A stretch of DNA of 64,000 nucleotides from an uncultured Spirochaetota bacterium (GTDB lineage: Bacteria > Spirochaetota > Spirochaetia > JAFGXN01): NCBI GenBank assembly GCA_944388995.1, contig CALXKN010000001.1, positions 310,001-374,000 of the forward strand, in the 5' to 3' direction. The translations under genes and the position numbers were made by a program. Positions 1 through 64,000 of the stretch are shown piece by piece. Under the pieces are notes generated by a model, which made no database searches, had not been told where the DNA came from, and saw only the letters and a program-made list of their open reading frames with translations. Positions within the stretch are counted from its first letter, which is position 1. Each line of letters starts with the position of its first letter.

Positions 1-231
1 TTGTTCGAACTGTTTTAAAACCGAATCGACAAGACGGGACGGCATCAAACGTTCCCTGACTATATCTTTATGCGAACACCGTTCCTGATGATCGTAAATG
101 TAACTCAGAATAACATATTCATAAAGATTGATTCCGTAACTCCGGCTCCATTCTTCATAAATTCCCAATAATTTAAATAATGAAGAGTGATACGCTTCAA
201 TCCACGGCGAGGGCTTCTTTTCTTCGGGCAT
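1..231 (-). CDS. MarR-family transcriptional regulator, 3' end beyond the window
   Basis: The first 77 codons of a gene that runs off the left edge. The visible part has helices resembling a MarR winged-helix protein: a segment around YEYVILSYIYDHQE (residues 38-50), then a helix-turn-helix-like stretch HKDIVRERLMPSRLVDSVLK (54-73) that matches the pattern of MarR recognition regions. The start is ATG at 229-231, preceded by AAGGAG with a 5-base spacer. It lies 50 bases after the fructokinase stop on the same strand with no hairpin terminator between, so it probably belongs to the bio-fructokinase transcript. The effector and targets cannot be read from the fragment. Confidence 0.7.
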   Translation of the reverse strand, partial: MPEEKKPSPWIEAYHSSLFKLLGIYEEWSRSYGINLYEYVILSYIYDHQERCSHKDIVRERLMPSRLVDSVLKQFEQ

Positions 232-281
232 ACAATCTCCTTGGAGGTCTCCTTTTAATTTCGGCTGAAAAAAGCGGCGGC

Positions 282-1250
282 TTAACGGTTTTCCGCGCGG
301 CTTTGCAAAGCGCCGGACGGCGGGTCGGGAAAAGCGCCTTTACGGGCGGCGGTTTCCCCCGCAATTTGCACCGCAAAACGGACAATCTCCTCTGTTTCGG
401 CAACGTCCGCCCCGCGGCGGAACCTTTCCGTTCCGACGGCGGCTGCCCGCGAAAGCGCCGCGGCGGTAAACGAATCGCCGGCGCCGGTTGAGTCGACGCA
501 CGGATGATCGGAGGCGGGAACAAATCCGCCGCCGCCTTTAACGCGGAAACAGGCTCCTTTCTTCCCCAGCGTAACAAAAACCGCTGCGATACCGCGTTCC
601 GTCAGCGCGGCGGCCGCTTTTTCGGGAGAGCGTTCGCCGGTCAGCAGAAACGCTTCTACTTCGGAAACTTTGATCATATCAACATAATCAAGAACGGAAA
701 AAATGCGGGCGCGCGCTTCGTCCGCGGATTTCCAAAGCGCCGGACGGAAATTGGGATCGAAGGAAATCAGGCAGCCGCCGGCTTCGGCTTCTTTCAGCGC
801 GGCGAAGGTCGCAGAACGGGCCGGTTCGCCGGTCAGAGAAAGGGAACCGAAATGAAAAATGCGGGAATTCCGGATAATCTCTCCGTCGACTTCGTCCGCG
901 CAGAGGTTCGCGTCGGCGGTCTGTCCGCGGTAAAACGAAAAGCTCCGTTCGCCGTCATCCGAAAGCGAAACCGCCGCAACCGTCGTCGGCAGACGGCCGT
1001 CAAAAACCAAACCCTGCGCAGCGACTCCGCAACGCTCAAGGGTTTTTTTCAGATACAAACCGAAGGCGTCGTTCCCCGCTTTGCCGATAAATGCGCTGCG
1101 CACTCCCAACCGGGCGGCCGCCACCGCCGCGACGTTGGCCGGCGCGCCGCCCGCGCTGACCGTCAGCCGCGGACGTCCGTTTGAATCAAAACCGTCCGGC
1201 AGCAAGTCGACCAAAATCTCGCCGAACGCCGTCAAATCCCACCGCTTCAC
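282..1250 (-). CDS. PfkB-family sugar kinase, probably fructokinase
   Basis: A 322-residue ribokinase/PfkB-family kinase that would phosphorylate a sugar, most likely fructose, with ATP in the cytoplasm. The N-terminal substrate motif GGAPANVAAVAAARLG and the C-terminal signature DSTGAGDSFTAA, containing the catalytic aspartate, are both present, and the length is normal. I chose GTG at 1250 rather than the upstream in-frame ATG at 1325: GGAGGT sits 4 bases before it and the bioA stop lies one base upstream, so translation is coupled. The family fixes the kinase activity but not the exact sugar; 2-keto-3-deoxygluconate or another ketose is possible. Joining with biotin genes looks incidental. 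Confidence 0.88.
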   Translation of the reverse strand: MKRWDLTAFGEILVDLLPDGFDSNGRPRLTVSAGGAPANVAAVAAARLGVRSAFIGKAGNDAFGLYLKKTLERCGVAAQGLVFDGRLPTTVAAVSLSDDGERSFSFYRGQTADANLCADEVDGEIIRNSRIFHFGSLSLTGEPARSATFAALKEAEAGGCLISFDPNFRPALWKSADEARARIFSVLDYVDMIKVSEVEAFLLTGERSPEKAAAALTERGIAAVFVTLGKKGACFRVKGGGGFVPASDHPCVDSTGAGDSFTAAALSRAAAVGTERFRRGADVAETEEIVRFAVQIAGETAARKGAFPDPPSGALQSRAENR

Positions 1251-1251
1251 C

Positions 1252-2601
1252 TTAACCTCCGGAGGGAAGCTCTTCGCACACCGCTTCCCGCGCAAGGGCG
1301 ACAGCCTCTTCGCATTGATTTTCATCGATCACCAACGGCGGATTGAAGTACAATACGTTGCCGAGAGGTCTCAGCAAAAGCCCCTTTTCAACGACGCGGC
1401 GGTAAATTCGGTAACCGATACGTTTTTCAGACGGAAACGGCGCCTTTGTCCTTTTGTCGGCTGTCAGTTCAATGGCGTGAATCAAACCGATATGACGAAT
1501 TTCACCGACATTCGGATGAGATCCCAACGCTTCGTTCAACAGTGCGGTCAGTCGGGGCGCCGTTTCAGCCGCTTGTTCCAAAATTTTATCGCCGCGTAAA
1601 ATATCCTGAACCGCCAGCGCCGCCCGGCAGCCGAGCGGGTTGCCGCTATAAGTGTGCGAATGCATAAATGCCTTGCCTTCATTGTAATCGGCATAAAAAG
1701 CGTCAAACACCGCCTGAGTAGTGACTGTCAACGCCATCGGTAAATAACCGCCGGTGAGGCCTTTTGATAAACACATGATGTCAGGCGTGATTCCGGCGTG
1801 GTCGCAGGCAAACATTTTTCCCGTTCGCCCGAATCCGGTCGCAATTTCATCGGCAATCAGCAGAACGTCGGAACAGTCGCACAGTGCCCGCAGTTTCTTC
1901 AAATACAGCGGCGGATAAATACGCATACCGGCGCTGCCTTGCAGCAGCGGTTCGACAATCACGGCGCACGTCTCTTCGGCATACTGTTCGAAACACCGTT
2001 CAGCCTCTTTGAAACAGGGGCAGCCGCACTCTTCCCGCGTCAACCCGAACGGACAGCGGTAACAGTCGGGAGCCGGAATGCGCACAACATCCATCAGCAT
2101 CGGTTTGTAGATTTTCGCATACAGATCGAGGGTTCCGACGCTCAGAGCGCCGATGGTTTCTCCGTGATAGCCGTCGCTGAGACACATAAAACGGGTTTTC
2201 CGCGGCCGTCCCGTCTGATGCATGTACTGAAACGCCATCTTCAGCGCGCACTCCACCGAAGCCGAACCGTTGTCGGAAAAGTTGAACTTCTCCAATCCGC
2301 GGGGAACGACCTCCGCTAACCGTTCACACAACTCCACCGCCGGCAAATGCGTCAGATTGGCAAAGATAACGTGTTCCAGTCGGCTGAGTTGATCGGTAAT
2401 CGCCGCATTGATACGAGGGTGACAGTGTCCGAGAAGGTTGCACCACCACGAACTAATCACATCAAGATACCGTTTTCCATCGATCCCGTAAAGATAAACG
2501 CCTTCACCGCGCTCAATCGGAATCGGCGGAAAGGTTTCATAATCCTTCATTTGAGAACACGGGTGCCATATGTATTTTAAATCACGCTCTTCAACAGTCA
2601 T
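1252..2601 (-). CDS. bioA: Adenosylmethionine-8-amino-7-oxononanoate aminotransferase
   Basis: A PLP-dependent class III aminotransferase (449 residues) that makes 7,8-diaminopelargonate in biotin synthesis, using S-adenosylmethionine as amino donor. SSWWCNLLGHCHP (residues 50-62) is the BioA substrate motif, IADEIATGFGRTG (249-261) holds the PLP aspartate, and LSKGLTGGYLP holds the PLP lysine (K280). A cysteine-rich loop (C180, C183, C192, C194, C196) is similar to loops in other class III enzymes. Start ATG at 2601 overlaps the bioD stop as ATGA and has GGAGGT upstream. With bioD next to it the assignment is firm. bioF and bioB are not in the window. Confidence 0.95.
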   Translation of the reverse strand: MTVEERDLKYIWHPCSQMKDYETFPPIPIERGEGVYLYGIDGKRYLDVISSWWCNLLGHCHPRINAAITDQLSRLEHVIFANLTHLPAVELCERLAEVVPRGLEKFNFSDNGSASVECALKMAFQYMHQTGRPRKTRFMCLSDGYHGETIGALSVGTLDLYAKIYKPMLMDVVRIPAPDCYRCPFGLTREECGCPCFKEAERCFEQYAEETCAVIVEPLLQGSAGMRIYPPLYLKKLRALCDCSDVLLIADEIATGFGRTGKMFACDHAGITPDIMCLSKGLTGGYLPMALTVTTQAVFDAFYADYNEGKAFMHSHTYSGNPLGCRAALAVQDILRGDKILEQAAETAPRLTALLNEALGSHPNVGEIRHIGLIHAIELTADKRTKAPFPSEKRIGYRIYRRVVEKGLLLRPLGNVLYFNPPLVIDENQCEEAVALAREAVCEELPSGG

Positions 2602-3290
2602 ATCCCACGCACCTCCGAAAACCACTGCTCAGGAGGCAATAAAAAATGCGCTCCGTCGGCGTTTGATTCAATTAATGCCAAAACAGGCAGATGAATCCAT
2701 TCGTCTATCATTCGAGCGTTATCTTCGTGAAGGAAATTGCCTTTTTCAAAGCGATTAAGCAAAACACCGGCAATCGGCAGCCGATGGGAAATCATCCAAT
2801 CGGCGGTCAGCTTCACGGCATTGAGCGTCCCTAAACCGGCATCGGCAACGATAATCGAAGTAAGCTCCAAATCGGCAACCATGTCGGCAATAGTGAATAC
2901 GCCCTCTCGGCTGTGGTTCAACGGACAAAGAATACCGCCGCTGCCTTCGACAACAGTATAATCGAAACGGTTTGCCATACGAAAGAAATCACTGCGGATC
3001 CTGTCTTTGTCCGGCGGCTGCAGCCCTTCGCGTTCGGCTGCCAGACACGGCGAAACGGCCGTCCGATAGCGGTATGAAACCACCGCTTCGTTGGAAGTCA
3101 GACCGGCAATGCGCCGCACATAAACATCGTCATCCTCAACCGCGGAAGACGGCGGCTGTGCGCCGCTGAGCGCCGCCTTATAGTAACCAGCTGCCGCCCC
3201 TCCGCGCCTTAACTCCTTCAGAATCAACGCCGCCGCATACGTTTTTCCCACATCGGTTCCTGTGGCAGTCACAAACAAAGCCTTTCCCAT
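2598..3290 (-). CDS. bioD: Dethiobiotin synthetase
   Basis: ATP-dependent dethiobiotin synthetase (230 residues), which closes the ureido ring from diaminopelargonate and CO2. The P-loop GTDVGKT lies at residues 11-17 and VEGSGGILCPL fits the family pattern. It is the first gene of the bioD-bioA-kinase-marR run. The start ATG (3288-3290) has no Shine-Dalgarno sequence. A TATAAT on the same strand ends 6 bases upstream, so the mRNA may be leaderless, or the gene may be read through from the small ORF upstream at 3312-3671. Confidence 0.93.
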   Translation of the reverse strand: MGKALFVTATGTDVGKTYAAALILKELRRGGAAAGYYKAALSGAQPPSSAVEDDDVYVRRIAGLTSNEAVVSYRYRTAVSPCLAAEREGLQPPDKDRIRSDFFRMANRFDYTVVEGSGGILCPLNHSREGVFTIADMVADLELTSIIVADAGLGTLNAVKLTADWMISHRLPIAGVLLNRFEKGNFLHEDNARMIDEWIHLPVLALIESNADGAHFLLPPEQWFSEVRGI

Positions 3291-3325
3291 GTTCCGATTA
3301 TAAAGAATCCCCTAAAAAAAGAAAA
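3291..3325 (-). promoter_or_regulatory. Putative leaderless promoter of bioD
   Basis: TATAAT at 3297-3302 on the minus strand is separated from the bioD ATG by only CGGAAC. A poor -35 (TTTTCT, 3320-3325) lies 17 bases further upstream. This is one of the weaker examples of the window-wide leaderless pattern. Confidence 0.4.
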
Positions 3326-3671
3326 GTCTTTCAACCGCACTTTCCGCCCACACGCCGCGCTGCAGCTCTTCCAGCCGCGTTTGGGGCAGCCCGGTGAAAG
3401 CCGCCACCGTTTCAAGCGGCGCCCCCTGTTTTAAAGCGGCCGCCGCGGTTTGGAGAATACCCTCATCCCGACCTTCTTTACGGCCTTTTTGTATTCCTTC
3501 CGACAAACCCTCTTTGAGGCCCTCCTCTTTTCCTTCGCACCATTTGTCGTATAAATCCAATTCGTATTTCATGCGAGGCCTCCCGTCGGGAAATTGTCGT
3601 TTGAAGGAGGCCGCCTTTTCGGCTAATCCGCGGGTTTTATGCAATATTTGTTCCCGCCGCGTTCTTTCCAT
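3312..3671 (-). CDS. Rpn/PD-(D/E)XK transposase-family C-terminal-like short protein, probably a remnant
   Basis: A 119-residue ORF. Its charged centre, with repeated KEEGLKEGL, EGIQKGRKEG and RDEGI blocks (residues 48-72), resembles the tails of Rpn-family PD-(D/E)XK nuclease/transposase proteins. The catalytic nuclease domain that normally lies N-terminal is absent, so I read it as a truncated copy or remnant. It ends just before the bioD promoter region. Its ATG lies at the edge of a phased array of palindromes (3671-3750), and only a weak ribosome site (GTGAGAA) precedes it. Whether it is expressed is uncertain. The family call rests on tail composition, not on catalytic residues. Confidence 0.5.
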   Translation of the reverse strand: MERTRREQILHKTRGLAEKAASFKRQFPDGRPRMKYELDLYDKWCEGKEEGLKEGLSEGIQKGRKEGRDEGILQTAAAALKQGAPLETVAAFTGLPQTRLEELQRGVWAESAVERLFFF

Positions 3672-3750
3672 TTCTCACTGAGTTTTAAAAATTTCTCAGT
3701 GAGTTTTTAAAATTTCTCACTGAGAAATGAGGCGTTTGTCAGTGAGAAAT
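3671..3750. repeat. Four alternating inverted repeats phased at 21-22 bp
   Basis: Near-palindromes of the form TTTCTCASTGAG(AAA) are centred at 3678 (C), 3699 (G), 3720 (C) and 3742 (G). Neighbouring copies are exact reverse complements over CTCACTGAG/CTCAGTGAG, so each adjacent pair can form an 8-9 bp hairpin. A/T-rich spacers separate the first three. The spacing equals two helical turns, which suits a protein bound on one face of the DNA, or mutually exclusive RNA hairpins. The array sits directly upstream of the Rpn-like ORF. Confidence 0.85.
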
Positions 3751-3772
3751 AAAGCGTTTGCCGCCGTCCCAA

Positions 3773-3957
3773 GCGGGAACAAAGGTTGCAGGAAAAGGCA
3801 TAAAACACAGCGTTGAAGGCGGCGGATTGCCTCTGAAGGCCGCCGGGCGGGAACAAAAATTGCCTTCAAAAGCCATAAAACCCGGCGTTGAGGGCGGCTG
3901 CCCCGCAAAGACCGCAGCTGCAGCCGAAGTCAGAATGCGGCGTTAAAAGCGGCGGTT
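3773..3957. repeat. Degenerate GC-rich tandem repeat, period about 75 bp
   Basis: Two well-aligned copies start at GCGGGAACAAA (3774 and 3848). Each continues through a CATAAAAC core (3799 and 3874) and a CGTTGA(A/G)GGCGGC block (3811 and 3886). A third, shortened copy keeps only CGTTAAAAGCGGCGG at 3941. From there to about 4150 the DNA is GC-rich and purine-biased without a convincing gene. The repeat fills a 500-base gap between the Rpn-like ORF and the phosphorylase gene. Confidence 0.65.
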
Positions 3958-4153
3958 TATCGGAAACAGCCGCCGCCCTCCGAAGGCGCGAGGGATTGGA
4001 GCGCAAATGAGCGGCCGACGGAAAGGCGGCGCAGGGCAAAGCGGGCAGCTTTGCCGCGGCTGAATGCGCGGGAGGGCGCGAATTGCAGCGGAAAGCCCGG
4101 CGCCCCGCAGGGGCGCGCGCCCTGAAAACGGAAAGCGGCGGGCGGAAAAAGAT
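3958..4153. other. GC-rich intergenic stretch without a gene
   Basis: Open frames cross this stretch on both strands, but only because stop codons are rare at this base composition. None has a ribosome site or a recognisable product. The hairpin CCCCGCAGGGG at about 4103-4113 is the only clear local structure. I see no further feature before the promoter of the phosphorylase gene. Confidence 0.5.
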
Positions 4154-4182
4154 TTGCGCTCTGCCCGTTTCCGTTCTATAAT
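4154..4182 (+). promoter_or_regulatory. Leaderless promoter of the pyrimidine-nucleoside phosphorylase gene
   Basis: TTGCGC (4154-4159), a 17-base spacer and a consensus TATAAT (4177-4182). The ATG at 4190 is 7 bases past the -10, where transcription would begin, and no Shine-Dalgarno sequence fits in between. Confidence 0.7.
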
Positions 4183-4189
4183 GGTACCG

Positions 4190-5503
4190 ATGAATATTGT
4201 CGAAATCATACAGAAAAAACGCGACGGCCAAACGCTGTCGGCCGCCGAGCTGCGCTACACGGTGGACGGATACCTGTCGGGCGCGGTCGCCGATTATCAG
4301 GCGGCGGCGTTCTGCATGGCCGTCTGGTTCAACGGCATGGACGACGACGAACTGTCGGCGTTTACGCAGGCCATGCGCCTTTCCGGCGATACCCTCGACC
4401 TTTCTCCGCTCGGGGTGACGGCCGACAAGCATTCGACCGGCGGCGTCGCCGATACGGTGACGCTGATTGCCCTGCCGGTGGCGGCGGCGTGCGGCTGCCG
4501 GATTGCCAAAATGAGCGGCCGCGGTCTCGGTTTTACCGGCGGCACCCTCGACAAACTTGAGTCGATTCCCGGTTTCCGCACCCGGCTCTCCGAAAAGGAG
4601 TTTTTCGATACGGTTGAAAAATTCGGTTTTTCGGTTATCGGTCAGTCGGAAAAGTTGGCGCCGGCCGATAAGAAATTTTACGCGCTGCGCGACGTCACGG
4701 CGACAGTCGATTCGGTTCCGCTGATCGCCTCCAGTATCATGTCGAAAAAGCTGGCGTGCGGAGCCGACGCTCTGGTGCTCGACGTGAAGACCGGCAACGG
4801 GGCGTTTATGAAAACACCGGAAGCGGCGCGGAAACTGGCGGAAGTTCTCACCCGTATCGGCCGCCTTGCCGGCAAAAGGGTGACGGCGTTGGTGACGGAT
4901 ATGAACCGGCCGCTCGGAACGGCTGTCGGCAACGCCGTCGAAGCGGCGGAAGCCTTTGAAATTCTCGGCGGAAAAACGCCGCCTCACTCCCGCTTGGAGC
5001 GGCTTTCTTTGCGCATCGCATCCGAAATGATTCTGCTGTCGGGAAAGGCGGCGTCGGAGCGGGAAGCGGCCGCCGCTGCCGAAGCGGCGCTGAGGGACGG
5101 CCGCGCGTTAAAGACCTTCGCCGCCGTCATTGAGGCGCAGGGCGGCGATCCCGAAGCGGCGGTCAACCCGAAACGGCTGCCGCAGGCCGCATTCCGGCTG
5201 ACGGTGTGCGCGCGCGAAAGCGGGTTTGTGAACGCCGTCAATACGGAGGAAATCGGGCGCGCGGCCATGGCGCTCGGAGCCGGCCGTCTGCGCAAAGAGG
5301 ACGGAATCGACGCGGCGGCCGGGCTGCGTTTTTATCCCGAAATCGGCAGCCGGATCGAAAAAGGCGAACCGATCGCCGAACTTTTCGCTTCCGACAGAAG
5401 CCTTCCGGCGCAGGCTGCCGTCCGGGTCGAAAAAGCGGTGATCGTCGGCGAAGAACCCGTTGTCCCGCCGCCGCTTATTTACGAAAAGGAGGAAACAACA
5501 TGA
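4190..5503 (+). CDS. pdp: Pyrimidine-nucleoside phosphorylase (thymidine phosphorylase family)
   Basis: A 437-residue cytoplasmic enzyme that splits uridine, deoxyuridine or thymidine with phosphate into base and (deoxy)ribose-1-phosphate. The family phosphate-binding motif is visible as KHSTGGVADT and is followed by MSGRGLGFTGGTLDKLES, which binds substrate. The length matches Pdp/DeoA. I chose ATG 4190 (MNIVEIIQKK), which agrees with the family N-terminus; ATG 4181 overlaps the -10 element and is unlikely. The stop overlaps the deoC start as ATGA, so salvage of deoxyribose continues directly to DeoC. Sequence alone does not separate Pdp from DeoA specificity. Confidence 0.92.
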   Translation: MNIVEIIQKKRDGQTLSAAELRYTVDGYLSGAVADYQAAAFCMAVWFNGMDDDELSAFTQAMRLSGDTLDLSPLGVTADKHSTGGVADTVTLIALPVAAACGCRIAKMSGRGLGFTGGTLDKLESIPGFRTRLSEKEFFDTVEKFGFSVIGQSEKLAPADKKFYALRDVTATVDSVPLIASSIMSKKLACGADALVLDVKTGNGAFMKTPEAARKLAEVLTRIGRLAGKRVTALVTDMNRPLGTAVGNAVEAAEAFEILGGKTPPHSRLERLSLRIASEMILLSGKAASEREAAAAAEAALRDGRALKTFAAVIEAQGGDPEAAVNPKRLPQAAFRLTVCARESGFVNAVNTEEIGRAAMALGAGRLRKEDGIDAAAGLRFYPEIGSRIEKGEPIAELFASDRSLPAQAAVRVEKAVIVGEEPVVPPPLIYEKEETT

Positions 5504-6204
5504 ATGAATTTCCGTCCGGGCGGCCGCTTGATTTGGCGCCGTTCATTGACCACACGCTTTTAAAGGCGGCGGCCGTCGAAACCGATATACGGCGGCTGTG
5601 CGATGAAGCGCGCGCCTTCGGTTTTGCGGCGGTCTGCGTCAATCCGCTGTTTGTCCGGGCGGCCAAACGGTTTCTCGGCGGCAGCGGCGTAAAAACCGCC
5701 TCCGTCGTCGGCTTTCCTCTCGGCGCGTCAACCGCAGAGGTAAAAGTATTTGAAACACGCCGCGCTGTCGGGGACGGCGCCGATGAGATCGACGCGGTGA
5801 TTTCGCTGGCGGCAGCCAAAGAACACCGTTACGGCGACATTGCCGCGGAAACGGCGGCCGTTGTCGAAGCGGCCGGCAAAGACGTTCCCGTCAAAGTGAT
5901 TCTGGAAATGTGCGAACTCTCCGAAGAGGAGAAGCCGGCCGTCTGCCGCGCCGCGCTGGAGGGCGGAGCCGCCTTTCTGAAAACCTCCACCGGATTCGGC
6001 CGCGGCGGAGCCCGCGCCGAAGATGTGCGTTTGATGGCGGCGCTTTGCCGGGAATACGGCGGAGAACGGCTGCCTCAGGTGAAAGCGGCCGGCGGCATCC
6101 GCACGCGGGAAGAGGCGCTGCGGATGATCGCCGCCGGCGCCTCCCGTATCGGAACATCGGCGGGAACCGTCATCTGCGCGCCGCAGCCTGAAACAAGGAG
6201 CTGA
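5500..6204 (+). CDS. deoC: Deoxyribose-phosphate aldolase
   Basis: A 234-residue TIM-barrel aldolase that splits 2-deoxyribose-5-phosphate into glyceraldehyde-3-phosphate and acetaldehyde. The Schiff-base lysine is K161 in FLKTSTGF. The family motifs IDHTLLK near the N-terminus, DEIDAVI and VKAAGGIRT are all present. The start at 5500 has AAGGAGG 5-8 bases upstream inside the phosphorylase gene, and the ATGA overlap couples the two. No phosphopentomutase gene is adjacent, so that step must be encoded elsewhere. Confidence 0.95.
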   Translation: MNEFPSGRPLDLAPFIDHTLLKAAAVETDIRRLCDEARAFGFAAVCVNPLFVRAAKRFLGGSGVKTASVVGFPLGASTAEVKVFETRRAVGDGADEIDAVISLAAAKEHRYGDIAAETAAVVEAAGKDVPVKVILEMCELSEEEKPAVCRAALEGGAAFLKTSTGFGRGGARAEDVRLMAALCREYGGERLPQVKAAGGIRTREEALRMIAAGASRIGTSAGTVICAPQPETRS

Positions 6205-6207
6205 AAA

Positions 6208-6555
6208 ATGAAAAAACTGTCCGAAGAGCAAATGAACTTTTTCCTGAAAAACGGAGAGTTTCCCGCCGAGGTGACTGCCGCCGCGGCGAACACCGCGGTC
6301 GTTTTAACCCAAGATTGGTGTCCGCAATGGACAATGATGAAACGCTACCTTCCCGAAATAACCGGAGCCGCCGTCTTCTTCATCGAATACAACCGCGAAC
6401 CGCGCGCAGACGAATATATGCGCGCCAAAGAGACGCTCTTCGGAAACGACCTGATTCCCTACGTCCGCTACTACCGCAACGGCGCGTTCGCCGGCGACTC
6501 AAATTTCGTTTTCAAAGACAATTTTCTCGATTTCTTTAAAAAATCCTCCGATTGA
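6208..6555 (+). CDS. Thioredoxin-fold protein with a single active-site cysteine
   Basis: A 115-residue protein with thioredoxin-like layout: a beta strand AVVLTQD, a WCPQW active-site-like turn at residues 37-41, and a later strand-proline segment (LIPYVRYYRNGAFAG) where thioredoxins carry the cis-proline. The second cysteine of CxxC is replaced by tryptophan, so it cannot work as a classic dithiol reductase; monothiol or non-redox roles are possible. It follows deoC by 3 bases with an AAGGAG site. Its end overlaps the promoter of the next gene. Confidence 0.65.
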   Translation: MKKLSEEQMNFFLKNGEFPAEVTAAAANTAVVLTQDWCPQWTMMKRYLPEITGAAVFFIEYNREPRADEYMRAKETLFGNDLIPYVRYYRNGAFAGDSNFVFKDNFLDFFKKSSD

Positions 6556-6580
6556 TTCTTTCTTCCAAAATTGTTACTAT
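6552..6580 (+). promoter_or_regulatory. Promoter of the lipoprotein prolyl isomerase gene
   Basis: TTGATT (6552-6557), 17 bases, TACTAT (6575-6580). It overlaps the stop codon of the upstream thioredoxin-like gene. The transcript would have a leader of about 20 bases with a normal AAAGGAG site, in contrast to the leaderless genes. Confidence 0.65.
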
Positions 6581-6606
6581 AAACAAGCTCAATAAAGGAG
6601 ATAAAA

Positions 6607-7653
6607 ATGGAAAAACTGAAGCAGATTTTAACCGCCTGCCTTTTTTTGATTTTACCGCTGTGCGGCTGCGCCGACAGCGAAGCCGAAGAGGTGCGCCAAC
6701 GCTACGCCTCGCTGCCCGACGGACTTTACGCCGTCATTGTGACCGACAAAGGCGACATTGTGCTGCAGCTTTACTTTGAAGAAACCCCGATGACCGTTGC
6801 CAATTTCGTCGGCTTGGCGGAAGGAACCATCCGCACCACCTACCGCGAAGGAAAGCCGTTTTACGACGGACTGACCTTCCACCGCGTGGTTGACGGATTC
6901 GTGATTCAGGGCGGCGATCCGAAGGGAAACGGAACCGGCGGTCCGGGTTACAAATTCCGCGACGAGTTTGTCTACGAACTGAAGCACGGTTCGGAGGGCG
7001 TTCTCTCCATGGCCAACAGCGGTCCGAACACCAACGGGAGCCAGTTTTTCATTACGCTTTCGGCAACGCCCCACCTTGACTACGTTCACACCGTCTTCGG
7101 CAAAGTGGTTGAGGGAATGGACGTTGTCAGACAAATCAGGCAGGGCGATGAGATGAAACGGGTCATCATCGTCCGCAACGGAGAGAAGGCTTCGGCCTTC
7201 ATTGTCGACGACGACGTTTTCTCCGAACACCGCTCCACCCTTCCGCAGCGCCAGCAGGCTTTCGAGAAAAAAATGAACGAAACCGTTCTGGCGCAGGTCG
7301 GAAAGGATTTCGGCAAAGCGATTGAAGCGGCCAACGGTATCCGCTACATTGTCGAGAAAAACGGCGACGGTCCCCGCCCGCAGACGGGAAACACGGTGAC
7401 CGTCCACTACACCGGCCGCCTGACAAACGGTCAGATTTTTGACAGCAGCGTCGGCCGCGCGCCGTTCGCATTTCAGGTCGGAACGGGACAGGTCATCAAA
7501 GGCTGGGATCAGATGGTCGGAGAAATGCGGAAAGGCGAAAAACGCAAAGTGTTGCTTCCTCCCGAGACGGCCTACGGAAGCCGCGGCGCCGGCCCCATTC
7601 CGCCGAATTCGTGGCTGGTGTTTGAAATCGAAGTGCTGGATATTTCCGAATAA
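6607..7653 (+). CDS. Cyclophilin-FKBP fusion prolyl isomerase, lipoprotein form
   Basis: A 348-residue dual-family immunophilin. A lipoprotein signal peptide ends in LPLCGC (C21-C23 region). A cyclophilin domain (about 38-190) follows, with [15 protein letters not shown] and [11 protein letters not shown], the usual active-site elements. The C-terminal FKBP domain (about 255-348) has [24 protein letters not shown] and VIKGWDQMV. It should catalyse cis-trans proline isomerisation on exported proteins while anchored to a membrane. Cyclophilin-first fusions are known from spirochaetes, and a second, cytoplasmic copy is at 13122-14066. The ATG at 6607 has AAAGGAG upstream. It appears monocistronic, between its own promoter and a terminator. 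Confidence 0.92.
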
Positions 7654-7662
7654 CTTTCCAAG

Positions 7663-7693
7663 AAAAACCCGGGCGTTAAAAGTCCGGGTTTTT
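7663..7693. terminator. Bidirectional intrinsic terminator
   Basis: AAAAACCCGG pairs with CCGGGTTTTT around an 11-base loop. It serves the prolyl isomerase gene on the plus strand and the lipoprotein gene ending at 7700 on the minus strand. Confidence 0.8.
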
Positions 7694-7699
7694 CTGTTT

Positions 7700-8359
7700 T
7701 TACATTAAATAGTCGTCGGAACTCCAGGAGGTCATCCATTCGGGTTCGTAACGCTCTCCGTTGATTTTGCAGCTGACGTCGGCCTGAACCGACGCGGAAC
7801 TGCCGCCTGTTATATCGTAAGAAGTGTCGAACAGAATAAATACCGGTTGATCGAAAATGACTTCTCCGGTATCGGTTCGGGTGACCTTCAGACCGATGCC
7901 GTCTTTATTGCCGTTGGCAATTTGAAGCGAAACGCCGACGTTCTGAGTCGTTGCCGAAATTTTTTCTTTCAGTTCCAGATCCAGATTTCCGTTCAAAACC
8001 GCCGTGCAGTTTACCGGCAGTCCGTCCAAAGACAGCGTCACCTCCGAAACCGCGTCGACAAGGAACGCTTTGATTATCATTCTGACGGTAACCGACGCGC
8101 CGCACGTCGCGCTGATTTTGCAGTCGGCTGTTGAACCGTTGCCGTCAAGATTCAGATTCTTCTCATTGAGCAAAACGGCGCGGACGCTCTCCCCCGTTTC
8201 GCCGACAGCCTGATTGACCGCCGTTGCGGCGTAACCGCTCGATCCCAAAACCGCTCTTACGGCAATTTCCTGCTGTTCGGGGGTCAGCGCTTCGCCGCCG
8301 ACGCCGGCGCACGAAAACAGCAAAACCGAAGCCAAAATAAATACCGGAAGCTTTCTCAT
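7700..8359 (-). CDS. Lipoprotein with SC-x-GVGGE N-terminus (paralogue 1)
   Basis: A 219-residue predicted lipoprotein of unknown function. The signal peptide ends at the lipobox LLFSC, and the mature protein begins CAGVGGE. The rest is rich in alternating hydrophobic and polar stretches, compatible with a beta-sandwich. The neighbouring gene (8478-9197) has the same CxGVGGE start and similar length, so the two look like a tandem duplication. ATG 8359 was chosen for its AGGAG site and because it starts the signal peptide. It is transcribed alone from a TTGCTA/TAAAAT promoter. No enzyme motif is visible. Confidence 0.75.
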   Translation of the reverse strand: MRKLPVFILASVLLFSCAGVGGEALTPEQQEIAVRAVLGSSGYAATAVNQAVGETGESVRAVLLNEKNLNLDGNGSTADCKISATCGASVTVRMIIKAFLVDAVSEVTLSLDGLPVNCTAVLNGNLDLELKEKISATTQNVGVSLQIANGNKDGIGLKVTRTDTGEVIFDQPVFILFDTSYDITGGSSASVQADVSCKINGERYEPEWMTSWSSDDYLM

Positions 8360-8378
8360 AACAAATCTCCTCGTTTTT

Positions 8379-8407
8379 ATTTTAACGGGAAATTTAAAAA
8401 ATAGCAA
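8379..8407 (-). promoter_or_regulatory. Promoter of the 7700-8359 lipoprotein gene
   Basis: On the minus strand: TTGCTA (8402-8407), 17 bases, TAAAAT (8379-8384). It is followed by a short leader with an AGGAG site. Confidence 0.6.
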
Positions 8408-8437
8408 CAGTTTTCGGATAAACCGGATTTGATTTAT

Positions 8438-8465
8438 AAAAAACCGGACGCTTTTGCGTCCGGTT
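8438..8465 (-). terminator. Intrinsic terminator of the 8478-9197 gene
   Basis: AACCGGACGC and GCGTCCGGTT form a 10-bp stem with a TTTT/AAAA loop, followed on the minus strand by six T. Confidence 0.85.
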
Positions 8466-8477
8466 CAGCCGAAACCT

Positions 8478-9197
8478 TCAGGCGGCAGGCTGCGCTTCAC
8501 CTTCGGGAGCCGGTTCGGGACCGATGTCGATGACCGGTCCTGAATTTTGAGTGTACGTCGCCGGGAACAAATATTCTCCGCCGTTGATTTTGGCGCTCCA
8601 ATCGACTTCATCGTCATAAGCGTTTTCAATAAAGGAATAGTTGATCAAAACCGAAACTTCGCCTTCGTAAACCGTGCTGTTGTCCGTCGTGTTAACAATT
8701 TTAACCGTCAGAGGTTTGGCGCCTGATGCAAACCGCCGGTGAGATTCGGTATAAACAGAGTTTACCGCATTATAGTTTGCTCTTTTTAAAGTGACAGCCA
8801 CATCGCCGCTGACCGTCACCGTCATCTCCGTCCGGCCGGAAGTCAAAACTCCACTGTCGGGATTGTCATAAAACGCTTTTTCCGTCAGATAGTAATCACC
8901 GGTAAAGGTCCAGTCGACCAGAGTCGCTTCATACACAGCTTTATCCCGGTTTTTTACTCCGGTTGTGGAAGTCAGCGTAAAATTGCCGACGGAACCTCTG
9001 TTATCCAGGATAAAATCGCCGTCTTCATTTTTATCAACAGAATCTGAGGAAAAACGACCGGTCACCGTGCTGCGGATGTCTTCCGCCACCTGAGCCAAAA
9101 CGAACATCGTATCGGTGCTCTCAATTTTCTCACCGCCGACGCCGGGGCAGGAAACCAACAGGACAAGAACGCCCAAACCTGTTAAAATCTTTTTCAT
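8478..9197 (-). CDS. Lipoprotein with SC-x-GVGGE N-terminus (paralogue 2)
   Basis: A 239-residue predicted lipoprotein. The lipobox LLVSC is followed by CPGVGGE, as in the gene downstream. The C-terminus is short and acidic (PEPAPEGEAQPAA). The body contains several beta-strand-like segments, such as FTLTSTTGV and AVYEATLVDWTFTG. The function is unknown; a periplasmic or surface role is inferred only from the signal. GGAGAG precedes ATG 9197. It has its own promoter and terminator, so the two paralogues can be regulated separately. Confidence 0.75.
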   Translation of the reverse strand: MKKILTGLGVLVLLVSCPGVGGEKIESTDTMFVLAQVAEDIRSTVTGRFSSDSVDKNEDGDFILDNRGSVGNFTLTSTTGVKNRDKAVYEATLVDWTFTGDYYLTEKAFYDNPDSGVLTSGRTEMTVTVSGDVAVTLKRANYNAVNSVYTESHRRFASGAKPLTVKIVNTTDNSTVYEGEVSVLINYSFIENAYDDEVDWSAKINGGEYLFPATYTQNSGPVIDIGPEPAPEGEAQPAA

Positions 9198-9232
9198 ACA
9201 ACTCTCCTTTCAGAAAAAGTAAACCTGATAAA

Positions 9233-9262
9233 ATTATACACGGGGGAGGAGAGGGAATGCAA
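9233..9262 (-). promoter_or_regulatory. Promoter of the 8478-9197 lipoprotein gene
   Basis: Minus strand: TTGCAT (9257-9262), an 18-base pyrimidine-rich spacer, TATAAT (9233-9238). The leader is about 30 bases long. Confidence 0.65.
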
Positions 9263-9298
9263 CAACTTTTTTTAATCATTTGGGTAATGTAACCTTTT

Positions 9299-9327
9299 TT
9301 ACGTTAATTTTGTTATAACAGTATAAA
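9299..9327 (+). promoter_or_regulatory. Promoter of the 9352-9873 gene
   Basis: TTACGT (9299-9304), 17 bases, TATAAA (9322-9327). The start codon has a normal AGGAG site. Confidence 0.55.
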
Positions 9328-9351
9328 GAACCGATAACAAAGGAGATGCTT

Positions 9352-9873
9352 ATGAAAAAGATTCTTTATTCGCTGATTCTGCTGAGCGCGTCAGCCGCGC
9401 TTTTTGCCCAACCGCGGCCGGATGAACGTCCTCCGAAACCCGAAGACCATCCCGATCGTCCCCGCGCGGAATGCCCTCACAAAGACCGCTTTGAAGCGGC
9501 CCGCGAACGGTGGGAGGCAATGGAAGAAATTTCCGTCGCCGGCAAAATCAACTACCTGTTTGAAAAACGGGACGGCGAACGGCCGGAAATTCAGAGAGCG
9601 ACGATTGAAAAAGACGGAATTCTGTACAAAGTCCATTTTCCGGTTCATCTTTTGGCGGAAGAAGGCATCGAACCGGGAAGCGAAGTGACAGTCAGCGGAA
9701 AATCCGCCGCCTCCGGATGGATGAACGACGACTCGGTTTCGGTCTTCGCAAAGGAGATTCAAAGCGGCGGCAAAACCGTCAAAGCGCCCGAACCGCCGCG
9801 CCGCCCCGATCCGAAAAAGGCGCCCGATCCCGAACGCCGTCCGAAACACCCGAAACATCATCGCGGAAGATAA
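9352..9873 (+). CDS. Exported proline- and histidine-rich protein of unknown function
   Basis: A 173-residue protein with a cleavable signal peptide (about residues 1-20, ending ALFAQ). A Pro/Arg/Asp-rich stretch is followed by a compact central domain (about 60-135). The tail is very basic and proline-rich (PEPPRRPDPKK ... HPKHHRGR). The central domain has strand-like segments (ISVAGKINYLF, YKVHFPVHLL, SEVTVSGKSA) reminiscent of small beta-barrels, but I do not recognise a family. ATG 9352 was preferred over ATG 9346 because AGGAG has proper spacing only to it. The tail could bind metal or polyanions; this is a guess from composition. Confidence 0.65.
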   Translation: MKKILYSLILLSASAALFAQPRPDERPPKPEDHPDRPRAECPHKDRFEAARERWEAMEEISVAGKINYLFEKRDGERPEIQRATIEKDGILYKVHFPVHLLAEEGIEPGSEVTVSGKSAASGWMNDDSVSVFAKEIQSGGKTVKAPEPPRRPDPKKAPDPERRPKHPKHHRGR

Positions 9874-9877
9874 ACCG

Positions 9878-9901
9878 AAGCGGCCGTAAGACCGCTTTTT
9901 T
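9878..9901 (+). terminator. Intrinsic terminator
   Basis: AAGCGG and CCGCTT flank an 8-base loop and are followed by a run of T. It separates the exported protein gene from the alpha-galactosidase promoter. Confidence 0.75.
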
Positions 9902-9927
9902 ACTGCCTGATTGCCGCAGTATCGTTC

Positions 9928-9956
9928 TTGACGGCAACCGTTTTCCATTGTATGAT
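9928..9956 (+). promoter_or_regulatory. Leaderless promoter of the alpha-galactosidase gene
   Basis: TTGACG (9928-9933), exactly 17 bases, TATGAT (9951-9956), then only GAGCT before ATG 9962. The mRNA should start at or next to the A of ATG. No ribosome site is possible. Confidence 0.75.
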
Positions 9957-9961
9957 GAGCT

Positions 9962-11536
9962 ATGAAACGACTTTTTTTTCTGTTTTTATCGGTTTTTGTT
10001 TTTTCTGCAACAATTTTCGCTCAATCCGAAATCCGCACGCCTCCGCACGCCTCCGCTCCGCGCATCAACGGAGCATCGGTTATCGGCGTCACTACGGGAA
10101 ATCCGCTGTTCTACAAAATCCCTGTTTCGGGTGAAAAACCGATACGGCTGACAACCGATGCGCTACCGGAAGGGATCATTCTGAACGCAAACGGCGTGTT
10201 GGAAGGCTGCTTGTCAGAACCCGGAGATTATCCGATTTCGGTAACGGCTGAAAACCGCGCCGGAAAAACCGGGCGGACCGTTATTATCCGGGCAGGCAGC
10301 CAAATTTGTCTGACGCCGCCGTTGGCGTGGAACAGCTGGTATAACTTCAGTGAAGCCGTCAGCGATAAAAAAATCCGTGCGGTTGCCGATGCATTTGTCC
10401 GCAGCGGATTGAGCGATTACGGCTGGGCATACATTAATATTGACGATTGCTGGCAGGGAGAACGGATGGAAAGACCTCCGTTTGCGTTATTGCCTAACGA
10501 AAAATTCCCGGATATGGGGGCCTTATGCGAATACCTCCATGAACGGGGTTTGAAAATCGGACTTTACCACTCTCCATGGATCGGTACTTACGCCGGATTC
10601 CGCGGAGGCAGCAGTGACAGCGAAACCGGAAGTGATGATGAAGCCGCTCTGCTTCCGGAAAATCGGCTCCAACCGGGACAAATCTTCGGCCGTTATCCGG
10701 GCGTTCATGTGCGCGGAGCCGACCGTATCGGGAAACATTGGTTTTTCGATGCTGATTTAAAGCTTTTTGCGGAATGGGGAATCGATTACCTGAAGGTCGA
10801 CTGGCATCCGAACGATATCCCGACAGCCGCCCGTATGCACCGCGGTGTCCGTGTGTCCGGACGCGACATTGTCCTCAGCTTTTCCAATAAAGCATTCCGG
10901 AAAGATATTCCGGAGTTATCGGAATACGCCGAACTGTGGAGGACAAGCGGGGACATTACCGATTCGTGGAGTTCCCTGTCCCGCATTGCCCGCGACCTGC
11001 CGAACTGGTTTCCGTTCGTTCAATCAGGAAAATACAACGATCCCGATATGCTCCAAGTCGGCAACTTGGCAACCCCGAACCGCCCCAATGAAACGTTTCG
11101 AAAAACCCGTCTTTCACCGGAAGAACAGTACTATCAGATCAGTTTGTGGGTCATTGCCGCCGCTCCGCTGATTTTGAGTTGCGACATCGCCTCTTTGAAT
11201 GATTTTACCAAAAATCTTCTGACCAACACCGAAGTTTTGGCCGTCCATCAAAGTTTTCCGGTCAATCCGCCGCAATTATGTAAAAAGAAGGGCTCTGTCC
11301 GCATGATTTCGCGTGAAACCGAAAACGGAACAGCCGTCTGTATTCTCAATGATTCGGGAATAAAGAAAACCGTTATCGTCTCCTTCGCTGATTTAAACCT
11401 CTTTCCATCCGAAAAAACCACCGTCCGCGATTTGTGGCGGCAAACGGATTTACCTCCGCATCAAATGAACGGAAACGGATTTACAGTCGAAACAGCCGCT
11501 CACAGCGGAGAACTTTTGCTGATTTACGATAAATAG
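9962..11536 (+). CDS. Secreted alpha-galactosidase (GH27) with N-terminal Ig-like domain
   Basis: A 524-residue exported glycoside hydrolase expected to remove terminal alpha-galactose from oligosaccharides such as raffinose or galactomannan. Residues 1-20 are a signal peptide. A putative Ig-type domain follows (about 35-115, with LPEGIILNANGVLEG). The GH27 barrel begins at PPLAWNSWYNF. IDYLKVDWHPND holds the nucleophile D280, and RTSGDITDSW holds the acid/base D331. A C-terminal beta domain ends the protein. It is transcribed alone, ending at a strong terminator. Together with the exported LacZ (20708-23842) it suggests extracytoplasmic galactoside breakdown. GH27 also includes alpha-N-acetylgalactosaminidases, so specificity is inferred. 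Confidence 0.9.
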   Translation: MKRLFFLFLSVFVFSATIFAQSEIRTPPHASAPRINGASVIGVTTGNPLFYKIPVSGEKPIRLTTDALPEGIILNANGVLEGCLSEPGDYPISVTAENRAGKTGRTVIIRAGSQICLTPPLAWNSWYNFSEAVSDKKIRAVADAFVRSGLSDYGWAYINIDDCWQGERMERPPFALLPNEKFPDMGALCEYLHERGLKIGLYHSPWIGTYAGFRGGSSDSETGSDDEAALLPENRLQPGQIFGRYPGVHVRGADRIGKHWFFDADLKLFAEWGIDYLKVDWHPNDIPTAARMHRGVRVSGRDIVLSFSNKAFRKDIPELSEYAELWRTSGDITDSWSSLSRIARDLPNWFPFVQSGKYNDPDMLQVGNLATPNRPNETFRKTRLSPEEQYYQISLWVIAAAPLILSCDIASLNDFTKNLLTNTEVLAVHQSFPVNPPQLCKKKGSVRMISRETENGTAVCILNDSGIKKTVIVSFADLNLFPSEKTTVRDLWRQTDLPPHQMNGNGFTVETAAHSGELLLIYDK

Positions 11537-11595
11537 ACTCCCGTTCCGACGGCCCTCCGAACTTTGACGCAAATGATAAAGCCGTCTCGTTTTGC

Positions 11596-11627
11596 AAAAA
11601 AACGGCGCCCGAAGGCGCCGTTTTTTT
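11596..11627. terminator. Bidirectional intrinsic terminator
   Basis: ACGGCGCC-CGAA-GGCGCCGT has A-runs and T-runs on its two sides. It lies between the convergent alpha-galactosidase gene and the 11643-13091 gene. Confidence 0.9.
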
Positions 11628-11642
11628 CGCTTTCACCGAAGA

Positions 11643-13091
11643 TCAGCGTTTGATTTTTCCCATTTCCTTCAAAACCAGCTCAGGAATTTCTTTTTCGGCT
11701 TTCTCTTTCATCTCCTGAATGAACTGCTCTTCGGTTTTTAACCCTTTATTGTCCTTGTTTGACGCATACCAGTCGGCATATTCCGGAGCATAGGTTTTTA
11801 AATCCTCTGCCGAGCCTTTTTCCAGGCGGTACCAGATAACGGAGTCTTCCGCGGAAAAGTCAAACTTGAATTTCGTTGTTTTCGGCCGCTTTTCAAAACC
11901 GGTAATCATATAGGCGTCTTTGACGTCCAGGTTAAAAATCCGGGTAGAAGTGACCATTTCCAAAACGGCAACCGTCTCTTTTTTTGCCGTATCCAGCTGT
12001 CCGGAATAGGTCTTGTAGGCGGCGTAAAGCTGCGGATTTTCGGCCTGAAAATCCAAATCGATTTGCGAATCTGTCATTCCGCGGCTCTTTGCTTTTTCGA
12101 TCTCCTTGGAAATTTTCCGGACGTTCTCGGCTGTCTTTTCCCACTCTTCGGCTTTAAAAGATGATCCGTCCGGTAAAACATAGCGGGAAACTTCGATTTT
12201 TTTGACCTCTTCTTTCGGATCCGTCGTCTTTCCTTCCACATTCATCAGCACCACAACCGCGCCGACACTGCCGAGATCTTTGGCAAATGCAAACTCATTC
12301 ATTTTTTCGACAGTAAAATAATCTTTAATATCCTTTACACCTTCAAATCCGATCAAATCCTCTTTTGTAAAATATTGACTGTAAGGACCGGCGTCTTTTT
12401 TCATTTCAGTCATCAACTTTGCCGTAAATTCGGGATCGTCAAAAATTGTATTGAAATTATCGTCAATAACGAAAATTGTATTCATCATGACTGTTTTAAT
12501 CATCGCATCGCAACGAACCTTGACGTCTTTATATTCCGGATTTAAATCCATAATCCGTAAAAAGTGAGGAATAGCCTCTTCCTTATCGGATGCTCTTTTT
12601 GAATTTTGTTCGATATCAAGCGCTGTCAAATAGTGAACGTCCAGAGAGAGATTCGTCGCTTCATTGATTCTCGTATCGATATCTATCGAAAAAGCCGGAC
12701 TGACAGGCGAAGAGGTCTTGGGTACAAGCGCTCCGACTTTGGCATAAATTCCGTTGATTTTCTGCACGGTTTCGTTGTATTTCTTCATTTCCCGCAGATA
12801 CATCAATGATTTATCGAACCGACAGGAGTCTTTCGTCTTTTTTTCGGCTTTTGCAATCGCCTTCAGCATGGTTTGATCAATTTTTTCAACCAACTTAATG
12901 TAATTTTTGATTCCGGAAGCGCTTGTCGGATTGTTTTCCGCACGAACTTCGGCTTTTTTCAAATCGCGGTCAAATTTCTCGAATGTTTTAGCGTCTCTTT
13001 TTTCGGGAGTTTCGACCGTTGCCGGATCAAACGCAAACAGCGATGAAACCGCAAAAGCCGATGCCAACAGCAAAAAAAATACCTTCTTCAT
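11643..13091 (-). CDS. Large exported protein of unknown function
   Basis: A 482-residue protein with a clear signal peptide (residues 1-20, ending SLFA). The mature part is highly charged and mostly helical, with lysine/glutamate-rich segments (for example residues 30-110 and 325-370) that may form coiled coils. EEAIPHFLRIMDLNPEYKDV resembles a single TPR-like helix pair. No catalytic motif is seen. It lies 30 bases after the cytoplasmic cyclophilin-FKBP gene on the same strand with an AAAGGAG site, making it the last gene of a lipoprotein-isomerase-exported protein operon. It could be a periplasmic client or structural protein, but nothing proves this. Confidence 0.75.
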   Translation of the reverse strand: MKKVFFLLLASAFAVSSLFAFDPATVETPEKRDAKTFEKFDRDLKKAEVRAENNPTSASGIKNYIKLVEKIDQTMLKAIAKAEKKTKDSCRFDKSLMYLREMKKYNETVQKINGIYAKVGALVPKTSSPVSPAFSIDIDTRINEATNLSLDVHYLTALDIEQNSKRASDKEEAIPHFLRIMDLNPEYKDVKVRCDAMIKTVMMNTIFVIDDNFNTIFDDPEFTAKLMTEMKKDAGPYSQYFTKEDLIGFEGVKDIKDYFTVEKMNEFAFAKDLGSVGAVVVLMNVEGKTTDPKEEVKKIEVSRYVLPDGSSFKAEEWEKTAENVRKISKEIEKAKSRGMTDSQIDLDFQAENPQLYAAYKTYSGQLDTAKKETVAVLEMVTSTRIFNLDVKDAYMITGFEKRPKTTKFKFDFSAEDSVIWYRLEKGSAEDLKTYAPEYADWYASNKDNKGLKTEEQFIQEMKEKAEKEIPELVLKEMGKIKR

Positions 13092-13121
13092 AAAAATCTC
13101 CTTTTCTTGTTTATTTTGATT

Positions 13122-14066
13122 TTAAAAATCATGCAGTTCAACGCGGAAATCAAGCCACGCATACGGAGGAATGACGGGAGGCGCGCCGGCCGCTCCGTAA
13201 CCGAGGTCGGGATGAATGATAATCCGCCACTCAGAGCCGCGTTTCATCATCTGCAGCGCCTCCTGCCAGCCGGGAATCACCTGTTCAACACGAAATTTCA
13301 GGGGTTCGCCCCGCCGGTATGAGCTGTCAAATACGGAATCGGTTCCCAAAAGCCGGCCTTCATAGTCAACTGTCACAATATCCCGCGGACCGGGGCTTTT
13401 CCCTTCTCCGCCGCGGATTACGATATAACGCAGTCCGCTTGCCGTTTTTTCCGCATCGGGATAAAGGCGGGCGGCCTCCTTTTCTCCCGCTTCAACGGCC
13501 GCGCGGATACGGCCGGCTTCGGCCTGCATCGCTCCCGCCACCAGACGGCGGAACGCTTCGTTTGACGTGTCGAAGGATTCCGCCGCCTTGCCGTTACGGA
13601 TAACCGTCACTTTTTCGATTTTGTCGCCGGCCTTGATTTTTCCGATAACGTCCATACCGTCTACGACGCGGCCGAAAACGGTGTGAACGCCGTCCAAATG
13701 CGGTGTAGCGTCCATGGTGATGAAAAACTGACTGCCGTTGGTGTGCGGTCCGGCGTTCGCCATCGACAGAACGCCGGGCGCATCGTGGCGCAGCGTTTCG
13801 TCGATTTCATCGGGAAAACGGTAACCGGGACCGCCGGTTCCCGTCCCGTTCGGACAGCCTCCCTGAATAACGAATCCGGGAACGACCCTGTGAAAAGTCA
13901 GTCCGTCAAAGAACGGTTTTCCGTTGCGCGGCGCATTTTCAACGGTTCCCTCCGCCAAACCGACAAAGTTGGCGACCGTCATCGGCGCCTTTTCGAATTC
14001 CAGTTTAACCGTTATGGCGCCCCGTTTGGTTTCGATAACGGCATAAAGACCTTCAGCCTGAATCAC
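13122..14066 (-). CDS. Cyclophilin-FKBP fusion prolyl isomerase, cytoplasmic form
   Basis: A 314-residue second dual-family immunophilin, without a signal peptide. The cyclophilin half (about 1-160) has [17 protein letters not shown] and NGSQFFITM. The FKBP half (about 225-314) has [11 protein letters not shown] and [12 protein letters not shown] and ends [10 protein letters not shown]. It should isomerise proline bonds in the cytoplasm, complementing the lipoprotein copy at 6607. The start is GTG at 14066 with GGAGG 4 bases upstream. It overlaps the stop of the upstream lipoprotein gene as GTGA, so the pair is translationally coupled. In the FKBP half DYEGRL replaces the more usual HYTGxL, so its activity may be weaker. 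Confidence 0.9.
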
Positions 14067-14698
14067 TTTGCCTCCGCACTTAACTGAGTCAATTTCGAAA
14101 GACTCTCGGAATTGATGATATAAAAACCTTTGAATATAAGAGAAAGTTTAACCGTAATTTTTAAGTCAATCAAATTCATGGCTTCATTAACAATCTCGGG
14201 ATGATTGACGATATCATCCAATCCGGAGACAGTGCCGGCATATTTGTTAAGCAAGTCCTGAAAACGAGGATCATTTTGAAATTGTTTCCAGTCGATATCA
14301 CCCTGATCATTTTTCGCCCGGATTTTAAATCGGAAATTCTTTTTATTGATTCCGTCAGCCAGAAAATAACTGACCGCATTGGTTGCCGCCGACTGCCCGG
14401 GCAAAATTGAACCTTTAAAAAAAGTCTCTGTTTTATTCCCCTGCACCAACACCAATTCGGCATTGGAAGTCACTTCCGAATTGTTCTGGCCTTCAATTCT
14501 CACTAAGACTTCAGCCATTCGGATATCATCAAACGGAATGCCCAGATTGGTCGGAATGGTGACGTCCATTTCCTCATAGCCGCTTTCAGCCGAAAGACTC
14601 GGCAGAGTAACGGCTTCTGAAATAAATTCATAGGAGAACGGAAATTCAATGGAACACCCGATCAGAAAGACCGAAACAGCAAGCAAAAGCGCTTTCAT
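14063..14698 (-). CDS. Lipoprotein of unknown function
   Basis: A 211-residue predicted lipoprotein. The signal peptide [15 protein letters not shown] has its lipobox cysteine at residue 15. The mature part contains strand-rich segments ([25 protein letters not shown]) followed by a helical region. No family is recognised. It opens a three-gene run with the cytoplasmic prolyl isomerase and the exported protein at 11643. ATG 14698 was chosen because it starts the signal peptide. It has no ribosome site and sits 6 bases from a -10 element. Confidence 0.75.
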
Positions 14699-14704
14699 GA
14701 ATAT

Positions 14705-14733
14705 ATCATACACCAATTTAAACGAATTGGCAA
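14705..14733 (-). promoter_or_regulatory. Leaderless promoter of the 14063-14698 lipoprotein gene
   Basis: Minus strand: TTGCCA (14728-14733), 17 bases, TATGAT (14705-14710), then ATATTC and the ATG. It is divergent from radA, with only 87 bases between the two start codons. Confidence 0.72.
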
Positions 14734-14785
14734 GAAAATCTTTTATTTTTGACAAAATTTGACTATAATAAGAACGGACGGTCTT

Positions 14786-16147
14786 ATGGCAAAAGAAAAA
14801 ACGGTTTATATCTGTTCGGAATGCGGGCACAGGGAGGCAAAGTGGGCGGGGCGGTGCGTCGTCTGCGGCGCATGGAACACGTTTGTCGAAGAAAACATCA
14901 GAACCAAGATGAAATTTTCTTCGGATGAAAAAAAGACGGCGCCGGTTCCTCTTTCCCGCGTCTGCGGCGAGGAGAAGAACCGTATCGACTGCGGCACGGA
15001 AGAGTTTAATCGCGTTTTAGGCGGCGGGCTGACGGCAGATTCCTCCGTTCTCATCGGAGGACGCCCCGGCATCGGAAAATCGACGCTGCTTTTGCAGACA
15101 GCCGCTTCCGCGAAAACGGAGTCGGTTCTTTATGTCTCCGGCGAAGAATCGGCAGCTCAAATCAAGGCGCGCGCCGTCCGTCTCGGTCTCAGCGAAGAGA
15201 GAATTACGCTTCTCATCGAAAACGATTTGGAAGCGATAACAGCGGCCGTCCGTTCGCTCAAACCGCAATTGGTGATCATTGATTCGATTCAGACCGTCAT
15301 CTGCCGCGAAGCCGGTTCGATTCCGGGAACAGTGAATCAAATGAAATTTTCAGCATACGAACTGATTTCCGTCTGCAAGGAAATCGGCGCTGCGCTTTTT
15401 TTAACGGCCCATGTGACGAAAGACGGCGTAATTGCCGGACCGAAACTTTTGGAACATTTGGTCGATACGGTCCTTTATTTCGAAGACGGGAACGACGATT
15501 TGCGAATTTTGCGCGCCGAAAAAAATCGTTTCGGCGCGGTTGACGAATCGGGATTTTTTATAATGACCGCAAAAGGATTGCTTGAAGTGAAAAATCCGTC
15601 GGCCCTGTTTACCGTCGAACGCGAAGGCGCCGTTCCGGCCGGAATCGCCCGCGCCATGATCATGGAAGGCTCGCGGATGCTTCCCGTCGAAATTCAGGCG
15701 CTGGTCACCCCGGCGCAAAGCTCTTTAAGCCGCGTTTTTTCCGATAAAATCGACGGAAAACGGATTTCCCGCATCGCCGCGGTGATTGAAAAGCAGATCG
15801 GCGTTAAATTTTCAGACCGCGATTTGTACATCAATGTCGCCGGCGGTATGCGACTAAACGATCCGGCCGCCGATTTGGCGGTCGCAATGGCTCTTTATTC
15901 GTCCCGCTGTGATTTGCCGATTCCGCAATCGGTGATTTTTGCCGGCGAACTGAGTCTGGCCGGGGAAATCCGTCCGATCCGCTTTGCCGACAAACGCGCG
16001 CGCTCGGCGGCGCAGGCCGGCTACAGCCTCATTATTCTGCCGCCGCCGGGCGAAAAAGGCGGCAGTTGGGGGCAGGGGGCGGCGGCCGCCGCGGATATAG
16101 GCGGCTGTATCCGTTTGATTTTTTCTTCCGACGGACAACAAAAATGA
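14786..16147 (+). CDS. radA: DNA repair protein RadA
   Basis: A 453-residue RecA-related ATPase that promotes branch migration during recombination repair. The N-terminal zinc finger shows CSECGHREAKWAGRCVVCGAW as two CxxC pairs. Walker A is GRPGIGKST, the RadA-specific KNRFG motif is present (EKNRFGAV), and the Lon-like C-terminal domain ends the protein. ATG 14786 gives the family N-terminus MAKEKTVYICSECG. A TATAAT at 14764-14769 lies upstream and allows only a short leader. The stop overlaps the uvrC start as ATGA, giving a radA-uvrC repair operon. Confidence 0.96.
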   Translation: MAKEKTVYICSECGHREAKWAGRCVVCGAWNTFVEENIRTKMKFSSDEKKTAPVPLSRVCGEEKNRIDCGTEEFNRVLGGGLTADSSVLIGGRPGIGKSTLLLQTAASAKTESVLYVSGEESAAQIKARAVRLGLSEERITLLIENDLEAITAAVRSLKPQLVIIDSIQTVICREAGSIPGTVNQMKFSAYELISVCKEIGAALFLTAHVTKDGVIAGPKLLEHLVDTVLYFEDGNDDLRILRAEKNRFGAVDESGFFIMTAKGLLEVKNPSALFTVEREGAVPAGIARAMIMEGSRMLPVEIQALVTPAQSSLSRVFSDKIDGKRISRIAAVIEKQIGVKFSDRDLYINVAGGMRLNDPAADLAVAMALYSSRCDLPIPQSVIFAGELSLAGEIRPIRFADKRARSAAQAGYSLIILPPPGEKGGSWGQGAAAAADIGGCIRLIFSSDGQQK

Positions 16148-17757
16148 CATCACCGAAAGAAACCGTTCGTTCTTTTCCCCACTGTCCCGGCGTCTATTTG
16201 ATGAAAAACAAAGACGACGCCGTGATTTACGTCGGGAAAGCAAAAGATTTAAAAAAACGGGTTTCTTCATACTTTTTATCCGGAAGGGACGTTAAAACAT
16301 CGGCCCTGGTCAAGCACATTGCAGCTATCGACTTTATCGTTACGATTTCTGAAGGCGACGCGCTTCTTCTTGAAAATAACCTGATCAAGAAGTATCAACC
16401 GAAGTACAATATTTCACTTAAGGATGGCAAATCCTACCCGCTGCTGCGAATTACCAACGAACCGTTTCCGAAAATTTTTAAAACCCGCAACCGTATTGAA
16501 GACGGTTCGCTGTATTTCGGTCCGTACCCGGCCGCCGGTTTGGTCGATATTTACCTCGATATGGTGAAAGAACTGTTTCCGCTGCGCCGCTGCTCGGGAA
16601 AATTGAAAAAACGGGATTATCCGTGTCTGTATGCGCATATCGGTTTGTGCAAAGCTCCGTGCGTCGGCAATGTGACGCAGAAAGAGTACGGAGAGTGGAT
16701 CAATCGCATCAAGGAAATTTTGATCGGCGACGCCCAATCCATCGATGCTTTTTTGAAAGACAAAATGGAAACCGCTTCGCGCGAATGGAATTTCGAAGCG
16801 GCCGCCCGTTACCGCAACTTTTTGACCGCCATCGCCGCCGTCACCGAAAACCGCGAAGTGATGGACTACGATCCGACCTCGCGCGATTACTTCGCCCGGG
16901 AGACGGAAGGAGATCTGACCGTTTACTGTATTCTTCAAATCCGCGACGGAAAACTTTCCGGAAAAGATCTTTTCCGATTCCGTAATGTTGTTGATGAACA
17001 CGAAGCGTTGGGGCAATTTTTTCTTCAATATTATGCTGAAACACGGTTGCCGCCGGCGGAAATTTATGTCGAATACGGAGAACCGACGGATGCGATAGAA
17101 AAGGCTCTCGAAGAAAAATGCGGCTGCCGAACGCGGATGAAAACTCCTTCGACCGACCGCGACCGCCGTTTGATGAAACTGGCGCATCAAAACTGCGCTG
17201 TTGATTTGGATCGCCAACGGACAGAAAAGGCGCCGGCCGAAGGGTTGGAGGCGCTTGCACGGATTTTCAGCCTGCCGAAGCTGCCGCAGCGGATTGAAGG
17301 GTTCGACATCGCGCATCTCCACGGAAAGTACACGACGGCGTCGCTGGTTTCGTTTTGGAACGGCCGCCCCGACAAGAAAAATTACCGTCACTTCAACATT
17401 AAAACTTTAAGCGGAAAAATCGACGACTTTGAATCGATGAGAGAGGCAACCGCCCGCCGTTACATGAAACTGGTCAACGAAGGTCTGCCTCTGCCGGATA
17501 TGATTTTAATCGACGGCGGATTGGGTCAAATCAATGCGGTATATGAAATTCTGCAAGCATTGGGAATTGAAGAAAAAATCACGCTTTTAAGCCTCGCAAA
17601 GCGGGATGAAGAAATTTACCGACCTCACTGCTCGCGACCGATTTCCCTGCCGAAAGGCGATCTGGCACTGCGTATTCTGCAAAACGTCCGCGATGAAGCC
17701 CATCGCTTCGCCACATCGTTTAATCAAGAACTGCGGAGGAAGGGAACAGGTCTGTAA
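16144..17757 (+). CDS. uvrC: Excinuclease ABC subunit C lacking the C-terminal HhH domain
   Basis: The nuclease subunit of nucleotide excision repair, which cuts on both sides of a lesion with UvrB. The GIY-YIG domain is at residues 14-90 (GVYLMKN ... VIYVGKAKDLKKRVSSYF). A UVR region is near 200-240. The RNase H-like domain shows GFDIAHLHGK and ILIDGGLGQINA. At 537 residues it is shorter than typical UvrC (about 600). It stops right after ATSFNQELRRK, where the helix-hairpin-helix pair normally begins. Its last 38 bases overlap the convergent holA gene. Start ATG 16144 overlaps the radA stop. It may still make the 3' cut; the 5' incision normally needs HhH-assisted DNA binding. Confidence 0.93.
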   Translation: MTSPKETVRSFPHCPGVYLMKNKDDAVIYVGKAKDLKKRVSSYFLSGRDVKTSALVKHIAAIDFIVTISEGDALLLENNLIKKYQPKYNISLKDGKSYPLLRITNEPFPKIFKTRNRIEDGSLYFGPYPAAGLVDIYLDMVKELFPLRRCSGKLKKRDYPCLYAHIGLCKAPCVGNVTQKEYGEWINRIKEILIGDAQSIDAFLKDKMETASREWNFEAAARYRNFLTAIAAVTENREVMDYDPTSRDYFARETEGDLTVYCILQIRDGKLSGKDLFRFRNVVDEHEALGQFFLQYYAETRLPPAEIYVEYGEPTDAIEKALEEKCGCRTRMKTPSTDRDRRLMKLAHQNCAVDLDRQRTEKAPAEGLEALARIFSLPKLPQRIEGFDIAHLHGKYTTASLVSFWNGRPDKKNYRHFNIKTLSGKIDDFESMREATARRYMKLVNEGLPLPDMILIDGGLGQINAVYEILQALGIEEKITLLSLAKRDEEIYRPHCSRPISLPKGDLALRILQNVRDEAHRFATSFNQELRRKGTGL

Positions 17758-18727
17758 CCGCGCCCTTTTCGACCGTCAGCCGGTAAACCAGAAGATCGGC
17801 GATCACCTCATCGGAGAAGGAAACGCCTTGTTTCAGCAGCGCGTCGGTTCGGTTTAAAAGCAGCAGTATGTTCTCCAGCGCCGCCGCGTCGAACACGGAA
17901 AGCGCCTGCCCGTAAAGCCTGCGGTTGCGTTTTCCTCGAATATTCTCGGCGTCAAACGCGTCTTCGAGCGGACCGTTTCCGCCCGAGACAAAAACGCAGA
18001 TTCTCATCAACCGGCGAAACTGCCACGCCAAACCGGCCGCCATTGAAATCAAATTCGATTCTCCGGAATAAAGAATTTTCCGCACCGCCTCGACAGCCGA
18101 TTCAAATCGTCCGTTCACAATTTTTTCAAAAAGTGTAAAGACGTTTTCTTCTTTACTGTGGTAAAGATAATTCTCCCAATCGGAAGCCGTGATTTCACCG
18201 CTCCCTTTAAAATCCGCCAAACGGGAACAAACGGCTCTCAACTCCTCGGTATCATTGGTTACCGTATCGAGCAGCTCGGAAACAGCCTCCGGAGTGATTT
18301 TAATCTTCCTCTCCAAAAAAAACGAAAAAACCCACGATTGTTTATCCGACTCGAACAACTCCCAAAAAACAACCGTATGCTCTTTGTCGAAAACGGATAC
18401 TGCGGTTTTATCAAGTTTAGCCGCGGAAGTTTCATCACTGCAAAAAAACAGCAGCGTTAAATCCGACAGATTTTTAAACAAGGCGGCCGCTTCTTTAGCA
18501 GGCTTTCCTTTAAGCCGCTCCGCATTGGAAACAATCAGAATTTGAAGGTCACCGAACAGAGAAGGATTCGACAGAGCGCCGAAAAAGGCTTCCGTGTCGT
18601 CCGAATCGAGGTAAAAGCGATAAGTCTGAAAAGATCGTCCCGATTTTTTAATGAAGGCGTCGGCGGTCTTTTCAATAAACTCTTTCTTCTTGCCGTGTTC
18701 ACTTCCGAGCAAAAGATATGCCGGCAT
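17720..18727 (-). CDS. holA: DNA polymerase III delta subunit
   Basis: A 335-residue clamp-loader subunit that opens the beta sliding clamp. The N-terminal AAA-like region with LLGSEHGKKKEF, the SNPSLFGDLQILIVSNAERL clamp-contact segment and the helical C-terminal collar domain fit HolA. ATG 18727 has GGGGAG 4-5 bases upstream. The gene is convergent with uvrC and the two 3' ends overlap, so no terminator lies between. It appears to be transcribed alone. Confidence 0.85.
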   Translation of the reverse strand: MPAYLLLGSEHGKKKEFIEKTADAFIKKSGRSFQTYRFYLDSDDTEAFFGALSNPSLFGDLQILIVSNAERLKGKPAKEAAALFKNLSDLTLLFFCSDETSAAKLDKTAVSVFDKEHTVVFWELFESDKQSWVFSFFLERKIKITPEAVSELLDTVTNDTEELRAVCSRLADFKGSGEITASDWENYLYHSKEENVFTLFEKIVNGRFESAVEAVRKILYSGESNLISMAAGLAWQFRRLMRICVFVSGGNGPLEDAFDAENIRGKRNRRLYGQALSVFDAAALENILLLLNRTDALLKQGVSFSDEVIADLLVYRLTVEKGAVTDLFPSSAVLD

Positions 18728-18779
18728 AAAATCTCCCCGCCGCCGTTAACTTTTTTATGCAAACGCCGGCGCGCAAATG

Positions 18780-20318
18780 CTACTCCCTCTCCCCCGAGTG
18801 AGCCGTGTATATCGATTTATCTTTCAGTACATCCAATTTTGTCGAACGGATTTTACGGAACGGCTTGGTGAGAGTGACGATGAACCATTCCATGCTGAAT
18901 TTAAACGAAAGCCGGTTCCACAAAAACAGCCCCAGAACCCATAAACCGATGACGGCAAACAGATAGACAAACCACAAAGGCCAGATCTGCATGAACGCAT
19001 CGATTCCCTCAAACTGAATTTTCGGCTCGATCCAAAACGGCGCTTCGTAAAGAAACGAAAACAGCGCGGCTTCATCCCCTTTTGCGGGAGTACAGGTGTG
19101 AAACAATTTGGCGACCGCGGAGAAAACCGTGCTTTCCCAAAAGAAGACCGTCAGGGAAACGGTTCCGAAACGTTGAATTGACGCCGTTTTTCCTGCCAAT
19201 TCGGCTTTCCGTTCATCCGTCTGATAATCCAGTTTTCTGATGAAAAACGGAAAGAAAAAGAAACAGATGGCCATCCCCAGGAAAAGCAGTTCGGGCGGCA
19301 GCACGTGAAAGTTGAAAACGGCGTTTTTAAAGTCGCCGGAAATCAGAGACGGCCGCGGATCGACGGAAGGATCCTTTGCCGGCGTATTGAGCGCCAGCCA
19401 GTCAAGAATTCCGCTTTTCAGTAAAAGATCGTACACGGCATTGTCTTTCGCAAAGCAAACGAAAGCTTTAAAACCGACGCAAATCAGCATAAACCCCGCC
19501 ATCAGAAGCGCCATACGGTGCGTCCGCCGTTTCAAAACGGAGTATTCGGGAACGGTGTACAGAAACAGCGCAAACCATGTACCGAAAATCGCAAACGGCG
19601 CGGTGGTTGTGATCGGATGAATTTTTGCGGCAAAAAACGAAACGGGAATTGCAAACAACCGCAAGAAACCCTCTTGAAAATAAAAAAACTCCAACAGTTT
19701 CCAAAAAACACCCCAAATCAGCGGTGCGGCAAAAATCCACACAAAACCGACAACCGCCAGCCGGAACATTTTTTGATCAATGCTGCTCTTTGAGTTTTTC
19801 CGGAATAAAATTAAGGACAAAACGGCGAAAAAGAAACACGCCATCGAAATCATCGCCATGGCGTCCATCAGCAGCAAATTCTCAAAACGGGGAAGAATCA
19901 AACGTCCCTGCGTAATCGAAGCGGGAATCAGCGCGTCAATCGTCGCCTCCGGATGAAACATTGAGGTATTGGAATGGTTAAAAAACAGCGGAAAAATAAA
20001 GTGAAGAATCAGCAGCGCCAGACCGGTAATCAAAATCGGCTGAACCGCCGTTTGAACCGAATACCCCTGATTCAGCCGTTTTTGAACCACCATTCCGTTC
20101 GCCATTGAACTGATAAAAACAAACAGTCCCGCCATCGGCGCAAAAATAACAACGGGAGAAAGGAAAATCAGCATCGGCAGCGGAAGAATATTTAAAGCCG
20201 TATCGATCGTCGAAAAAACGCCGAAAATCAGCGCATGAACCACAACGACGCCTAAAATGGCAATTCCGCGGAAGATATCCAGCGAAAGAAATCTTTTGTT
20301 TCGTAATTCCAAATCCAT
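18780..20318 (-). CDS. Multi-pass membrane protein, DUF1624/acyltransferase-like
   Basis: A 512-residue integral membrane protein with about ten hydrophobic segments. The N-terminal sequence RFLSLDIFRGIAILGVVVVHA is the hallmark opening of the heparan-alpha-glucosaminide acetyltransferase-like (DUF1624/YeiB-type) superfamily, in which an Asp and Arg near the first membrane helix are conserved. Members move acyl groups onto sugars across the membrane, but many are uncharacterised, and the substrate here is unknown. It could modify lipids or envelope glycans. ATG 20318 has no ribosome site and lies 6 bases from a -10. It lies 52 bases upstream of holA, so the two could be co-transcribed. Confidence 0.7.
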   Translation of the reverse strand: MDLELRNKRFLSLDIFRGIAILGVVVVHALIFGVFSTIDTALNILPLPMLIFLSPVVIFAPMAGLFVFISSMANGMVVQKRLNQGYSVQTAVQPILITGLALLILHFIFPLFFNHSNTSMFHPEATIDALIPASITQGRLILPRFENLLLMDAMAMISMACFFFAVLSLILFRKNSKSSIDQKMFRLAVVGFVWIFAAPLIWGVFWKLLEFFYFQEGFLRLFAIPVSFFAAKIHPITTTAPFAIFGTWFALFLYTVPEYSVLKRRTHRMALLMAGFMLICVGFKAFVCFAKDNAVYDLLLKSGILDWLALNTPAKDPSVDPRPSLISGDFKNAVFNFHVLPPELLFLGMAICFFFFPFFIRKLDYQTDERKAELAGKTASIQRFGTVSLTVFFWESTVFSAVAKLFHTCTPAKGDEAALFSFLYEAPFWIEPKIQFEGIDAFMQIWPLWFVYLFAVIGLWVLGLFLWNRLSFKFSMEWFIVTLTKPFRKIRSTKLDVLKDKSIYTAHSGERE

Positions 20319-20324
20319 AGATTA

Positions 20325-20352
20325 AATATACATTAAATTAAAAAAAATTCAA
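20325..20352 (-). promoter_or_regulatory. Leaderless promoter of the membrane protein gene
   Basis: Minus strand: TTGAAT (20347-20352), 16 bases, TATATT (20325-20330), then TAATCT and ATG. The region is A/T-rich, so the exact elements are less sure than in other cases. Confidence 0.5.
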
Positions 20353-20486
20353 CCTTTATCACCGGGAAAACATGGAAAAGGCGGTCTGGAAAGAGAGTTT
20401 ATGCCTTACGGAAAAAATCCCGCCGTTTCAAATTTAACCTGGAAACAAATGTCAAACGGCCGGTTAAAAAAAACTTTCGCAACGGC

Positions 20487-20515
20487 TTGACAGAAGACGG
20501 ATTTTCTTCTATCAT
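20487..20515 (+). promoter_or_regulatory. Promoter of tRNA-Leu
   Basis: Consensus TTGACA (20487-20492), 17 bases, TATCAT (20510-20515). The tRNA starts 9 bases beyond the -10. Confidence 0.85.
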
Positions 20516-20524
20516 ATCGGAAAT

Positions 20525-20606
20525 GCGGCTGTGGTGAAATTGGCAGACACGCCAGATTCAGGTTCTGGTGAGGCGACTCATGCTGGTTCAAGTCCAGTCA
20601 GCCGCA
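20525..20606 (+). tRNA. tRNA-Leu (anticodon CAG)
   Basis: A class II tRNA of 82 bases without encoded CCA. The acceptor stem GCGGCTG/CAGCCGC pairs perfectly. The anticodon loop TTCAGGT sits in a CCAGA/TCTGG stem, giving CAG, which reads CTG leucine codons. The extra arm is present, and the T arm reads CTGG-TTCAAGT-CCAG. It has its own promoter and is followed at once by a strong terminator, so it is a single-gene unit. Confidence 0.97.
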
Positions 20607-20607
20607 A

Positions 20608-20637
20608 AGCCCTTCCCTTCGGGAAGGGCTTTTTTTT
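20608..20637 (+). terminator. Terminator of the tRNA gene
   Basis: AGCCCTTCCC-TTC-GGGAAGGGCT followed by eight T. A separate hairpin, CCCGTCGGTTGCGACGGG, follows at 20639-20656 between this terminator and the one for lacZ. Confidence 0.92.
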
Positions 20638-20657
20638 GCCCGTCGGTTGCGACGGGC

Positions 20658-20688
20658 AAAAAAAACCGCCGGGGCAAAACCCCGGCGG
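20658..20688 (-). terminator. Terminator of the ompA-era-lacZ operon
   Basis: On the minus strand CCGCCGGGG and CCCCGGCGG form a 9-bp stem, followed by eight T. Confidence 0.9.
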
Positions 20689-20707
20689 CGCGGCTGTGCT
20701 TATCAAG

Positions 20708-24756
<4,049 letters not shown>

Positions 24757-24765
24757 CGTTTCCGC

Positions 24766-25971
24766 CTAATTGTTCTGAATGATAATTTCAACGCGGCGGT
24801 TTTTTGCCATTCCCTCCGGAGTCGAATTGTCCCCTTCGGGATGAGGCTGTTTGGCTCCCATCGGCACCAACACAATATTCTGCGCCGGGCCGAAAGCGCC
24901 TTTTCCGGTCAGATAGTCAAACACGACGGACGCGCGCCGTTCGGAGAGCTGATAGCGTCCCTCTTCCGTTCCGGCCATCGCCGTATGACCGACAATCACA
25001 ATATCCCGGTCCTGAAATTCCTTCAGCTGTCCGGCAACCGCATCCAACCTCGTCCGCTCCTGCGGCATCAGGGCAGACGACTCCGCCGTAAACTGAATGT
25101 TTTCCAATGTAATACGGATGCCTTCTTCTGTCTGATCAACCTTCGTGATTTCGTCTTCCAACGCATTTTTGACGCCGGCAAACTCCTCTTCCGTCAAAAT
25201 CCGCGTCTGTGTGGTTTTGGAGTGGGCTTCTCCTTTATATTCGAGAATTTGTCCGTCCGACATTTCAAAGACGATGCTGAATGTCTCGTCGCTGCCTGCC
25301 GGAAGACCGACGGCTTCATCCCAATAGACCGTTCTTTTGGAAAATCCGGTAATTTTCACCGGATAAGCGTTGTAAACGCTTTTCATCGGTTCCGGCTTAT
25401 GGTAGATGTTGTATTTGACGGAAACGGCGTAACAGTCGCGGCCGTTGAATTCGCGGCGGCCGAGCAACTCGTTCTCGACGGCAACGGGAAAAACCAGCGG
25501 CTCTTCGATACCGAAAAACTCCTTCAAATCATGGCTTTCCTGCGCGCGGTTATACCATTTCTGACCGACCGTCAGGGGCTCCTGCGTATCGGGGAAAACG
25601 GGAATGTTGCGCAGAACCGGAAAAACCGAATCGCTTACCATTTCGATATTTCCGAAATCATCGCGGTAATAGTCGAATTCCCTCGAGGAATCAAGAACCA
25701 TTCCGCTGATTTCCCCGAAAATCGCTTTGTACACCGAATCCGTTACCGATGTGCGGACAAGCGCCCGGTCGTCTTCGCGTTCCAACACCAGCGACGCTGT
25801 TTTTTCACTGACGGTTGCGGAGTGTGAAAATTCTCCGTTCAGGTAAACGCTTTCGTTGATTGTTTTTACCTCTTTGTACTGTTTGCGCGGCTCCAGCTGA
25901 AATCGCAGTACCTGCGAAAAACCGGCAACGGTAAAAACGGTCAGCATAAGCGAAAGAAGAAAATTTCTCAT
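24766..25971 (-). CDS. OmpA-domain cell envelope protein
   Basis: A 401-residue exported protein with signal peptide residues 1-19 (ending AGFSQ). A long N-terminal beta-rich domain precedes a C-terminal OmpA/MotB domain (about 285-401). That domain shows LMPQERTRLDAVAGQLKEF, IVIVGHTAMAGTEEGRYQLSERRA and NRRVEIIIQNN, which bind peptidoglycan non-covalently. It probably links an outer-sheath or periplasmic structure to the cell wall. It is the first gene of the ompA-era-lacZ run. The ATG at 25971 has no ribosome site. Confidence 0.88.
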   Translation of the reverse strand: MRNFLLSLMLTVFTVAGFSQVLRFQLEPRKQYKEVKTINESVYLNGEFSHSATVSEKTASLVLEREDDRALVRTSVTDSVYKAIFGEISGMVLDSSREFDYYRDDFGNIEMVSDSVFPVLRNIPVFPDTQEPLTVGQKWYNRAQESHDLKEFFGIEEPLVFPVAVENELLGRREFNGRDCYAVSVKYNIYHKPEPMKSVYNAYPVKITGFSKRTVYWDEAVGLPAGSDETFSIVFEMSDGQILEYKGEAHSKTTQTRILTEEEFAGVKNALEDEITKVDQTEEGIRITLENIQFTAESSALMPQERTRLDAVAGQLKEFQDRDIVIVGHTAMAGTEEGRYQLSERRASVVFDYLTGKGAFGPAQNIVLVPMGAKQPHPEGDNSTPEGMAKNRRVEIIIQNN

Positions 25972-25977
25972 GATTTT

Positions 25978-26006
25978 ATTTTATAATAGAAAAGACAAGA
26001 TGTCAA
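25978..26006 (-). promoter_or_regulatory. Leaderless promoter of the ompA-era-lacZ operon
   Basis: Minus strand: consensus TTGACA (26001-26006), exactly 17 bases, TAAAAT (25978-25983), then six bases AAAATC before ATG 25971. Confidence 0.7.
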
Positions 26007-26101
26007 TTTTTTTTCTCCGTCCAAAAAAAATTATCGACTTTCCCCCCGTAAGTCCCGGCGGCGGGATTGAAAAAAATCAAAAAAAAAGATACAAAAAAGA
26101 C

Positions 26102-26614
26102 ATGAGCGACAAAAACGACCTCCTTCTTCAAAAAATATCCGAAAAGGCAGCTGAAACAGCCGAAGCAATCCGTTCTTTTAAAGATCCGGAGATGCTTGTC
26201 AAAGCCGTAAAAACAGTCAAAAAACAAATTCCTTTCCGATTCCGGCGTTATGCAGCCGCTTATCTTCTTTTCAACGCAGCCTGCGGGGAATCCGCCGGAA
26301 CGGCAAATAAAAGCCACTCTCCGGAGAAGTCCGCCCCAACAACCGACGGTTTTGTCAACCTCTTTGTCGGAGCCGGGAAAATTCACGGAATAACCCCCGG
26401 GCAGCTCAGCCGTCACTTCGGGAAAATATTGGACATTCCGCTGACAAAGATTGCGACCGTACGCATTTTACCTGCTTTTTCTTTTATTGAAATTGAAAAA
26501 AGTGAAGCCGAACGCGCCATCAGCGAAGTGAACAACACCGTTTTAAACAATAAGAAACTGACGGTTTCTACAGCGCGAAAAAATAAATCAGCGCCAGAAA
26601 AACCAAAAAATTAA
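26102..26614 (+). CDS. Stand-alone DbpA-type RNA-binding domain protein
   Basis: A 170-residue protein. The C-terminal 75 residues match the DbpA RNA-binding fold: FVNLFVGAGKIHGITPG, then a strand ending FSFIEIEKSEAERAI, and a final NNKKLTVSTARKN. In DbpA this domain follows a DEAD-box helicase core and binds a 23S rRNA hairpin. Here the helicase core is absent and an unrelated helical N-terminal part (about 1-85) with a PFRFRRYAAAYLLF segment replaces it. ATG 26102 was chosen; an in-frame ATG at 26000 would add 34 residues of odd composition. Its 3' end overlaps the convergent membrane gene by 47 bases. It may act as a ribosome-assembly or translation accessory factor. Confidence 0.72.
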   Translation: MSDKNDLLLQKISEKAAETAEAIRSFKDPEMLVKAVKTVKKQIPFRFRRYAAAYLLFNAACGESAGTANKSHSPEKSAPTTDGFVNLFVGAGKIHGITPGQLSRHFGKILDIPLTKIATVRILPAFSFIEIEKSEAERAISEVNNTVLNNKKLTVSTARKNKSAPEKPKN

Positions 26615-27473
26615 CGAGCGCGGCGGCAACGGAAGCTTCAACGGCGACCGTTTCGAGAATGCGGAGTTTTCTGTGGTAACGGCGCGGGTCGGATTTGACT
26701 CCGCCGCTGTTAAAGTAATGAAAATAATAATCATGCCGCAGTTTAAAAACCGCATATTTCAGATTATAAGAAAGAATCATAAAAAAACATCCGGGCGGAA
26801 CAAAAAACAGAATGGGCGCGGCCGCCGTCAGTAAATAAAAGAAAAACATGAATGAAAAACCGTAAAACCGATATTCAAAAACGGAAATCAAAGCCAGCAG
26901 AAGCGAACCGGCAACCAATGACGAAATAGACGGCGACTGAAAATACGAATAACGGTTTTTGGCCTGTACAACCAATTCTCTGTCAACCCCGTTGGCTTCA
27001 CCTTCAAAAAAGACAACCAGAGTATTTTTTTCGCATGTGTCAAAAACAAAAACCCCGCCGCTTTTTTTTACTGTTCCGCAAAGGAAGATCTGTATTCCCG
27101 ATGCAAGCGTATTCAATTTTTTCCATTTGATAATTTTCAATGAACCAGGAATACGGTTGCCCCATAAACCGCGTTTGTTTTTATTCACTTTTTCAGGGAG
27201 GGAAATGATTTTCCCGTCTTTCAGCCGGGCGCGGATCAGCAGTGTTTCGGAACGGATCCAAATTTCATTATCATCTTTAAAGCCGTCAAACTTGCCGAAA
27301 ACCCGGCAAAATTCCCCCGTCTTCGAATCGACTGAAAGAAAATCGGCCGCGGCCGAACGAACCACGATCCGGCGGATTTTACGATACTCAATTAAAGAAA
27401 GCAGCGAAAAAACAGCAGGAAAAACAATGAAAAAGAGAAGCGATACCAAAACCGCCCAAAAGAACAGTATCAT
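26568..27473 (-). CDS. Membrane protein of unknown function (E3-ligase-like GIDE topology possible)
   Basis: A 301-residue protein with hydrophobic helices at residues 1-24 and in the C-terminal third (about three more), and a soluble domain of about 150 residues between them. The middle domain is strand-rich (RIVVRSAAADF, VNKNKRGLWGNRIPG, GVFVFDTC). The layout faintly recalls membrane proteins with a GIDE-like middle domain, but I do not recognise a firm family. It starts two bases after the dksA-like stop (TAA-A-ATG) without its own ribosome site, so it depends on coupled translation. An upstream in-frame start would overlap dksA and is unlikely. Confidence 0.6.
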   Translation of the reverse strand: MILFFWAVLVSLLFFIVFPAVFSLLSLIEYRKIRRIVVRSAAADFLSVDSKTGEFCRVFGKFDGFKDDNEIWIRSETLLIRARLKDGKIISLPEKVNKNKRGLWGNRIPGSLKIIKWKKLNTLASGIQIFLCGTVKKSGGVFVFDTCEKNTLVVFFEGEANGVDRELVVQAKNRYSYFQSPSISSLVAGSLLLALISVFEYRFYGFSFMFFFYLLTAAAPILFFVPPGCFFMILSYNLKYAVFKLRHDYYFHYFNSGGVKSDPRRYHRKLRILETVAVEASVAAALVNFLVFLALIYFFAL

Positions 27474-27474
27474 T

Positions 27475-27837
27475 TTATTTTGGTTCGGCCGATTTTTCCA
27501 TAGCCGTTTTACAATCCATACAAACCGTTGCGTACGGAATGGCCCGCAACCGATCCTGCGGTATTTTATTTCCGCAACGGATACAGACTCCGTAGTGGTT
27601 GGATTTGATCCGGGCGATCGCATTGCGAACCTGATTCAATTTCTGCAGTTCGCGGCGCGTAACAACATCCAACACCTTGCTGTCAATATCTCCTGCCGCC
27701 TGATCCGCATTGTCTTTCGGCACCGAATCGTTAATCAGACTTTCAAACGACTCGTTTTCGGAAATCAAATTTCGGATGATTTCCTCTTCCTGAGCGCAAA
27801 GAAGTTGTTCCATTTCCCTGATAAAAGAATCTTCCAT
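27475..27837 (-). CDS. DksA/TraR-family zinc-finger regulator
   Basis: A 120-residue protein with the C-terminal C4 zinc finger CIRCGNKIPQDRLRAIPYA and VCMDC, preceded by a helical hairpin. DksA-family proteins enter the RNA polymerase secondary channel and change promoter kinetics, often with ppGpp. It is shorter than E. coli DksA (151 residues), like other spirochaetal members. GGGAGG lies ahead of ATG 27837. It is divergent from infA, with 122 bases between the start codons, and is co-transcribed with the membrane gene that follows. Confidence 0.88.
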   Translation of the reverse strand: MEDSFIREMEQLLCAQEEEIIRNLISENESFESLINDSVPKDNADQAAGDIDSKVLDVVTRRELQKLNQVRNAIARIKSNHYGVCIRCGNKIPQDRLRAIPYATVCMDCKTAMEKSAEPK

Positions 27838-27859
27838 GGAGAACCTCCCTTTCTGTTTT

Positions 27860-27887
27860 GATATACCACCATATACAAAAACAACAA
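27860..27887 (-). promoter_or_regulatory. Putative promoter of the dksA-like gene
   Basis: Minus strand: TTGTTG (27882-27887), 16 bases, TATATC (27860-27865). The leader is about 15 bases. Confidence 0.45.
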
Positions 27888-27900
27888 ATTAAACAACCCG

Positions 27901-27929
27901 TTGACATTTAATTTTTAATTCCGTACTAT
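27901..27929 (+). promoter_or_regulatory. Promoter of infA
   Basis: Consensus TTGACA (27901-27906), 17 bases, TACTAT (27924-27929). The leader is about 25 bases with AAGAGGAG before the start. Confidence 0.75.
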
Positions 27930-27959
27930 GAATTATCTTTTCGGAAAAGAGGAGTGATT

Positions 27960-28181
27960 GTGGCAAAAGAAGATCCCATTGAGGTCGAAGGAAAAGTAAA
28001 GGAAGCTTTACCGAATACGATGTTCAAGGTTGAGCTTGATCAAACAGGCGCCGTCATTCTCGCGCATTTATCGGGAAAAATGAGAAAGAATTTCATTAAA
28101 ATTGTTCCCGGTGACAAAGTGAAGGTAGCGCTCTCTCCCTATGATTTATCCAGAGGCCGTATCATTTACCGGGAACGGTAA
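27960..28181 (+). CDS. infA: Translation initiation factor IF-1
   Basis: A 73-residue S1-like OB-fold protein that occupies the ribosomal A site during initiation. The sequence has the family opening [14 protein letters not shown] and later [19 protein letters not shown] and YDLSRGRI. The start is GTG at 27960, which gives the standard N-terminus and a 5-base spacer from GAGGAG. The earlier GTG at 27954 overlaps the ribosome site. The stop codon lies one base from the convergent batD stop, with no terminator visible. Confidence 0.96.
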
Positions 28182-28182
28182 T

Positions 28183-30267
28183 TTAAAAATCCGGTCTGAC
28201 CTTTGTTTTTTCAATCCATCCCGTAATTCCCAAATCGTTTCGAACGATCAGAAAATTTCCTGATTCGCCCAATACGTTTAAGACCGTTCCTTCAGAAACA
28301 GCAAGCAAATCAGCCGAATAGGTTTTCGGAATTTTCAGGAGAGCGGCCGATTCAACCGAAATCACATTTCGACTGACCGCATGATCGTAATCGTAAAGCA
28401 ACAGACAAAATCCGGAAACCAAAATCACGATAAAAGAAACCATCACGCCGACGGAAAAATCCCGCCGTCTCAATAAAACTCCAAGAAAAATCAACAACGC
28501 ACCGGTATTAAAACCGATACAAAGAGTTATCAAAGCAGCTGTTCCGGAAATTTTTAAAACAGGGCGAACAGAATAATTCAGTCCGTATTCTTTTTTCAGG
28601 CTTTCATAAAAATTTCTGTATTCGGAGTTCAGCGGCTTCAAAGCAATGGCTTTGCGAATGAAATACACCGCTTCCGAAACATCCTTAAGCGCATAACAGA
28701 CCAGGGCCCGGTTAAAACAAAGCATGGCGTTATCCTGCTGTCCGTCGGATTCTTCCCATTGCCGCCAAAGATCGGCGGCTTCCCGATAACGGCCTCCTTC
28801 AAATGCCTCCTGCGCTCTTTCCGGCAGTCGCGAATCCGGAACGGAAGCGGCTGTTCCGGAAGAAGCGACGGTATCAGATTCGGCGGCCGACGATAAAAAA
28901 AGCAGCGGCAGGAAAAAGACGGCAAAAAAAAGAGCGCCCTTTTTTTTCTGTTTGCGGCGGACGGCCGTCAGCGGCAACAAAAACAAAAGAAAAAGAACTC
29001 CCGGTAAAAACAGCAGCAATACAAGCGGCTCTCCAAGAAGGTAAAAACTCTTAAACGCCCGCAGTTGCTGCGAAGTATATGGAGGAAACGATTCGGCAAA
29101 CGTTTGTCCGAATAAATTTCCGGAAGGAGCGACTGACGTATTCAGCGAAACGGAAACCGCTTTACTGCGTCTGACGGTTTTTTGCTCAGGAGAAAACCAT
29201 ACCCATTCGGGAACGGAAAACGAAACGGAATCCCCTCCTTTTTCCACCATCAGCCGGTAACTGACCCGCTTCATTCCGGAATAGCGGCTGCCGCTGCGAT
29301 GCCAAACATCCTCCGTTTCACGGTCAATTTCTTCCAAATTAACTGTCTCGACGGGAGGCAGCTGCAGGCGGTTGAAATTTCCGCTGCCTTCCAAAACCAA
29401 GGCAACGTCCAGAAAATCGCCTTCGGAAAGCGGTTTTTTTTCATAGACAACAGAAAAACGGAAATCCCCGACGGCAAAACTTTCGCGGACCTCTTCCGGT
29501 AACGGCAGAACTTCAACGGCAACCGGCTGCGTTACAGCCGTTCCCAAATCGTCAAACTCAACGGATACGGACGGAAGAAAAACGCGCCCCGTCGATTGTG
29601 CCGTGTAAAAATAGGCCGCCAACGGCAAATCAAAAACCAGAATATCCGCAACAGAGTATCTCTGAACCGGACAAAGCCCCTCTACCTCTTCCAGCATTCC
29701 GTCTTGAGAAAACTGAACGGAAATCCTCTCCGGAATAGCCAGCGAACGGCGTTTTTTTAAAATCAAATCAACGGGAACGGTTTCCCCTTCGTAGACCGTC
29801 GTTTTTTCCGGTTTCAGTTCGATCTCCGGCGGAAGAACCGACCGGCGGCGGTAAGCAGCCTGAACTTCAACGGCACGCGCCGTCACAAAAACAGTCCGGC
29901 TTCCGATTTTCAGAACCGCTTCCGAAATTTTTTGAATTCCCGGTCTTTGAGGACGAAATAAACAGACGACAATCACCCCTTCCTGTACAGATCGATCCCC
30001 GCTGCGTATGTAATTTCTTCTGACAACCGGCGCCGAAACAGCGACGGCTCCCTCCATTTCAGGTGAAGTCAGGACAGAAACCGCCTCCGGATCTTCAACG
30101 CCCGGCAACGGAACTTCCCAGGTTACAACGGATCCCGCAGTTACGGTTTTTGCGTCCAAGCGGGGAATAATTCTGTTTTCGGCGTAAAGCGGCAGAGAAA
30201 AAAGAAAAACAAAAACCGCTACCAGTCCCGCGGTTCCGGGGAATTTTGCGACTCCTGAAACTCCCAT
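28183..30267 (-). CDS. batD: BatD-like membrane protein with TPR and SH3 domains
   Basis: A 694-residue envelope protein, the last gene of the Bat operon. A signal peptide (about 1-29, ending LPLYA) is followed by long beta-rich BatD (oxygen-tolerance family) repeats, a membrane helix near 420-440, and a periplasmic TPR-like part (AQEAFEGGRYREAADLWRQW, NRALVCYALKDV). Two more helices and a C-terminal bacterial SH3-like domain (VSEGTVLNVLGESGNFL ... GWIEKTKV) end the protein. The role is unproven; Bat proteins are thought to form an envelope complex. It starts 49 bases inside batC; no later start fits, and GAGGT precedes the ATG. Confidence 0.82.
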   Translation of the reverse strand: MGVSGVAKFPGTAGLVAVFVFLFSLPLYAENRIIPRLDAKTVTAGSVVTWEVPLPGVEDPEAVSVLTSPEMEGAVAVSAPVVRRNYIRSGDRSVQEGVIVVCLFRPQRPGIQKISEAVLKIGSRTVFVTARAVEVQAAYRRRSVLPPEIELKPEKTTVYEGETVPVDLILKKRRSLAIPERISVQFSQDGMLEEVEGLCPVQRYSVADILVFDLPLAAYFYTAQSTGRVFLPSVSVEFDDLGTAVTQPVAVEVLPLPEEVRESFAVGDFRFSVVYEKKPLSEGDFLDVALVLEGSGNFNRLQLPPVETVNLEEIDRETEDVWHRSGSRYSGMKRVSYRLMVEKGGDSVSFSVPEWVWFSPEQKTVRRSKAVSVSLNTSVAPSGNLFGQTFAESFPPYTSQQLRAFKSFYLLGEPLVLLLFLPGVLFLLFLLPLTAVRRKQKKKGALFFAVFFLPLLFLSSAAESDTVASSGTAASVPDSRLPERAQEAFEGGRYREAADLWRQWEESDGQQDNAMLCFNRALVCYALKDVSEAVYFIRKAIALKPLNSEYRNFYESLKKEYGLNYSVRPVLKISGTAALITLCIGFNTGALLIFLGVLLRRRDFSVGVMVSFIVILVSGFCLLLYDYDHAVSRNVISVESAALLKIPKTYSADLLAVSEGTVLNVLGESGNFLIVRNDLGITGWIEKTKVRPDF

Positions 30268-30812
30268 TTAAATACCTCGTTTTGTTTAACATAATCGAAA
30301 ATTCTTAAAGTCGCCGCTTCCGGCGGATCTTCATGCCGGACCGATCGGGAATTTTCCGTATCGTTCTCTGCTGAATGGGAAGAAATCCGCTCCAATGCCG
30401 CTTCGACGGCAAATTTTGCCTCCCGCCCTTTGGGATTGACAGTCAGCGCTTCTTTAAAATCCTCAAATGCGTCAGAATAGTTGCCCGATTCATATTTCAA
30501 AAGCCCCCGGTTGTAAAAAAAACAGTAATCAAGATAAGTCCGGCCTTCCGACTCAAAATCTTCCCATATCTCCATGGCCGCCCGGGACTCTCCTAAATGA
30601 AAACAAACCGTCCCCAAATTATAAACAACAATATCCCGATAACACCCTGTTTTGAGTGCCGATAAATAACAGTAATCGGCTTCCTGCATCCGGTTATTGT
30701 AAAAGTAAAAATTCCCCAATGTTATGAGACCGACAGCCTGAATATTCCGACAGCCGAAAAGAAGTATTATCAAAGAAAAGAAAACCGGGATTTTCAAATA
30801 TCTTTTCGCCAT
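30219..30812 (-). CDS. batC: BatC-like TPR lipoprotein
   Basis: A 197-residue predicted lipoprotein. The signal peptide MAKRYLKIPVFFSLIILLFGC has its lipobox cysteine at residue 21. TPR-like repeats follow: NFYFYNNRMQEADYCYLSAL, YNLGTVCFHLGESRAAMEIW, and NRGLLKYESGNYSDAFEDFK. In Bat operons this TPR protein is thought to scaffold the vWA proteins. ATG 30812 was chosen over the upstream in-frame start because it begins the signal peptide and has GAGGAT. It overlaps batB by 19 bases and batD by 49. Confidence 0.78.
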   Translation of the reverse strand: MAKRYLKIPVFFSLIILLFGCRNIQAVGLITLGNFYFYNNRMQEADYCYLSALKTGCYRDIVVYNLGTVCFHLGESRAAMEIWEDFESEGRTYLDYCFFYNRGLLKYESGNYSDAFEDFKEALTVNPKGREAKFAVEAALERISSHSAENDTENSRSVRHEDPPEAATLRIFDYVKQNEVFKWEFQESQNSPEPRDW

Positions 30813-31771
30813 AAAAAAATCCTCACAGCGGAAGCCAGACAGAGACAAAAAAACGCTCCGAATGCAAACCATCTCGAATCGTCCCGGTTTACAGACGTAT
30901 AACTTGTTGTCTGAGAAAATTCCCCGCTGTTTAAAATCGCTTTGCGCAGACGGCTGACGGTTAAATTTTCGCCGCTTTCGAAAAATTGCCCCCCGGTTTC
31001 AACTGCGATAAACCGCAAATCATCCGGTTCGGCGGGAACCGCAACGGGACGGTTCCGGTATAAAACCGGCTGTCCGAACTCGTCTTTTAGCGGCGCCTGT
31101 GTGTCCGTCCCGATACAAACCGCATACACGACTGCATCCTGTTTTTTCCATTCTTCACACAAACTCCGGCGGCCCCGAATTCCGTCAACTCCGTCGGTTA
31201 ATAAAACGATAATCTTTTTACTCTGCATATTGTCGGGAAAGACATCCGTCATCCGTTTCAAGCTGCCGCCCAAATCGGTTCCTGTCGAAGATGTCAAATT
31301 CGGAGAGAGCGATTCGCTTGCCAACCGCAGCGCTTCCCTGTCTTCAGTCATCGGAATCAACTCAATCGCACCGCCTTTGAGGGCTGTCAGCGAGTAACGG
31401 ATTCCGGGCTCATCCGTCAACAGCGTCCGAACAACGGAAGCCGCATACCCTAAACGCGTCGGATAAACGTCATCCATCAGCATGGAACGGGAAACATCAA
31501 CCGCAAACGCCACATCAACCGATTGCCATTCTTCCTGCGAATACTGCTTTCCCCAAGAAGGTCGGGCCGCCGCAATAATCAAAAAAACATAAGCGCTTTC
31601 CAACAATGTTCCGATGACAACGCTTTTAAAAAAAGCTTTATTTGACAAATTCCGATTGTATTTAAAAATCGATTCACCGGAAAAGGCCCCGCGAATATTT
31701 TTTATCAATACCAGTGTCATCGGAATCAGGAGAATCAAAAGCAAAAAAACTGACGGTTCGGAAAAGATCAC
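30794..31771 (-). CDS. batB: BatB-like von Willebrand A membrane protein
   Basis: A 325-residue protein with two N-terminal membrane helices (about 7-23 and 52-70), a vWA domain with the MIDAS motif DVSRSM (DxSxS) and TDGVDG, and a C-terminal membrane helix. The vWA domain binds a metal ion and a partner protein on the periplasmic face. Position and domain order match BatB. It overlaps batA by four bases (ATGA). Paired vWA proteins such as BatA and BatB probably interact. Confidence 0.85.
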   Translation of the reverse strand: MIFSEPSVFLLLILLIPMTLVLIKNIRGAFSGESIFKYNRNLSNKAFFKSVVIGTLLESAYVFLIIAAARPSWGKQYSQEEWQSVDVAFAVDVSRSMLMDDVYPTRLGYAASVVRTLLTDEPGIRYSLTALKGGAIELIPMTEDREALRLASESLSPNLTSSTGTDLGGSLKRMTDVFPDNMQSKKIIVLLTDGVDGIRGRRSLCEEWKKQDAVVYAVCIGTDTQAPLKDEFGQPVLYRNRPVAVPAEPDDLRFIAVETGGQFFESGENLTVSRLRKAILNSGEFSQTTSYTSVNRDDSRWFAFGAFFCLCLASAVRIFLWRKDI

Positions 31772-32763
31772 AACAACTCCTTCAAAACCGATTTACGGAT
31801 AAAAAACGAAAGCAAAAAACAGCTGATGGCAACCGCATTCAGAAACGGAGTCAGGGAAACCGTCCGGCTTTCGATTTTCACCGATTTCCCGCCTTCTTCA
31901 ATCGATTCGATTTGCCTCAACGAATCAGAAAGAGTACGCACGGAGCTGGCAGAATAAAAACGTCCGCCGGTCCGAACCGCCAGTCCGGAGAGCAACTCTT
32001 CGTCGCAGCGGCTTGATAAAGTTCCCGTAATCACTTTATTTTCTTCCGGATTAAAATATTCAAATTCAATATTCCCGACTGTACCGATTCCGACCGTATA
32101 CAGACGGATTTCGAGTTCTCCAGCCGCTTCGGCCGCCGCAAACGGAGAAATCAACTCATCGGTATTTTCTCCGTCTGTCAGTAAAATAATTGTTTTTTGC
32201 GCTGCCCGGCTGTCTTTTAAGTGAACAGCGGCCAAAGAGATTCCGCGCCCCAAAGCCGTTCCGTTTCCGAGACTGCCGACCCGGAGCGAAGAAAGCCGCT
32301 CGTTAAAAAACCGGTAATCCATCGTCAGCGGAACCCTGAGAACTGCCTGTTCGCCGACGGAAATCAATCCGACAGAATCGTTTTCCCGCATTCCGACGAA
32401 ATCCCGAATCACGCGGCGGGCAGCTTCAAACCGGTTTCCGGAGTAGTCTTTTGCGCTCATGCTCGGCGATTCATCCAAGACAAACAGAATATCCGCCCCC
32501 CGGTTTAAGAAAATCCGTTTATTTTCAATGATTGTCAGACCTGCCATTGAAACAATCAAAAGCAGAACCGTCATCCAATAAAAAAATTCTCCGGCAATCC
32601 AAAGCGTCTTGACAATCCGCTGCCGCGGCCGAAACAAAGAGCTGCCTGTTCCGATGCTGAAAGTGACCCGGCCGCCTCTTCGACGGCGAAAATATCTTAA
32701 ATAAATTCCGACAGGAAAAAAAATCAAAAAAATCAGAAAAATCGGATGCTCCAATGAAATCAT
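31768..32763 (-). CDS. batA: BatA-like von Willebrand A membrane protein
   Basis: A 331-residue paralogue of the next gene. It has N-terminal helices (about 8-22 and 57-77), a vWA domain with an intact MIDAS motif DESPSMS and TDGENTDE, and a final helix near 305-323. RRRR at 27-30 suits a cytoplasmic loop. The gene overlaps both neighbours by four bases (ATGA), so stoichiometric expression is likely. Which of the two vWA proteins is BatA or BatB is judged by gene order only. Confidence 0.85.
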   Translation of the reverse strand: MISLEHPIFLIFLIFFPVGIYLRYFRRRRGGRVTFSIGTGSSLFRPRQRIVKTLWIAGEFFYWMTVLLLIVSMAGLTIIENKRIFLNRGADILFVLDESPSMSAKDYSGNRFEAARRVIRDFVGMRENDSVGLISVGEQAVLRVPLTMDYRFFNERLSSLRVGSLGNGTALGRGISLAAVHLKDSRAAQKTIILLTDGENTDELISPFAAAEAAGELEIRLYTVGIGTVGNIEFEYFNPEENKVITGTLSSRCDEELLSGLAVRTGGRFYSASSVRTLSDSLRQIESIEEGGKSVKIESRTVSLTPFLNAVAISCFLLSFFIRKSVLKELL

Positions 32764-33638
32764 TTCCGGCCTCTTTTTCCGAACGACTCTTCAAACCGAC
32801 GGGCAATTTCTTTGATTTCTTTTAAATCCTTCTTTTCCCGCGAAATTCCTTCTGTCCCCGTTCCGAAACGGACCGTATCGCTGAAAGTCAAAATTTCAGC
32901 TGCTTTTTCACAAACTGCCGCATCGGGAAGATATTTCGAAATTCTCGCTTTAAAATCCCTGGTCATGACGATAAAAAAATTCTCACCGGTCCGCCGTGTT
33001 AAATACAGTCTGAAATGATTTGTCATCTCATCATACAGGCGGCGGGAATCCGTCGAATCAACGGTTTTTTCCATATTCCGGCAGAAAGCAAGAAAAACTT
33101 TATACGGATGATGACTGAAAAGACGGCCCGACAGTTTTTTCAGTCGCATTTTTGCCCCCGGCAAAAAAACAACGGCTGCCAAAATCACAGCGGCCACCAA
33201 AACCGCAATGACTCCTGCCGCAAAGTACAAACCTTTCAGCCGGTAAACGGATGCCGGCTGAATACCGCCGAAAACTTCTCCGCCGTTCCTTACGGAAAGA
33301 ACGTTCACTTTGATCCCTGTCAAAACGAAATCGCCGCAATGCAAATCGGGAAGGAAAAAAACTCCCAAATTGTACGCCGCAAACACAATGTCAATATAAG
33401 CGTGCCGGCCTTCATCAAGAACATTTACGGAGATAAAACGAACGTGCCGCCCCGAAGGCAGCCGGTCGGATTCCGGCGGCCGCAACGATGTGTCCGGATT
33501 TTTGTACACCGTTACCCGGCAAGTCACTTCGTCCCCGATGTAAATCCGTTCGGGATAAAACGAAATCTGTTCGATTTGATAATCGGCGGCAAAGAGCGTC
33601 ATCGGCAGAAATAAAAGAAAGAAAACCGCTTTTTTCAC
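32760..33638 (-). CDS. Bat-operon membrane protein (DUF4381-like)
   Basis: A 292-residue protein with a signal peptide (ending TLFAA), a beta-rich extracytoplasmic domain of about 130 residues (IYIGDEVTCRVTVYKN), one membrane helix (about 152-178) and a cytoplasmic helical tail. This topology fits the small membrane proteins found between DUF58 and BatA in such operons. The start is GTG at 33638, overlapping the DUF58 stop as GTGA; an upstream in-frame start at 33755 would overlap DUF58 by 120 bases. Function is inferred only from the operon. Confidence 0.65.
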   Translation of the reverse strand: MKKAVFFLLFLPMTLFAADYQIEQISFYPERIYIGDEVTCRVTVYKNPDTSLRPPESDRLPSGRHVRFISVNVLDEGRHAYIDIVFAAYNLGVFFLPDLHCGDFVLTGIKVNVLSVRNGGEVFGGIQPASVYRLKGLYFAAGVIAVLVAAVILAAVVFLPGAKMRLKKLSGRLFSHHPYKVFLAFCRNMEKTVDSTDSRRLYDEMTNHFRLYLTRRTGENFFIVMTRDFKARISKYLPDAAVCEKAAEILTFSDTVRFGTGTEGISREKKDLKEIKEIARRFEESFGKRGRK

Positions 33639-34510
33639 CTTTTCCGGGTCTCCTTGAAAGCGGACAGCAGCTTTATCAGAGGATCGTCCTCGGTCGAAAC
33701 CGTTACGGTGCGGATTTTCCGCCGCATACAGATCTCCTCCCAAAAATAAAACCAATCCTGCCAGAATTTCTCATACTCCCTTCGGATCCGCCGGTTTAAG
33801 TTGCCGATTACGACCGATTTTCCGTTTTCGATGTCCCTGTACTCGACGGTTCCCGCGCAGGGAATCAGGTAATCGGCGGGATTACCCAACCGGACGGCGA
33901 TTACGTCGTGCTTCTTTGAAAGCAGCGACAACTCCTTCCAGCCGGTCTGGTATTTAAAATCGGAGATGATGAAAACCAATCCTTTGCGTTTCATCGCTTT
34001 GTAAGCCGTCCGGACGGCGCAGCTCAAATCAGAACCGCGGCCGTCCGCTTTCAGATTCAGCAGATCATTGACGAGACGCGCCACGCTGTTGCGTCCGCGC
34101 ATGGCCGGAATTTGTTTTTCCACATGATCGGAGAAGAAAACGGCGCCGACGCGGTCGTTGTTTCTGACTGCCGTCGAGGCCAGCAGCGCGACAATACCGG
34201 CGGCGGTTTCCCGGCGGCTGCGCGTCCCGATGCCCGAATCGACAGACGGTGAAATATCGATTAAAAAATAAACGTTCAGCTCGCGTTCTTCTTTGAAAAT
34301 TTTGGAATAGGTATCCGCCATCCGGGAAGTGACATTCCAGTCGATGAAACGGACGTCGTCGCCGGGAACGTATTCGCGGACTTCGTCGAATTCCAACCCG
34401 CCGCCCCTGAACGCGGAGCGGTAATTCCCGGAAAGAACCCCCTCGGTCACCTTTTTTGAAAAAAGCGAAAGATTTTTGATCCGTTTTCCGTATTGGTAAA
34501 GGTTCCGCAT
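33635..34510 (-). CDS. DUF58 protein (vWA-like)
   Basis: A 291-residue cytoplasmic protein. It carries the DUF58 signature GLEFDEVREYVPGDDVRFIDWNVTSR and a degenerate vWA fold with the metal-site-like IDISPSVDSG. DUF58 proteins nearly always accompany MoxR ATPases, which may remodel them. It starts two bases after the moxR stop without a clear ribosome site, which suggests coupling. Confidence 0.9.
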   Translation of the reverse strand: MRNLYQYGKRIKNLSLFSKKVTEGVLSGNYRSAFRGGGLEFDEVREYVPGDDVRFIDWNVTSRMADTYSKIFKEERELNVYFLIDISPSVDSGIGTRSRRETAAGIVALLASTAVRNNDRVGAVFFSDHVEKQIPAMRGRNSVARLVNDLLNLKADGRGSDLSCAVRTAYKAMKRKGLVFIISDFKYQTGWKELSLLSKKHDVIAVRLGNPADYLIPCAGTVEYRDIENGKSVVIGNLNRRIRREYEKFWQDWFYFWEEICMRRKIRTVTVSTEDDPLIKLLSAFKETRKR

Positions 34511-34512
34511 TG

Positions 34513-35493
34513 TTAAGGAACTTTGACCTCTTTCAAAACCATGGTAATGATGTCGTCGGGCGTCTTTTCTTCGGAATCGGCTTCATAGGAAGGCACAATG
34601 CGGTGACGCAAAACATCGTAAACGACGGCTTTTATATCATCGGGAATGACAAAGACCCGCCCTTCCGCCAACGCGCTGACTTTTGCGCAGCGGTAAAGCG
34701 CCAAAGTCGCCCGCGGCGAAGCCCCGTATTCGATGTATTTGACATACTCTTTTTCAAAGGCGTTGGTTTCCCGGGTCGCCGTAATCAATCTGACGATATA
34801 ATCTTCGATTTTTTCATCGACCAAAACGGCGTCAGCCGCCGCCCGCAACTTTTCAATCTCCTGCGGCGTTAAAATTTTCCGCACTTTCCGGACTTCCCGC
34901 TTTCCCATTCTCCGCAGAATCATCATTTCCTCTTTCGCGGAGGGATAGCCGACTTTCAGCTTCATCAGAAACCGGTCGGTCTGAGCTTCCGGCAGCGGAT
35001 AGGTTCCGTCCTGCTCGATCGGGTTTTGCGTCGCCAGAACGAAAAACGGCTCCGGAAGCGGATACGTCCCGTCTCCGAGCGTCACCTGCCGTTCTTCCAT
35101 TGCTTCCAGCAAAGCCGACTGAACCTTCGCCGGCGCGCGGTTGACCTCATCCGCCAAAACAATATTCGAAAAAATCGGTCCGCGCCGGGCGCTGAATTCC
35201 CCTGTCTGCTGCCTGTAAATCATTGTTCCGATGATGTCGGCGGGAAGCAAATCCGGCGTAAACTGAATCCGTCTGAATCCGCAGTCAACTGTCTCCGCCA
35301 GCGTTTTGACTGCCAAAGTCTTCGCCAGTCCGGGAACGCCTTCGATCAGAACGTGTCCGCCGGCGATGATTCCCGTCAACAGGCCGCGGATCATGGCGTC
35401 CTGTCCGACGACCGTCTTCTGAATTTCTTCGACAACGGCGTCGATCTTCTGTTTTGCCGCCTCAATCTGTTTTTCAGTCTCGTTTATATTCAT
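34513..35493 (-). CDS. MoxR-family AAA+ ATPase
   Basis: A 326-residue AAA+ chaperone-like ATPase. Walker A is GVPGLAKT, the Walker B region is IVLADEVNRAPAK, and sensor 1 is VLATQNPIEQDGTYPLPEAQTDRF. These are standard MoxR features. It probably works with the DUF58 and Bat proteins encoded downstream, perhaps inserting metal or assembling the vWA complex. It lies 5 bases after argJ. Confidence 0.93.
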   Translation of the reverse strand: MNINETEKQIEAAKQKIDAVVEEIQKTVVGQDAMIRGLLTGIIAGGHVLIEGVPGLAKTLAVKTLAETVDCGFRRIQFTPDLLPADIIGTMIYRQQTGEFSARRGPIFSNIVLADEVNRAPAKVQSALLEAMEERQVTLGDGTYPLPEPFFVLATQNPIEQDGTYPLPEAQTDRFLMKLKVGYPSAKEEMMILRRMGKREVRKVRKILTPQEIEKLRAAADAVLVDEKIEDYIVRLITATRETNAFEKEYVKYIEYGASPRATLALYRCAKVSALAEGRVFVIPDDIKAVVYDVLRHRIVPSYEADSEEKTPDDIITMVLKEVKVP

Positions 35494-35498
35494 AGTTC

Positions 35499-36782
35499 TT
35501 ATGACCGGTAATCGGCATTCTCCTTTACATAACCGTAAGTCAAATCGGCGCCGACAACGACCGCGCGGCCGCCGCCATCCCCGAGCGAAATTTCAATCTC
35601 CACACAGTTTTCGTGTTCGGGATAGCGTTTTTCCCCCGGATTGATTTGCCGCAGTTTCAGATACTGCGAAAGAAAGCGTTCGCTCTCTTCATCCAGGACA
35701 AACGCTCCATTACGGAAAACCGTCCGCCCGCCGAGGCTGACGGTCACCTTTTGCGGATCCGGCAGCGCGCCGCGGCTGCCGAAATCGTCGCCCAAAGCCG
35801 AAATCAGCCGCCCGACATTGGGATCGTTGCCGAAAACCGCCGTTTTGACCAACGGCGAATTGACAACCGCCTTTCCCGCGCGCTTGGCCTCGGCGTCGTC
35901 GGGCGCTCCGCTGACTTTCACTTTTATGACGTGGCGCACGCCTTCCCCGTTACGGACGATATCTTCGGCCAGCCGGACACAGACGCTTTTCAGCGCATTG
36001 GCAAAACTTTCGTAAGGCACGCCGTCTTTCCGGCACGAGGAAAACGCCAAAACCGTATCGCTGGTACTTTGATCGCCGTCAACGGAAATCGAATTGAACG
36101 CGGCGTCGGCGGCCGCGTTTAAGGCGCGGCGGAGGTCTTCGCGGCTGACGGTGATGTCGGTCATGACGAAACAGAGCATTGTCGCCATATTCGGTTCAAT
36201 CATTCCGGCGCCCTTTGCCACCGCCGTCACAACCCCGCCGCCGACCGCCGCCGACCGGATTTTCGGAAAGGCGTCGGTTGTCATGATGGCCCGGGCCAGA
36301 TCCGGCAGCGTTCCCGAATCAAGCGCGGCCGTCAGTTCCGGAACGGCCTCCTTCATCTCCTTTTTCGGCAGCCGCCAGCCGATGATGCCGGTTGACGCCG
36401 GAAACAGCGACTCCCCCGGCACCCCGAGAGATTTCCCCAAAACGGACAGAATCTCCTCGGCGTCCTCCTCGCCGCCCTCCGCGCAGACATTGGAAATTTT
36501 ATTGTTAATCAACACTCCGGAAACCGTTTTCGATTCCGCCAGCCGCCGCCGGCCGATTTTTACCGGCGCTCCGGGAAACGCATTGCGCGTAAAAACGGCG
36601 GCAAACGACTCCGTCGGCTCGTTCAGCGCAATCAGGCTCAGATTCATCTTCAGCGGCTCCGAAACGGCCCGCTCCGTCGGGAAAAAAGAGATCGGAACCG
36701 TCGCCACCCGGAATCCGGACGGCAAAACCGCCCGGTCTTTCAAATCCGAAAGGTAATCCTGTTCATTCTGATATTCGCTCAT
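35499..36782 (-). CDS. argJ: Bifunctional ornithine acetyltransferase/N-acetylglutamate synthase
   Basis: A 427-residue enzyme of the cyclic arginine pathway. It moves the acetyl group from N-acetylornithine to glutamate and may also use acetyl-CoA. The autocleavage and nucleophile motif KGAGMIEPNMATML is present, with T201 expected to start the beta chain after self-cleavage. SVDGDQSTSDT is conserved. ATG 36782 lacks a ribosome site and follows a -10 by 7 bases. Unexpectedly it heads the moxR-bat operon, with no gap for a separate promoter, so arginine synthesis and the Bat proteins are co-expressed. Confidence 0.93.
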   Translation of the reverse strand: MSEYQNEQDYLSDLKDRAVLPSGFRVATVPISFFPTERAVSEPLKMNLSLIALNEPTESFAAVFTRNAFPGAPVKIGRRRLAESKTVSGVLINNKISNVCAEGGEEDAEEILSVLGKSLGVPGESLFPASTGIIGWRLPKKEMKEAVPELTAALDSGTLPDLARAIMTTDAFPKIRSAAVGGGVVTAVAKGAGMIEPNMATMLCFVMTDITVSREDLRRALNAAADAAFNSISVDGDQSTSDTVLAFSSCRKDGVPYESFANALKSVCVRLAEDIVRNGEGVRHVIKVKVSGAPDDAEAKRAGKAVVNSPLVKTAVFGNDPNVGRLISALGDDFGSRGALPDPQKVTVSLGGRTVFRNGAFVLDEESERFLSQYLKLRQINPGEKRYPEHENCVEIEISLGDGGGRAVVVGADLTYGYVKENADYRS

Positions 36783-36789
36783 GGCAGAT

Positions 36790-36818
36790 ATTATATCAAA
36801 CCGGCCGCTTTTTTAAAA
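36790..36818 (-). promoter_or_regulatory. Leaderless promoter of argJ and the Bat operon
   Basis: Minus strand: TATAAT (36790-36795), 7 bases (ATCTGCC) from ATG 36782. The -35 is weak (TTTTAA, 36813-36818, spacing 17). It is back-to-back with the esterase promoter. Confidence 0.55.
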
Positions 36819-36866
36819 GCCTTTTCCCCGAATAATCGGCACGCTCCGGCCGCACAAATAAAAAGG

Positions 36867-36895
36867 TTGCGTTTTGCGGCTTTTCGGATTATAAT
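36867..36895 (+). promoter_or_regulatory. Leaderless promoter of the esterase gene
   Basis: TTGCGT (36867-36872), 17 bases, TATAAT (36890-36895), then AGGTT and ATG 36901. Confidence 0.72.
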
Positions 36896-36900
36896 AGGTT

Positions 36901-37842
36901 ATGATTTTAACCGTTCTGTCGATTGCCGCTTGTATTTGTGGGCTGATTGTCCTTCTCGGACTGTACGCCGATTCGCTGCTTTTTTTCCGCGAAAAAGCCG
37001 ACCCGATCGAGCCGAATCCGGAAAACTGCTTCGATGAAAAAACCCGTCCCGTCGCGCTGACGGCGCCGGGACGCAAAAAAGCCGTCATTCTGGTTCACGG
37101 CTTTCCGTCGTCGCCGTCCGCTTACGCCAAGGCGGGAGAGCTTTATTTCCGGGCCGGCTACGATGTTTTCATTCCGCTGCTGCCGGGTTTCGGAACATCG
37201 CCCGATGATTTTGTCAAAACCAACTTCTCCCAATGGTTTGATTATCTCTGCCGTTTTTATGAGGAAAAACGGGCCGCTTATCCGAAACTCTTTCTTAACG
37301 GCACCTCCATGGGCGGGAGTCTGGTCTTAAAACTGGCCGAAAAGTATTCGGGCACCGATCAGGCTCCCGATAAAATCGTGACGGCAGCCGCTCCGGTTTT
37401 TCTCAATAAAATCCGGCTGGGGGTCATGCGTCAGCCGGGGCTTTACATTATCCGGCTGCTCTCGCCGTTCGTCAAAAAAATCGGAGCCGGCATCAACAAC
37501 GGAAAACCGCAGGGCGGCACCAACGGCGATGAAGAGTGGCGCGGCTATGAAGGCATTTTCCCGCGGCAGACTTACAGCTTTTACATGAATCTGAAACTGA
37601 TTGAACGGAATCTGAGCAAAGTGACCGTTCCGGTTCTGATGATGCATTCGAAAAAAGACCGGACGGTTCCGTTTGCCAACCTTTTTTACATTGCCGCCCG
37701 GTTGGGAACACGCGAAATCACCTGCCGGGTCATTGATTCCGGCGACTTCGACTACACCCACCACTGTTTGTTTATGTACGACACTCTCCGCGAACGGTTG
37801 GTCAATGAAACCGTCGCGTTTTTTGAGGAGACAGACAAATGA
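36901..37842 (+). CDS. Alpha/beta hydrolase, membrane-anchored esterase or lipase
   Basis: A 313-residue serine hydrolase with an N-terminal membrane helix (1-23). The fold is seen in VILVHGFPSSPSAY (oxyanion region), the nucleophile elbow NGTSMGGSLV, a likely acid in HSKKDRTVPF and the catalytic histidine in YTHHCLF near the C-terminus. It resembles monoacylglycerol lipases and carboxylesterases; the substrate is unknown. The stop overlaps the next lipoprotein gene as ATGA, making a two-gene unit. Confidence 0.82.
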   Translation: MILTVLSIAACICGLIVLLGLYADSLLFFREKADPIEPNPENCFDEKTRPVALTAPGRKKAVILVHGFPSSPSAYAKAGELYFRAGYDVFIPLLPGFGTSPDDFVKTNFSQWFDYLCRFYEEKRAAYPKLFLNGTSMGGSLVLKLAEKYSGTDQAPDKIVTAAAPVFLNKIRLGVMRQPGLYIIRLLSPFVKKIGAGINNGKPQGGTNGDEEWRGYEGIFPRQTYSFYMNLKLIERNLSKVTVPVLMMHSKKDRTVPFANLFYIAARLGTREITCRVIDSGDFDYTHHCLFMYDTLRERLVNETVAFFEETDK

Positions 37843-38297
37843 AAAAATCCGCAGCCGTTTTTGCACTCATCTGCCTGATTCTGACGGCGGCCGCCTGCCG
37901 GACATTTCCGGAATACACCGACGGCGCCATGCGGTACGACCCGCTCGTTTACGGTTCCGACTGGAGGTTCATCGTCGTTCCCGATCAGATTGCCGCCGAA
38001 CTCCCCACCCGGACGCGTTTAAAGCCTTCCGTTCCGGAGTACGAAACGCTGTTCTGGCAGGCGGAAGTTTTACCGGTTTTAGGCAATATGCTTTTAAGCG
38101 GCGGATCGCCTTTGACGGCGGCCGATTTTCTTTTGGAGTGCAGCGCCCTGATAACCGAACTGAGGAAAATCGATCCCGTCGCCGAGCAGCGCTCCCTCAG
38201 AAAAGTCAGAAACGCCCCGCAGATTTACGAAATCCGCGACCGTTCGATCCGGGAACTGGAAGAATTCAAAAAAACTCTGGAAGAATCCGTCTCCTGA
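37839..38297 (+). CDS. Small lipoprotein of unknown function
   Basis: A 152-residue predicted lipoprotein with lipobox TAAAC at residues 16-20. The mature part is about 130 residues, mostly helical at its C-terminus (SIRELEEFKKTLEES). No family is recognised. Coupled translation with the esterase by ATGA suggests a shared role at the envelope. It converges on the gene at 38306; a small CGGGT-cacata-ACCCG hairpin lies between (38305-38320). Confidence 0.68.
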   Translation: MKKSAAVFALICLILTAAACRTFPEYTDGAMRYDPLVYGSDWRFIVVPDQIAAELPTRTRLKPSVPEYETLFWQAEVLPVLGNMLLSGGSPLTAADFLLECSALITELRKIDPVAEQRSLRKVRNAPQIYEIRDRSIRELEEFKKTLEESVS

Positions 38298-38305
38298 AGC
38301 CCGGG

Positions 38306-40201
38306 TCACATAACCCGAATTTCACCGAGCAGTTTGACGATGTAAAGCGCCATGTACTGGCGGAGCGCCTCCTTCTCCTTGATGGCGTCAAACGCCTGCG
38401 TGTGGCTCAGACTCTCGGCGATATTTTCAACGCGTTCTTTATTCGGCGGATTGGTAATAAAGCTCCGCTTCAGTTTCCGCACATAATCGCGGATAAACGA
38501 ATTGACGTCCTCCACCAGATTGCGTTTGGCCACCGCATCGATCAGCGGATTCCACCGATCGATTAAATTTTCCAACCCGGCTTCAACCGTCATTCCCGGC
38601 GCCAAAAAGTGCTCCTTCAACAAAGAAACCGATTCGTTCAGCGCGCCGTTATCAGAAATCTTCTGAAATTCCTTCTGACTTTTATTCTTTTTCCGCCTGC
38701 GGTCTTCTTTCATCGCCTTGCGCGCCGCGCCGGTCATAAACAGCTGCTTAAAAAACAGCACCAAAAACCGCAGGACCTTATTGCTTTTCCACGCCGCCAC
38801 CATCACCCGCGCGTCGGAAAACAGGCTTCTTCTGTTGATACCGAACAGACGGGATAACGGCAGAATCTGATGGTTGATTTCATCGATGTAAAGCATGATA
38901 ATCGCTTTTTGTTTATCTCCCATTCCGGGATACTTTTGAATTTGCTTCAGTAAATGATAATTCAAAAGCGCATAAAAATCGGCGTAATGGTCAATCAAAT
39001 ATTTTTTCAGCAGATTTTCAAAAGCCTGATCGTCTTCCATTTCCGGCAGCCATTCGCAGCGCTCCAAATCATTAATCCACTTCCGGCGCAAAGTTTCGTA
39101 CATATCCTGACGGATGATTTTCAGATTTTCTTCCAGATAAAGCGGAACCGTTTTATACAGAATGAAAACTTCCTGCTGATGAGCGTTTTTTACCGTCATT
39201 AACTGCGGCGGATTCTCACCGCCGTCCGTCAGCAGCTCGCGGATAAAAGATTCATACATGTCTCGGCCGACTTTTTTATAAAGAAGATTCTCTTTTGAAT
39301 CCTTGAATTCCATGATTTGGGCGACCGTAAACAGGTACGGCGGCTTGGTCAGCGATTTCATCAAATCGGTCCGGCACACTTCGATGGCGGTCTCTTTTTG
39401 AAAACATCCCTTGCAATAGACATTGTAATATCCGAGAAGAAAAGCCGCCTGCGCAAAAACGAAATCGGTCGCCCCCGTCGCATGGCGCGCCCCGAATTCC
39501 TTGACAATCGTACTGGCCAAAACCGTCCAAAATTTAAACGTAAACGTATTGGTCTTCCGGATGGATTCGACAGCTTCCGCCGGCTTTTTGACAATCATCG
39601 ACAGCATCAGCGCCACGCCGCTCTGCTCGTTCAGCAGCGTCGTATTGAGCTTCGACGCCATATATTCGTAATTGTTCTCGTTTTTGAAAAAGTACTGAAT
39701 TTTTTCGACACAGAACTTGATTAATTCGTAATCGAGCATATCCTTAAAAACAAGCATCGGATGATCGAATTCCTTGAACTGAAGCTGCAGAATCGGACGG
39801 GTGACGGCCAAATTTCCTTCCAGAAGCCGCACAAATTCGGTTTTGACGTCGATTTTCTGAATCAACGCCGCCGGACACGGCACTCCGAACACGTCGGGGT
39901 CGGGAAACGGAATCGAATTGTTCTCTTCCATATCGGCGTAAATTTTCCTCAGTTTTTCTTCAAAGTAACGGACGCAAACGACTTTGACAATCTCGCCGGT
40001 TTGATTGAACCGCTCAAGTTTGATTTTATCTTCCGCCTGCAGCTTGACCAAAGAGGCCGAAAATGCCGCCGGATCCCAACTGTGCCCGGAAGCGATGGCG
40101 TTATTGCGGCACAATGTCATTAAATTCGAGTAATTAATTGAGTTGCTGCCTTTTTCAAACGCGATTTGTTTGATTTGTTCATAAATTTGATTGGCGTCCA
40201 T
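38306..40201 (-). CDS. Large cytoplasmic protein of unknown function in the topoisomerase operon
   Basis: A 631-residue soluble, mostly helical protein without signal peptide or membrane segments. The N-terminal 70 residues (QIYEQIKQIAFEKG ... SASLVKLQAEDKI) look like a winged-helix-type fold. A basic linker (KAMKEDRRRKKNKSQKEFQK) lies near 505-525. I do not recognise the family and see no catalytic motif. ATG 40201 overlaps the parC stop (TGATG), so it is translated with the topoisomerase. A link to chromosome topology or segregation is an inference from position only. Confidence 0.7.
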   Translation of the reverse strand: MDANQIYEQIKQIAFEKGSNSINYSNLMTLCRNNAIASGHSWDPAAFSASLVKLQAEDKIKLERFNQTGEIVKVVCVRYFEEKLRKIYADMEENNSIPFPDPDVFGVPCPAALIQKIDVKTEFVRLLEGNLAVTRPILQLQFKEFDHPMLVFKDMLDYELIKFCVEKIQYFFKNENNYEYMASKLNTTLLNEQSGVALMLSMIVKKPAEAVESIRKTNTFTFKFWTVLASTIVKEFGARHATGATDFVFAQAAFLLGYYNVYCKGCFQKETAIEVCRTDLMKSLTKPPYLFTVAQIMEFKDSKENLLYKKVGRDMYESFIRELLTDGGENPPQLMTVKNAHQQEVFILYKTVPLYLEENLKIIRQDMYETLRRKWINDLERCEWLPEMEDDQAFENLLKKYLIDHYADFYALLNYHLLKQIQKYPGMGDKQKAIIMLYIDEINHQILPLSRLFGINRRSLFSDARVMVAAWKSNKVLRFLVLFFKQLFMTGAARKAMKEDRRRKKNKSQKEFQKISDNGALNESVSLLKEHFLAPGMTVEAGLENLIDRWNPLIDAVAKRNLVEDVNSFIRDYVRKLKRSFITNPPNKERVENIAESLSHTQAFDAIKEKEALRQYMALYIVKLLGEIRVM

Positions 40202-42138
40202 CAATTTTTTCCTTTATCGGTTCGGATTTTTTCCCATTTCAGAGTTTTGATTTTTTTTGCCGTCAACCGCACGCCGGCGGCCTTCCAGCCTTTTACAAGG
40301 TAGCCGGCGACCGGAAAACTCTCCTCCAAAATTTTAATGCGCGCGGACGGTTCGTATACTATATTAACGGCAACATCGGTCTTGGTTGTTAGCTTCAAAA
40401 GCGAAGATCCTTCGGGAATGAACGGATAGGCTTTATCGGTGATAAATTTCTCGATTCGGAACCGTTTGAGGCAAATGTTTCCGCTCTGTTTTTCTTTATA
40501 AACGGCAGTAAAAATCAGTTTTTCAATCTCCTCTTTATCGGCAATGCAGGCAAATTGAAGCCCTTTGTCGACAAACAGCTTTTCGGAGACTTTAACCGCT
40601 TTAAAAAAACCGCCTTTGGGAATGATCAGAATGCGATCGAATTCGGAAACACGGAACAGCTCCTTTCCCGATCGGACGGAAAGCCCGAGATACCCGGTTT
40701 CAGCATCGTAAAAAAGCGGCTGATCGCGTTTGGCGGCCTGCTTTTCCGCCACCTGCGTAAACGAAGTAATTTCTGTTTTGCGTTTGAGAGCGATTGCCGG
40801 GAATTCTTTTCGGATTTCGTCAAGGTAACCGACGGCATATCCGACAATGTTTTTCAAATGCTTGTTGATGGTTTTGATTTCGCTTTCAATCTGTTTCATC
40901 TCTTCTTTTGCTTTATTGATGTCGTAAAGCGAAATGCGGCGGATGGGGATGCGCAAAAGCCGTTCGATGTCTTCGGTTGTGACTTCACGACGGATGATAC
41001 CGGCAAACGGTTTCAACCCTTTCAAAACGGCGTCGATAACGCCCTGCGCCGTCTTTACCGTCTCAATTTTTTTGTAAATCCTCTCTTCGATGAAGATTTG
41101 CTCCAAGGTGCGCGCATGGTGTTTGTCTTCCAGTTTGCGTTTGTCGTTTTCCAGCTCCGCTTTCAGAATCGCCGTCAGCCGCCGCGCATGGTGCCTGATA
41201 ACCTGGGTGACCGTCATCTGTTTCGGAAGACGGTCTTCAATGACCAGCAGATTGACCGGAACGGAAATTTCGCAGTCGGTGTACGCGTACAGCGAATCCA
41301 GCACTTCGGAGGCCTGCACCCCGCGCGCCAGCGTGATTTCAATCGCAACTTCTTCCGCCGTCAAATCGTTGATATGCGACACTTTGATTTTACCGCGGCG
41401 CGCCGCCGATTCAATCGATTCCGTCAGCGATTCGGTTGTCACCCCGAACGGAAGCTCCCGGATGATGATTTTTTTGCCGTCTTTGGAGATGTCGAATTTG
41501 GCCCGGCACAGAACTTTTCCGTTGCCGTCGCGGTAATCGGAGACGTCCGTCAGACCGCCGGTAAAAAAATCGGGAAACAGCTGAAACGGTTCCCCCCGCA
41601 GCGCGCACTGAACCGCTGACAAAACCTCGTCCAAATTGTGCGGCAGAATTTTCGTCGTCATTCCGACGGCGATTCCTTCGGCGCCCTGAACCAAAACCAA
41701 GGGGATTTTGCACGGAAACGTCACCGGCTCCTTGTTGCGGCCGTCGTAACTCTCTTCGTATTCGGTGATTTCGGGGCTGTAAAGCAGCTTTTTGGCAATC
41801 GGAAGCAGCCGGCACTCGATGTACCGGGCCGCCGACGCCGCGTGCCCCGTAAACAGATTGCCGAAATTCCCCTGTTTGTCGATAAACAAATCTTTGTTTG
41901 CCAAAACCACCAGCGCGGAATAAATGGAAGCGTCTCCGTGCGGATGATACTTCATCGTATGTCCGACAACGTTGGCCACCTTATGAAACCGGCCGTCATC
42001 CATCTCAATCAGCGAATGAAGAATACGGCGCTGAACCGGCTTCAAGCCGTCGTCCAGATGCGGAATGGCCCGGTCTTTGATTACATACGAAGCGTATTCC
42101 AAAAAATTTTTGTCATAAAGATCGTTGACAAACGGCAT
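40201..42138 (-). CDS. parC: DNA topoisomerase IV subunit A
   Basis: A 645-residue type IIA topoisomerase A subunit. YVIKDRAIPHLDDGLKPVQRRILHS is the family N-terminus (shown in part: DGLKPVQRRIL). AASAARYIECRLLP contains the catalytic tyrosine (ARYIE). The protein lacks the full six-bladed C-terminal domain of gyrase A (about 800+ residues) and has no GyrA box, so topoisomerase IV is favoured. It starts in TGATG overlap with parE. Its role is decatenation of daughter chromosomes. Confidence 0.88.
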   Translation of the reverse strand: MPFVNDLYDKNFLEYASYVIKDRAIPHLDDGLKPVQRRILHSLIEMDDGRFHKVANVVGHTMKYHPHGDASIYSALVVLANKDLFIDKQGNFGNLFTGHAASAARYIECRLLPIAKKLLYSPEITEYEESYDGRNKEPVTFPCKIPLVLVQGAEGIAVGMTTKILPHNLDEVLSAVQCALRGEPFQLFPDFFTGGLTDVSDYRDGNGKVLCRAKFDISKDGKKIIIRELPFGVTTESLTESIESAARRGKIKVSHINDLTAEEVAIEITLARGVQASEVLDSLYAYTDCEISVPVNLLVIEDRLPKQMTVTQVIRHHARRLTAILKAELENDKRKLEDKHHARTLEQIFIEERIYKKIETVKTAQGVIDAVLKGLKPFAGIIRREVTTEDIERLLRIPIRRISLYDINKAKEEMKQIESEIKTINKHLKNIVGYAVGYLDEIRKEFPAIALKRKTEITSFTQVAEKQAAKRDQPLFYDAETGYLGLSVRSGKELFRVSEFDRILIIPKGGFFKAVKVSEKLFVDKGLQFACIADKEEIEKLIFTAVYKEKQSGNICLKRFRIEKFITDKAYPFIPEGSSLLKLTTKTDVAVNIVYEPSARIKILEESFPVAGYLVKGWKAAGVRLTAKKIKTLKWEKIRTDKGKN

Positions 42139-43949
42139 CAGATTAAATTCTCCATAATGTACGATTTACGCTCCGGCGTGTTCTTCCCCATATAAAATTC
42201 CAGCGTTTCGTTGATGTCGTGCGAGGATTTGATTTCCACCTTCACCAGGCGGATCTCTTCTCCGATAAACTGCCCGAACTCATCGGGAGAAATCTCCCCC
42301 AATCCTTTAAACCGCGTCACTTCCGGATTTTTAACCGTCCTGGCGGCCGCGTCCCGCTCCTTTTCCGAGTAACAGTACGCGGTTTCCTTGTTGTTTTTGG
42401 CGTTGCGGACGCGGAAAAGCGGCGTTTCGAGAATGTAAACGTGCCCCCGCTTAACCAAATCTTCAAAAAACGTGAGGAAAATCGTTAAAATCAAATTGCG
42501 GATGTGAAAGCCGTCGTTGTCGGCGTCGGTTGCCAGAACGACTTTTTCATAGCGTAAATCGTCAATCGAATTTTCGATTCCGAGCGCCTTCACGATATTG
42601 TGAATTTCTTCATTTTTATAAATCTCGGTTTTCCGCTTGCCGAATACGTTGAGCGGTTTGCCGCGGAGGGAAAAAATCGCCTGCGTATAAACGTTGCGCT
42701 TTTTCACCATGGAACCGGAAGCCGACTGCCCTTCCGTAAGGAAAATCATCGTGTCTTCGCCTTTCCCTTTGTCTTCGCCTTTGTGATATTTGCAGTCGTT
42801 GAGGCAGGGAATGCGGATAGCGGTTTTCTTGCTCAGCTCCTTCGCCTCTTTGCGGACCGCATTCAGTTCCTTGCGCAGATTTTCGTTGCTGACGATTTTC
42901 GCCTGAATTTTTTTGGCGGTTCCGTCGTTTTTATGGAGAAAGTCGATGACGGCGGCCTTCACCTCCTGAACAATCCACGCCTTGATGTTTGTGTTTCCCA
43001 ATTTGTTTTTGGTCTGACTTTCAAAAACGGGATCTTTGATTTTAATCGAAACCGCGCCGACCATTCCTTCGCGGACGTCGACTCCGGAATAAGCCTTCTT
43101 GTAAAATTCATTGAGCCCTTTGAGAAGCCCCTCTTTGAATGCGCTTTCGTGCGTGCCGCCGTCGGATGTGTACTGTCCGTTGACAAACGAGTAAAACGTT
43201 TCGCCGTAATTCAGCGTGTGAGTGAAGGCGAATTCGATTTTTTCCCCGCGGTAATAAAGCGGATCGTACATCTCTTTTTCGCCCAAATCATCTTTCAGCA
43301 GATCAAGCAGACCGTTTTTGGAGACGTACTTTACGCCGTTGTAATCGAGTTCCAGTCCGGCATTGAGGTAAGTGTAGTTTTTGATGCGTTTTTCGATAAA
43401 ACCGTCGTCGAATTCATATTCGCCGAAAATTTCTTCATCCGGTTCGAACTCGATGTAAGTGCCGTCCGGCTCGTCCGTTTTTTTGATCTGCCGTTCGTTT
43501 AAAAGCTTTCCTTTGGAAAAGAGCGCTTCCGCCGCCCTGCCGCCTCGGACGGCGACGACGCGGAAATGCGACGACAGCGCGTTGACCGCCTTTGTTCCGA
43601 CGCCGTTTAATCCGACCGAAAACTGAAAAACGTCGTCGTTGTATTTGGCTCCGGTGTTGATAACCGAAACGCATTCCACCACCTTGCCGAGCGGAATCCC
43701 GCGGCCGAAATCGCGCACCTTTATCCGCCTGCCGTCGCGGCTGATAAGAATCCGCCGTCCTTGCCCCATGATGAATTCGTCGACGCTGTTGTCGATAATC
43801 TCTTTCAGTAAAACGTAAATCCCGTCGTCGGGATCCTTTCCGTTCCCCAAACGGCCGATGTACATTCCCGAACGCAGCCGGATGTGTTCCAGGGAACTCA
43901 ACGTTTTGATTTTGCTCTCGTCATAGACGGGCTGTTTTTTTTCTCCCAT
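42138..43949 (-). CDS. parE: DNA topoisomerase IV subunit B
   Basis: A 603-residue GHKL ATPase subunit. Seen motifs are EIIDNSVDEFIMG (ATP-binding asparagine), GRGIPLG, GLNGVGTKAVNALS, and the TOPRIM-type segment LTEGQSASGS with ATDADNDGFHIR. The C-terminus EFYMGKNTPERKSYIMENL fits ParE/GyrB. ATG 43949 was chosen over TTG 43970 because it gives the usual N-terminus and a GGCAGG-like site. It works with ParC next door. Confidence 0.9.
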   Translation of the reverse strand: MGEKKQPVYDESKIKTLSSLEHIRLRSGMYIGRLGNGKDPDDGIYVLLKEIIDNSVDEFIMGQGRRILISRDGRRIKVRDFGRGIPLGKVVECVSVINTGAKYNDDVFQFSVGLNGVGTKAVNALSSHFRVVAVRGGRAAEALFSKGKLLNERQIKKTDEPDGTYIEFEPDEEIFGEYEFDDGFIEKRIKNYTYLNAGLELDYNGVKYVSKNGLLDLLKDDLGEKEMYDPLYYRGEKIEFAFTHTLNYGETFYSFVNGQYTSDGGTHESAFKEGLLKGLNEFYKKAYSGVDVREGMVGAVSIKIKDPVFESQTKNKLGNTNIKAWIVQEVKAAVIDFLHKNDGTAKKIQAKIVSNENLRKELNAVRKEAKELSKKTAIRIPCLNDCKYHKGEDKGKGEDTMIFLTEGQSASGSMVKKRNVYTQAIFSLRGKPLNVFGKRKTEIYKNEEIHNIVKALGIENSIDDLRYEKVVLATDADNDGFHIRNLILTIFLTFFEDLVKRGHVYILETPLFRVRNAKNNKETAYCYSEKERDAAARTVKNPEVTRFKGLGEISPDEFGQFIGEEIRLVKVEIKSSHDINETLEFYMGKNTPERKSYIMENLI

Positions 43950-44660
43950 TGCGACCTGCCTGTCATTCAATTACAAGGAAATCGTAACCCCAGTTTACGC
44001 CAATGATACCACATCAACCGTTTTTTGGCAAGGAAATATTTCGGGCTTCGAGGAGAGGGGGAAAGACAAAGCCATTATCATTTTTCTTTAAGCAACTTTT
44101 CAAATTCCTCCGTTATAAAGACAATCACCGGATTTTTCCGCCTGTTAAGCGTCCTCCCAGTCCGGTCTTTGACCGCATCTTTGATTCGTTTCTTTATTGA
44201 TTTTTATCCTGTTTATATTTCCCTGAAAACACAGGCAATCCATCCTGAATTATTTTCAGGTCTTTCGCCCCAAACAATTTCCCCATTTTCTCCGGCGCGC
44301 CCCGTCTTAATCCCTTTTCTCAGGTTAAAAGTTTCAACCAAATAATTAAGAAATTTGGAAAATTTCAGGAATCAGATTGCCCACGGCGGATCCGGAAATA
44401 AAGGAACCGGAAAATTTTCGACAGTGCTTCCGAAGGTGTCTGGAAATTTCTGCAAGAACTGAAAAAACCCAACTCTTAATTTCTCTTTTTTTTGTTATTT
44501 TCCCCGAAACTTCTTACGCTCTGCCATGATATGCCTTATAGTACAATGTATGCACACGGAGGAGTGAAGATGAAAACGGAAAAACCGGCGGCGGGATGAC
44601 CGGCAAATATGCTTTATCTTCACGAATCCGAAGGAATTTTCCGCATTCCAAAAATATTTT
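43950..44660. other. Long intergenic region between parE and gdhA
   Basis: About 700 bases without an intact gene. The minus strand at 44078-44400 has short, protein-like stretches in three frames (see the remnant entry). Around 44520-44610 there is a 9-codon ORF (ATG 44570, MKTEKPAAG) with a perfect GGAGGAG site, and a possible TACAAT -10 at 44542-44547. The rest shows nothing I can support. Confidence 0.5.
44078..44400 (-). pseudogene. Possible degenerate coding remnant
   Basis: Three overlapping short frames on the minus strand read as plausible protein: one ending GWIACVFREI, one MGKLFGAKDLKIIQDGLPVF, and one ending NPVIVFITEEFEKLLKEK at 44078. None has a convincing start on its own. Successive frame changes could join them into one former gene of about 100 residues, but the family is not recognisable and chance is possible. 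Confidence 0.25.
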
Positions 44661-44689
44661 TTGATTTCTATCCTCTTCGATGATAAAAT
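44661..44689 (+). promoter_or_regulatory. Promoter of the glutamate dehydrogenase gene
   Basis: TTGATT (44661-44666), 17 bases, TAAAAT (44684-44689). The transcript would start just before TAGGAGG, the ribosome site of the gene. Confidence 0.7.
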
Positions 44690-44706
44690 AACAGTAGGAG
44701 GCGAAA

Positions 44707-45963
44707 ATGTCAGACAAATATAACCCTTACAACAACTTTCTGTCGGTATTAAAACGGGCTGCCCAGGCTGTCGGATTGCATGAAAACGATTATGCGGCTT
44801 TATGTTATCCCGAAAGAGAATTAAAAGTCTCCGTTCCAGTCAGAATGGACAACGGATCGGTTCGCATTTTCGAAGGCTACCGGGTACAGCACAGCACCTC
44901 CCGCGGACCGGCGAAAGGCGGCATTCGCTTCCATCCCGATGTCAATATCGATGAAGTGAAAGCGCTGGCGGCGTGGATGAGTCTCAAATGCGCCGTTGTC
45001 AATATTCCTTACGGCGGAGCCAAAGGCGGCGTCTGCGTCGACCCGTCGACGTTATCGGCGGCCGAACGCGAGCGGCTGACGCGCCGCTATACCGCCATGA
45101 TTCTGCCGATCATCGGCCCCGAAAAAGATATTCCTGCTCCCGATGTGGGAACCAATGCGCAGGTGATGGACTGGATTATGGACACCTACTCGATGATGAA
45201 CGGCTACACGATTCACGGCGTCGTGACCGGGAAAGACCCGGAAGTGGGCGGTTCGGTCGGTCGAACGGAAGCCACCGGCCGCGGTGTGATGATTGTCACG
45301 CTGGAAGTGCTGCGGCAAACCGGGCAGGATCCGAAAAAGGTGACGGTGGCTGTTCAGGGAATGGGCAATGTCGGCTGCACCGCCGCGGTTTTGCTGCATG
45401 AAAAAGGATGCCGCATCGTGGCCGTTTCCGATGTCTCCGGCGGTCTGCGCTGCGAAAGCGGACTCGATATTCCCGCGATTGCCGCTTATGTCAAAAAGGG
45501 CGGTCTTCTGAAAGATTACGACGCCCCCGATGTACATCATATTTCCAACGACGAACTGCTGACCGGCGCCTGTGACATTCTGATTCCGGCCGCACTCGAA
45601 AATCAGATAACCGCTTCCGTGGCCGAACGGCTGCAGGCGAAGCTGATTATCGAAGCGGCCAACGGACCGACAACCGTCGAAGCCGATGCTGTTTTGGAGA
45701 AACGCGGCATCCCCGTTTTTCCTGACATTTTGGCAAATGCCGGCGGAGTCGTCGTTTCATACTTTGAATGGGTACAAAATCTGCAGGAACTGACATGGGA
45801 AGAAAAAGACGTCAACGATACGCTGAAACGGGTTATGGTAAGAGCCTTCAACGAAGTGATGGAGAAATCAAAGAAATTCTCCGTCAATTACCGTCTGGCC
45901 GCCTACGCCGTTGCCGTTGAACGAATCTGTACGGCAAAAAAGAAAAGAGGAATTTTCCCGTAA
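44707..45963 (+). CDS. gdhA: Glu/Leu/Phe/Val dehydrogenase, probably glutamate dehydrogenase
   Basis: A 418-residue NAD(P)-dependent dehydrogenase interconverting glutamate and 2-oxoglutarate plus ammonia. Substrate-binding lysines are in RGPAKGGIRFHP (K70) and PYGGAKGG (K106 catalytic). The Rossmann motif is VAVQGMGNVG. ILANAGGVVVSYFEWVQN is typical of the 420-residue hexameric class. AGGAGG lies before ATG 44707. It stands alone, with a 14-bp hairpin just after the stop. Coenzyme preference cannot be called. Confidence 0.92.
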   Translation: MSDKYNPYNNFLSVLKRAAQAVGLHENDYAALCYPERELKVSVPVRMDNGSVRIFEGYRVQHSTSRGPAKGGIRFHPDVNIDEVKALAAWMSLKCAVVNIPYGGAKGGVCVDPSTLSAAERERLTRRYTAMILPIIGPEKDIPAPDVGTNAQVMDWIMDTYSMMNGYTIHGVVTGKDPEVGGSVGRTEATGRGVMIVTLEVLRQTGQDPKKVTVAVQGMGNVGCTAAVLLHEKGCRIVAVSDVSGGLRCESGLDIPAIAAYVKKGGLLKDYDAPDVHHISNDELLTGACDILIPAALENQITASVAERLQAKLIIEAANGPTTVEADAVLEKRGIPVFPDILANAGGVVVSYFEWVQNLQELTWEEKDVNDTLKRVMVRAFNEVMEKSKKFSVNYRLAAYAVAVERICTAKKKRGIFP

Positions 45964-45970
45964 ATGCCGC

Positions 45971-46007
45971 AATCAGCCGTAAAACAGACCGGATTTTACG
46001 GCTGATT
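45971..46007. terminator. Long hairpin between convergent genes
   Basis: AATCAGCCGTAAAA and TTTTACGGCTGATT form a perfect 14-bp stem around a 9-base loop. There is no long T-run on either side, so it may be a bidirectional terminator or an mRNA-stabilising structure for gdhA and the gene at 46007. Confidence 0.65.
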
Positions 46008-46669
46008 TAAAACGCATAAATCCGAATTCCTCCTCCGAAAAGAAAATTTCCGGCAACGCCGTTGTTAAGAATATAAGCGCCGCTGAGAAAAACGCCGGCG
46101 TATTTGTCAAAGCGGTAGCCGAAATCGGCCGCAACTGCAAGAACAGGAGCGCCGGCCGTTCCGCCGATCCGATTGCCGCTTTTTGAAGAATCGATTTCTG
46201 TATTTTTGTTTTCCGAAAGCCGCGTATCGGAAACCGCCCAAGCATACCCAAAAAGACCGTAAATTCCGAAAAACAATTCCCGGTTTTGAAGAAAATCAAA
46301 CCGATGACCGATACTGAAATTGACAGAAGGAACATGTTTGTCCATTAAAAATGTAAGCACTGCTCCGGTTCCGCTGCGTTCATCAACAACAGAACAGAGC
46401 ATATTAACGGAGCCGAGATACGAAAAAAAGATTCCCGTTTCCAAAACCCCGGATACCTTTTCGCTCTTCCATATATCAAATCCGATTTTCGGATGAATCC
46501 AAAATCCGCCGCCGCAATAAGGCGGACCGTCCTCCTGTCCCACACCGTTACCCAATGCCGGCGCAAAATCAACGGAAAAATGCAGAAATTCAGGGATTTT
46601 TGACTCTTGAGCCGGTAAAAATTCCGTCAGACAGACAGCCGTCAGCAGTATAAAAATTTTCTTTTTCAT
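46007..46669 (-). CDS. Outer-membrane beta-barrel-like protein
   Basis: A 220-residue exported protein with a signal peptide (ending LPAQ). The mature part alternates aromatic and polar residues in strand-like blocks (FSVDFAPALGNGVG, VNFSIGHRFDFL, ELFFGIYGLFGYAW, VFLSGAYIL) and ends in phenylalanine, as outer-membrane barrels do. An eight-stranded barrel is plausible. Its ATG overlaps the stop of the upstream esterase pseudogene (ATGA), so it was once coupled to that gene and may now be poorly translated. Confidence 0.6.
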   Translation of the reverse strand: MKKKIFILLTAVCLTEFLPAQESKIPEFLHFSVDFAPALGNGVGQEDGPPYCGGGFWIHPKIGFDIWKSEKVSGVLETGIFFSYLGSVNMLCSVVDERSGTGAVLTFLMDKHVPSVNFSIGHRFDFLQNRELFFGIYGLFGYAWAVSDTRLSENKNTEIDSSKSGNRIGGTAGAPVLAVAADFGYRFDKYAGVFLSGAYILNNGVAGNFLFGGGIRIYAF

Positions 46670-47621
46670 TTTTCTCTTCCGTCGGGTCGCACCCCTTCGG
46701 AATCATCAAAATCCTGAAATCCTTCCGTAAAATTTGAAATTAACTTCAAACTGTTCCTTAAATACGTTTCCATAGTGGCGCCGTGATTATCGTTGCGCGG
46801 ATAAAACCGGTGAATTTTCAAATCAGGGTAATTTCTCTCCCGGAGAGTCTCCAGCAGTGATTCCGTAACAAGAACCGATACGGGACTGACGGAAACCCCG
46901 TAGACCGCATACAGCGTCAGCGACCGTCCGCCACTTACATCGAACCTGGATCCTGATGATTCCGTAAGAGCTTCAATCCGTTTTATATCACCGTAAGACG
47001 CGCCGCCGTCGGCATAACAAAAAATTGAAAACGGATTCTCTCTCTCAAAGAGTTATTGGAAGTGCGGTTGTAAGTTTGGAATGCATAAAACGCCAATCCG
47101 CCGCCGAGAGAATGTCCAAGCAGTGCTTTTTTCTCGGGATGAATCCGCCAGAACTTCTCCGCATCAGGAACGATTTCTTCTTTTATCAACTGTAAAAACC
47201 GATCACAGTTGGTTTCTTCACGGGGAATCAGTTTTCCTGTAAACAAATCAACCGAATCGGGAGTCGGATAATCGCGGTTTCGCCCATTACCCGAGTAGGC
47301 GCCTCCGGAATAACCGTATCCGATTCCGAAAATCAGAACCGGATCCGCTTTTCCTTCTTCAAAAAACCGTTCATATTCGCGAACAGCCGTTAAAAATGCG
47401 AATCCCCGTCAAGAATAAACGCAGCCGCATAACCATCCGGCGAATTCCCGTCGTAACCGGGAGGTAAAAACGTATAAACAACAACATTATCGGTAATGCC
47501 GTAATCAGCTTCCATCCGGGACTGAGGGTAAATCACGGGATCAGCAACGGTTCCGGCGGACGGAATCTGTCGGCAGGAGAGCGGCAAAACGGCAGCTATT
47601 ATTTAGAAGCAAAAATTTCAT
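46666..47621 (-). pseudogene. Esterase-like lipoprotein gene broken by three frameshifts
   Basis: Joined across frames the product would be an exported lipoprotein esterase of about 315 residues (putative esterase/IroE-like alpha-beta hydrolase). It would have lipobox LPLSC, TFLPPGYDGNSP, LDGDSHFLTAVREYE, nucleophile elbow LLGHSLGGG and a C-terminal histidine in RNDNHGATME. Three changes break it: one extra A in an AAA run near 47604 (restoring MKFLLLIIAAVLPLSC), one T missing from a T-run near 47397, and a shift in a GA repeat near 47037-47045 that fits one extra GA. All lie in short repeats. Real decay, slippage-based switching and sequencing error are the alternatives. Confidence 0.85.
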
Positions 47622-47700
47622 AATTTAAGTCTATCATTCTCCTATCGTTATAAAAAATTTTAACTGAAAATTACGGAGTGGATTTTTTTCCGTAAATCAA

Positions 47701-47706
47701 TATAAT
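47701..47706 (+). promoter_or_regulatory. Leaderless -10 element of the fumarase gene
   Basis: TATAAT at 47701-47706 ends 6 bases before ATG 47713 (AAATCT between), with no ribosome site. No good -35 is visible at the right distance. Confidence 0.5.
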
Positions 47707-47712
47707 AAATCT

Positions 47713-49107
47713 ATGAGCGGTTTCAGAGAAGAAAAAGATTCCATGGGAACGGTGCGCGTTCCTTCCGATAAGTATTACGGCGCGCAGACGGCGCGGGCGG
47801 CGGAAAACTTCCGCATTTCGTCTTTACGGATGCCGAGGCCGTTTTTGCGGGCGTTGGTTCTGATTAAAAAAGCGGCGGCTTTGGTTCACGGCGAACTGGG
47901 GTTGTTGGAGGCGGATGCGGTTCGGGCGATTGCCGCTGCCTGCGATGAGGCGGCGGAGGGGCGGTTCGACGGCGATTTTCCGCTGGATGTTTATCAAACC
48001 GGGTCCGGAACCAGCTGGAACATGAATGTCAATGAGGTGATTGCCAACCGTGCAAACGAGATTCTTGGAACGGGGAAAGGCGCCAAGTCTCCGGTTCATC
48101 CGAACGACACCGTCAACCGCGGACAGTCGTCGAATGATGTGATTCCGTCGGCGATGAACGTTGCGGCTGCCTGTGAGGCGCTGAAACTCATCGATGCGCT
48201 TCAAACGCTTGCGGAGGTTTTTGATGCCAAAGCAAAGGAGTTTGCCGATGTCGAAAAAATCGGCCGCACTCATTTGCAGGATGCTGTGCCGATGACGCTG
48301 GGACAGGAGTTTTCCGCCTTTGCCCGTCAAATGACCTGCGGAGCGCACGCCGTTAAGGAGGTTTTGCCGCGGGTGACCGAATTGGCGCTCGGCGGAACGG
48401 CTGTCGGAACGGGGCTTAATTGCGATCCGCATATGCCGAAAGCGGCGGCTGCCAAACTCTCCGAATGGACAAAACTGCCGTTTAAACCGGCATCTAATTA
48501 CTTTGAGGCTATCGGCGCCCGCGATTCAATTGTTGCGCTGTCGGGAGTTCTCAACGGTATCGCTGTTTCTTTGATGAAAATTGCCAATGATTTGCGGCTG
48601 CTCTCTTCCGGGCCGCGGTGCGGTTTTGCCGAAATCGAGTTGCCGTCCCTCCAGCCGGGAAGTTCCATTATGCCGGGGAAAGTGAACCCCGTGATTCCCG
48701 AATGCGTTATTCAGGTGTGCGCCGCGGTTATGGGCAAACATGTGACGATTTCCGTCGGCGGGCAGACGGGTCCGCTGCAGCTCAATATGATGATGCCGCT
48801 GATGGCTTATGAAATTCTTGAATCGCTGTCGATTCTGACCAACGCAGCCGACGCTTTGGCAAAAAAATGTGTGGCCGGAATCAAAGCCGACCGCGAACAG
48901 TGCCGCAAGCAAATCGAATGGTCGCTGGCGATGGTAACGCCTTTGGCGCTGAAGGTTGGATACGACAAAGCGGCGCAGATCGCGTATGCCGCTTACCGAG
49001 AGCGGATTACGGTGCGGGAAGCGGCGTTGAAGCTGACTGATATTCTTCCGCAGGAGCTGGATGCACTTTTAAATCCGCGGTTTCTGATTAATAGGGAGAC
49101 GATGTGA
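47713..49107 (+). CDS. fumC: Class II fumarate hydratase (aspartase possible)
   Basis: A 464-residue member of the fumarase/aspartase superfamily. Signature GSSIMPGKVNP is exact, and QTGSGTSWNMNVNEV and HPNDTVNRGQSSNDVIPSA are present, with the latter typical of fumarases. The stretch PVIPECVIQVC after the signature resembles aspartate ammonia-lyase instead, so fumarase is favoured but not certain. Either way it handles fumarate in the cytoplasm. The gene lacks a ribosome site. Its stop overlaps the dGTPase start. Confidence 0.85.
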   Translation: MSGFREEKDSMGTVRVPSDKYYGAQTARAAENFRISSLRMPRPFLRALVLIKKAAALVHGELGLLEADAVRAIAAACDEAAEGRFDGDFPLDVYQTGSGTSWNMNVNEVIANRANEILGTGKGAKSPVHPNDTVNRGQSSNDVIPSAMNVAAACEALKLIDALQTLAEVFDAKAKEFADVEKIGRTHLQDAVPMTLGQEFSAFARQMTCGAHAVKEVLPRVTELALGGTAVGTGLNCDPHMPKAAAAKLSEWTKLPFKPASNYFEAIGARDSIVALSGVLNGIAVSLMKIANDLRLLSSGPRCGFAEIELPSLQPGSSIMPGKVNPVIPECVIQVCAAVMGKHVTISVGGQTGPLQLNMMMPLMAYEILESLSILTNAADALAKKCVAGIKADREQCRKQIEWSLAMVTPLALKVGYDKAAQIAYAAYRERITVREAALKLTDILPQELDALLNPRFLINRETM

Positions 49108-50222
49108 GCTCGTCCAATCTCTTTTTTCAAAATCCTTTGGATGCGGCGGTTCTGAAAGCGCGGCGGTTTGTTAAGGCGGGAGAACATTCGGACCCGCGCG
49201 GCAACTATTTCCGCGATGTCACCGCCATCATTCACTCTTATCCGTTCCGCCGCTTGAAGCACAAAACGCAGGTTTTTTACGCGCCAAAGAACGATCACAT
49301 CTGCACCCGCATTGAACACGTTATGCACGTTGCCTCTATTGCCTCAACGATTTGCCGCGCGCTCGATTTAAACAGCGATTTGGCATGGGCAATCGGATTG
49401 GGGCACGACTTGGGTCACACGCCGTTCGGGCATCTCGGCGAACAGATTCTTGCAGAACTTTCGGGTCAACCGTTTTCGCATGAGCTTTATTCGCTGAAAA
49501 CCGTCGATTCGCTGACCGGTTACGGAAAGGGGCTGAATCTGACTTACGCGGTGCGCGACGGAATCGTTAATCACTGCGGCGAACGGTTTGAACAGTCGTT
49601 GAAGCCCGACTTTTCTGTCTGTTGTTTAGAAAATTTGACTGACCGCAGCCGTTTGCCGGCTACATGGGAGGGCGTGGTTGTTCGGTTCTCCGATAAAATT
49701 GCCTATCTCGGACGGGATTTTGAAGACGCCTGCCATCTGCGTCTGATTTCCGCCGAAAGCCTGCCGCCGGCGGCCGAACGGGTTTTGGGAAACAACAACG
49801 CCAAAATGATTAATACCATGGTCCGGGATCTCATTGAAACGTCGCTGAAGACGGGTGAAATCGGATTTTCCGACGCCGTTTATGAAGCGGTGCGTCATTT
49901 GGTGAAATTCAACTACGAACACATTTACCGCAATCCGAAGATGACGGCATATCATGATAACTTCAAACGCATTCTGACCGCCGTTTACGGCTATCTGACC
50001 GATCTGCTTCAAAAGTACGGCCGCGACACGCAGGGGCTTTCCGGCGAACCGAATTTACTGGCAGCGCACTTTGCCGATTATCTCGAAAAAATGTCGGCCT
50101 ATTACGAAGACAAACCGGAAACCGAAGCGGCGTTCGATTATGTTGCCGGCATGACCGACGATTACGCCATCGACTGCGTTTCGGAAATCATGCTGCCGAA
50201 GAGTTTCCAGATTAAATTTTAG
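49104..50222 (+). CDS. dgt: dGTPase-like HD-domain deoxynucleotide triphosphohydrolase
   Basis: A 372-residue HD phosphohydrolase releasing triphosphate from dNTPs. DPRGNYFRDVTAIIHSYPFRRLKHKTQVF and TRIEHVMHVASIA (in parts), then GLGHDLGHTPFGHLGE, give the H...HD...D metal site. The length matches the short dGTPase class. The start is GTG at 49104 (ATGTGA junction with fumC) with GGGAG upstream. It may control dNTP pools or protect against foreign DNA. Confidence 0.9.
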   Translation: MSSSNLFFQNPLDAAVLKARRFVKAGEHSDPRGNYFRDVTAIIHSYPFRRLKHKTQVFYAPKNDHICTRIEHVMHVASIASTICRALDLNSDLAWAIGLGHDLGHTPFGHLGEQILAELSGQPFSHELYSLKTVDSLTGYGKGLNLTYAVRDGIVNHCGERFEQSLKPDFSVCCLENLTDRSRLPATWEGVVVRFSDKIAYLGRDFEDACHLRLISAESLPPAAERVLGNNNAKMINTMVRDLIETSLKTGEIGFSDAVYEAVRHLVKFNYEHIYRNPKMTAYHDNFKRILTAVYGYLTDLLQKYGRDTQGLSGEPNLLAAHFADYLEKMSAYYEDKPETEAAFDYVAGMTDDYAIDCVSEIMLPKSFQIKF

Positions 50223-50271
50223 CCCTTGAAGATTAATTCTTGATTAAATTTTTCTTTTTTCCTCATTTCTA

Positions 50272-50300
50272 TTGATATTTTACCCCATGCGTATTATTAT
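50272..50300 (+). promoter_or_regulatory. Promoter of the small acidic lipoprotein gene
   Basis: TTGATA (50272-50277), 17 bases, TATTAT (50295-50300). The leader contains a GGAG-atgttttt-CTCC mini-hairpin and a 9-codon upstream frame (ATG 50321) whose last codons form the GGAGG site of the gene. Confidence 0.65.
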
Positions 50301-50354
50301 ATAGAACATAAGAAAGAGGAGATGTTTTTCTCCTTAAAAAACGGAGGTTGAATA

Positions 50355-50627
50355 ATGAAAAAAACCGGTATTTTGTTTGTTGCGACTCTGCTTTTGATTT
50401 CCATGGCTTTCGTCGGATGCAAAAAATCCGAGAATGCTACGGAAGAAACGGTTGCGATTGAAGAAGTCAACGTCACTCCGGCTGCCGATGCGGTCGCCGC
50501 TGACGAAGCTGCTGCCGTTGACGAAGCTGCTGTTGTCGCTGAAGACGCTGCCGCTGTTGAGGAAGCTGTTGTTGAAGACGCTGCTGCCGATGCGGTTGCC
50601 GAAGATGCCGCTGTCGTTACGGAATAA
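50355..50627 (+). CDS. Small lipoprotein with low-complexity acidic tail
   Basis: A 90-residue predicted lipoprotein. The signal peptide ends at the lipobox FVGC (C22). Almost all the rest is Ala, Glu, Val and Asp in loose AAADEAA/AAVVEDAA repeats without aromatic residues. Such tails are extended and acidic; a spacer, ion-binding or abundant structural role is possible. It has a strong promoter, GGAGG site and terminator, so it is probably highly expressed. Repeats of GCTGC/GAAGC units in the DNA make length variation likely. Confidence 0.75.
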   Translation: MKKTGILFVATLLLISMAFVGCKKSENATEETVAIEEVNVTPAADAVAADEAAAVDEAAVVAEDAAAVEEAVVEDAAADAVAEDAAVVTE

Positions 50628-50641
50628 GCGCGACGGTTTTC

Positions 50642-50678
50642 AAAAAAAAGGGATGCGAAGACGCATCCCCTTTTTTTT
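50642..50678. terminator. Bidirectional intrinsic terminator
   Basis: GGGATGCG-AAGA-CGCATCCC with an A-run before and a T-run after. It serves the small lipoprotein gene and the convergent 50688-51614 gene. Confidence 0.9.
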
Positions 50679-50687
50679 ACCTGAAAT

Positions 50688-51614
50688 CTACGGTATAATG
50701 TAGTATTGAAAAATCAGCTCATTCGTTGTCATATAAACATCAACAATAAACTCGTTTTCCGATTTCATATACGTTATCGTTTTATCGTCATTGCAGATAC
50801 TTAAATTATACAAAAAGCCTTTGTCCCTCATCACCAAAGCAACGGATCGGGCATCGCCTAGCCAAAAAGCAAAATAATTTTTGAATTTTCTCATTGCCGT
50901 AACTTTGAGATCTGGATACGGCTCATCTTTAACGCAATAAGTTTTGTAAAAAAAGTTCGAAGAGAGATCGACCGAGTCGTACTTTTTCCCTTTTGAATCA
51001 TATAAGTTCAAGCGATTCGGAACAAAATCATAAATTCCGTATTGATCGATGCACCAACAATCCGATACGGAAACTGAAACCGACGTCTTTTCTCCGCTCC
51101 TTAAATCAACGGCAGAAACGGATCCGGACTCGCGCTGCCAAAGTTTTGAATCGAAGTAAATAAAACTGTCTCCGATACCGAAATCTCCGTCAGCCTCCGT
51201 AAGAGAAAATTCGGTGTATACAAAGTCGGCGCCGGTTCTTTTGTACGCGGCAATTACCCCGGAAGCTCCGTCTTCTCTTTTCAGCATTAAAACATAACCA
51301 TTTCCGTCTGAATCGAAATACATTTTAATGACAGGAAACATTTCATATTCCGGATCAAGTCCGTCTTTCAAAGCGGCGGTTTCGTCGACCAATACGGCCG
51401 CTTCTTCGTCGACAGAATAAACCGAAGCGCCGCCAAAAACGTAAATTTTCCCGGTAAAATAATCGTAGGCCGGTTTCGGATCCAAACTTACAGGAAACGA
51501 TTTGTCGTAACTGACCTCCAATGAACGCAGCGGTAATTCAGCCTGCAGCGCCTCTGCCGGTTTAATTTCACAGGAAACCGTAAAAAAAAGCAAAAAAGCA
51601 GCAACGAATTTCAC
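50688..51614 (-). CDS. Lipoprotein, propeller-like
   Basis: A 308-residue predicted lipoprotein (lipobox FTVSC at 11-15). The mature part has repeated blade-like segments (YDYFTGKIYVFGGASVYSV, FDSDGNGYVLMLKRED, DSFIYFDSKLWQ), suggesting a beta-propeller. No catalytic motif is seen. It starts inside the end of the upstream parallel-helix lipoprotein gene (ATGA), so the pair is coupled. Surface or periplasmic sensing is only a guess. Confidence 0.68.
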   Translation of the reverse strand: MKFVAAFLLFFTVSCEIKPAEALQAELPLRSLEVSYDKSFPVSLDPKPAYDYFTGKIYVFGGASVYSVDEEAAVLVDETAALKDGLDPEYEMFPVIKMYFDSDGNGYVLMLKREDGASGVIAAYKRTGADFVYTEFSLTEADGDFGIGDSFIYFDSKLWQRESGSVSAVDLRSGEKTSVSVSVSDCWCIDQYGIYDFVPNRLNLYDSKGKKYDSVDLSSNFFYKTYCVKDEPYPDLKVTAMRKFKNYFAFWLGDARSVALVMRDKGFLYNLSICNDDKTITYMKSENEFIVDVYMTTNELIFQYYIIP

Positions 51615-52732
51615 TGTTTTACCCTCCCGGCGCCTTTAAACGCGCCGATGTTGTTTTTTATGTCCGTTGCCAGCAAAGGCGAACCGATACGCAACGAAAA
51701 ATCATCCGCCGCCGGATCAAAAAACAGCGGCGCTTTTGCGTTTCCGTCCGTCTCATTATCGGAACCCAGTCTCAGAGCGTCGATTTCTTCCCTGAACAAA
51801 TTTTCCCCAAACGCACAGTTTTCGGCGGAAAACCGCTCCGGAAGCGGTTCCCCTTCAACCGTTTCTGCCGTTTCCCGAAAAAAAACGGAACGGATCATTT
51901 GAAACACTCCGGATTGCCCGAACGAAAGCGTTTCCCCTTCCGGAACATAAACCGTACAGTCACGGAAAATAAAATCAGATTCATTCAGACGCACATTGCC
52001 GCTGAAAACTAACCGGTCAAATTCCCAAAACGAAACATCAGGATACCAATCTGAAAATGAAAAATCGCCTTTCAGAACGGTCAGATCATCGTTCTGACTT
52101 CCGAAAATCCGGACGGAATTCCAACCGTAAGCGGCCCGCGGCGCTTTGTAAACTCCCGGAGAAATGTAAATCCGGCAAGCAGTGAAATCTTCGTTTGTAA
52201 CGCCCTCCATGAATGCCTCTTCCAAATCGGTAAATGCATCTTTCGGCGAATTTCCGGTTCCGGCGCCAACGGCGCGGGAGTCAACGTAATAAACGCTTTC
52301 AACCGTGAAATCAAAACCACCGAGAGTGTATTCCAAAAAATCACGGTTATCTTCGGGATAAAAGGCGTCGCTGAAAAAAAGACTGTGGCTCCCCGATGGC
52401 CAAACCGAAGCGTTCTTCGGCGTAATCAGAATTTTTTTCCCGTTGTTTTCAAATTTGACATTGAACAGACCGTCGCGCCCACTATCATCGCCATGTGTCC
52501 AAGTAAAACTTTTGTGTTCCTTATATCTCCAAGACGCCTTACGAAGAACGCGGAGCGCCCGGTTTTGATTTAACGGAAGCGACGACTCGATGATCAGCGG
52601 ATCGCCCGGCGCCAGAATCATTCTTTCTTCCGGAGTCGGAATCGGAACCGGCTTCATCGCAAAGAGCGATTCATTCTCCGTGCACCCTGCCGAAAAAAAC
52701 AAAACACAAATACCGAAAAGAACTGCCTTCAT
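51611..52732 (-). CDS. Lipoprotein with right-handed beta-helix (DUF1565-like)
   Basis: A 373-residue predicted lipoprotein (lipobox FSAGC). The stretch YYVDSRAVGAGTGNSPKDAF and ACRIYISPGVYK is typical of DUF1565/parallel beta-helix lipoproteins. Repeats such as FDRLVFSGNVRLNESDFIF and FRDCTVYVPEG follow, and FSLRIGSPLL at the end matches the family terminus. ATG 52732 has AAGGAGG. Substrate and function are unknown. It belongs to a group with the genes at 50688 and 52821. Confidence 0.78.
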   Translation of the reverse strand: MKAVLFGICVLFFSAGCTENESLFAMKPVPIPTPEERMILAPGDPLIIESSLPLNQNRALRVLRKASWRYKEHKSFTWTHGDDSGRDGLFNVKFENNGKKILITPKNASVWPSGSHSLFFSDAFYPEDNRDFLEYTLGGFDFTVESVYYVDSRAVGAGTGNSPKDAFTDLEEAFMEGVTNEDFTACRIYISPGVYKAPRAAYGWNSVRIFGSQNDDLTVLKGDFSFSDWYPDVSFWEFDRLVFSGNVRLNESDFIFRDCTVYVPEGETLSFGQSGVFQMIRSVFFRETAETVEGEPLPERFSAENCAFGENLFREEIDALRLGSDNETDGNAKAPLFFDPAADDFSLRIGSPLLATDIKNNIGAFKGAGRVKQ

Positions 52733-52820
52733 ATCATCCTCCTTGCGGAAACGGGAAAATCCCACCGAAATCCGGCAGAAAGAATCATCACCGGTTCCCG
52801 GTCAAATGTTCCGCCACCGC

Positions 52821-53795
52821 TTATCCGACAATACGCATTTTTAAAATCGATTGGTAATATTCAATAATTTTCATATTCATATTTAAATCTTTTGAAAAGG
52901 TCTCTACAGATCCACTAACCGATTCCATTGCCTTATAATACATCTTCTCAAAATCATACGAAATTTCCGTTACTTTTCCGATGCGAATATAAAATCCCGT
53001 TTCATCCTCATAAACAGGAATTTCTTCTATCGTCATGATTCGTCTGTCAGCATCTTCCAAAAAAAGTTGAGTTCCAAGATACAGACATTTCTCAACGTCA
53101 TATTTCACAAAATACGAAGTAATACGATAATTCATATCAGGGAATAAGGAAGGAATCAAATTCTCGTCATAATAATCCGTTAAATCAACTGTCATTATTG
53201 AATTTTCTAATTTCCATTTATCAACAGAAAAAGATTCTTTAATATCGGCAATAATGGATTTTTCCACCAAACCGGTATAAAACGGGACAAATCCCGAATT
53301 GTCTGTTTCCGGAAGATCAAAATTAAAATCAGAAGAAGCTGATTCGATTTCCATAGTATCGGCAAAATAACTAATTAATTTCTTCCCATTTGAAATTAAA
53401 AAACGATCTCTTTTGTCGGGATAAAAAGAGCCGTCCCGATCCATTCTGACAAATGAATGTCCGTTGATATGCAAAAATGACAAATAGGTCGTTATTATTT
53501 TGTCTGATAATCCGAACTGAGAGGAAAACTCCCCGCGAATTCCGGTTTTTACAGACATTTGGAATGACTGAATTTTATCTAAATTTCCTTCCGGTTTAGT
53601 GATGGAGACAAGGTGGAAACGGAAAAGGTAATCCTCCGGTGCCGATAAAGAATCTGCGACCTGTACCGATTCCGCAGAGATTTCCGTAAACGGATTCTTC
53701 AAAATCGCTTCCTGTTCTATATTTTTTTCAATCAGCAATGTTTCCGTATCCGTACATGAAAAAAACAAAAACAAAAATATTCCCAACTTTTTCAT
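52821..53795 (-). CDS. Lipoprotein of unknown function
   Basis: A 324-residue predicted lipoprotein: MKKLGIFLFLFFSC, with the lipobox cysteine at 14. The mature part is strand-rich and acidic, with long segments such as KIITTYLSFLHINGHSF and YRITSYFVKYDVEKCLYLG. No family is recognised. The base composition is more A/T-rich than its neighbours, which may point to relaxed constraint or recent acquisition. AAGGAG precedes the ATG, with a promoter upstream. It lies 88 bases before the next lipoprotein gene on the same strand. Confidence 0.7.
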   Translation of the reverse strand: MKKLGIFLFLFFSCTDTETLLIEKNIEQEAILKNPFTEISAESVQVADSLSAPEDYLFRFHLVSITKPEGNLDKIQSFQMSVKTGIRGEFSSQFGLSDKIITTYLSFLHINGHSFVRMDRDGSFYPDKRDRFLISNGKKLISYFADTMEIESASSDFNFDLPETDNSGFVPFYTGLVEKSIIADIKESFSVDKWKLENSIMTVDLTDYYDENLIPSLFPDMNYRITSYFVKYDVEKCLYLGTQLFLEDADRRIMTIEEIPVYEDETGFYIRIGKVTEISYDFEKMYYKAMESVSGSVETFSKDLNMNMKIIEYYQSILKMRIVG

Positions 53796-53820
53796 ATGAC
53801 AACTCCTTCCTGCGTATAAA

Positions 53821-53848
53821 AGTGTAACACATAAATTCCGGTTGTCAA
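53821..53848 (-). promoter_or_regulatory. Promoter of the 52821-53795 lipoprotein gene
   Basis: Minus strand: TTGACA (53843-53848), 16 bases, TACACT (53821-53826). A normal ribosome site follows in the leader. Confidence 0.6.
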
Positions 53849-54053
53849 TATTTCTGAAAAAAAAGTTTTAAATATTGCTTTTTTTGTTTTTATTTATACA
53901 TAAAAATGAACTTTATTTCATTCTTATTGACAAAACAGCCTAAAAAATTCATACGGCTTTTCGCCGTGACAGTCACCGGACTCCCGGCAAAAAACCGCGG
54001 CGCTAAATCGGTTCTTTTTCTCCGCATCAGACCCCGCGGAGCGCCCGTAACGC
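53849..54053. other. Intergenic region with a possible plus-strand promoter
   Basis: A plus-strand TTGACA at 53927-53932 faces the strong terminator at 54054-54087, about 130 bases away; the -10 (CATACG, 53950-53955) is poor. An open frame through it would include the terminator hairpin and is not credible. A small RNA is possible but unproven. Confidence 0.3.
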
Positions 54054-54087
54054 AAAAGCCCTCTTCCGCCGGCGGAAGAGGGCTTTT
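54054..54087. terminator. Terminator of the V-ATPase operon
   Basis: A perfect 34-base palindrome (two 17-base arms, AAAAGCCCTCTTCCGCC and its complement) with T-runs at both ends. It lies 15 bases after the EIIA-like stop on the minus strand, and could also stop transcripts from the left. Confidence 0.9.
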
Positions 54088-54101
54088 GTTCCGTAAACCG
54101 T

Positions 54102-54548
54102 TTACTCGGCCAAAACGTCGATGACGTCCTGAGCGGTATCGGCTTTTTTCAGCATTTTCATCACAATCGGCGCCTGCATCATTTTGGCGATTTCGGCCAG
54201 CGCCTCGATGTGCTGTCCCGGCTGACTTTTCGGCGCAATCATCAGAAAAACGACGTAGGCCGGTTCGCCGTCATGCGACTGAAAATCGATGCCTTCTTTT
54301 GAAATACCGATCGCCAGCGCCGGCGCGGAAACCGCGTCCGTTTTGGCGTGCGGAACCGCAACGCCGTCGCCCAATCCGGTTGACGAAAGCGCTTCCCGTT
54401 CAAAGACGGCGGTTTTTACGGTCTGCAGGTCGGCAAAACAGCCGTTTTCCTTTAAAACTTCCAGCAACTCGTTGACAGCCTCGGTTTTTGTCCGGGCGCT
54501 CATCGGAACTTTGATATGCTCCTTTTTGATTAAACTTGCCAGTGCCAT
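54102..54548 (-). CDS. PTS EIIA-type (fructose/nitrogen family) protein
   Basis: A 148-residue phosphocarrier domain of the fructose-mannitol/PtsN EIIA family. The phosphorylated histidine is H67 in GDGVAVPHAKTD. LSSTGLG just before it is also typical. No permease or EIIB domain is attached, so a regulatory PtsN-like role is likelier than sugar transport. ATG 54548 follows the universal stress protein stop by one base, with GGAGGAG inside that gene. Being last in the V-ATPase operon, it may link energy or sugar status to the ATPase. Confidence 0.85.
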   Translation of the reverse strand: MALASLIKKEHIKVPMSARTKTEAVNELLEVLKENGCFADLQTVKTAVFEREALSSTGLGDGVAVPHAKTDAVSAPALAIGISKEGIDFQSHDGEPAYVVFLMIAPKSQPGQHIEALAEIAKMMQAPIVMKMLKKADTAQDVIDVLAE

Positions 54549-54549
54549 T

Positions 54550-55038
54550 TTACTCCTCCGTATCGAAACAAAGCTCTGCTCTTTCTTCATTTTTAACGCA
54601 CAAAACGTCGCAGGGAACCCGCCTGATGGCGACCTCTTTGTCGCCGGCCGCTTCCTCGCGCAGACTTTTCATGCGGCTGTTATCGACTCCGACAACCAGC
54701 AAATCGATTTTGTTGGTTTCGGCAAATTCCCTGATTTCCCGGTGCGGCGTTCCCTGAATTTTCTCCGCCATGATGTCGATTTTTTTGGCGGCCGCCAGCT
54801 TCCGCGCCAGCCGCAGATACCGTTCGGCGTCGGCTTCCAGCTCCCGCGCGTACTCTTCCCGCTCGCTTTCGACGAAAATGCGCGCCTTCACCAAGTCGCT
54901 CAGCGCCTTCGTGTTGATGACGTAAAGACCGTAAAGCGCCGCGTCAAATTTTTTTGCCAACAGCACCGCGGTTTGGATTGCCGCAACGGCGGTGTCGGAA
55001 TCGTCGATATAAACCAATATTCTGCTTATCAGTTTCAT
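54550..55038 (-). CDS. Universal stress protein (UspA family)
   Basis: A 162-residue USP: ILVYIDDSDTAVAAIQTAVLLAKKF at the N-terminus (seen in parts), AEKIQGTPHREIREFA and IDLLVVGVDNSRMKSL before the C-terminal strand. The nucleotide-binding GxxG-x9-GS/T motif is altered here (VGVDNSRM), so ATP binding is doubtful. The start overlaps the V-ATPase D stop by ATGA. Confidence 0.85.
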   Translation of the reverse strand: MKLISRILVYIDDSDTAVAAIQTAVLLAKKFDAALYGLYVINTKALSDLVKARIFVESEREEYARELEADAERYLRLARKLAAAKKIDIMAEKIQGTPHREIREFAETNKIDLLVVGVDNSRMKSLREEAAGDKEVAIRRVPCDVLCVKNEERAELCFDTEE

Positions 55039-55667
55039 TCTTCTTCCTCACTTGCTTTTTCAAGCCGTTCCTTGATGGTTTTCATCAGAATCAGATTTTC
55101 CCGCTCCGCTTCTTCCAGACGGTTGGCGATGTGGCGGACGGTCTCTTCCAAATCGGGAATGGCGATTTTTTCCAGCGCGTTGACCTTCCGAATCGTCTTT
55201 TTGACTTCGCGCGCAAGGCGCATAATCGAGATTTTGATTTCGGCAAACTCGCCCATCGATTCGACAGCCGTTTTGAACCGCGAAACCGCCTCGTCGATGT
55301 AAAACGGCGTGTCGGTCATGCTGAAATACGGCGCTTTTTCATGAAAATCGGTGTTGACGACCGGCAGTCCTACGCCCATCACCTTCCGCGACGACAGTTT
55401 AATCGACGATTCGATGTTGACGGCGGCCGACAGCGAATGGATTTTCAGTTTCCCCATGCGGAGAACGGCGTTTTCCAAACTTTTGTAGGCTTCCGCCAGT
55501 GTATTTTCCAAAGCGCGCTGCTGCGTTTCCGCCCGTTCGGTCAAGTTGACCAACTCGGAGACCAAAATACTGCGTTTTTGATCGAGCAAATCGAATCCGA
55601 GTTTGGCAAACTTCAGCTCGTCGCGGGTCTTCATCAAATTCGATTTCGTCGGCGCTATTTTTTTCAT
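55035..55667 (-). CDS. atpD: V-type ATPase subunit D
   Basis: The 210-residue central-stalk subunit of the V/A-ATPase, a long coiled coil rotating inside the A3B3 ring. It begins PTKSNLMKTRDELKFAKLGF and has VVNTDF in the middle, as in the family. Helical heptads run over residues 10-80 and 130-200. It starts four bases after the subunit B stop. The next gene overlaps. Confidence 0.93.
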   Translation of the reverse strand: MKKIAPTKSNLMKTRDELKFAKLGFDLLDQKRSILVSELVNLTERAETQQRALENTLAEAYKSLENAVLRMGKLKIHSLSAAVNIESSIKLSSRKVMGVGLPVVNTDFHEKAPYFSMTDTPFYIDEAVSRFKTAVESMGEFAEIKISIMRLAREVKKTIRKVNALEKIAIPDLEETVRHIANRLEEAERENLILMKTIKERLEKASEEEE

Positions 55668-55671
55668 CGAT

Positions 55672-57102
55672 TCAGTCTCCGACTTCCTCTCTGCTGTCGT
55701 AATATTCGACCAGCTCCTCCTCCGTTACGCGGTGGAGCTCTTCGCGCGGCAGCAGCCGCAGACAGTCCCACCCCAAATCGAGCGTTTCTTCGATGCTGCG
55801 GTTGGTCGTCATTCCCTGGTTGACAAACTCCCTCTCGAACTTTTCGCCGAATTCCATGTAGCGTTTATCCAGCGGCGTCAGCTCTTCCTCTCCGATAACC
55901 GACGCAAGGTTGCGGACATCCTTCACATAACTGTAAGAAGCAAACAGCTGACTGGAAAGGTGCGGGTGATCTTTGCGCGTCATGCCTTCACCGATTCCGT
56001 CTTTCATCAATCGGGAAAGCGACGGCAGTCCGGCGACCGGCGGGTAAATCGATTTTCCGTGCATTTCGCGGTCAAATACGATTTGTCCCTCGGTAATATA
56101 TCCGGAGAGGTCCGGAATCGGGTGGGTAATGTCATCGTTCGGCATGGTGAGAATCGGCAGCTGTGTAATGGAACCTTTACAGCCCTCAATCATTCCCGAA
56201 CGTTCGTAAATTTCGGCCAAATCGGAATAAAGATACCCCGGATAGCCTTTTCGTGACGGAATTTCGCCGCGTTGAGTGGAAATTTCCCGCAGCGATTCAC
56301 AATAATTGGCCATATCGGTCAGAATCACCAAAACGTGCATGCCCTTGTCGTATGCCAAATATTCGGCAAGTGTCAGAGCCGTCCGCGGCGTGATTTTCCG
56401 TTCGATTGACGGATCGTCGGCCAGCGAAAGAAAAAGCGCGACATTCGACAAAACTCCCGATTCCTCAAACGATTTGATGAAAAAGCGGGCGACGTCGTTT
56501 TTGACTCCCATGGCGGCAAAGACGACCGCAAAGTTGGTTTCTTCGCCGACTAACCGCGCCTGCCGGGCGATCTGCGCCGCCAGTTCGTTGTGGGGTAATC
56601 CGTTTCCGGAGAAAATCGGCAGCTTCTGTCCGCGGATAAGGGTATTCATTCCGTCGATGACGCTGATTCCGGTCTGAATAAAATCCCGCGGATAAACGCG
56701 CGAGGTCGGGTTGATCGGCCGGCCGTTGACGTCCTCTTCTTTTTCGGCAACGGGGACGGGACCGCCGTCTTTCGGAATGCCAAGACCATTAAAAACCCGT
56801 CCGAGCATTTTTTCGGAAACGCCCAGTTTCAAAGGCTCTCCCATGAATCGGACTTTGGTGTGCGGCATATCCAAACCGGTAGTGCCTTCAAAAATCTGAA
56901 CAGTGACAGCCGTGTCGGATGTATCCAAAACCATACCGCGGCGGATGTTGCCGTTTCGGTCTAAAACTTCCACCAGCTCCTGATAACCGACCGGATGAGT
57001 TTTTTTTACGACAACCAAAGAACCTTCGATTCGGTTAACGCCGACGTATTCGCGTCCGCTGATGTATTTTTTATCGGCAAACGAAATTTCGTTATTCTGC
57101 AT
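55672..57102 (-). CDS. atpB: V-type ATPase subunit B
   Basis: A 476-residue non-catalytic nucleotide subunit. It opens with [20 protein letters not shown] and contains [20 protein letters not shown] (degenerate P-loop), [15 protein letters not shown] and [17 protein letters not shown], all conserved in B. ATG 57102 (GGAGG upstream) overlaps the subunit A stop; the in-frame upstream extension to 57180 lies fully inside atpA and is rejected. Confidence 0.95.
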
Positions 57103-58870
57103 ACAAAGCCTCCAGTTTAGAGATGCTCTTCTCCAAAGAAAGCGCCAGTTTGTCGAAGCTGTCGGTATCTCCGTTGGCAATCGTCAGTTTCATTTTGACT
57201 AAATCCGAAACAACGGGCATTCTTCTGATTTTGGACAGCGGAATGCCTTTTTTGATGGCTTCAGATCCGCGGCGGTAATATTGGAGAATCAGACTTAGCA
57301 TCGACTTCTGTTTTTCAATAGTAGAGAATTTATCGATGTCGTCGAACGCGTTTTGCTGAAGAAAGCCGTTTTTGAAGAGCGAGCAAATTTCGATGATAAA
57401 TCGCTGGCTGTCGGGCAGCGCGTCAGGTCCTACCAATTTGACGACCTGTTGAAGTCGGACTTCTTTTTGCAGAAGCTCCATCATCTCTTCCCGTTCGGAG
57501 ATAAATTCTTCTCCGGCAACGCGGGCAAAGTAGGCGCTCAAATCGGAAACGTATTCACTATAACTGTCTAACCATGAAATGGCGGGATAGTGACGAGCAT
57601 TGGCGAGCTGTTTGTCTAATCCCCAGAAGCAGCGGACAAACCGTTTCGTATGCTGAGTGACAGGTTCGGAAAAATCTCCCCCGGGAGGCGAAACCGCACC
57701 GATGATGGAAACCGATCCCTCTTCGCCGCCTAAAGTCTGCATATAACCGGCACGCTCATAAAATTCGGCAATTCTCGTCGGCAGATAAGCGGGAAAACCC
57801 TCTTCCGCCGGCATCTCTTCCATGCGGCCGGAAAGTTCGCGCAGCGCTTCGGCCCACCGGGATGTTGAATCGGCCATAATGGCAACGTTCAGCCCCATGT
57901 CGCGGAAGTATTCGGCAATCGTTACGCCGGTGTAAATACTCGCTTCGCGGGCGGAAACCGGCATATTCGATGTATTGGCAATCAATACGGTCCGCTCCAT
58001 CAGGCTTTTCCCCGTGCGCGGGTCAATCAGACGCGGAAATTCGGTCAGAACATCGGTCATCTCGTTGCCGCGCTCACCGCAACCGACGTAAACAATAATG
58101 TCGGCATCACACCATTTGGCGATGGCGTGCTGTGTCATCGTTTTTCCGGTTCCGAAACCGCCGGGAATGGCGACCGTTCCGCCTTTTGCCAGCGGAAAAA
58201 GCGTATCGATGACCCTTTGCCCCGTAATAAGGGGAATATTCAGCGGCATCCGCTGTCCGACAGGGCGAGGAACGCGAATCGGCCATTTTTGAAAAAAAGC
58301 AATCGTTTTTTCGATTCCGCCGCAGTCAATGACAGCCGCCGTTTCGTCAACCGTGTAATCGCCCTCTGCCGCCAGCGTTTTCAGAATGCCGCATACGTCC
58401 GGCGGCACCATGATTTTATGGCAGACCGAAGAGGTCTCCTGAACCGTGCCAAGCGTCTGTCCGCCTTTGACTTCGCAGCCGGCCGACAGCCCGCTCTCCG
58501 GTACAAAATGCCATTTTTTGTCGCGGGAAAGCGACGGGGCGTTAATTCCTTTTTCGATGTAACTGCCCGACATATCGCGCAATACGTCAAGCGGGCGCTG
58601 GATACCGTCGTAAATGGTTCCGAGCATTCCCGGCCCCAGTTCAACGGAGAGAGGGCCGCCGCTTCCGTAAACGTTGTCTTCCGGCGCCAAACCGGTTGCG
58701 TCTTCATAGACCTGAATGACGGCGCGGTCATCATGCAGTTTAATGACCTCTCCGATTAATTTCGATTCGCCGACGTGAATCAACTCCATGTTCAGCGCAT
58801 CGGAAACATTTTTCACTTCGATAACAGGGCCGTTGACCCGTCTGATTTGTCCGATAATTCGTTCTGCCAT
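57092..58870 (-). CDS. atpA: V-type ATPase catalytic subunit A
   Basis: A 592-residue catalytic subunit. Walker A is [22 protein letters not shown] and [18 protein letters not shown]-type motif (here [18 protein letters not shown]) are intact, and the A-specific bulge region (residues 110-190) is present. The reaction direction (ATP synthesis or ion pumping) cannot be told from sequence. It starts 4 bases after subunit E. Confidence 0.96.
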
Positions 58871-58874
58871 ATTT

Positions 58875-59510
58875 TCAACTCCGGGAAATGACCAGGGAAA
58901 CCGCCTTCCGGATCTCCGACTGATAACGGATCAGCCTCGTTTCGAACAGATTGTCATAAACAACCCGTCCTTCCCGATCGGAAAGCATGATTCCCTGCTT
59001 GCGCAAACGCAAAGGAGCCAATTCCAATTTTAAAGGGACTCCGATCTCCTTTGAAAGTTCCTGGGCCCATTGATTCAGCACCGGTTGTGTGACGGCATCA
59101 GCCTCGGCGGCGCTGATTGAAACAATCAGATCCGGTTTTCCGATTCCGTAAACCGCTTCCGTCAGCAGAAGGCGCAGCACATCCTTATACCGGGGAGAAG
59201 AGGCAAACGCTTTCACCTTCTCCGCCGCCGCCTGGATGGAATCGGTAATGACCTGCTCGCGCAAAACCAAAGCCGTCCGCCGGTTCTCCATTTCGATGTT
59301 GTTCCGGCTGCTTTTTTCAATTCTCCGTTTTTCCGATTCGGTTTTTTCGGCAAACACCGTATCAAGTTTCGCCATTTCTTCGCAGGCGGATTTTCTCTTT
59401 GCCTCCGCCGCAGCTTCCGCTTCCTTTAAAACGGTTTCAGCCGTCTTTTGTGCGTCTTCAACGATGACATCAAGAAATTCAATTGAGCCTAAACTCTCTT
59501 TTCTTTCCAC
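58875..59510 (-). CDS. atpE: V-type ATPase subunit E
   Basis: A 211-residue peripheral stalk subunit: long N-terminal helix rich in Glu/Lys/Ala (15-100) and a globular C-terminal domain with REGRVVYDNLFETRL, matching subunit E (the family motif is around I-D-N-T-F/L). It pairs with the G/H-type helical subunit encoded at the front of the operon. Unlike the usual E-C-F order, it sits between F and A here. Confidence 0.9.
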   Translation of the reverse strand: MERKESLGSIEFLDVIVEDAQKTAETVLKEAEAAAEAKRKSACEEMAKLDTVFAEKTESEKRRIEKSSRNNIEMENRRTALVLREQVITDSIQAAAEKVKAFASSPRYKDVLRLLLTEAVYGIGKPDLIVSISAAEADAVTQPVLNQWAQELSKEIGVPLKLELAPLRLRKQGIMLSDREGRVVYDNLFETRLIRYQSEIRKAVSLVISRS

Positions 59511-59520
59511 AGATTACCGC

Positions 59521-59826
59521 CTATAATTTGATTCCGATGGCGGCGTTAATCGTCTGTTTCAGCGAAGGCCGCCCGGGATCCGGTCCGCTCCGGTCGGGAA
59601 TTTCAACAATCAGCGGAAAATCCTTTGTAAAAAGATAGTTTTCCAGCTCTTCGCGAATCAACGCCGCACATTTCTCGGTAATCACAACAATCGCCGCATC
59701 GGGAATGTTCAATGCGTCGGAGAATGCGGCTTCAGTCTCTTCTTTTCCGGAGACGATCCTGCCTTCTACTCCCGCCAAATTGAATCCCAAGACCGTATCC
59801 TGATCACCGATAACAAAGTATTTCAT
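59521..59826 (-). CDS. atpF: V-type ATPase subunit F
   Basis: The 101-residue central stalk regulatory subunit. It begins MKYFVIGDQDTVLGFNLAGV, a typical V-ATPase F opening, and has IVVITEKCAALI and LIVEIPDRSG. It starts 3 bases before the K gene stop and is followed by subunit E. Confidence 0.92.
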   Translation of the reverse strand: MKYFVIGDQDTVLGFNLAGVEGRIVSGKEETEAAFSDALNIPDAAIVVITEKCAALIREELENYLFTKDFPLIVEIPDRSGPDPGRPSLKQTINAAIGIKL

Positions 59827-59829
59827 GCG

Positions 59830-60183
59830 TTAAATTTTGCCCAAAATCATGATCGCCATGATAAAACCGAAAACAACGATACCTTCAGCCAACGCGACAA
59901 ATATCAACGCCTGCCCGGCCAAATTCGGTTTTTCGGCAATCGCCCCCATGGCGGCGGAACCGACCTGTCCGATGCCCAAACCGGCGCCGATGGCGCCCAA
60001 CCCGAACGCTACGGCAGCCCCGATGAGCGCCCCCAACATTCTCATGGAAGAACCTTCATCCGCGGCTGCGGCTTCCGTCTCCGTTGCGGCCGTCTCTTCC
60101 GCGGCATCCTGCGCAAACGCGCCGACCGACACAAACAGACTCAAAAGAACAAACACAAACACCATCCAATTTTTAGCCTTCAC
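59830..60183 (-). CDS. atpK: V-type ATPase proteolipid subunit K with signal peptide and acidic linker
   Basis: A 117-residue membrane rotor subunit. The first 24 residues form a signal peptide (ending VGAFAQ) and an Ala/Glu-rich stretch of about 20 residues follows. One helical hairpin comes next: TM1 about 48-75 with GLGIGQVG, and TM2 about 88-115 with ALAEGIVVFGF. The ion-carrying glutamate is E100. Q73 in TM1 could help coordinate Na+, but coupling ion is undecided. The single hairpin and signal are similar to Thermus-type L subunits; the acidic linker is unusual. Confidence 0.92.
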   Translation of the reverse strand: MKAKNWMVFVFVLLSLFVSVGAFAQDAAEETAATETEAAAADEGSSMRMLGALIGAAVAFGLGAIGAGLGIGQVGSAAMGAIAEKPNLAGQALIFVALAEGIVVFGFIMAIMILGKI

Positions 60184-60213
60184 ATCCGGCCTCCTTTTCT
60201 ATTTTTTCGGAAC

Positions 60214-62226
60214 TCAATCGGTCCCTTTGTCTACCAAACTGATCGGACGGAACGCAATTCCGCCGCCCATCAAAAATTTATTGAAGAATTCGTAGTAGTG
60301 CAACCGGATCGTTTGGATAAACGCCGAAAGCCCTTCCAGCGCAATCACCAGAACGTTCCCGAAAATCACCAGCGCCCACGAACCGACGGCGGCGGCAACC
60401 GTTTCGGTTCCGACCATATCCGCCAGCATAAAAAACGCCTGCATCAGGCTGACGTGCGCAATTCCCAAACCGGCAACCCGCAGAAACGACAGCGTGTTCG
60501 ACAGAAAACCCGAAAAGACTTCCAAAACTTCAATCAGAAGCTCCATGATAAGCATCGGCAGCGCGGTAATTTTGAATCCGCCATTCTCATGAATCGAATG
60601 AACTACCAGCCGCACAAAAAACGCCGTAACCGGGAGTCCGAATCCGAGCAGCAAAATCCACGACGGAATACGAGCAAACGATCCTTCGGTCATGAAAAAA
60701 TAGGCGCAGGCGACGCCGGTCCAATAAAACACCGCTCCGGCAAGCCCCGATTTATCGGTAATTAAATCGAACCACTTCCGACAGCAAATACAATTGTAAA
60801 AGAAAAAGAGAATTCCCATGGAAATAATGGCAACGCCCAACCATGTCGAGAGCGCCAAAATTTGCATGAGCGACTGAACCATTCCGGTTGCATTGTGACC
60901 CTCTACCGCTCCGTGATAATTGAACCAGACGGCAGGCAGCCACGAATAACCAAAATAGGAACCAAACATAACGCCGAAAAAGATAGCCGACATCCCGCAG
61001 TAACACATTAAATTGTAGATGTAATCGGCTTTGCGTTTCTTCCTGGCAACAATGGTTCCGATTAATCCGGCAAGAAAAACGACGGCTCCGTGCCCGACAT
61101 CTCCGAACATCAACCCAAACATCAGCATAAATGTCAGTGCGACAATATACGACGGATTAATGGTTCCGTAAGCCGGCACCGAAAAGTTGGTAATGATCGT
61201 TTCAAACGGTTTGAGAAACCGCGGCGTTTCCAGCAGCACCGGCGGAACAAGTCCTTCTTCCTCGACCGCTTCGCCGGCCGTAGCGATTTCGATGTAACAG
61301 TCGCCGTCGCACGATTTGTAAATGGCGTCGGAAACTTTTTTCTTCATTTTTTCGGCAATCCATCCGGAAAAAACGAAGGTCTTTTCGGTTTTATTGAACC
61401 GCTGCTGAATGGCGCAGTAAGTTTCGCCGACGCGCAAAGCAACCCACAAATCTTTCACCCGCTGCTTTTCTTTCCCGACCGTCGACTCTAAATCATATTT
61501 CAGTTCATTTTGCCGCGCCCGTGTTTTTTCAATCTGTTTTTCCAAACGATCCTTCAGTTCGGGTGTGACGGCAGCCTCTCCCACAATCGGTTCGCCGCCT
61601 TTCCACACTGTTTGAGACAGCACCGTTTCGATTTTAAGGCTATCCCGTTTTAAATGAATCAAAACATATTCGTTCAACGTGGTTTCGGAAACGGGCATCA
61701 ATGCGCACGAAAAACCGCGCAGTCCTTGCAGCAATTCCTCCGCATTTCCGTCAAAAGTTCCATAGCGAGCAACTAAAAACGCCGCATAAGGATTATCATG
61801 TCCGGGTGATTTGTGCCGCAAGGCGGCGGAAACCTGTTTTTGAATTTCTTCGAGATGAAGAACGTCGGTCTGCATATCCTGCTGCCGTCGGCGAAGACCT
61901 GTCATTTCGGTTTCCAACGCCGCGGCTTCATCCGACATTCTGCGGAAATCATCTTCAGTCAGCGGTTTGATGTCAACATGTTTCAAAGACGGATATTCGA
62001 TTCTTCCCGCCGCCATGATACTCTCAACTTTCTTCCGCAAATCTTTAATCTCAGCAGAGGACACGGCTTCGCGCACATCCCGCAGCGATCTTGCCAAAGA
62101 GGGCGAAACCTCTTTAACAGAGATAAAATCCATTTGACCCAAACTCAGCAGTTCACGAGTCACCCGATCAAAATATTTTTCCAGGACAACAGCGGAAAGC
62201 TGCACCATTTTCGCCGTTCGTATCAT
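60214..62226 (-). CDS. atpI: V-type ATPase subunit I (a-subunit homologue)
   Basis: A 670-residue membrane stator subunit. The N-terminal half (1-335) is soluble with coiled coils. The C-terminal half has about seven membrane helices, including MLMFGLMFGDVGHGAVVF (in part), SFLRVAGLGIAHVSL (with the ion-channel arginine) and the final LHYYEFFNKFL. These are standard for V/A-type I subunits. It overlaps subunit C by ATGA. Confidence 0.95.
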   Translation of the reverse strand: MIRTAKMVQLSAVVLEKYFDRVTRELLSLGQMDFISVKEVSPSLARSLRDVREAVSSAEIKDLRKKVESIMAAGRIEYPSLKHVDIKPLTEDDFRRMSDEAAALETEMTGLRRRQQDMQTDVLHLEEIQKQVSAALRHKSPGHDNPYAAFLVARYGTFDGNAEELLQGLRGFSCALMPVSETTLNEYVLIHLKRDSLKIETVLSQTVWKGGEPIVGEAAVTPELKDRLEKQIEKTRARQNELKYDLESTVGKEKQRVKDLWVALRVGETYCAIQQRFNKTEKTFVFSGWIAEKMKKKVSDAIYKSCDGDCYIEIATAGEAVEEEGLVPPVLLETPRFLKPFETIITNFSVPAYGTINPSYIVALTFMLMFGLMFGDVGHGAVVFLAGLIGTIVARKKRKADYIYNLMCYCGMSAIFFGVMFGSYFGYSWLPAVWFNYHGAVEGHNATGMVQSLMQILALSTWLGVAIISMGILFFFYNCICCRKWFDLITDKSGLAGAVFYWTGVACAYFFMTEGSFARIPSWILLLGFGLPVTAFFVRLVVHSIHENGGFKITALPMLIMELLIEVLEVFSGFLSNTLSFLRVAGLGIAHVSLMQAFFMLADMVGTETVAAAVGSWALVIFGNVLVIALEGLSAFIQTIRLHYYEFFNKFLMGGGIAFRPISLVDKGTD

Positions 62227-63281
62227 AACAGTTCCTTTATGCGTTCTTTTTCCAACCGGTAATATTTTGCGTTCATCAATGTGATGATGCGCCGGATTTC
62301 CACCCGTTTGAGGATGAAAAAGGCAATGACGGTTCCGACGGTGAACGGATTGCCGCCGAGCGCTTTCTGCGCCTGTTTTTCTTTCAGGCCGGAAGCGACC
62401 GTTTCCACAAACAGCAGCCGGTCAAAGTGGGGCGCCGTCGTCTCGCCGACGCTTCCTCCGTCCGCATCCGGAAAGACCCGTTTCACCAACCCGCCGACGT
62501 CTTCTTCAAATCCGTCGGCCAAAAAATCCGCACGGATCGGCAGCCGCCGTCCCCCGGGCAGCAGCTGGGCGCGGATGGAGGCGGAATCGAACTGAAAGTA
62601 ATGTTTCAGCCGGACAATGCGGTTTAAATTCTCAATGTCGATTAACAGTCCCGTGTACTCTTTGGCAATGCGTCTGTCAGGCGGCGGCAGTTTTTCAGCG
62701 GATTCCTTCATTTGCCGGAAAACGTAAGCGTCGACTGCCGTTTCGACCCCGTACAGGGTCTCCGTATCGGCCGCTTCGCGCAATACCGGCGCCACAACTT
62801 TTCCGTAAGGAGTTGAAGAAAGCAGTTCCGCAACAGCTTCCGGAGAATCGGCGTTCAAAACCGGATCAATCGGCAGGGTGTGAACAATCGGTTCGCGGTG
62901 AAGGTACGGCGTGTAGCCGTCGATGTTGCGGCGGCGCACCGCGCGGTCAAACCACAGCCGCAGCACATCTTTTAAAATATCGGCTTCGTAACGGAGCGCC
63001 AACGATTCGCAAAAACGGCGGACAGCTCCCTTTGTGTGTTTGAACAGATAGCTGTTGTAAGCGATTTCGTTATCAAGGACTTCCTTTTCACAGGTTTTAA
63101 TGTCGGCCGTTTTGTGATAAACTTCCTGCAAAAAAGCAAAATCGGTATCCTTAAAGGTCATCAGCAGCGTTTCGAGGTCTTTCGCCTCAGCGCATTTCAA
63201 CAGGAATTCGGCATCAAGGATTCGGCTGATTTTTGCCCGCAAATTGGCACTGATGAACGAATACTCGGAAACACGCCCCAT
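62223..63281 (-). CDS. atpC: V-type ATPase subunit C (d-type)
   Basis: A 352-residue funnel-shaped linker joining the central stalk to the K ring. It opens EYSFISANLRAKISRIL and is helical throughout, with repeated YLFKHTKGAVRRFCESLAL and IDIENLNRIVRL-type segments typical of the AC39/d family. It starts 4 bases after the stalk subunit stop. Its placement before I, rather than after E, differs from the common archaeal order. Confidence 0.9.
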   Translation of the reverse strand: MGRVSEYSFISANLRAKISRILDAEFLLKCAEAKDLETLLMTFKDTDFAFLQEVYHKTADIKTCEKEVLDNEIAYNSYLFKHTKGAVRRFCESLALRYEADILKDVLRLWFDRAVRRRNIDGYTPYLHREPIVHTLPIDPVLNADSPEAVAELLSSTPYGKVVAPVLREAADTETLYGVETAVDAYVFRQMKESAEKLPPPDRRIAKEYTGLLIDIENLNRIVRLKHYFQFDSASIRAQLLPGGRRLPIRADFLADGFEEDVGGLVKRVFPDADGGSVGETTAPHFDRLLFVETVASGLKEKQAQKALGGNPFTVGTVIAFFILKRVEIRRIITLMNAKYYRLEKERIKELL

Positions 63282-63285
63282 CGCC

Positions 63286-63606
63286 CTACTCCGTCCGATT
63301 ACCGATCAGAATCCCGAAAACCTTTTCGGCGCAACGGGAAACAATTTCCCCCCGGCGGCCCAACTCCTCGGAAAGCCGTTGTTCCGCTTCCCGCCGGCAC
63401 CTCTCTTCGTCTGCTTTGACTTGATCGGTAAAAGCCTGAATCTCTTCGTTGTATTTTGCCTGCAGCGCTTCGCGGTGCAGTTTGATTTTTTCGCGGTTTT
63501 CGGCTTCCACGCTCAGAAGCAAAGCGGAAGCCCTGTCTTTGGCATTTTGAATTTTCGAATCGGCGTCCTTTTCTTTCTCTATGACTTGATTGAAAATTTC
63601 TTTCAT
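63286..63606 (-). CDS. V-type ATPase peripheral-stalk subunit (G/H-like)
   Basis: A 106-residue, almost fully helical and highly charged protein (residues 1-85 without proline or glycine). It is the right size and place for the G/H partner of subunit E in the peripheral stalk. Sequence identity in this family is low, so position in the operon carries much of the call. It is the first gene of the V-ATPase run. The ATG lacks a ribosome site; a TAGAAT lies 6 bases upstream. Confidence 0.75.
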   Translation of the reverse strand: MKEIFNQVIEKEKDADSKIQNAKDRASALLLSVEAENREKIKLHREALQAKYNEEIQAFTDQVKADEERCRREAEQRLSEELGRRGEIVSRCAEKVFGILIGNRTE

Positions 63607-63612
63607 ATATAT

Positions 63613-63641
63613 ATTCTATGCCGTTATCAAAAAAATGAAAA
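63613..63641 (-). promoter_or_regulatory. Putative leaderless promoter of the V-ATPase operon
   Basis: Minus strand: TAGAAT (63613-63618), then ATATAT and ATG 63606. The -35 (TTTTCA, 63636-63641, spacing 17) is weak. Confidence 0.45.
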
Positions 63642-63675
63642 GAGTTTTCGGAAAAAAAATTCTTCTCCGGAAAAT

Positions 63676-64000
63676 TTATTGCGGAAATTTGAGTTTCATA
63701 AAGTCCGCAATCAAATCAACCGTCGCGTCCACTCCGATTTGGCAGTCGATGCACAAGTCGTAATTTTTATAGTTGCCCCAGGTGTTGGTCGAAAAGTAAT
63801 TGTAATACGAAGCGCGCTCCCTGTCTTTACGGGTTATGTACAATTCCGCCTGAGCCGGATCGGATTCCCGGTACTCTTCACAAACCCGACGAATGCGGAC
63901 GTCTGCCGGCGCATAGAGAAAAAGGTTGACGCAGTCGGGAAAATCTTTCAGGATATAATCGGCGCATCTACCGACAAAAACCGACGAATTTTTTTCGGCG
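63676..64000 (-). CDS. Cytidylate kinase-like protein, 5' end beyond the window
   Basis: The last 108 codons of a gene entering from the right edge. VFVGRCADYILKDFP followed by NLFLYAPADVRIRRV and RKDRERASYYNYFS match the cytidylate-kinase-like family (PF13189) after its P-loop, which is not visible. The ending YDLCIDCQIGVDATVDLIADF is typical too. Nucleotide specificity in this family is uncertain. It stops 69 bases before the start of the V-ATPase operon and may be a separate unit. Confidence 0.82.
   Translation of the reverse strand, partial: AEKNSSVFVGRCADYILKDFPDCVNLFLYAPADVRIRRVCEEYRESDPAQAELYITRKDRERASYYNYFSTNTWGNYKNYDLCIDCQIGVDATVDLIADFMKLKFPQ

Follow-up and report, generated by a model that had tools for sequence, protein, structure and literature searches.

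A spirochaete UvrC without its C-terminal helix-hairpin-helix pair, shared by two species of one genus and ending within a convergent holA gene

The UvrC encoded in the stretch analysed here (64,000 nucleotides of an uncultured Spirochaetota bacterium, hereafter the window) stops directly after its RNase H endonuclease domain and has no C-terminal helix-hairpin-helix (HhH) pair. The loss is real and specific to the lineage, and similar losses are already known in other bacteria. A sister species that was assembled separately (G001, contig CALXOJ010000006.1) carries a UvrC that is 98% identical in protein, with identical tail, stop and 38-base overlap with the holA gene. The original prediction of a UvrC that lacks the HhH pair and runs 38 bases into a convergent holA is thus borne out by Pfam, by the gene coordinates and by the sister species. 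We consider it likely that a deletion in the ancestor of the genus removed the (HhH)2 domain and that the shortened protein still functions as a UvrC. The features involved are as follows.

14759..16147, forward strand: radA, its stop overlapping the uvrC start (ATGA); TIGR00416, 449.6 bits, cut-off 403.05
16144..17757, forward strand: uvrC without HhH, 537 amino acids plus stop; open reading frame, same tail in the sister species
16186..16410, forward strand: GIY-YIG nuclease domain, residues 15-89, with Tyr18, Tyr29, Tyr43 and Asn89 kept; Pfam and homologues
16753..16830, forward strand: UVR (UvrB-binding) motif, residues 204-229; Pfam, 22.1 bits, cut-off 21.5
16882..17214, forward strand: UvrC_RNaseH (PF22920), residues 247-357; Pfam
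17260..17712, forward strand: UvrC RNase H endonuclease domain (UvrC_RNaseH_dom, PF08459), residues 373-523; Pfam, fold match to 2nrt
17720..18727, reverse strand: holA, DNA polymerase III delta subunit, 335 amino acids; DNA_pol3_delta and DNA_pol3_delta_C
17720..17757, no strand: convergent uvrC/holA overlap, 38 bases; open reading frame coordinates
17743..17761, no strand: putative deletion junction, between the last residue with UvrC homology (533, at 17742) and the start of HolA homology at 17762

The uvrC frame starts with ATG at 16144, stops with TAA at 17755-17757 and ends in the residues QELRRKGTGL. Its product scores 519.5 bits with the NCBIfam uvrC equivalog model (TIGR00194, cut-off 285.45), the match ending at model position 536 of 574. 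The GIY-YIG 3′ nuclease domain and the RNase H-like 5′ nuclease domain are both present, the UVR motif passes its cut-off marginally and four cysteines (C150, C161, C169, C173) are nearly invariant. No Pfam HhH family matches the protein at E ≤ 1, so its architecture is not the orthodox one, which the available text of PMC1564403 gives as C4-UvrBb-EndoV-HhH, along with forms without EndoV and HhH. The window UvrC shares with the orthodox form described there the GIY-YIG domain, the Cys-rich region, the UvrB-binding motif and the RNase H-like 5′ nuclease, but not the HhH pair. Cho and Cho-like proteins, in the same text, are likewise UvrC relatives with fewer domains; they have no 5′ nuclease, whereas the window protein keeps this domain and is therefore not a Cho. 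Residues Y18, Y29, R39, Y43, E77 and N89 are invariant across a 32-row alignment. R39 and E77 are presumably among the GIY-YIG catalytic residues. Solved homologues of the GIY-YIG domain are 1yd6 and 1ycz, and the Thermotoga maritima mutants Y19F, Y29F, Y43F and N88A appear as titles of PDB entries; Tyr18, Tyr29, Tyr43 and Asn89 would be the equivalents of T. maritima Y19, Y29, Y43 and N88. The RNase H endonuclease domain keeps Asp388, Asp457 and His520, which probably correspond to RNase H-domain residues of the E. coli enzyme, whose Asp399, Asp438, Asp466 and His538 are named in the title of a reference of PMC7835731.

The relatives that keep a full HhH include G002 (locus L026), which represents the one further genus of the family in the sample, and the domain was therefore lost in the window genus. 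UvrC homology and HolA homology, with limits picked by eye, lie 19 bases apart in the window and 205 in G002, a spacing consistent with a deletion whose net size is about 186 bp and whose junction lies within 17743-17761. Such a deletion, in the ancestor of the genus, would have struck the convergent uvrC/holA junction, removed (HhH)2, placed the 3′ end of holA directly after the RNase H helix and replaced the last HolA residues, which are the antisense of the uvrC end. It had been proposed that a deletion joining the two genes explains both the loss and the overlap. The first half is supported by the full-length relatives and the closeness of the two homologies, but the second is not. Both genes were located in 42 rows, four from the window genus and 38 from outside it (two of the latter, L015 and L035, probably represent a single genome), and they are convergent in all 38 outside rows, overlapping by 4-56 bases in 29 and separated, with gaps of up to 608 bases, in nine. 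In G002 itself the convergent holA overlaps uvrC by 17 bases. Convergent and often overlapping uvrC and holA are widespread in spirochaetes; the deletion therefore did not create the overlap, and we reject the overlap as proof of a deletion. On the other side of the gene, the window genus alone among the compared loci, whose flanks span at most 1.5-3 kb, has radA immediately upstream of uvrC.

A short UvrC throughout the clade is rejected on a survey of the class. UvrC matches were found in 386 of 394 genomes; five weak ones (E 4.6e-5 to 9.6e-4) were taken, unexamined, as UvrB, and match ranges were available for 380 of the remaining 381 (G289 left out), the classes being counted by hand. In 362/380 the match extends at least to position 560 of the 592-position model. 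Reading of the tails leaves eight without HhH (G000, G001, G013, G083, G125, G277, G288, G297), and Pfam gave no HhH match at E ≤ 0.01 for G013, G277 and G288. Nine further matches end early and stand outside this count (G006, G104, G162, G174, G210, G234, G272, G304, G367), several of them at a contig edge, and in G181 the HhH begins and then gives way to unrelated sequence. Outside the class, six Marinimicrobia-type loci (L054, L055, L058, L066, L076, L079) end within a few residues of the window point after the RNase H helix; L057, L060 and L078 have HhH. The window HolA has no match in those six loci, and their loss falls separately from that of the window on the tree (from which L079 is absent).

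This tree, of 84 UvrC cores, was built by a quick method and carries a warning of long-branch attraction that includes the window genus and genus g13; on it the 12 HhH-less rows need five changes, and the starred branches force five. L011 (at a contig end) and L091, L094 and L095 (diverged HhH) were taken as not HhH-less, and counting them (16 rows) also gives five. Left out were G297, the duplicates L002, L003, L025 and L015, and the cut, fragmentary or broken L092, L074, L077, L079, L083 and L084. HhH loss thus appears to recur in four other lineages among spirochaetes and Marinimicrobia. The losses in the window genus and in g13 (family f12) are separate, since G038 of g13 keeps HhH, with about 5 bases between uvrC and holA. 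In the truncated members of g13 the distance is 7.5 kb (G013) and 5.7 kb (G125), and the g13 loss thus adjoins an insertion, given the kilobases of other open reading frames in this interval:

L116, 2065-9544: open reading frames between HhH-less uvrC and holA, genus g13
L117, 1755-7500: open reading frames between HhH-less uvrC and holA, genus g13

By eye, one of the L116 frames has ankyrin-like repeats and another is HTH-like. Three further g13 genomes (G057, G105, G116) have UvrA and UvrB (in two pieces in G105) and no UvrC match; we doubt an outright loss, as two of them have no holA match either and the other has a partial one, which makes an assembly gap likely. In family f24, whose genus we guess to be Treponema-like, L089, L090 and L108 carry unrelated tails in place of HhH, one of them Ala-rich, and the diverged HhH of L091, L094 and L095 belongs to other members of this family.

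The short UvrC is, judged by codon comparison, under strong purifying selection. Between the two species of the genus its dN/dS is 0.085 (dS 0.150, dN 0.013; Nei-Gojobori, a single species pair); radA has a similar ratio (0.089) and holA a higher one (0.27). The RNase H domain of UvrC (residues 371-523) gives 0.06. Eighteen full-length spirochaete UvrCs share 87 invariant and 45 nearly invariant positions ahead of the HhH; the window protein keeps 83 and 39 of them, respectively. The predicted model (mean pLDDT 85.8, pTM 0.68; 59 over the last seven residues) has a long helix, 507-536, at its C-terminal end; superposition with the T. maritima UvrC structure 2nrt gives an rmsd of 1.8 over 167 columns. 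UvrA and UvrB are full-length in the genome, and Mfd is present (TIGR00580, 1096 bits, cut-off 800). The purifying selection, the kept residues that align with catalytic ones and the company of UvrA, UvrB and Mfd make a working UvrC most probable. UvrB would recruit the short protein through the UVR motif. The GIY-YIG domain would then make the cut 3′ of the lesion and the RNase H domain the 5′ cut, and contact with DNA would depend on UvrB and on the core of the short protein. Against this, four of the invariant positions carry substitutions relative to the 18 relatives (Y164A, L375F, R442K, G483S), and the selection estimate comes from one pair.

Some side observations belong to the same genes. 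The first 95 uvrC codons (16144-16428) show one synonymous change over 64.5 sites between the two species, compared with 50.3 over 370.5 in the whole gene, either an unexplained conservation or local recombination. A 667-amino-acid frame with a weak match to the UvrB model was considered as a UvrD-like helicase, a reading that was dropped when it proved to be PriA. A second UvrA-like frame, 719 amino acids long, occurs in the sister species (G001:C2:165092-167131), with no equally strong counterpart in G000 among the matches listed.

The reading that competes best is that of an enzyme narrowed to some lesions or contexts, or mainly to the 3′ cut, with repair in the genus reduced, which we regard as unlikely, although it deserves weight. 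According to the available text of PMC7835731, the HhH of UvrC is required for single-stranded DNA binding and 5′ incision, and the same review ties it in some contexts to 3′ incision. The HhH is reported to be needed for 5′ incision in E. coli and other models, and for UV survival in E. coli (PMC7835731 and PMC9426483, as far as their available text goes), so incision by the window protein could be impaired. Such narrowing would also agree with the finding of neither a second UvrC nor a Cho-type nuclease in the genome, where another GIY-YIG domain scores above cut-off only in a 94-amino-acid frame, nor of a substitute HhH protein. The selection on the RNase H domain argues against it, and so does Helicobacter. 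All Helicobacter UvrCs aligned in PMC9426483 have the HhH region truncated or missing, and disruption of the single remaining motif of H. pylori did not markedly raise UV sensitivity. These proteins resemble the window UvrC in having one motif or none with both nuclease sites conserved; they differ in belonging to another phylum, and the available text of PMC9426483 mentions no uvrC/holA deletion. That of PMC8837605 contains nothing further on the HhH. Searches of open-licence literature, one worded for Spirochaetes and none for Marinimicrobia, listed no title on HhH-less UvrC in either group.

A broader conjecture, which we also hold to be improbable though not far-fetched, is that the HhH pair of spirochaetes is dispensable and, sitting at a rearrangement-prone, convergent junction with holA, has been shed repeatedly, by deletion in the window genus and beside an insertion in g13. 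In the surviving enzymes, changes in UvrB or in the RNase H core would then make up for the lost grip on DNA.

It is very unlikely that uvrC itself is decaying and that the deletion marks the beginning of a loss of nucleotide excision repair in a reduced genome. The genome is indeed small, 1.9 Mb compared with 3.3 Mb in the family relative; however, the low dN/dS of the whole gene, the lack of any frameshift or internal stop in uvrC of either species and the full-length UvrA and UvrB speak against decay, and the members of family f20 that we examined, at 0.9-1.9 Mb, match through the HhH.

A transfer of the HhH function to a separate protein acting in trans can practically be set aside. A separate HhH protein elsewhere in the genome had been suggested as something to look for, and none was found in this 98%-complete genome with the HHH_5, HHH_2 and spirochaete HhH profiles, which a diverged HhH could escape. 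HHH_5 found RuvA; HHH_2 found LigA, with a score under the cut-off of that model; the spirochaete profile gave PolA (E 0.014), RuvA (0.24) and a 43-amino-acid frame (0.64).

Equally hard to credit is a sequencing or assembly error that shifted the HhH out of frame or dropped a stretch: uvrC does end within another gene, but the separately assembled sister species has the same end, no HhH was found in the six frames of the window and no unattached HhH in the genome (1.93 Mb in 27 contigs), and we consider sequencing error ruled out by the sister species and the six-frame searches. The profile used, built from 15 spirochaete UvrC HhH tails, detected no remnant near uvrC; its best match in the window has E 1.3 (2.7 in a larger second search), at position 688. 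Three of the four controls of the first search scored 1.3e-20 or better, but these are rows of the profile, and the fourth, L091, gave 0.48. A further 19 control loci were not part of the profile: 16 gave 5.5e-12 or better, and the other three, Treponema-like with diverged HhH, scored weakly (0.0074, 0.011 and 0.97), so a badly diverged remnant could escape the profile.

The loss of the HhH pair is a modest variation on a known theme, since truncation and loss have already been published for Helicobacter. Its value lies in a natural experiment on the role of the pair, with two species without it whose UvrC is under selection and a family relative that has it. Several independent losses would make the view from model organisms, that the HhH is needed for 5′ incision, testable with naturally short enzymes.
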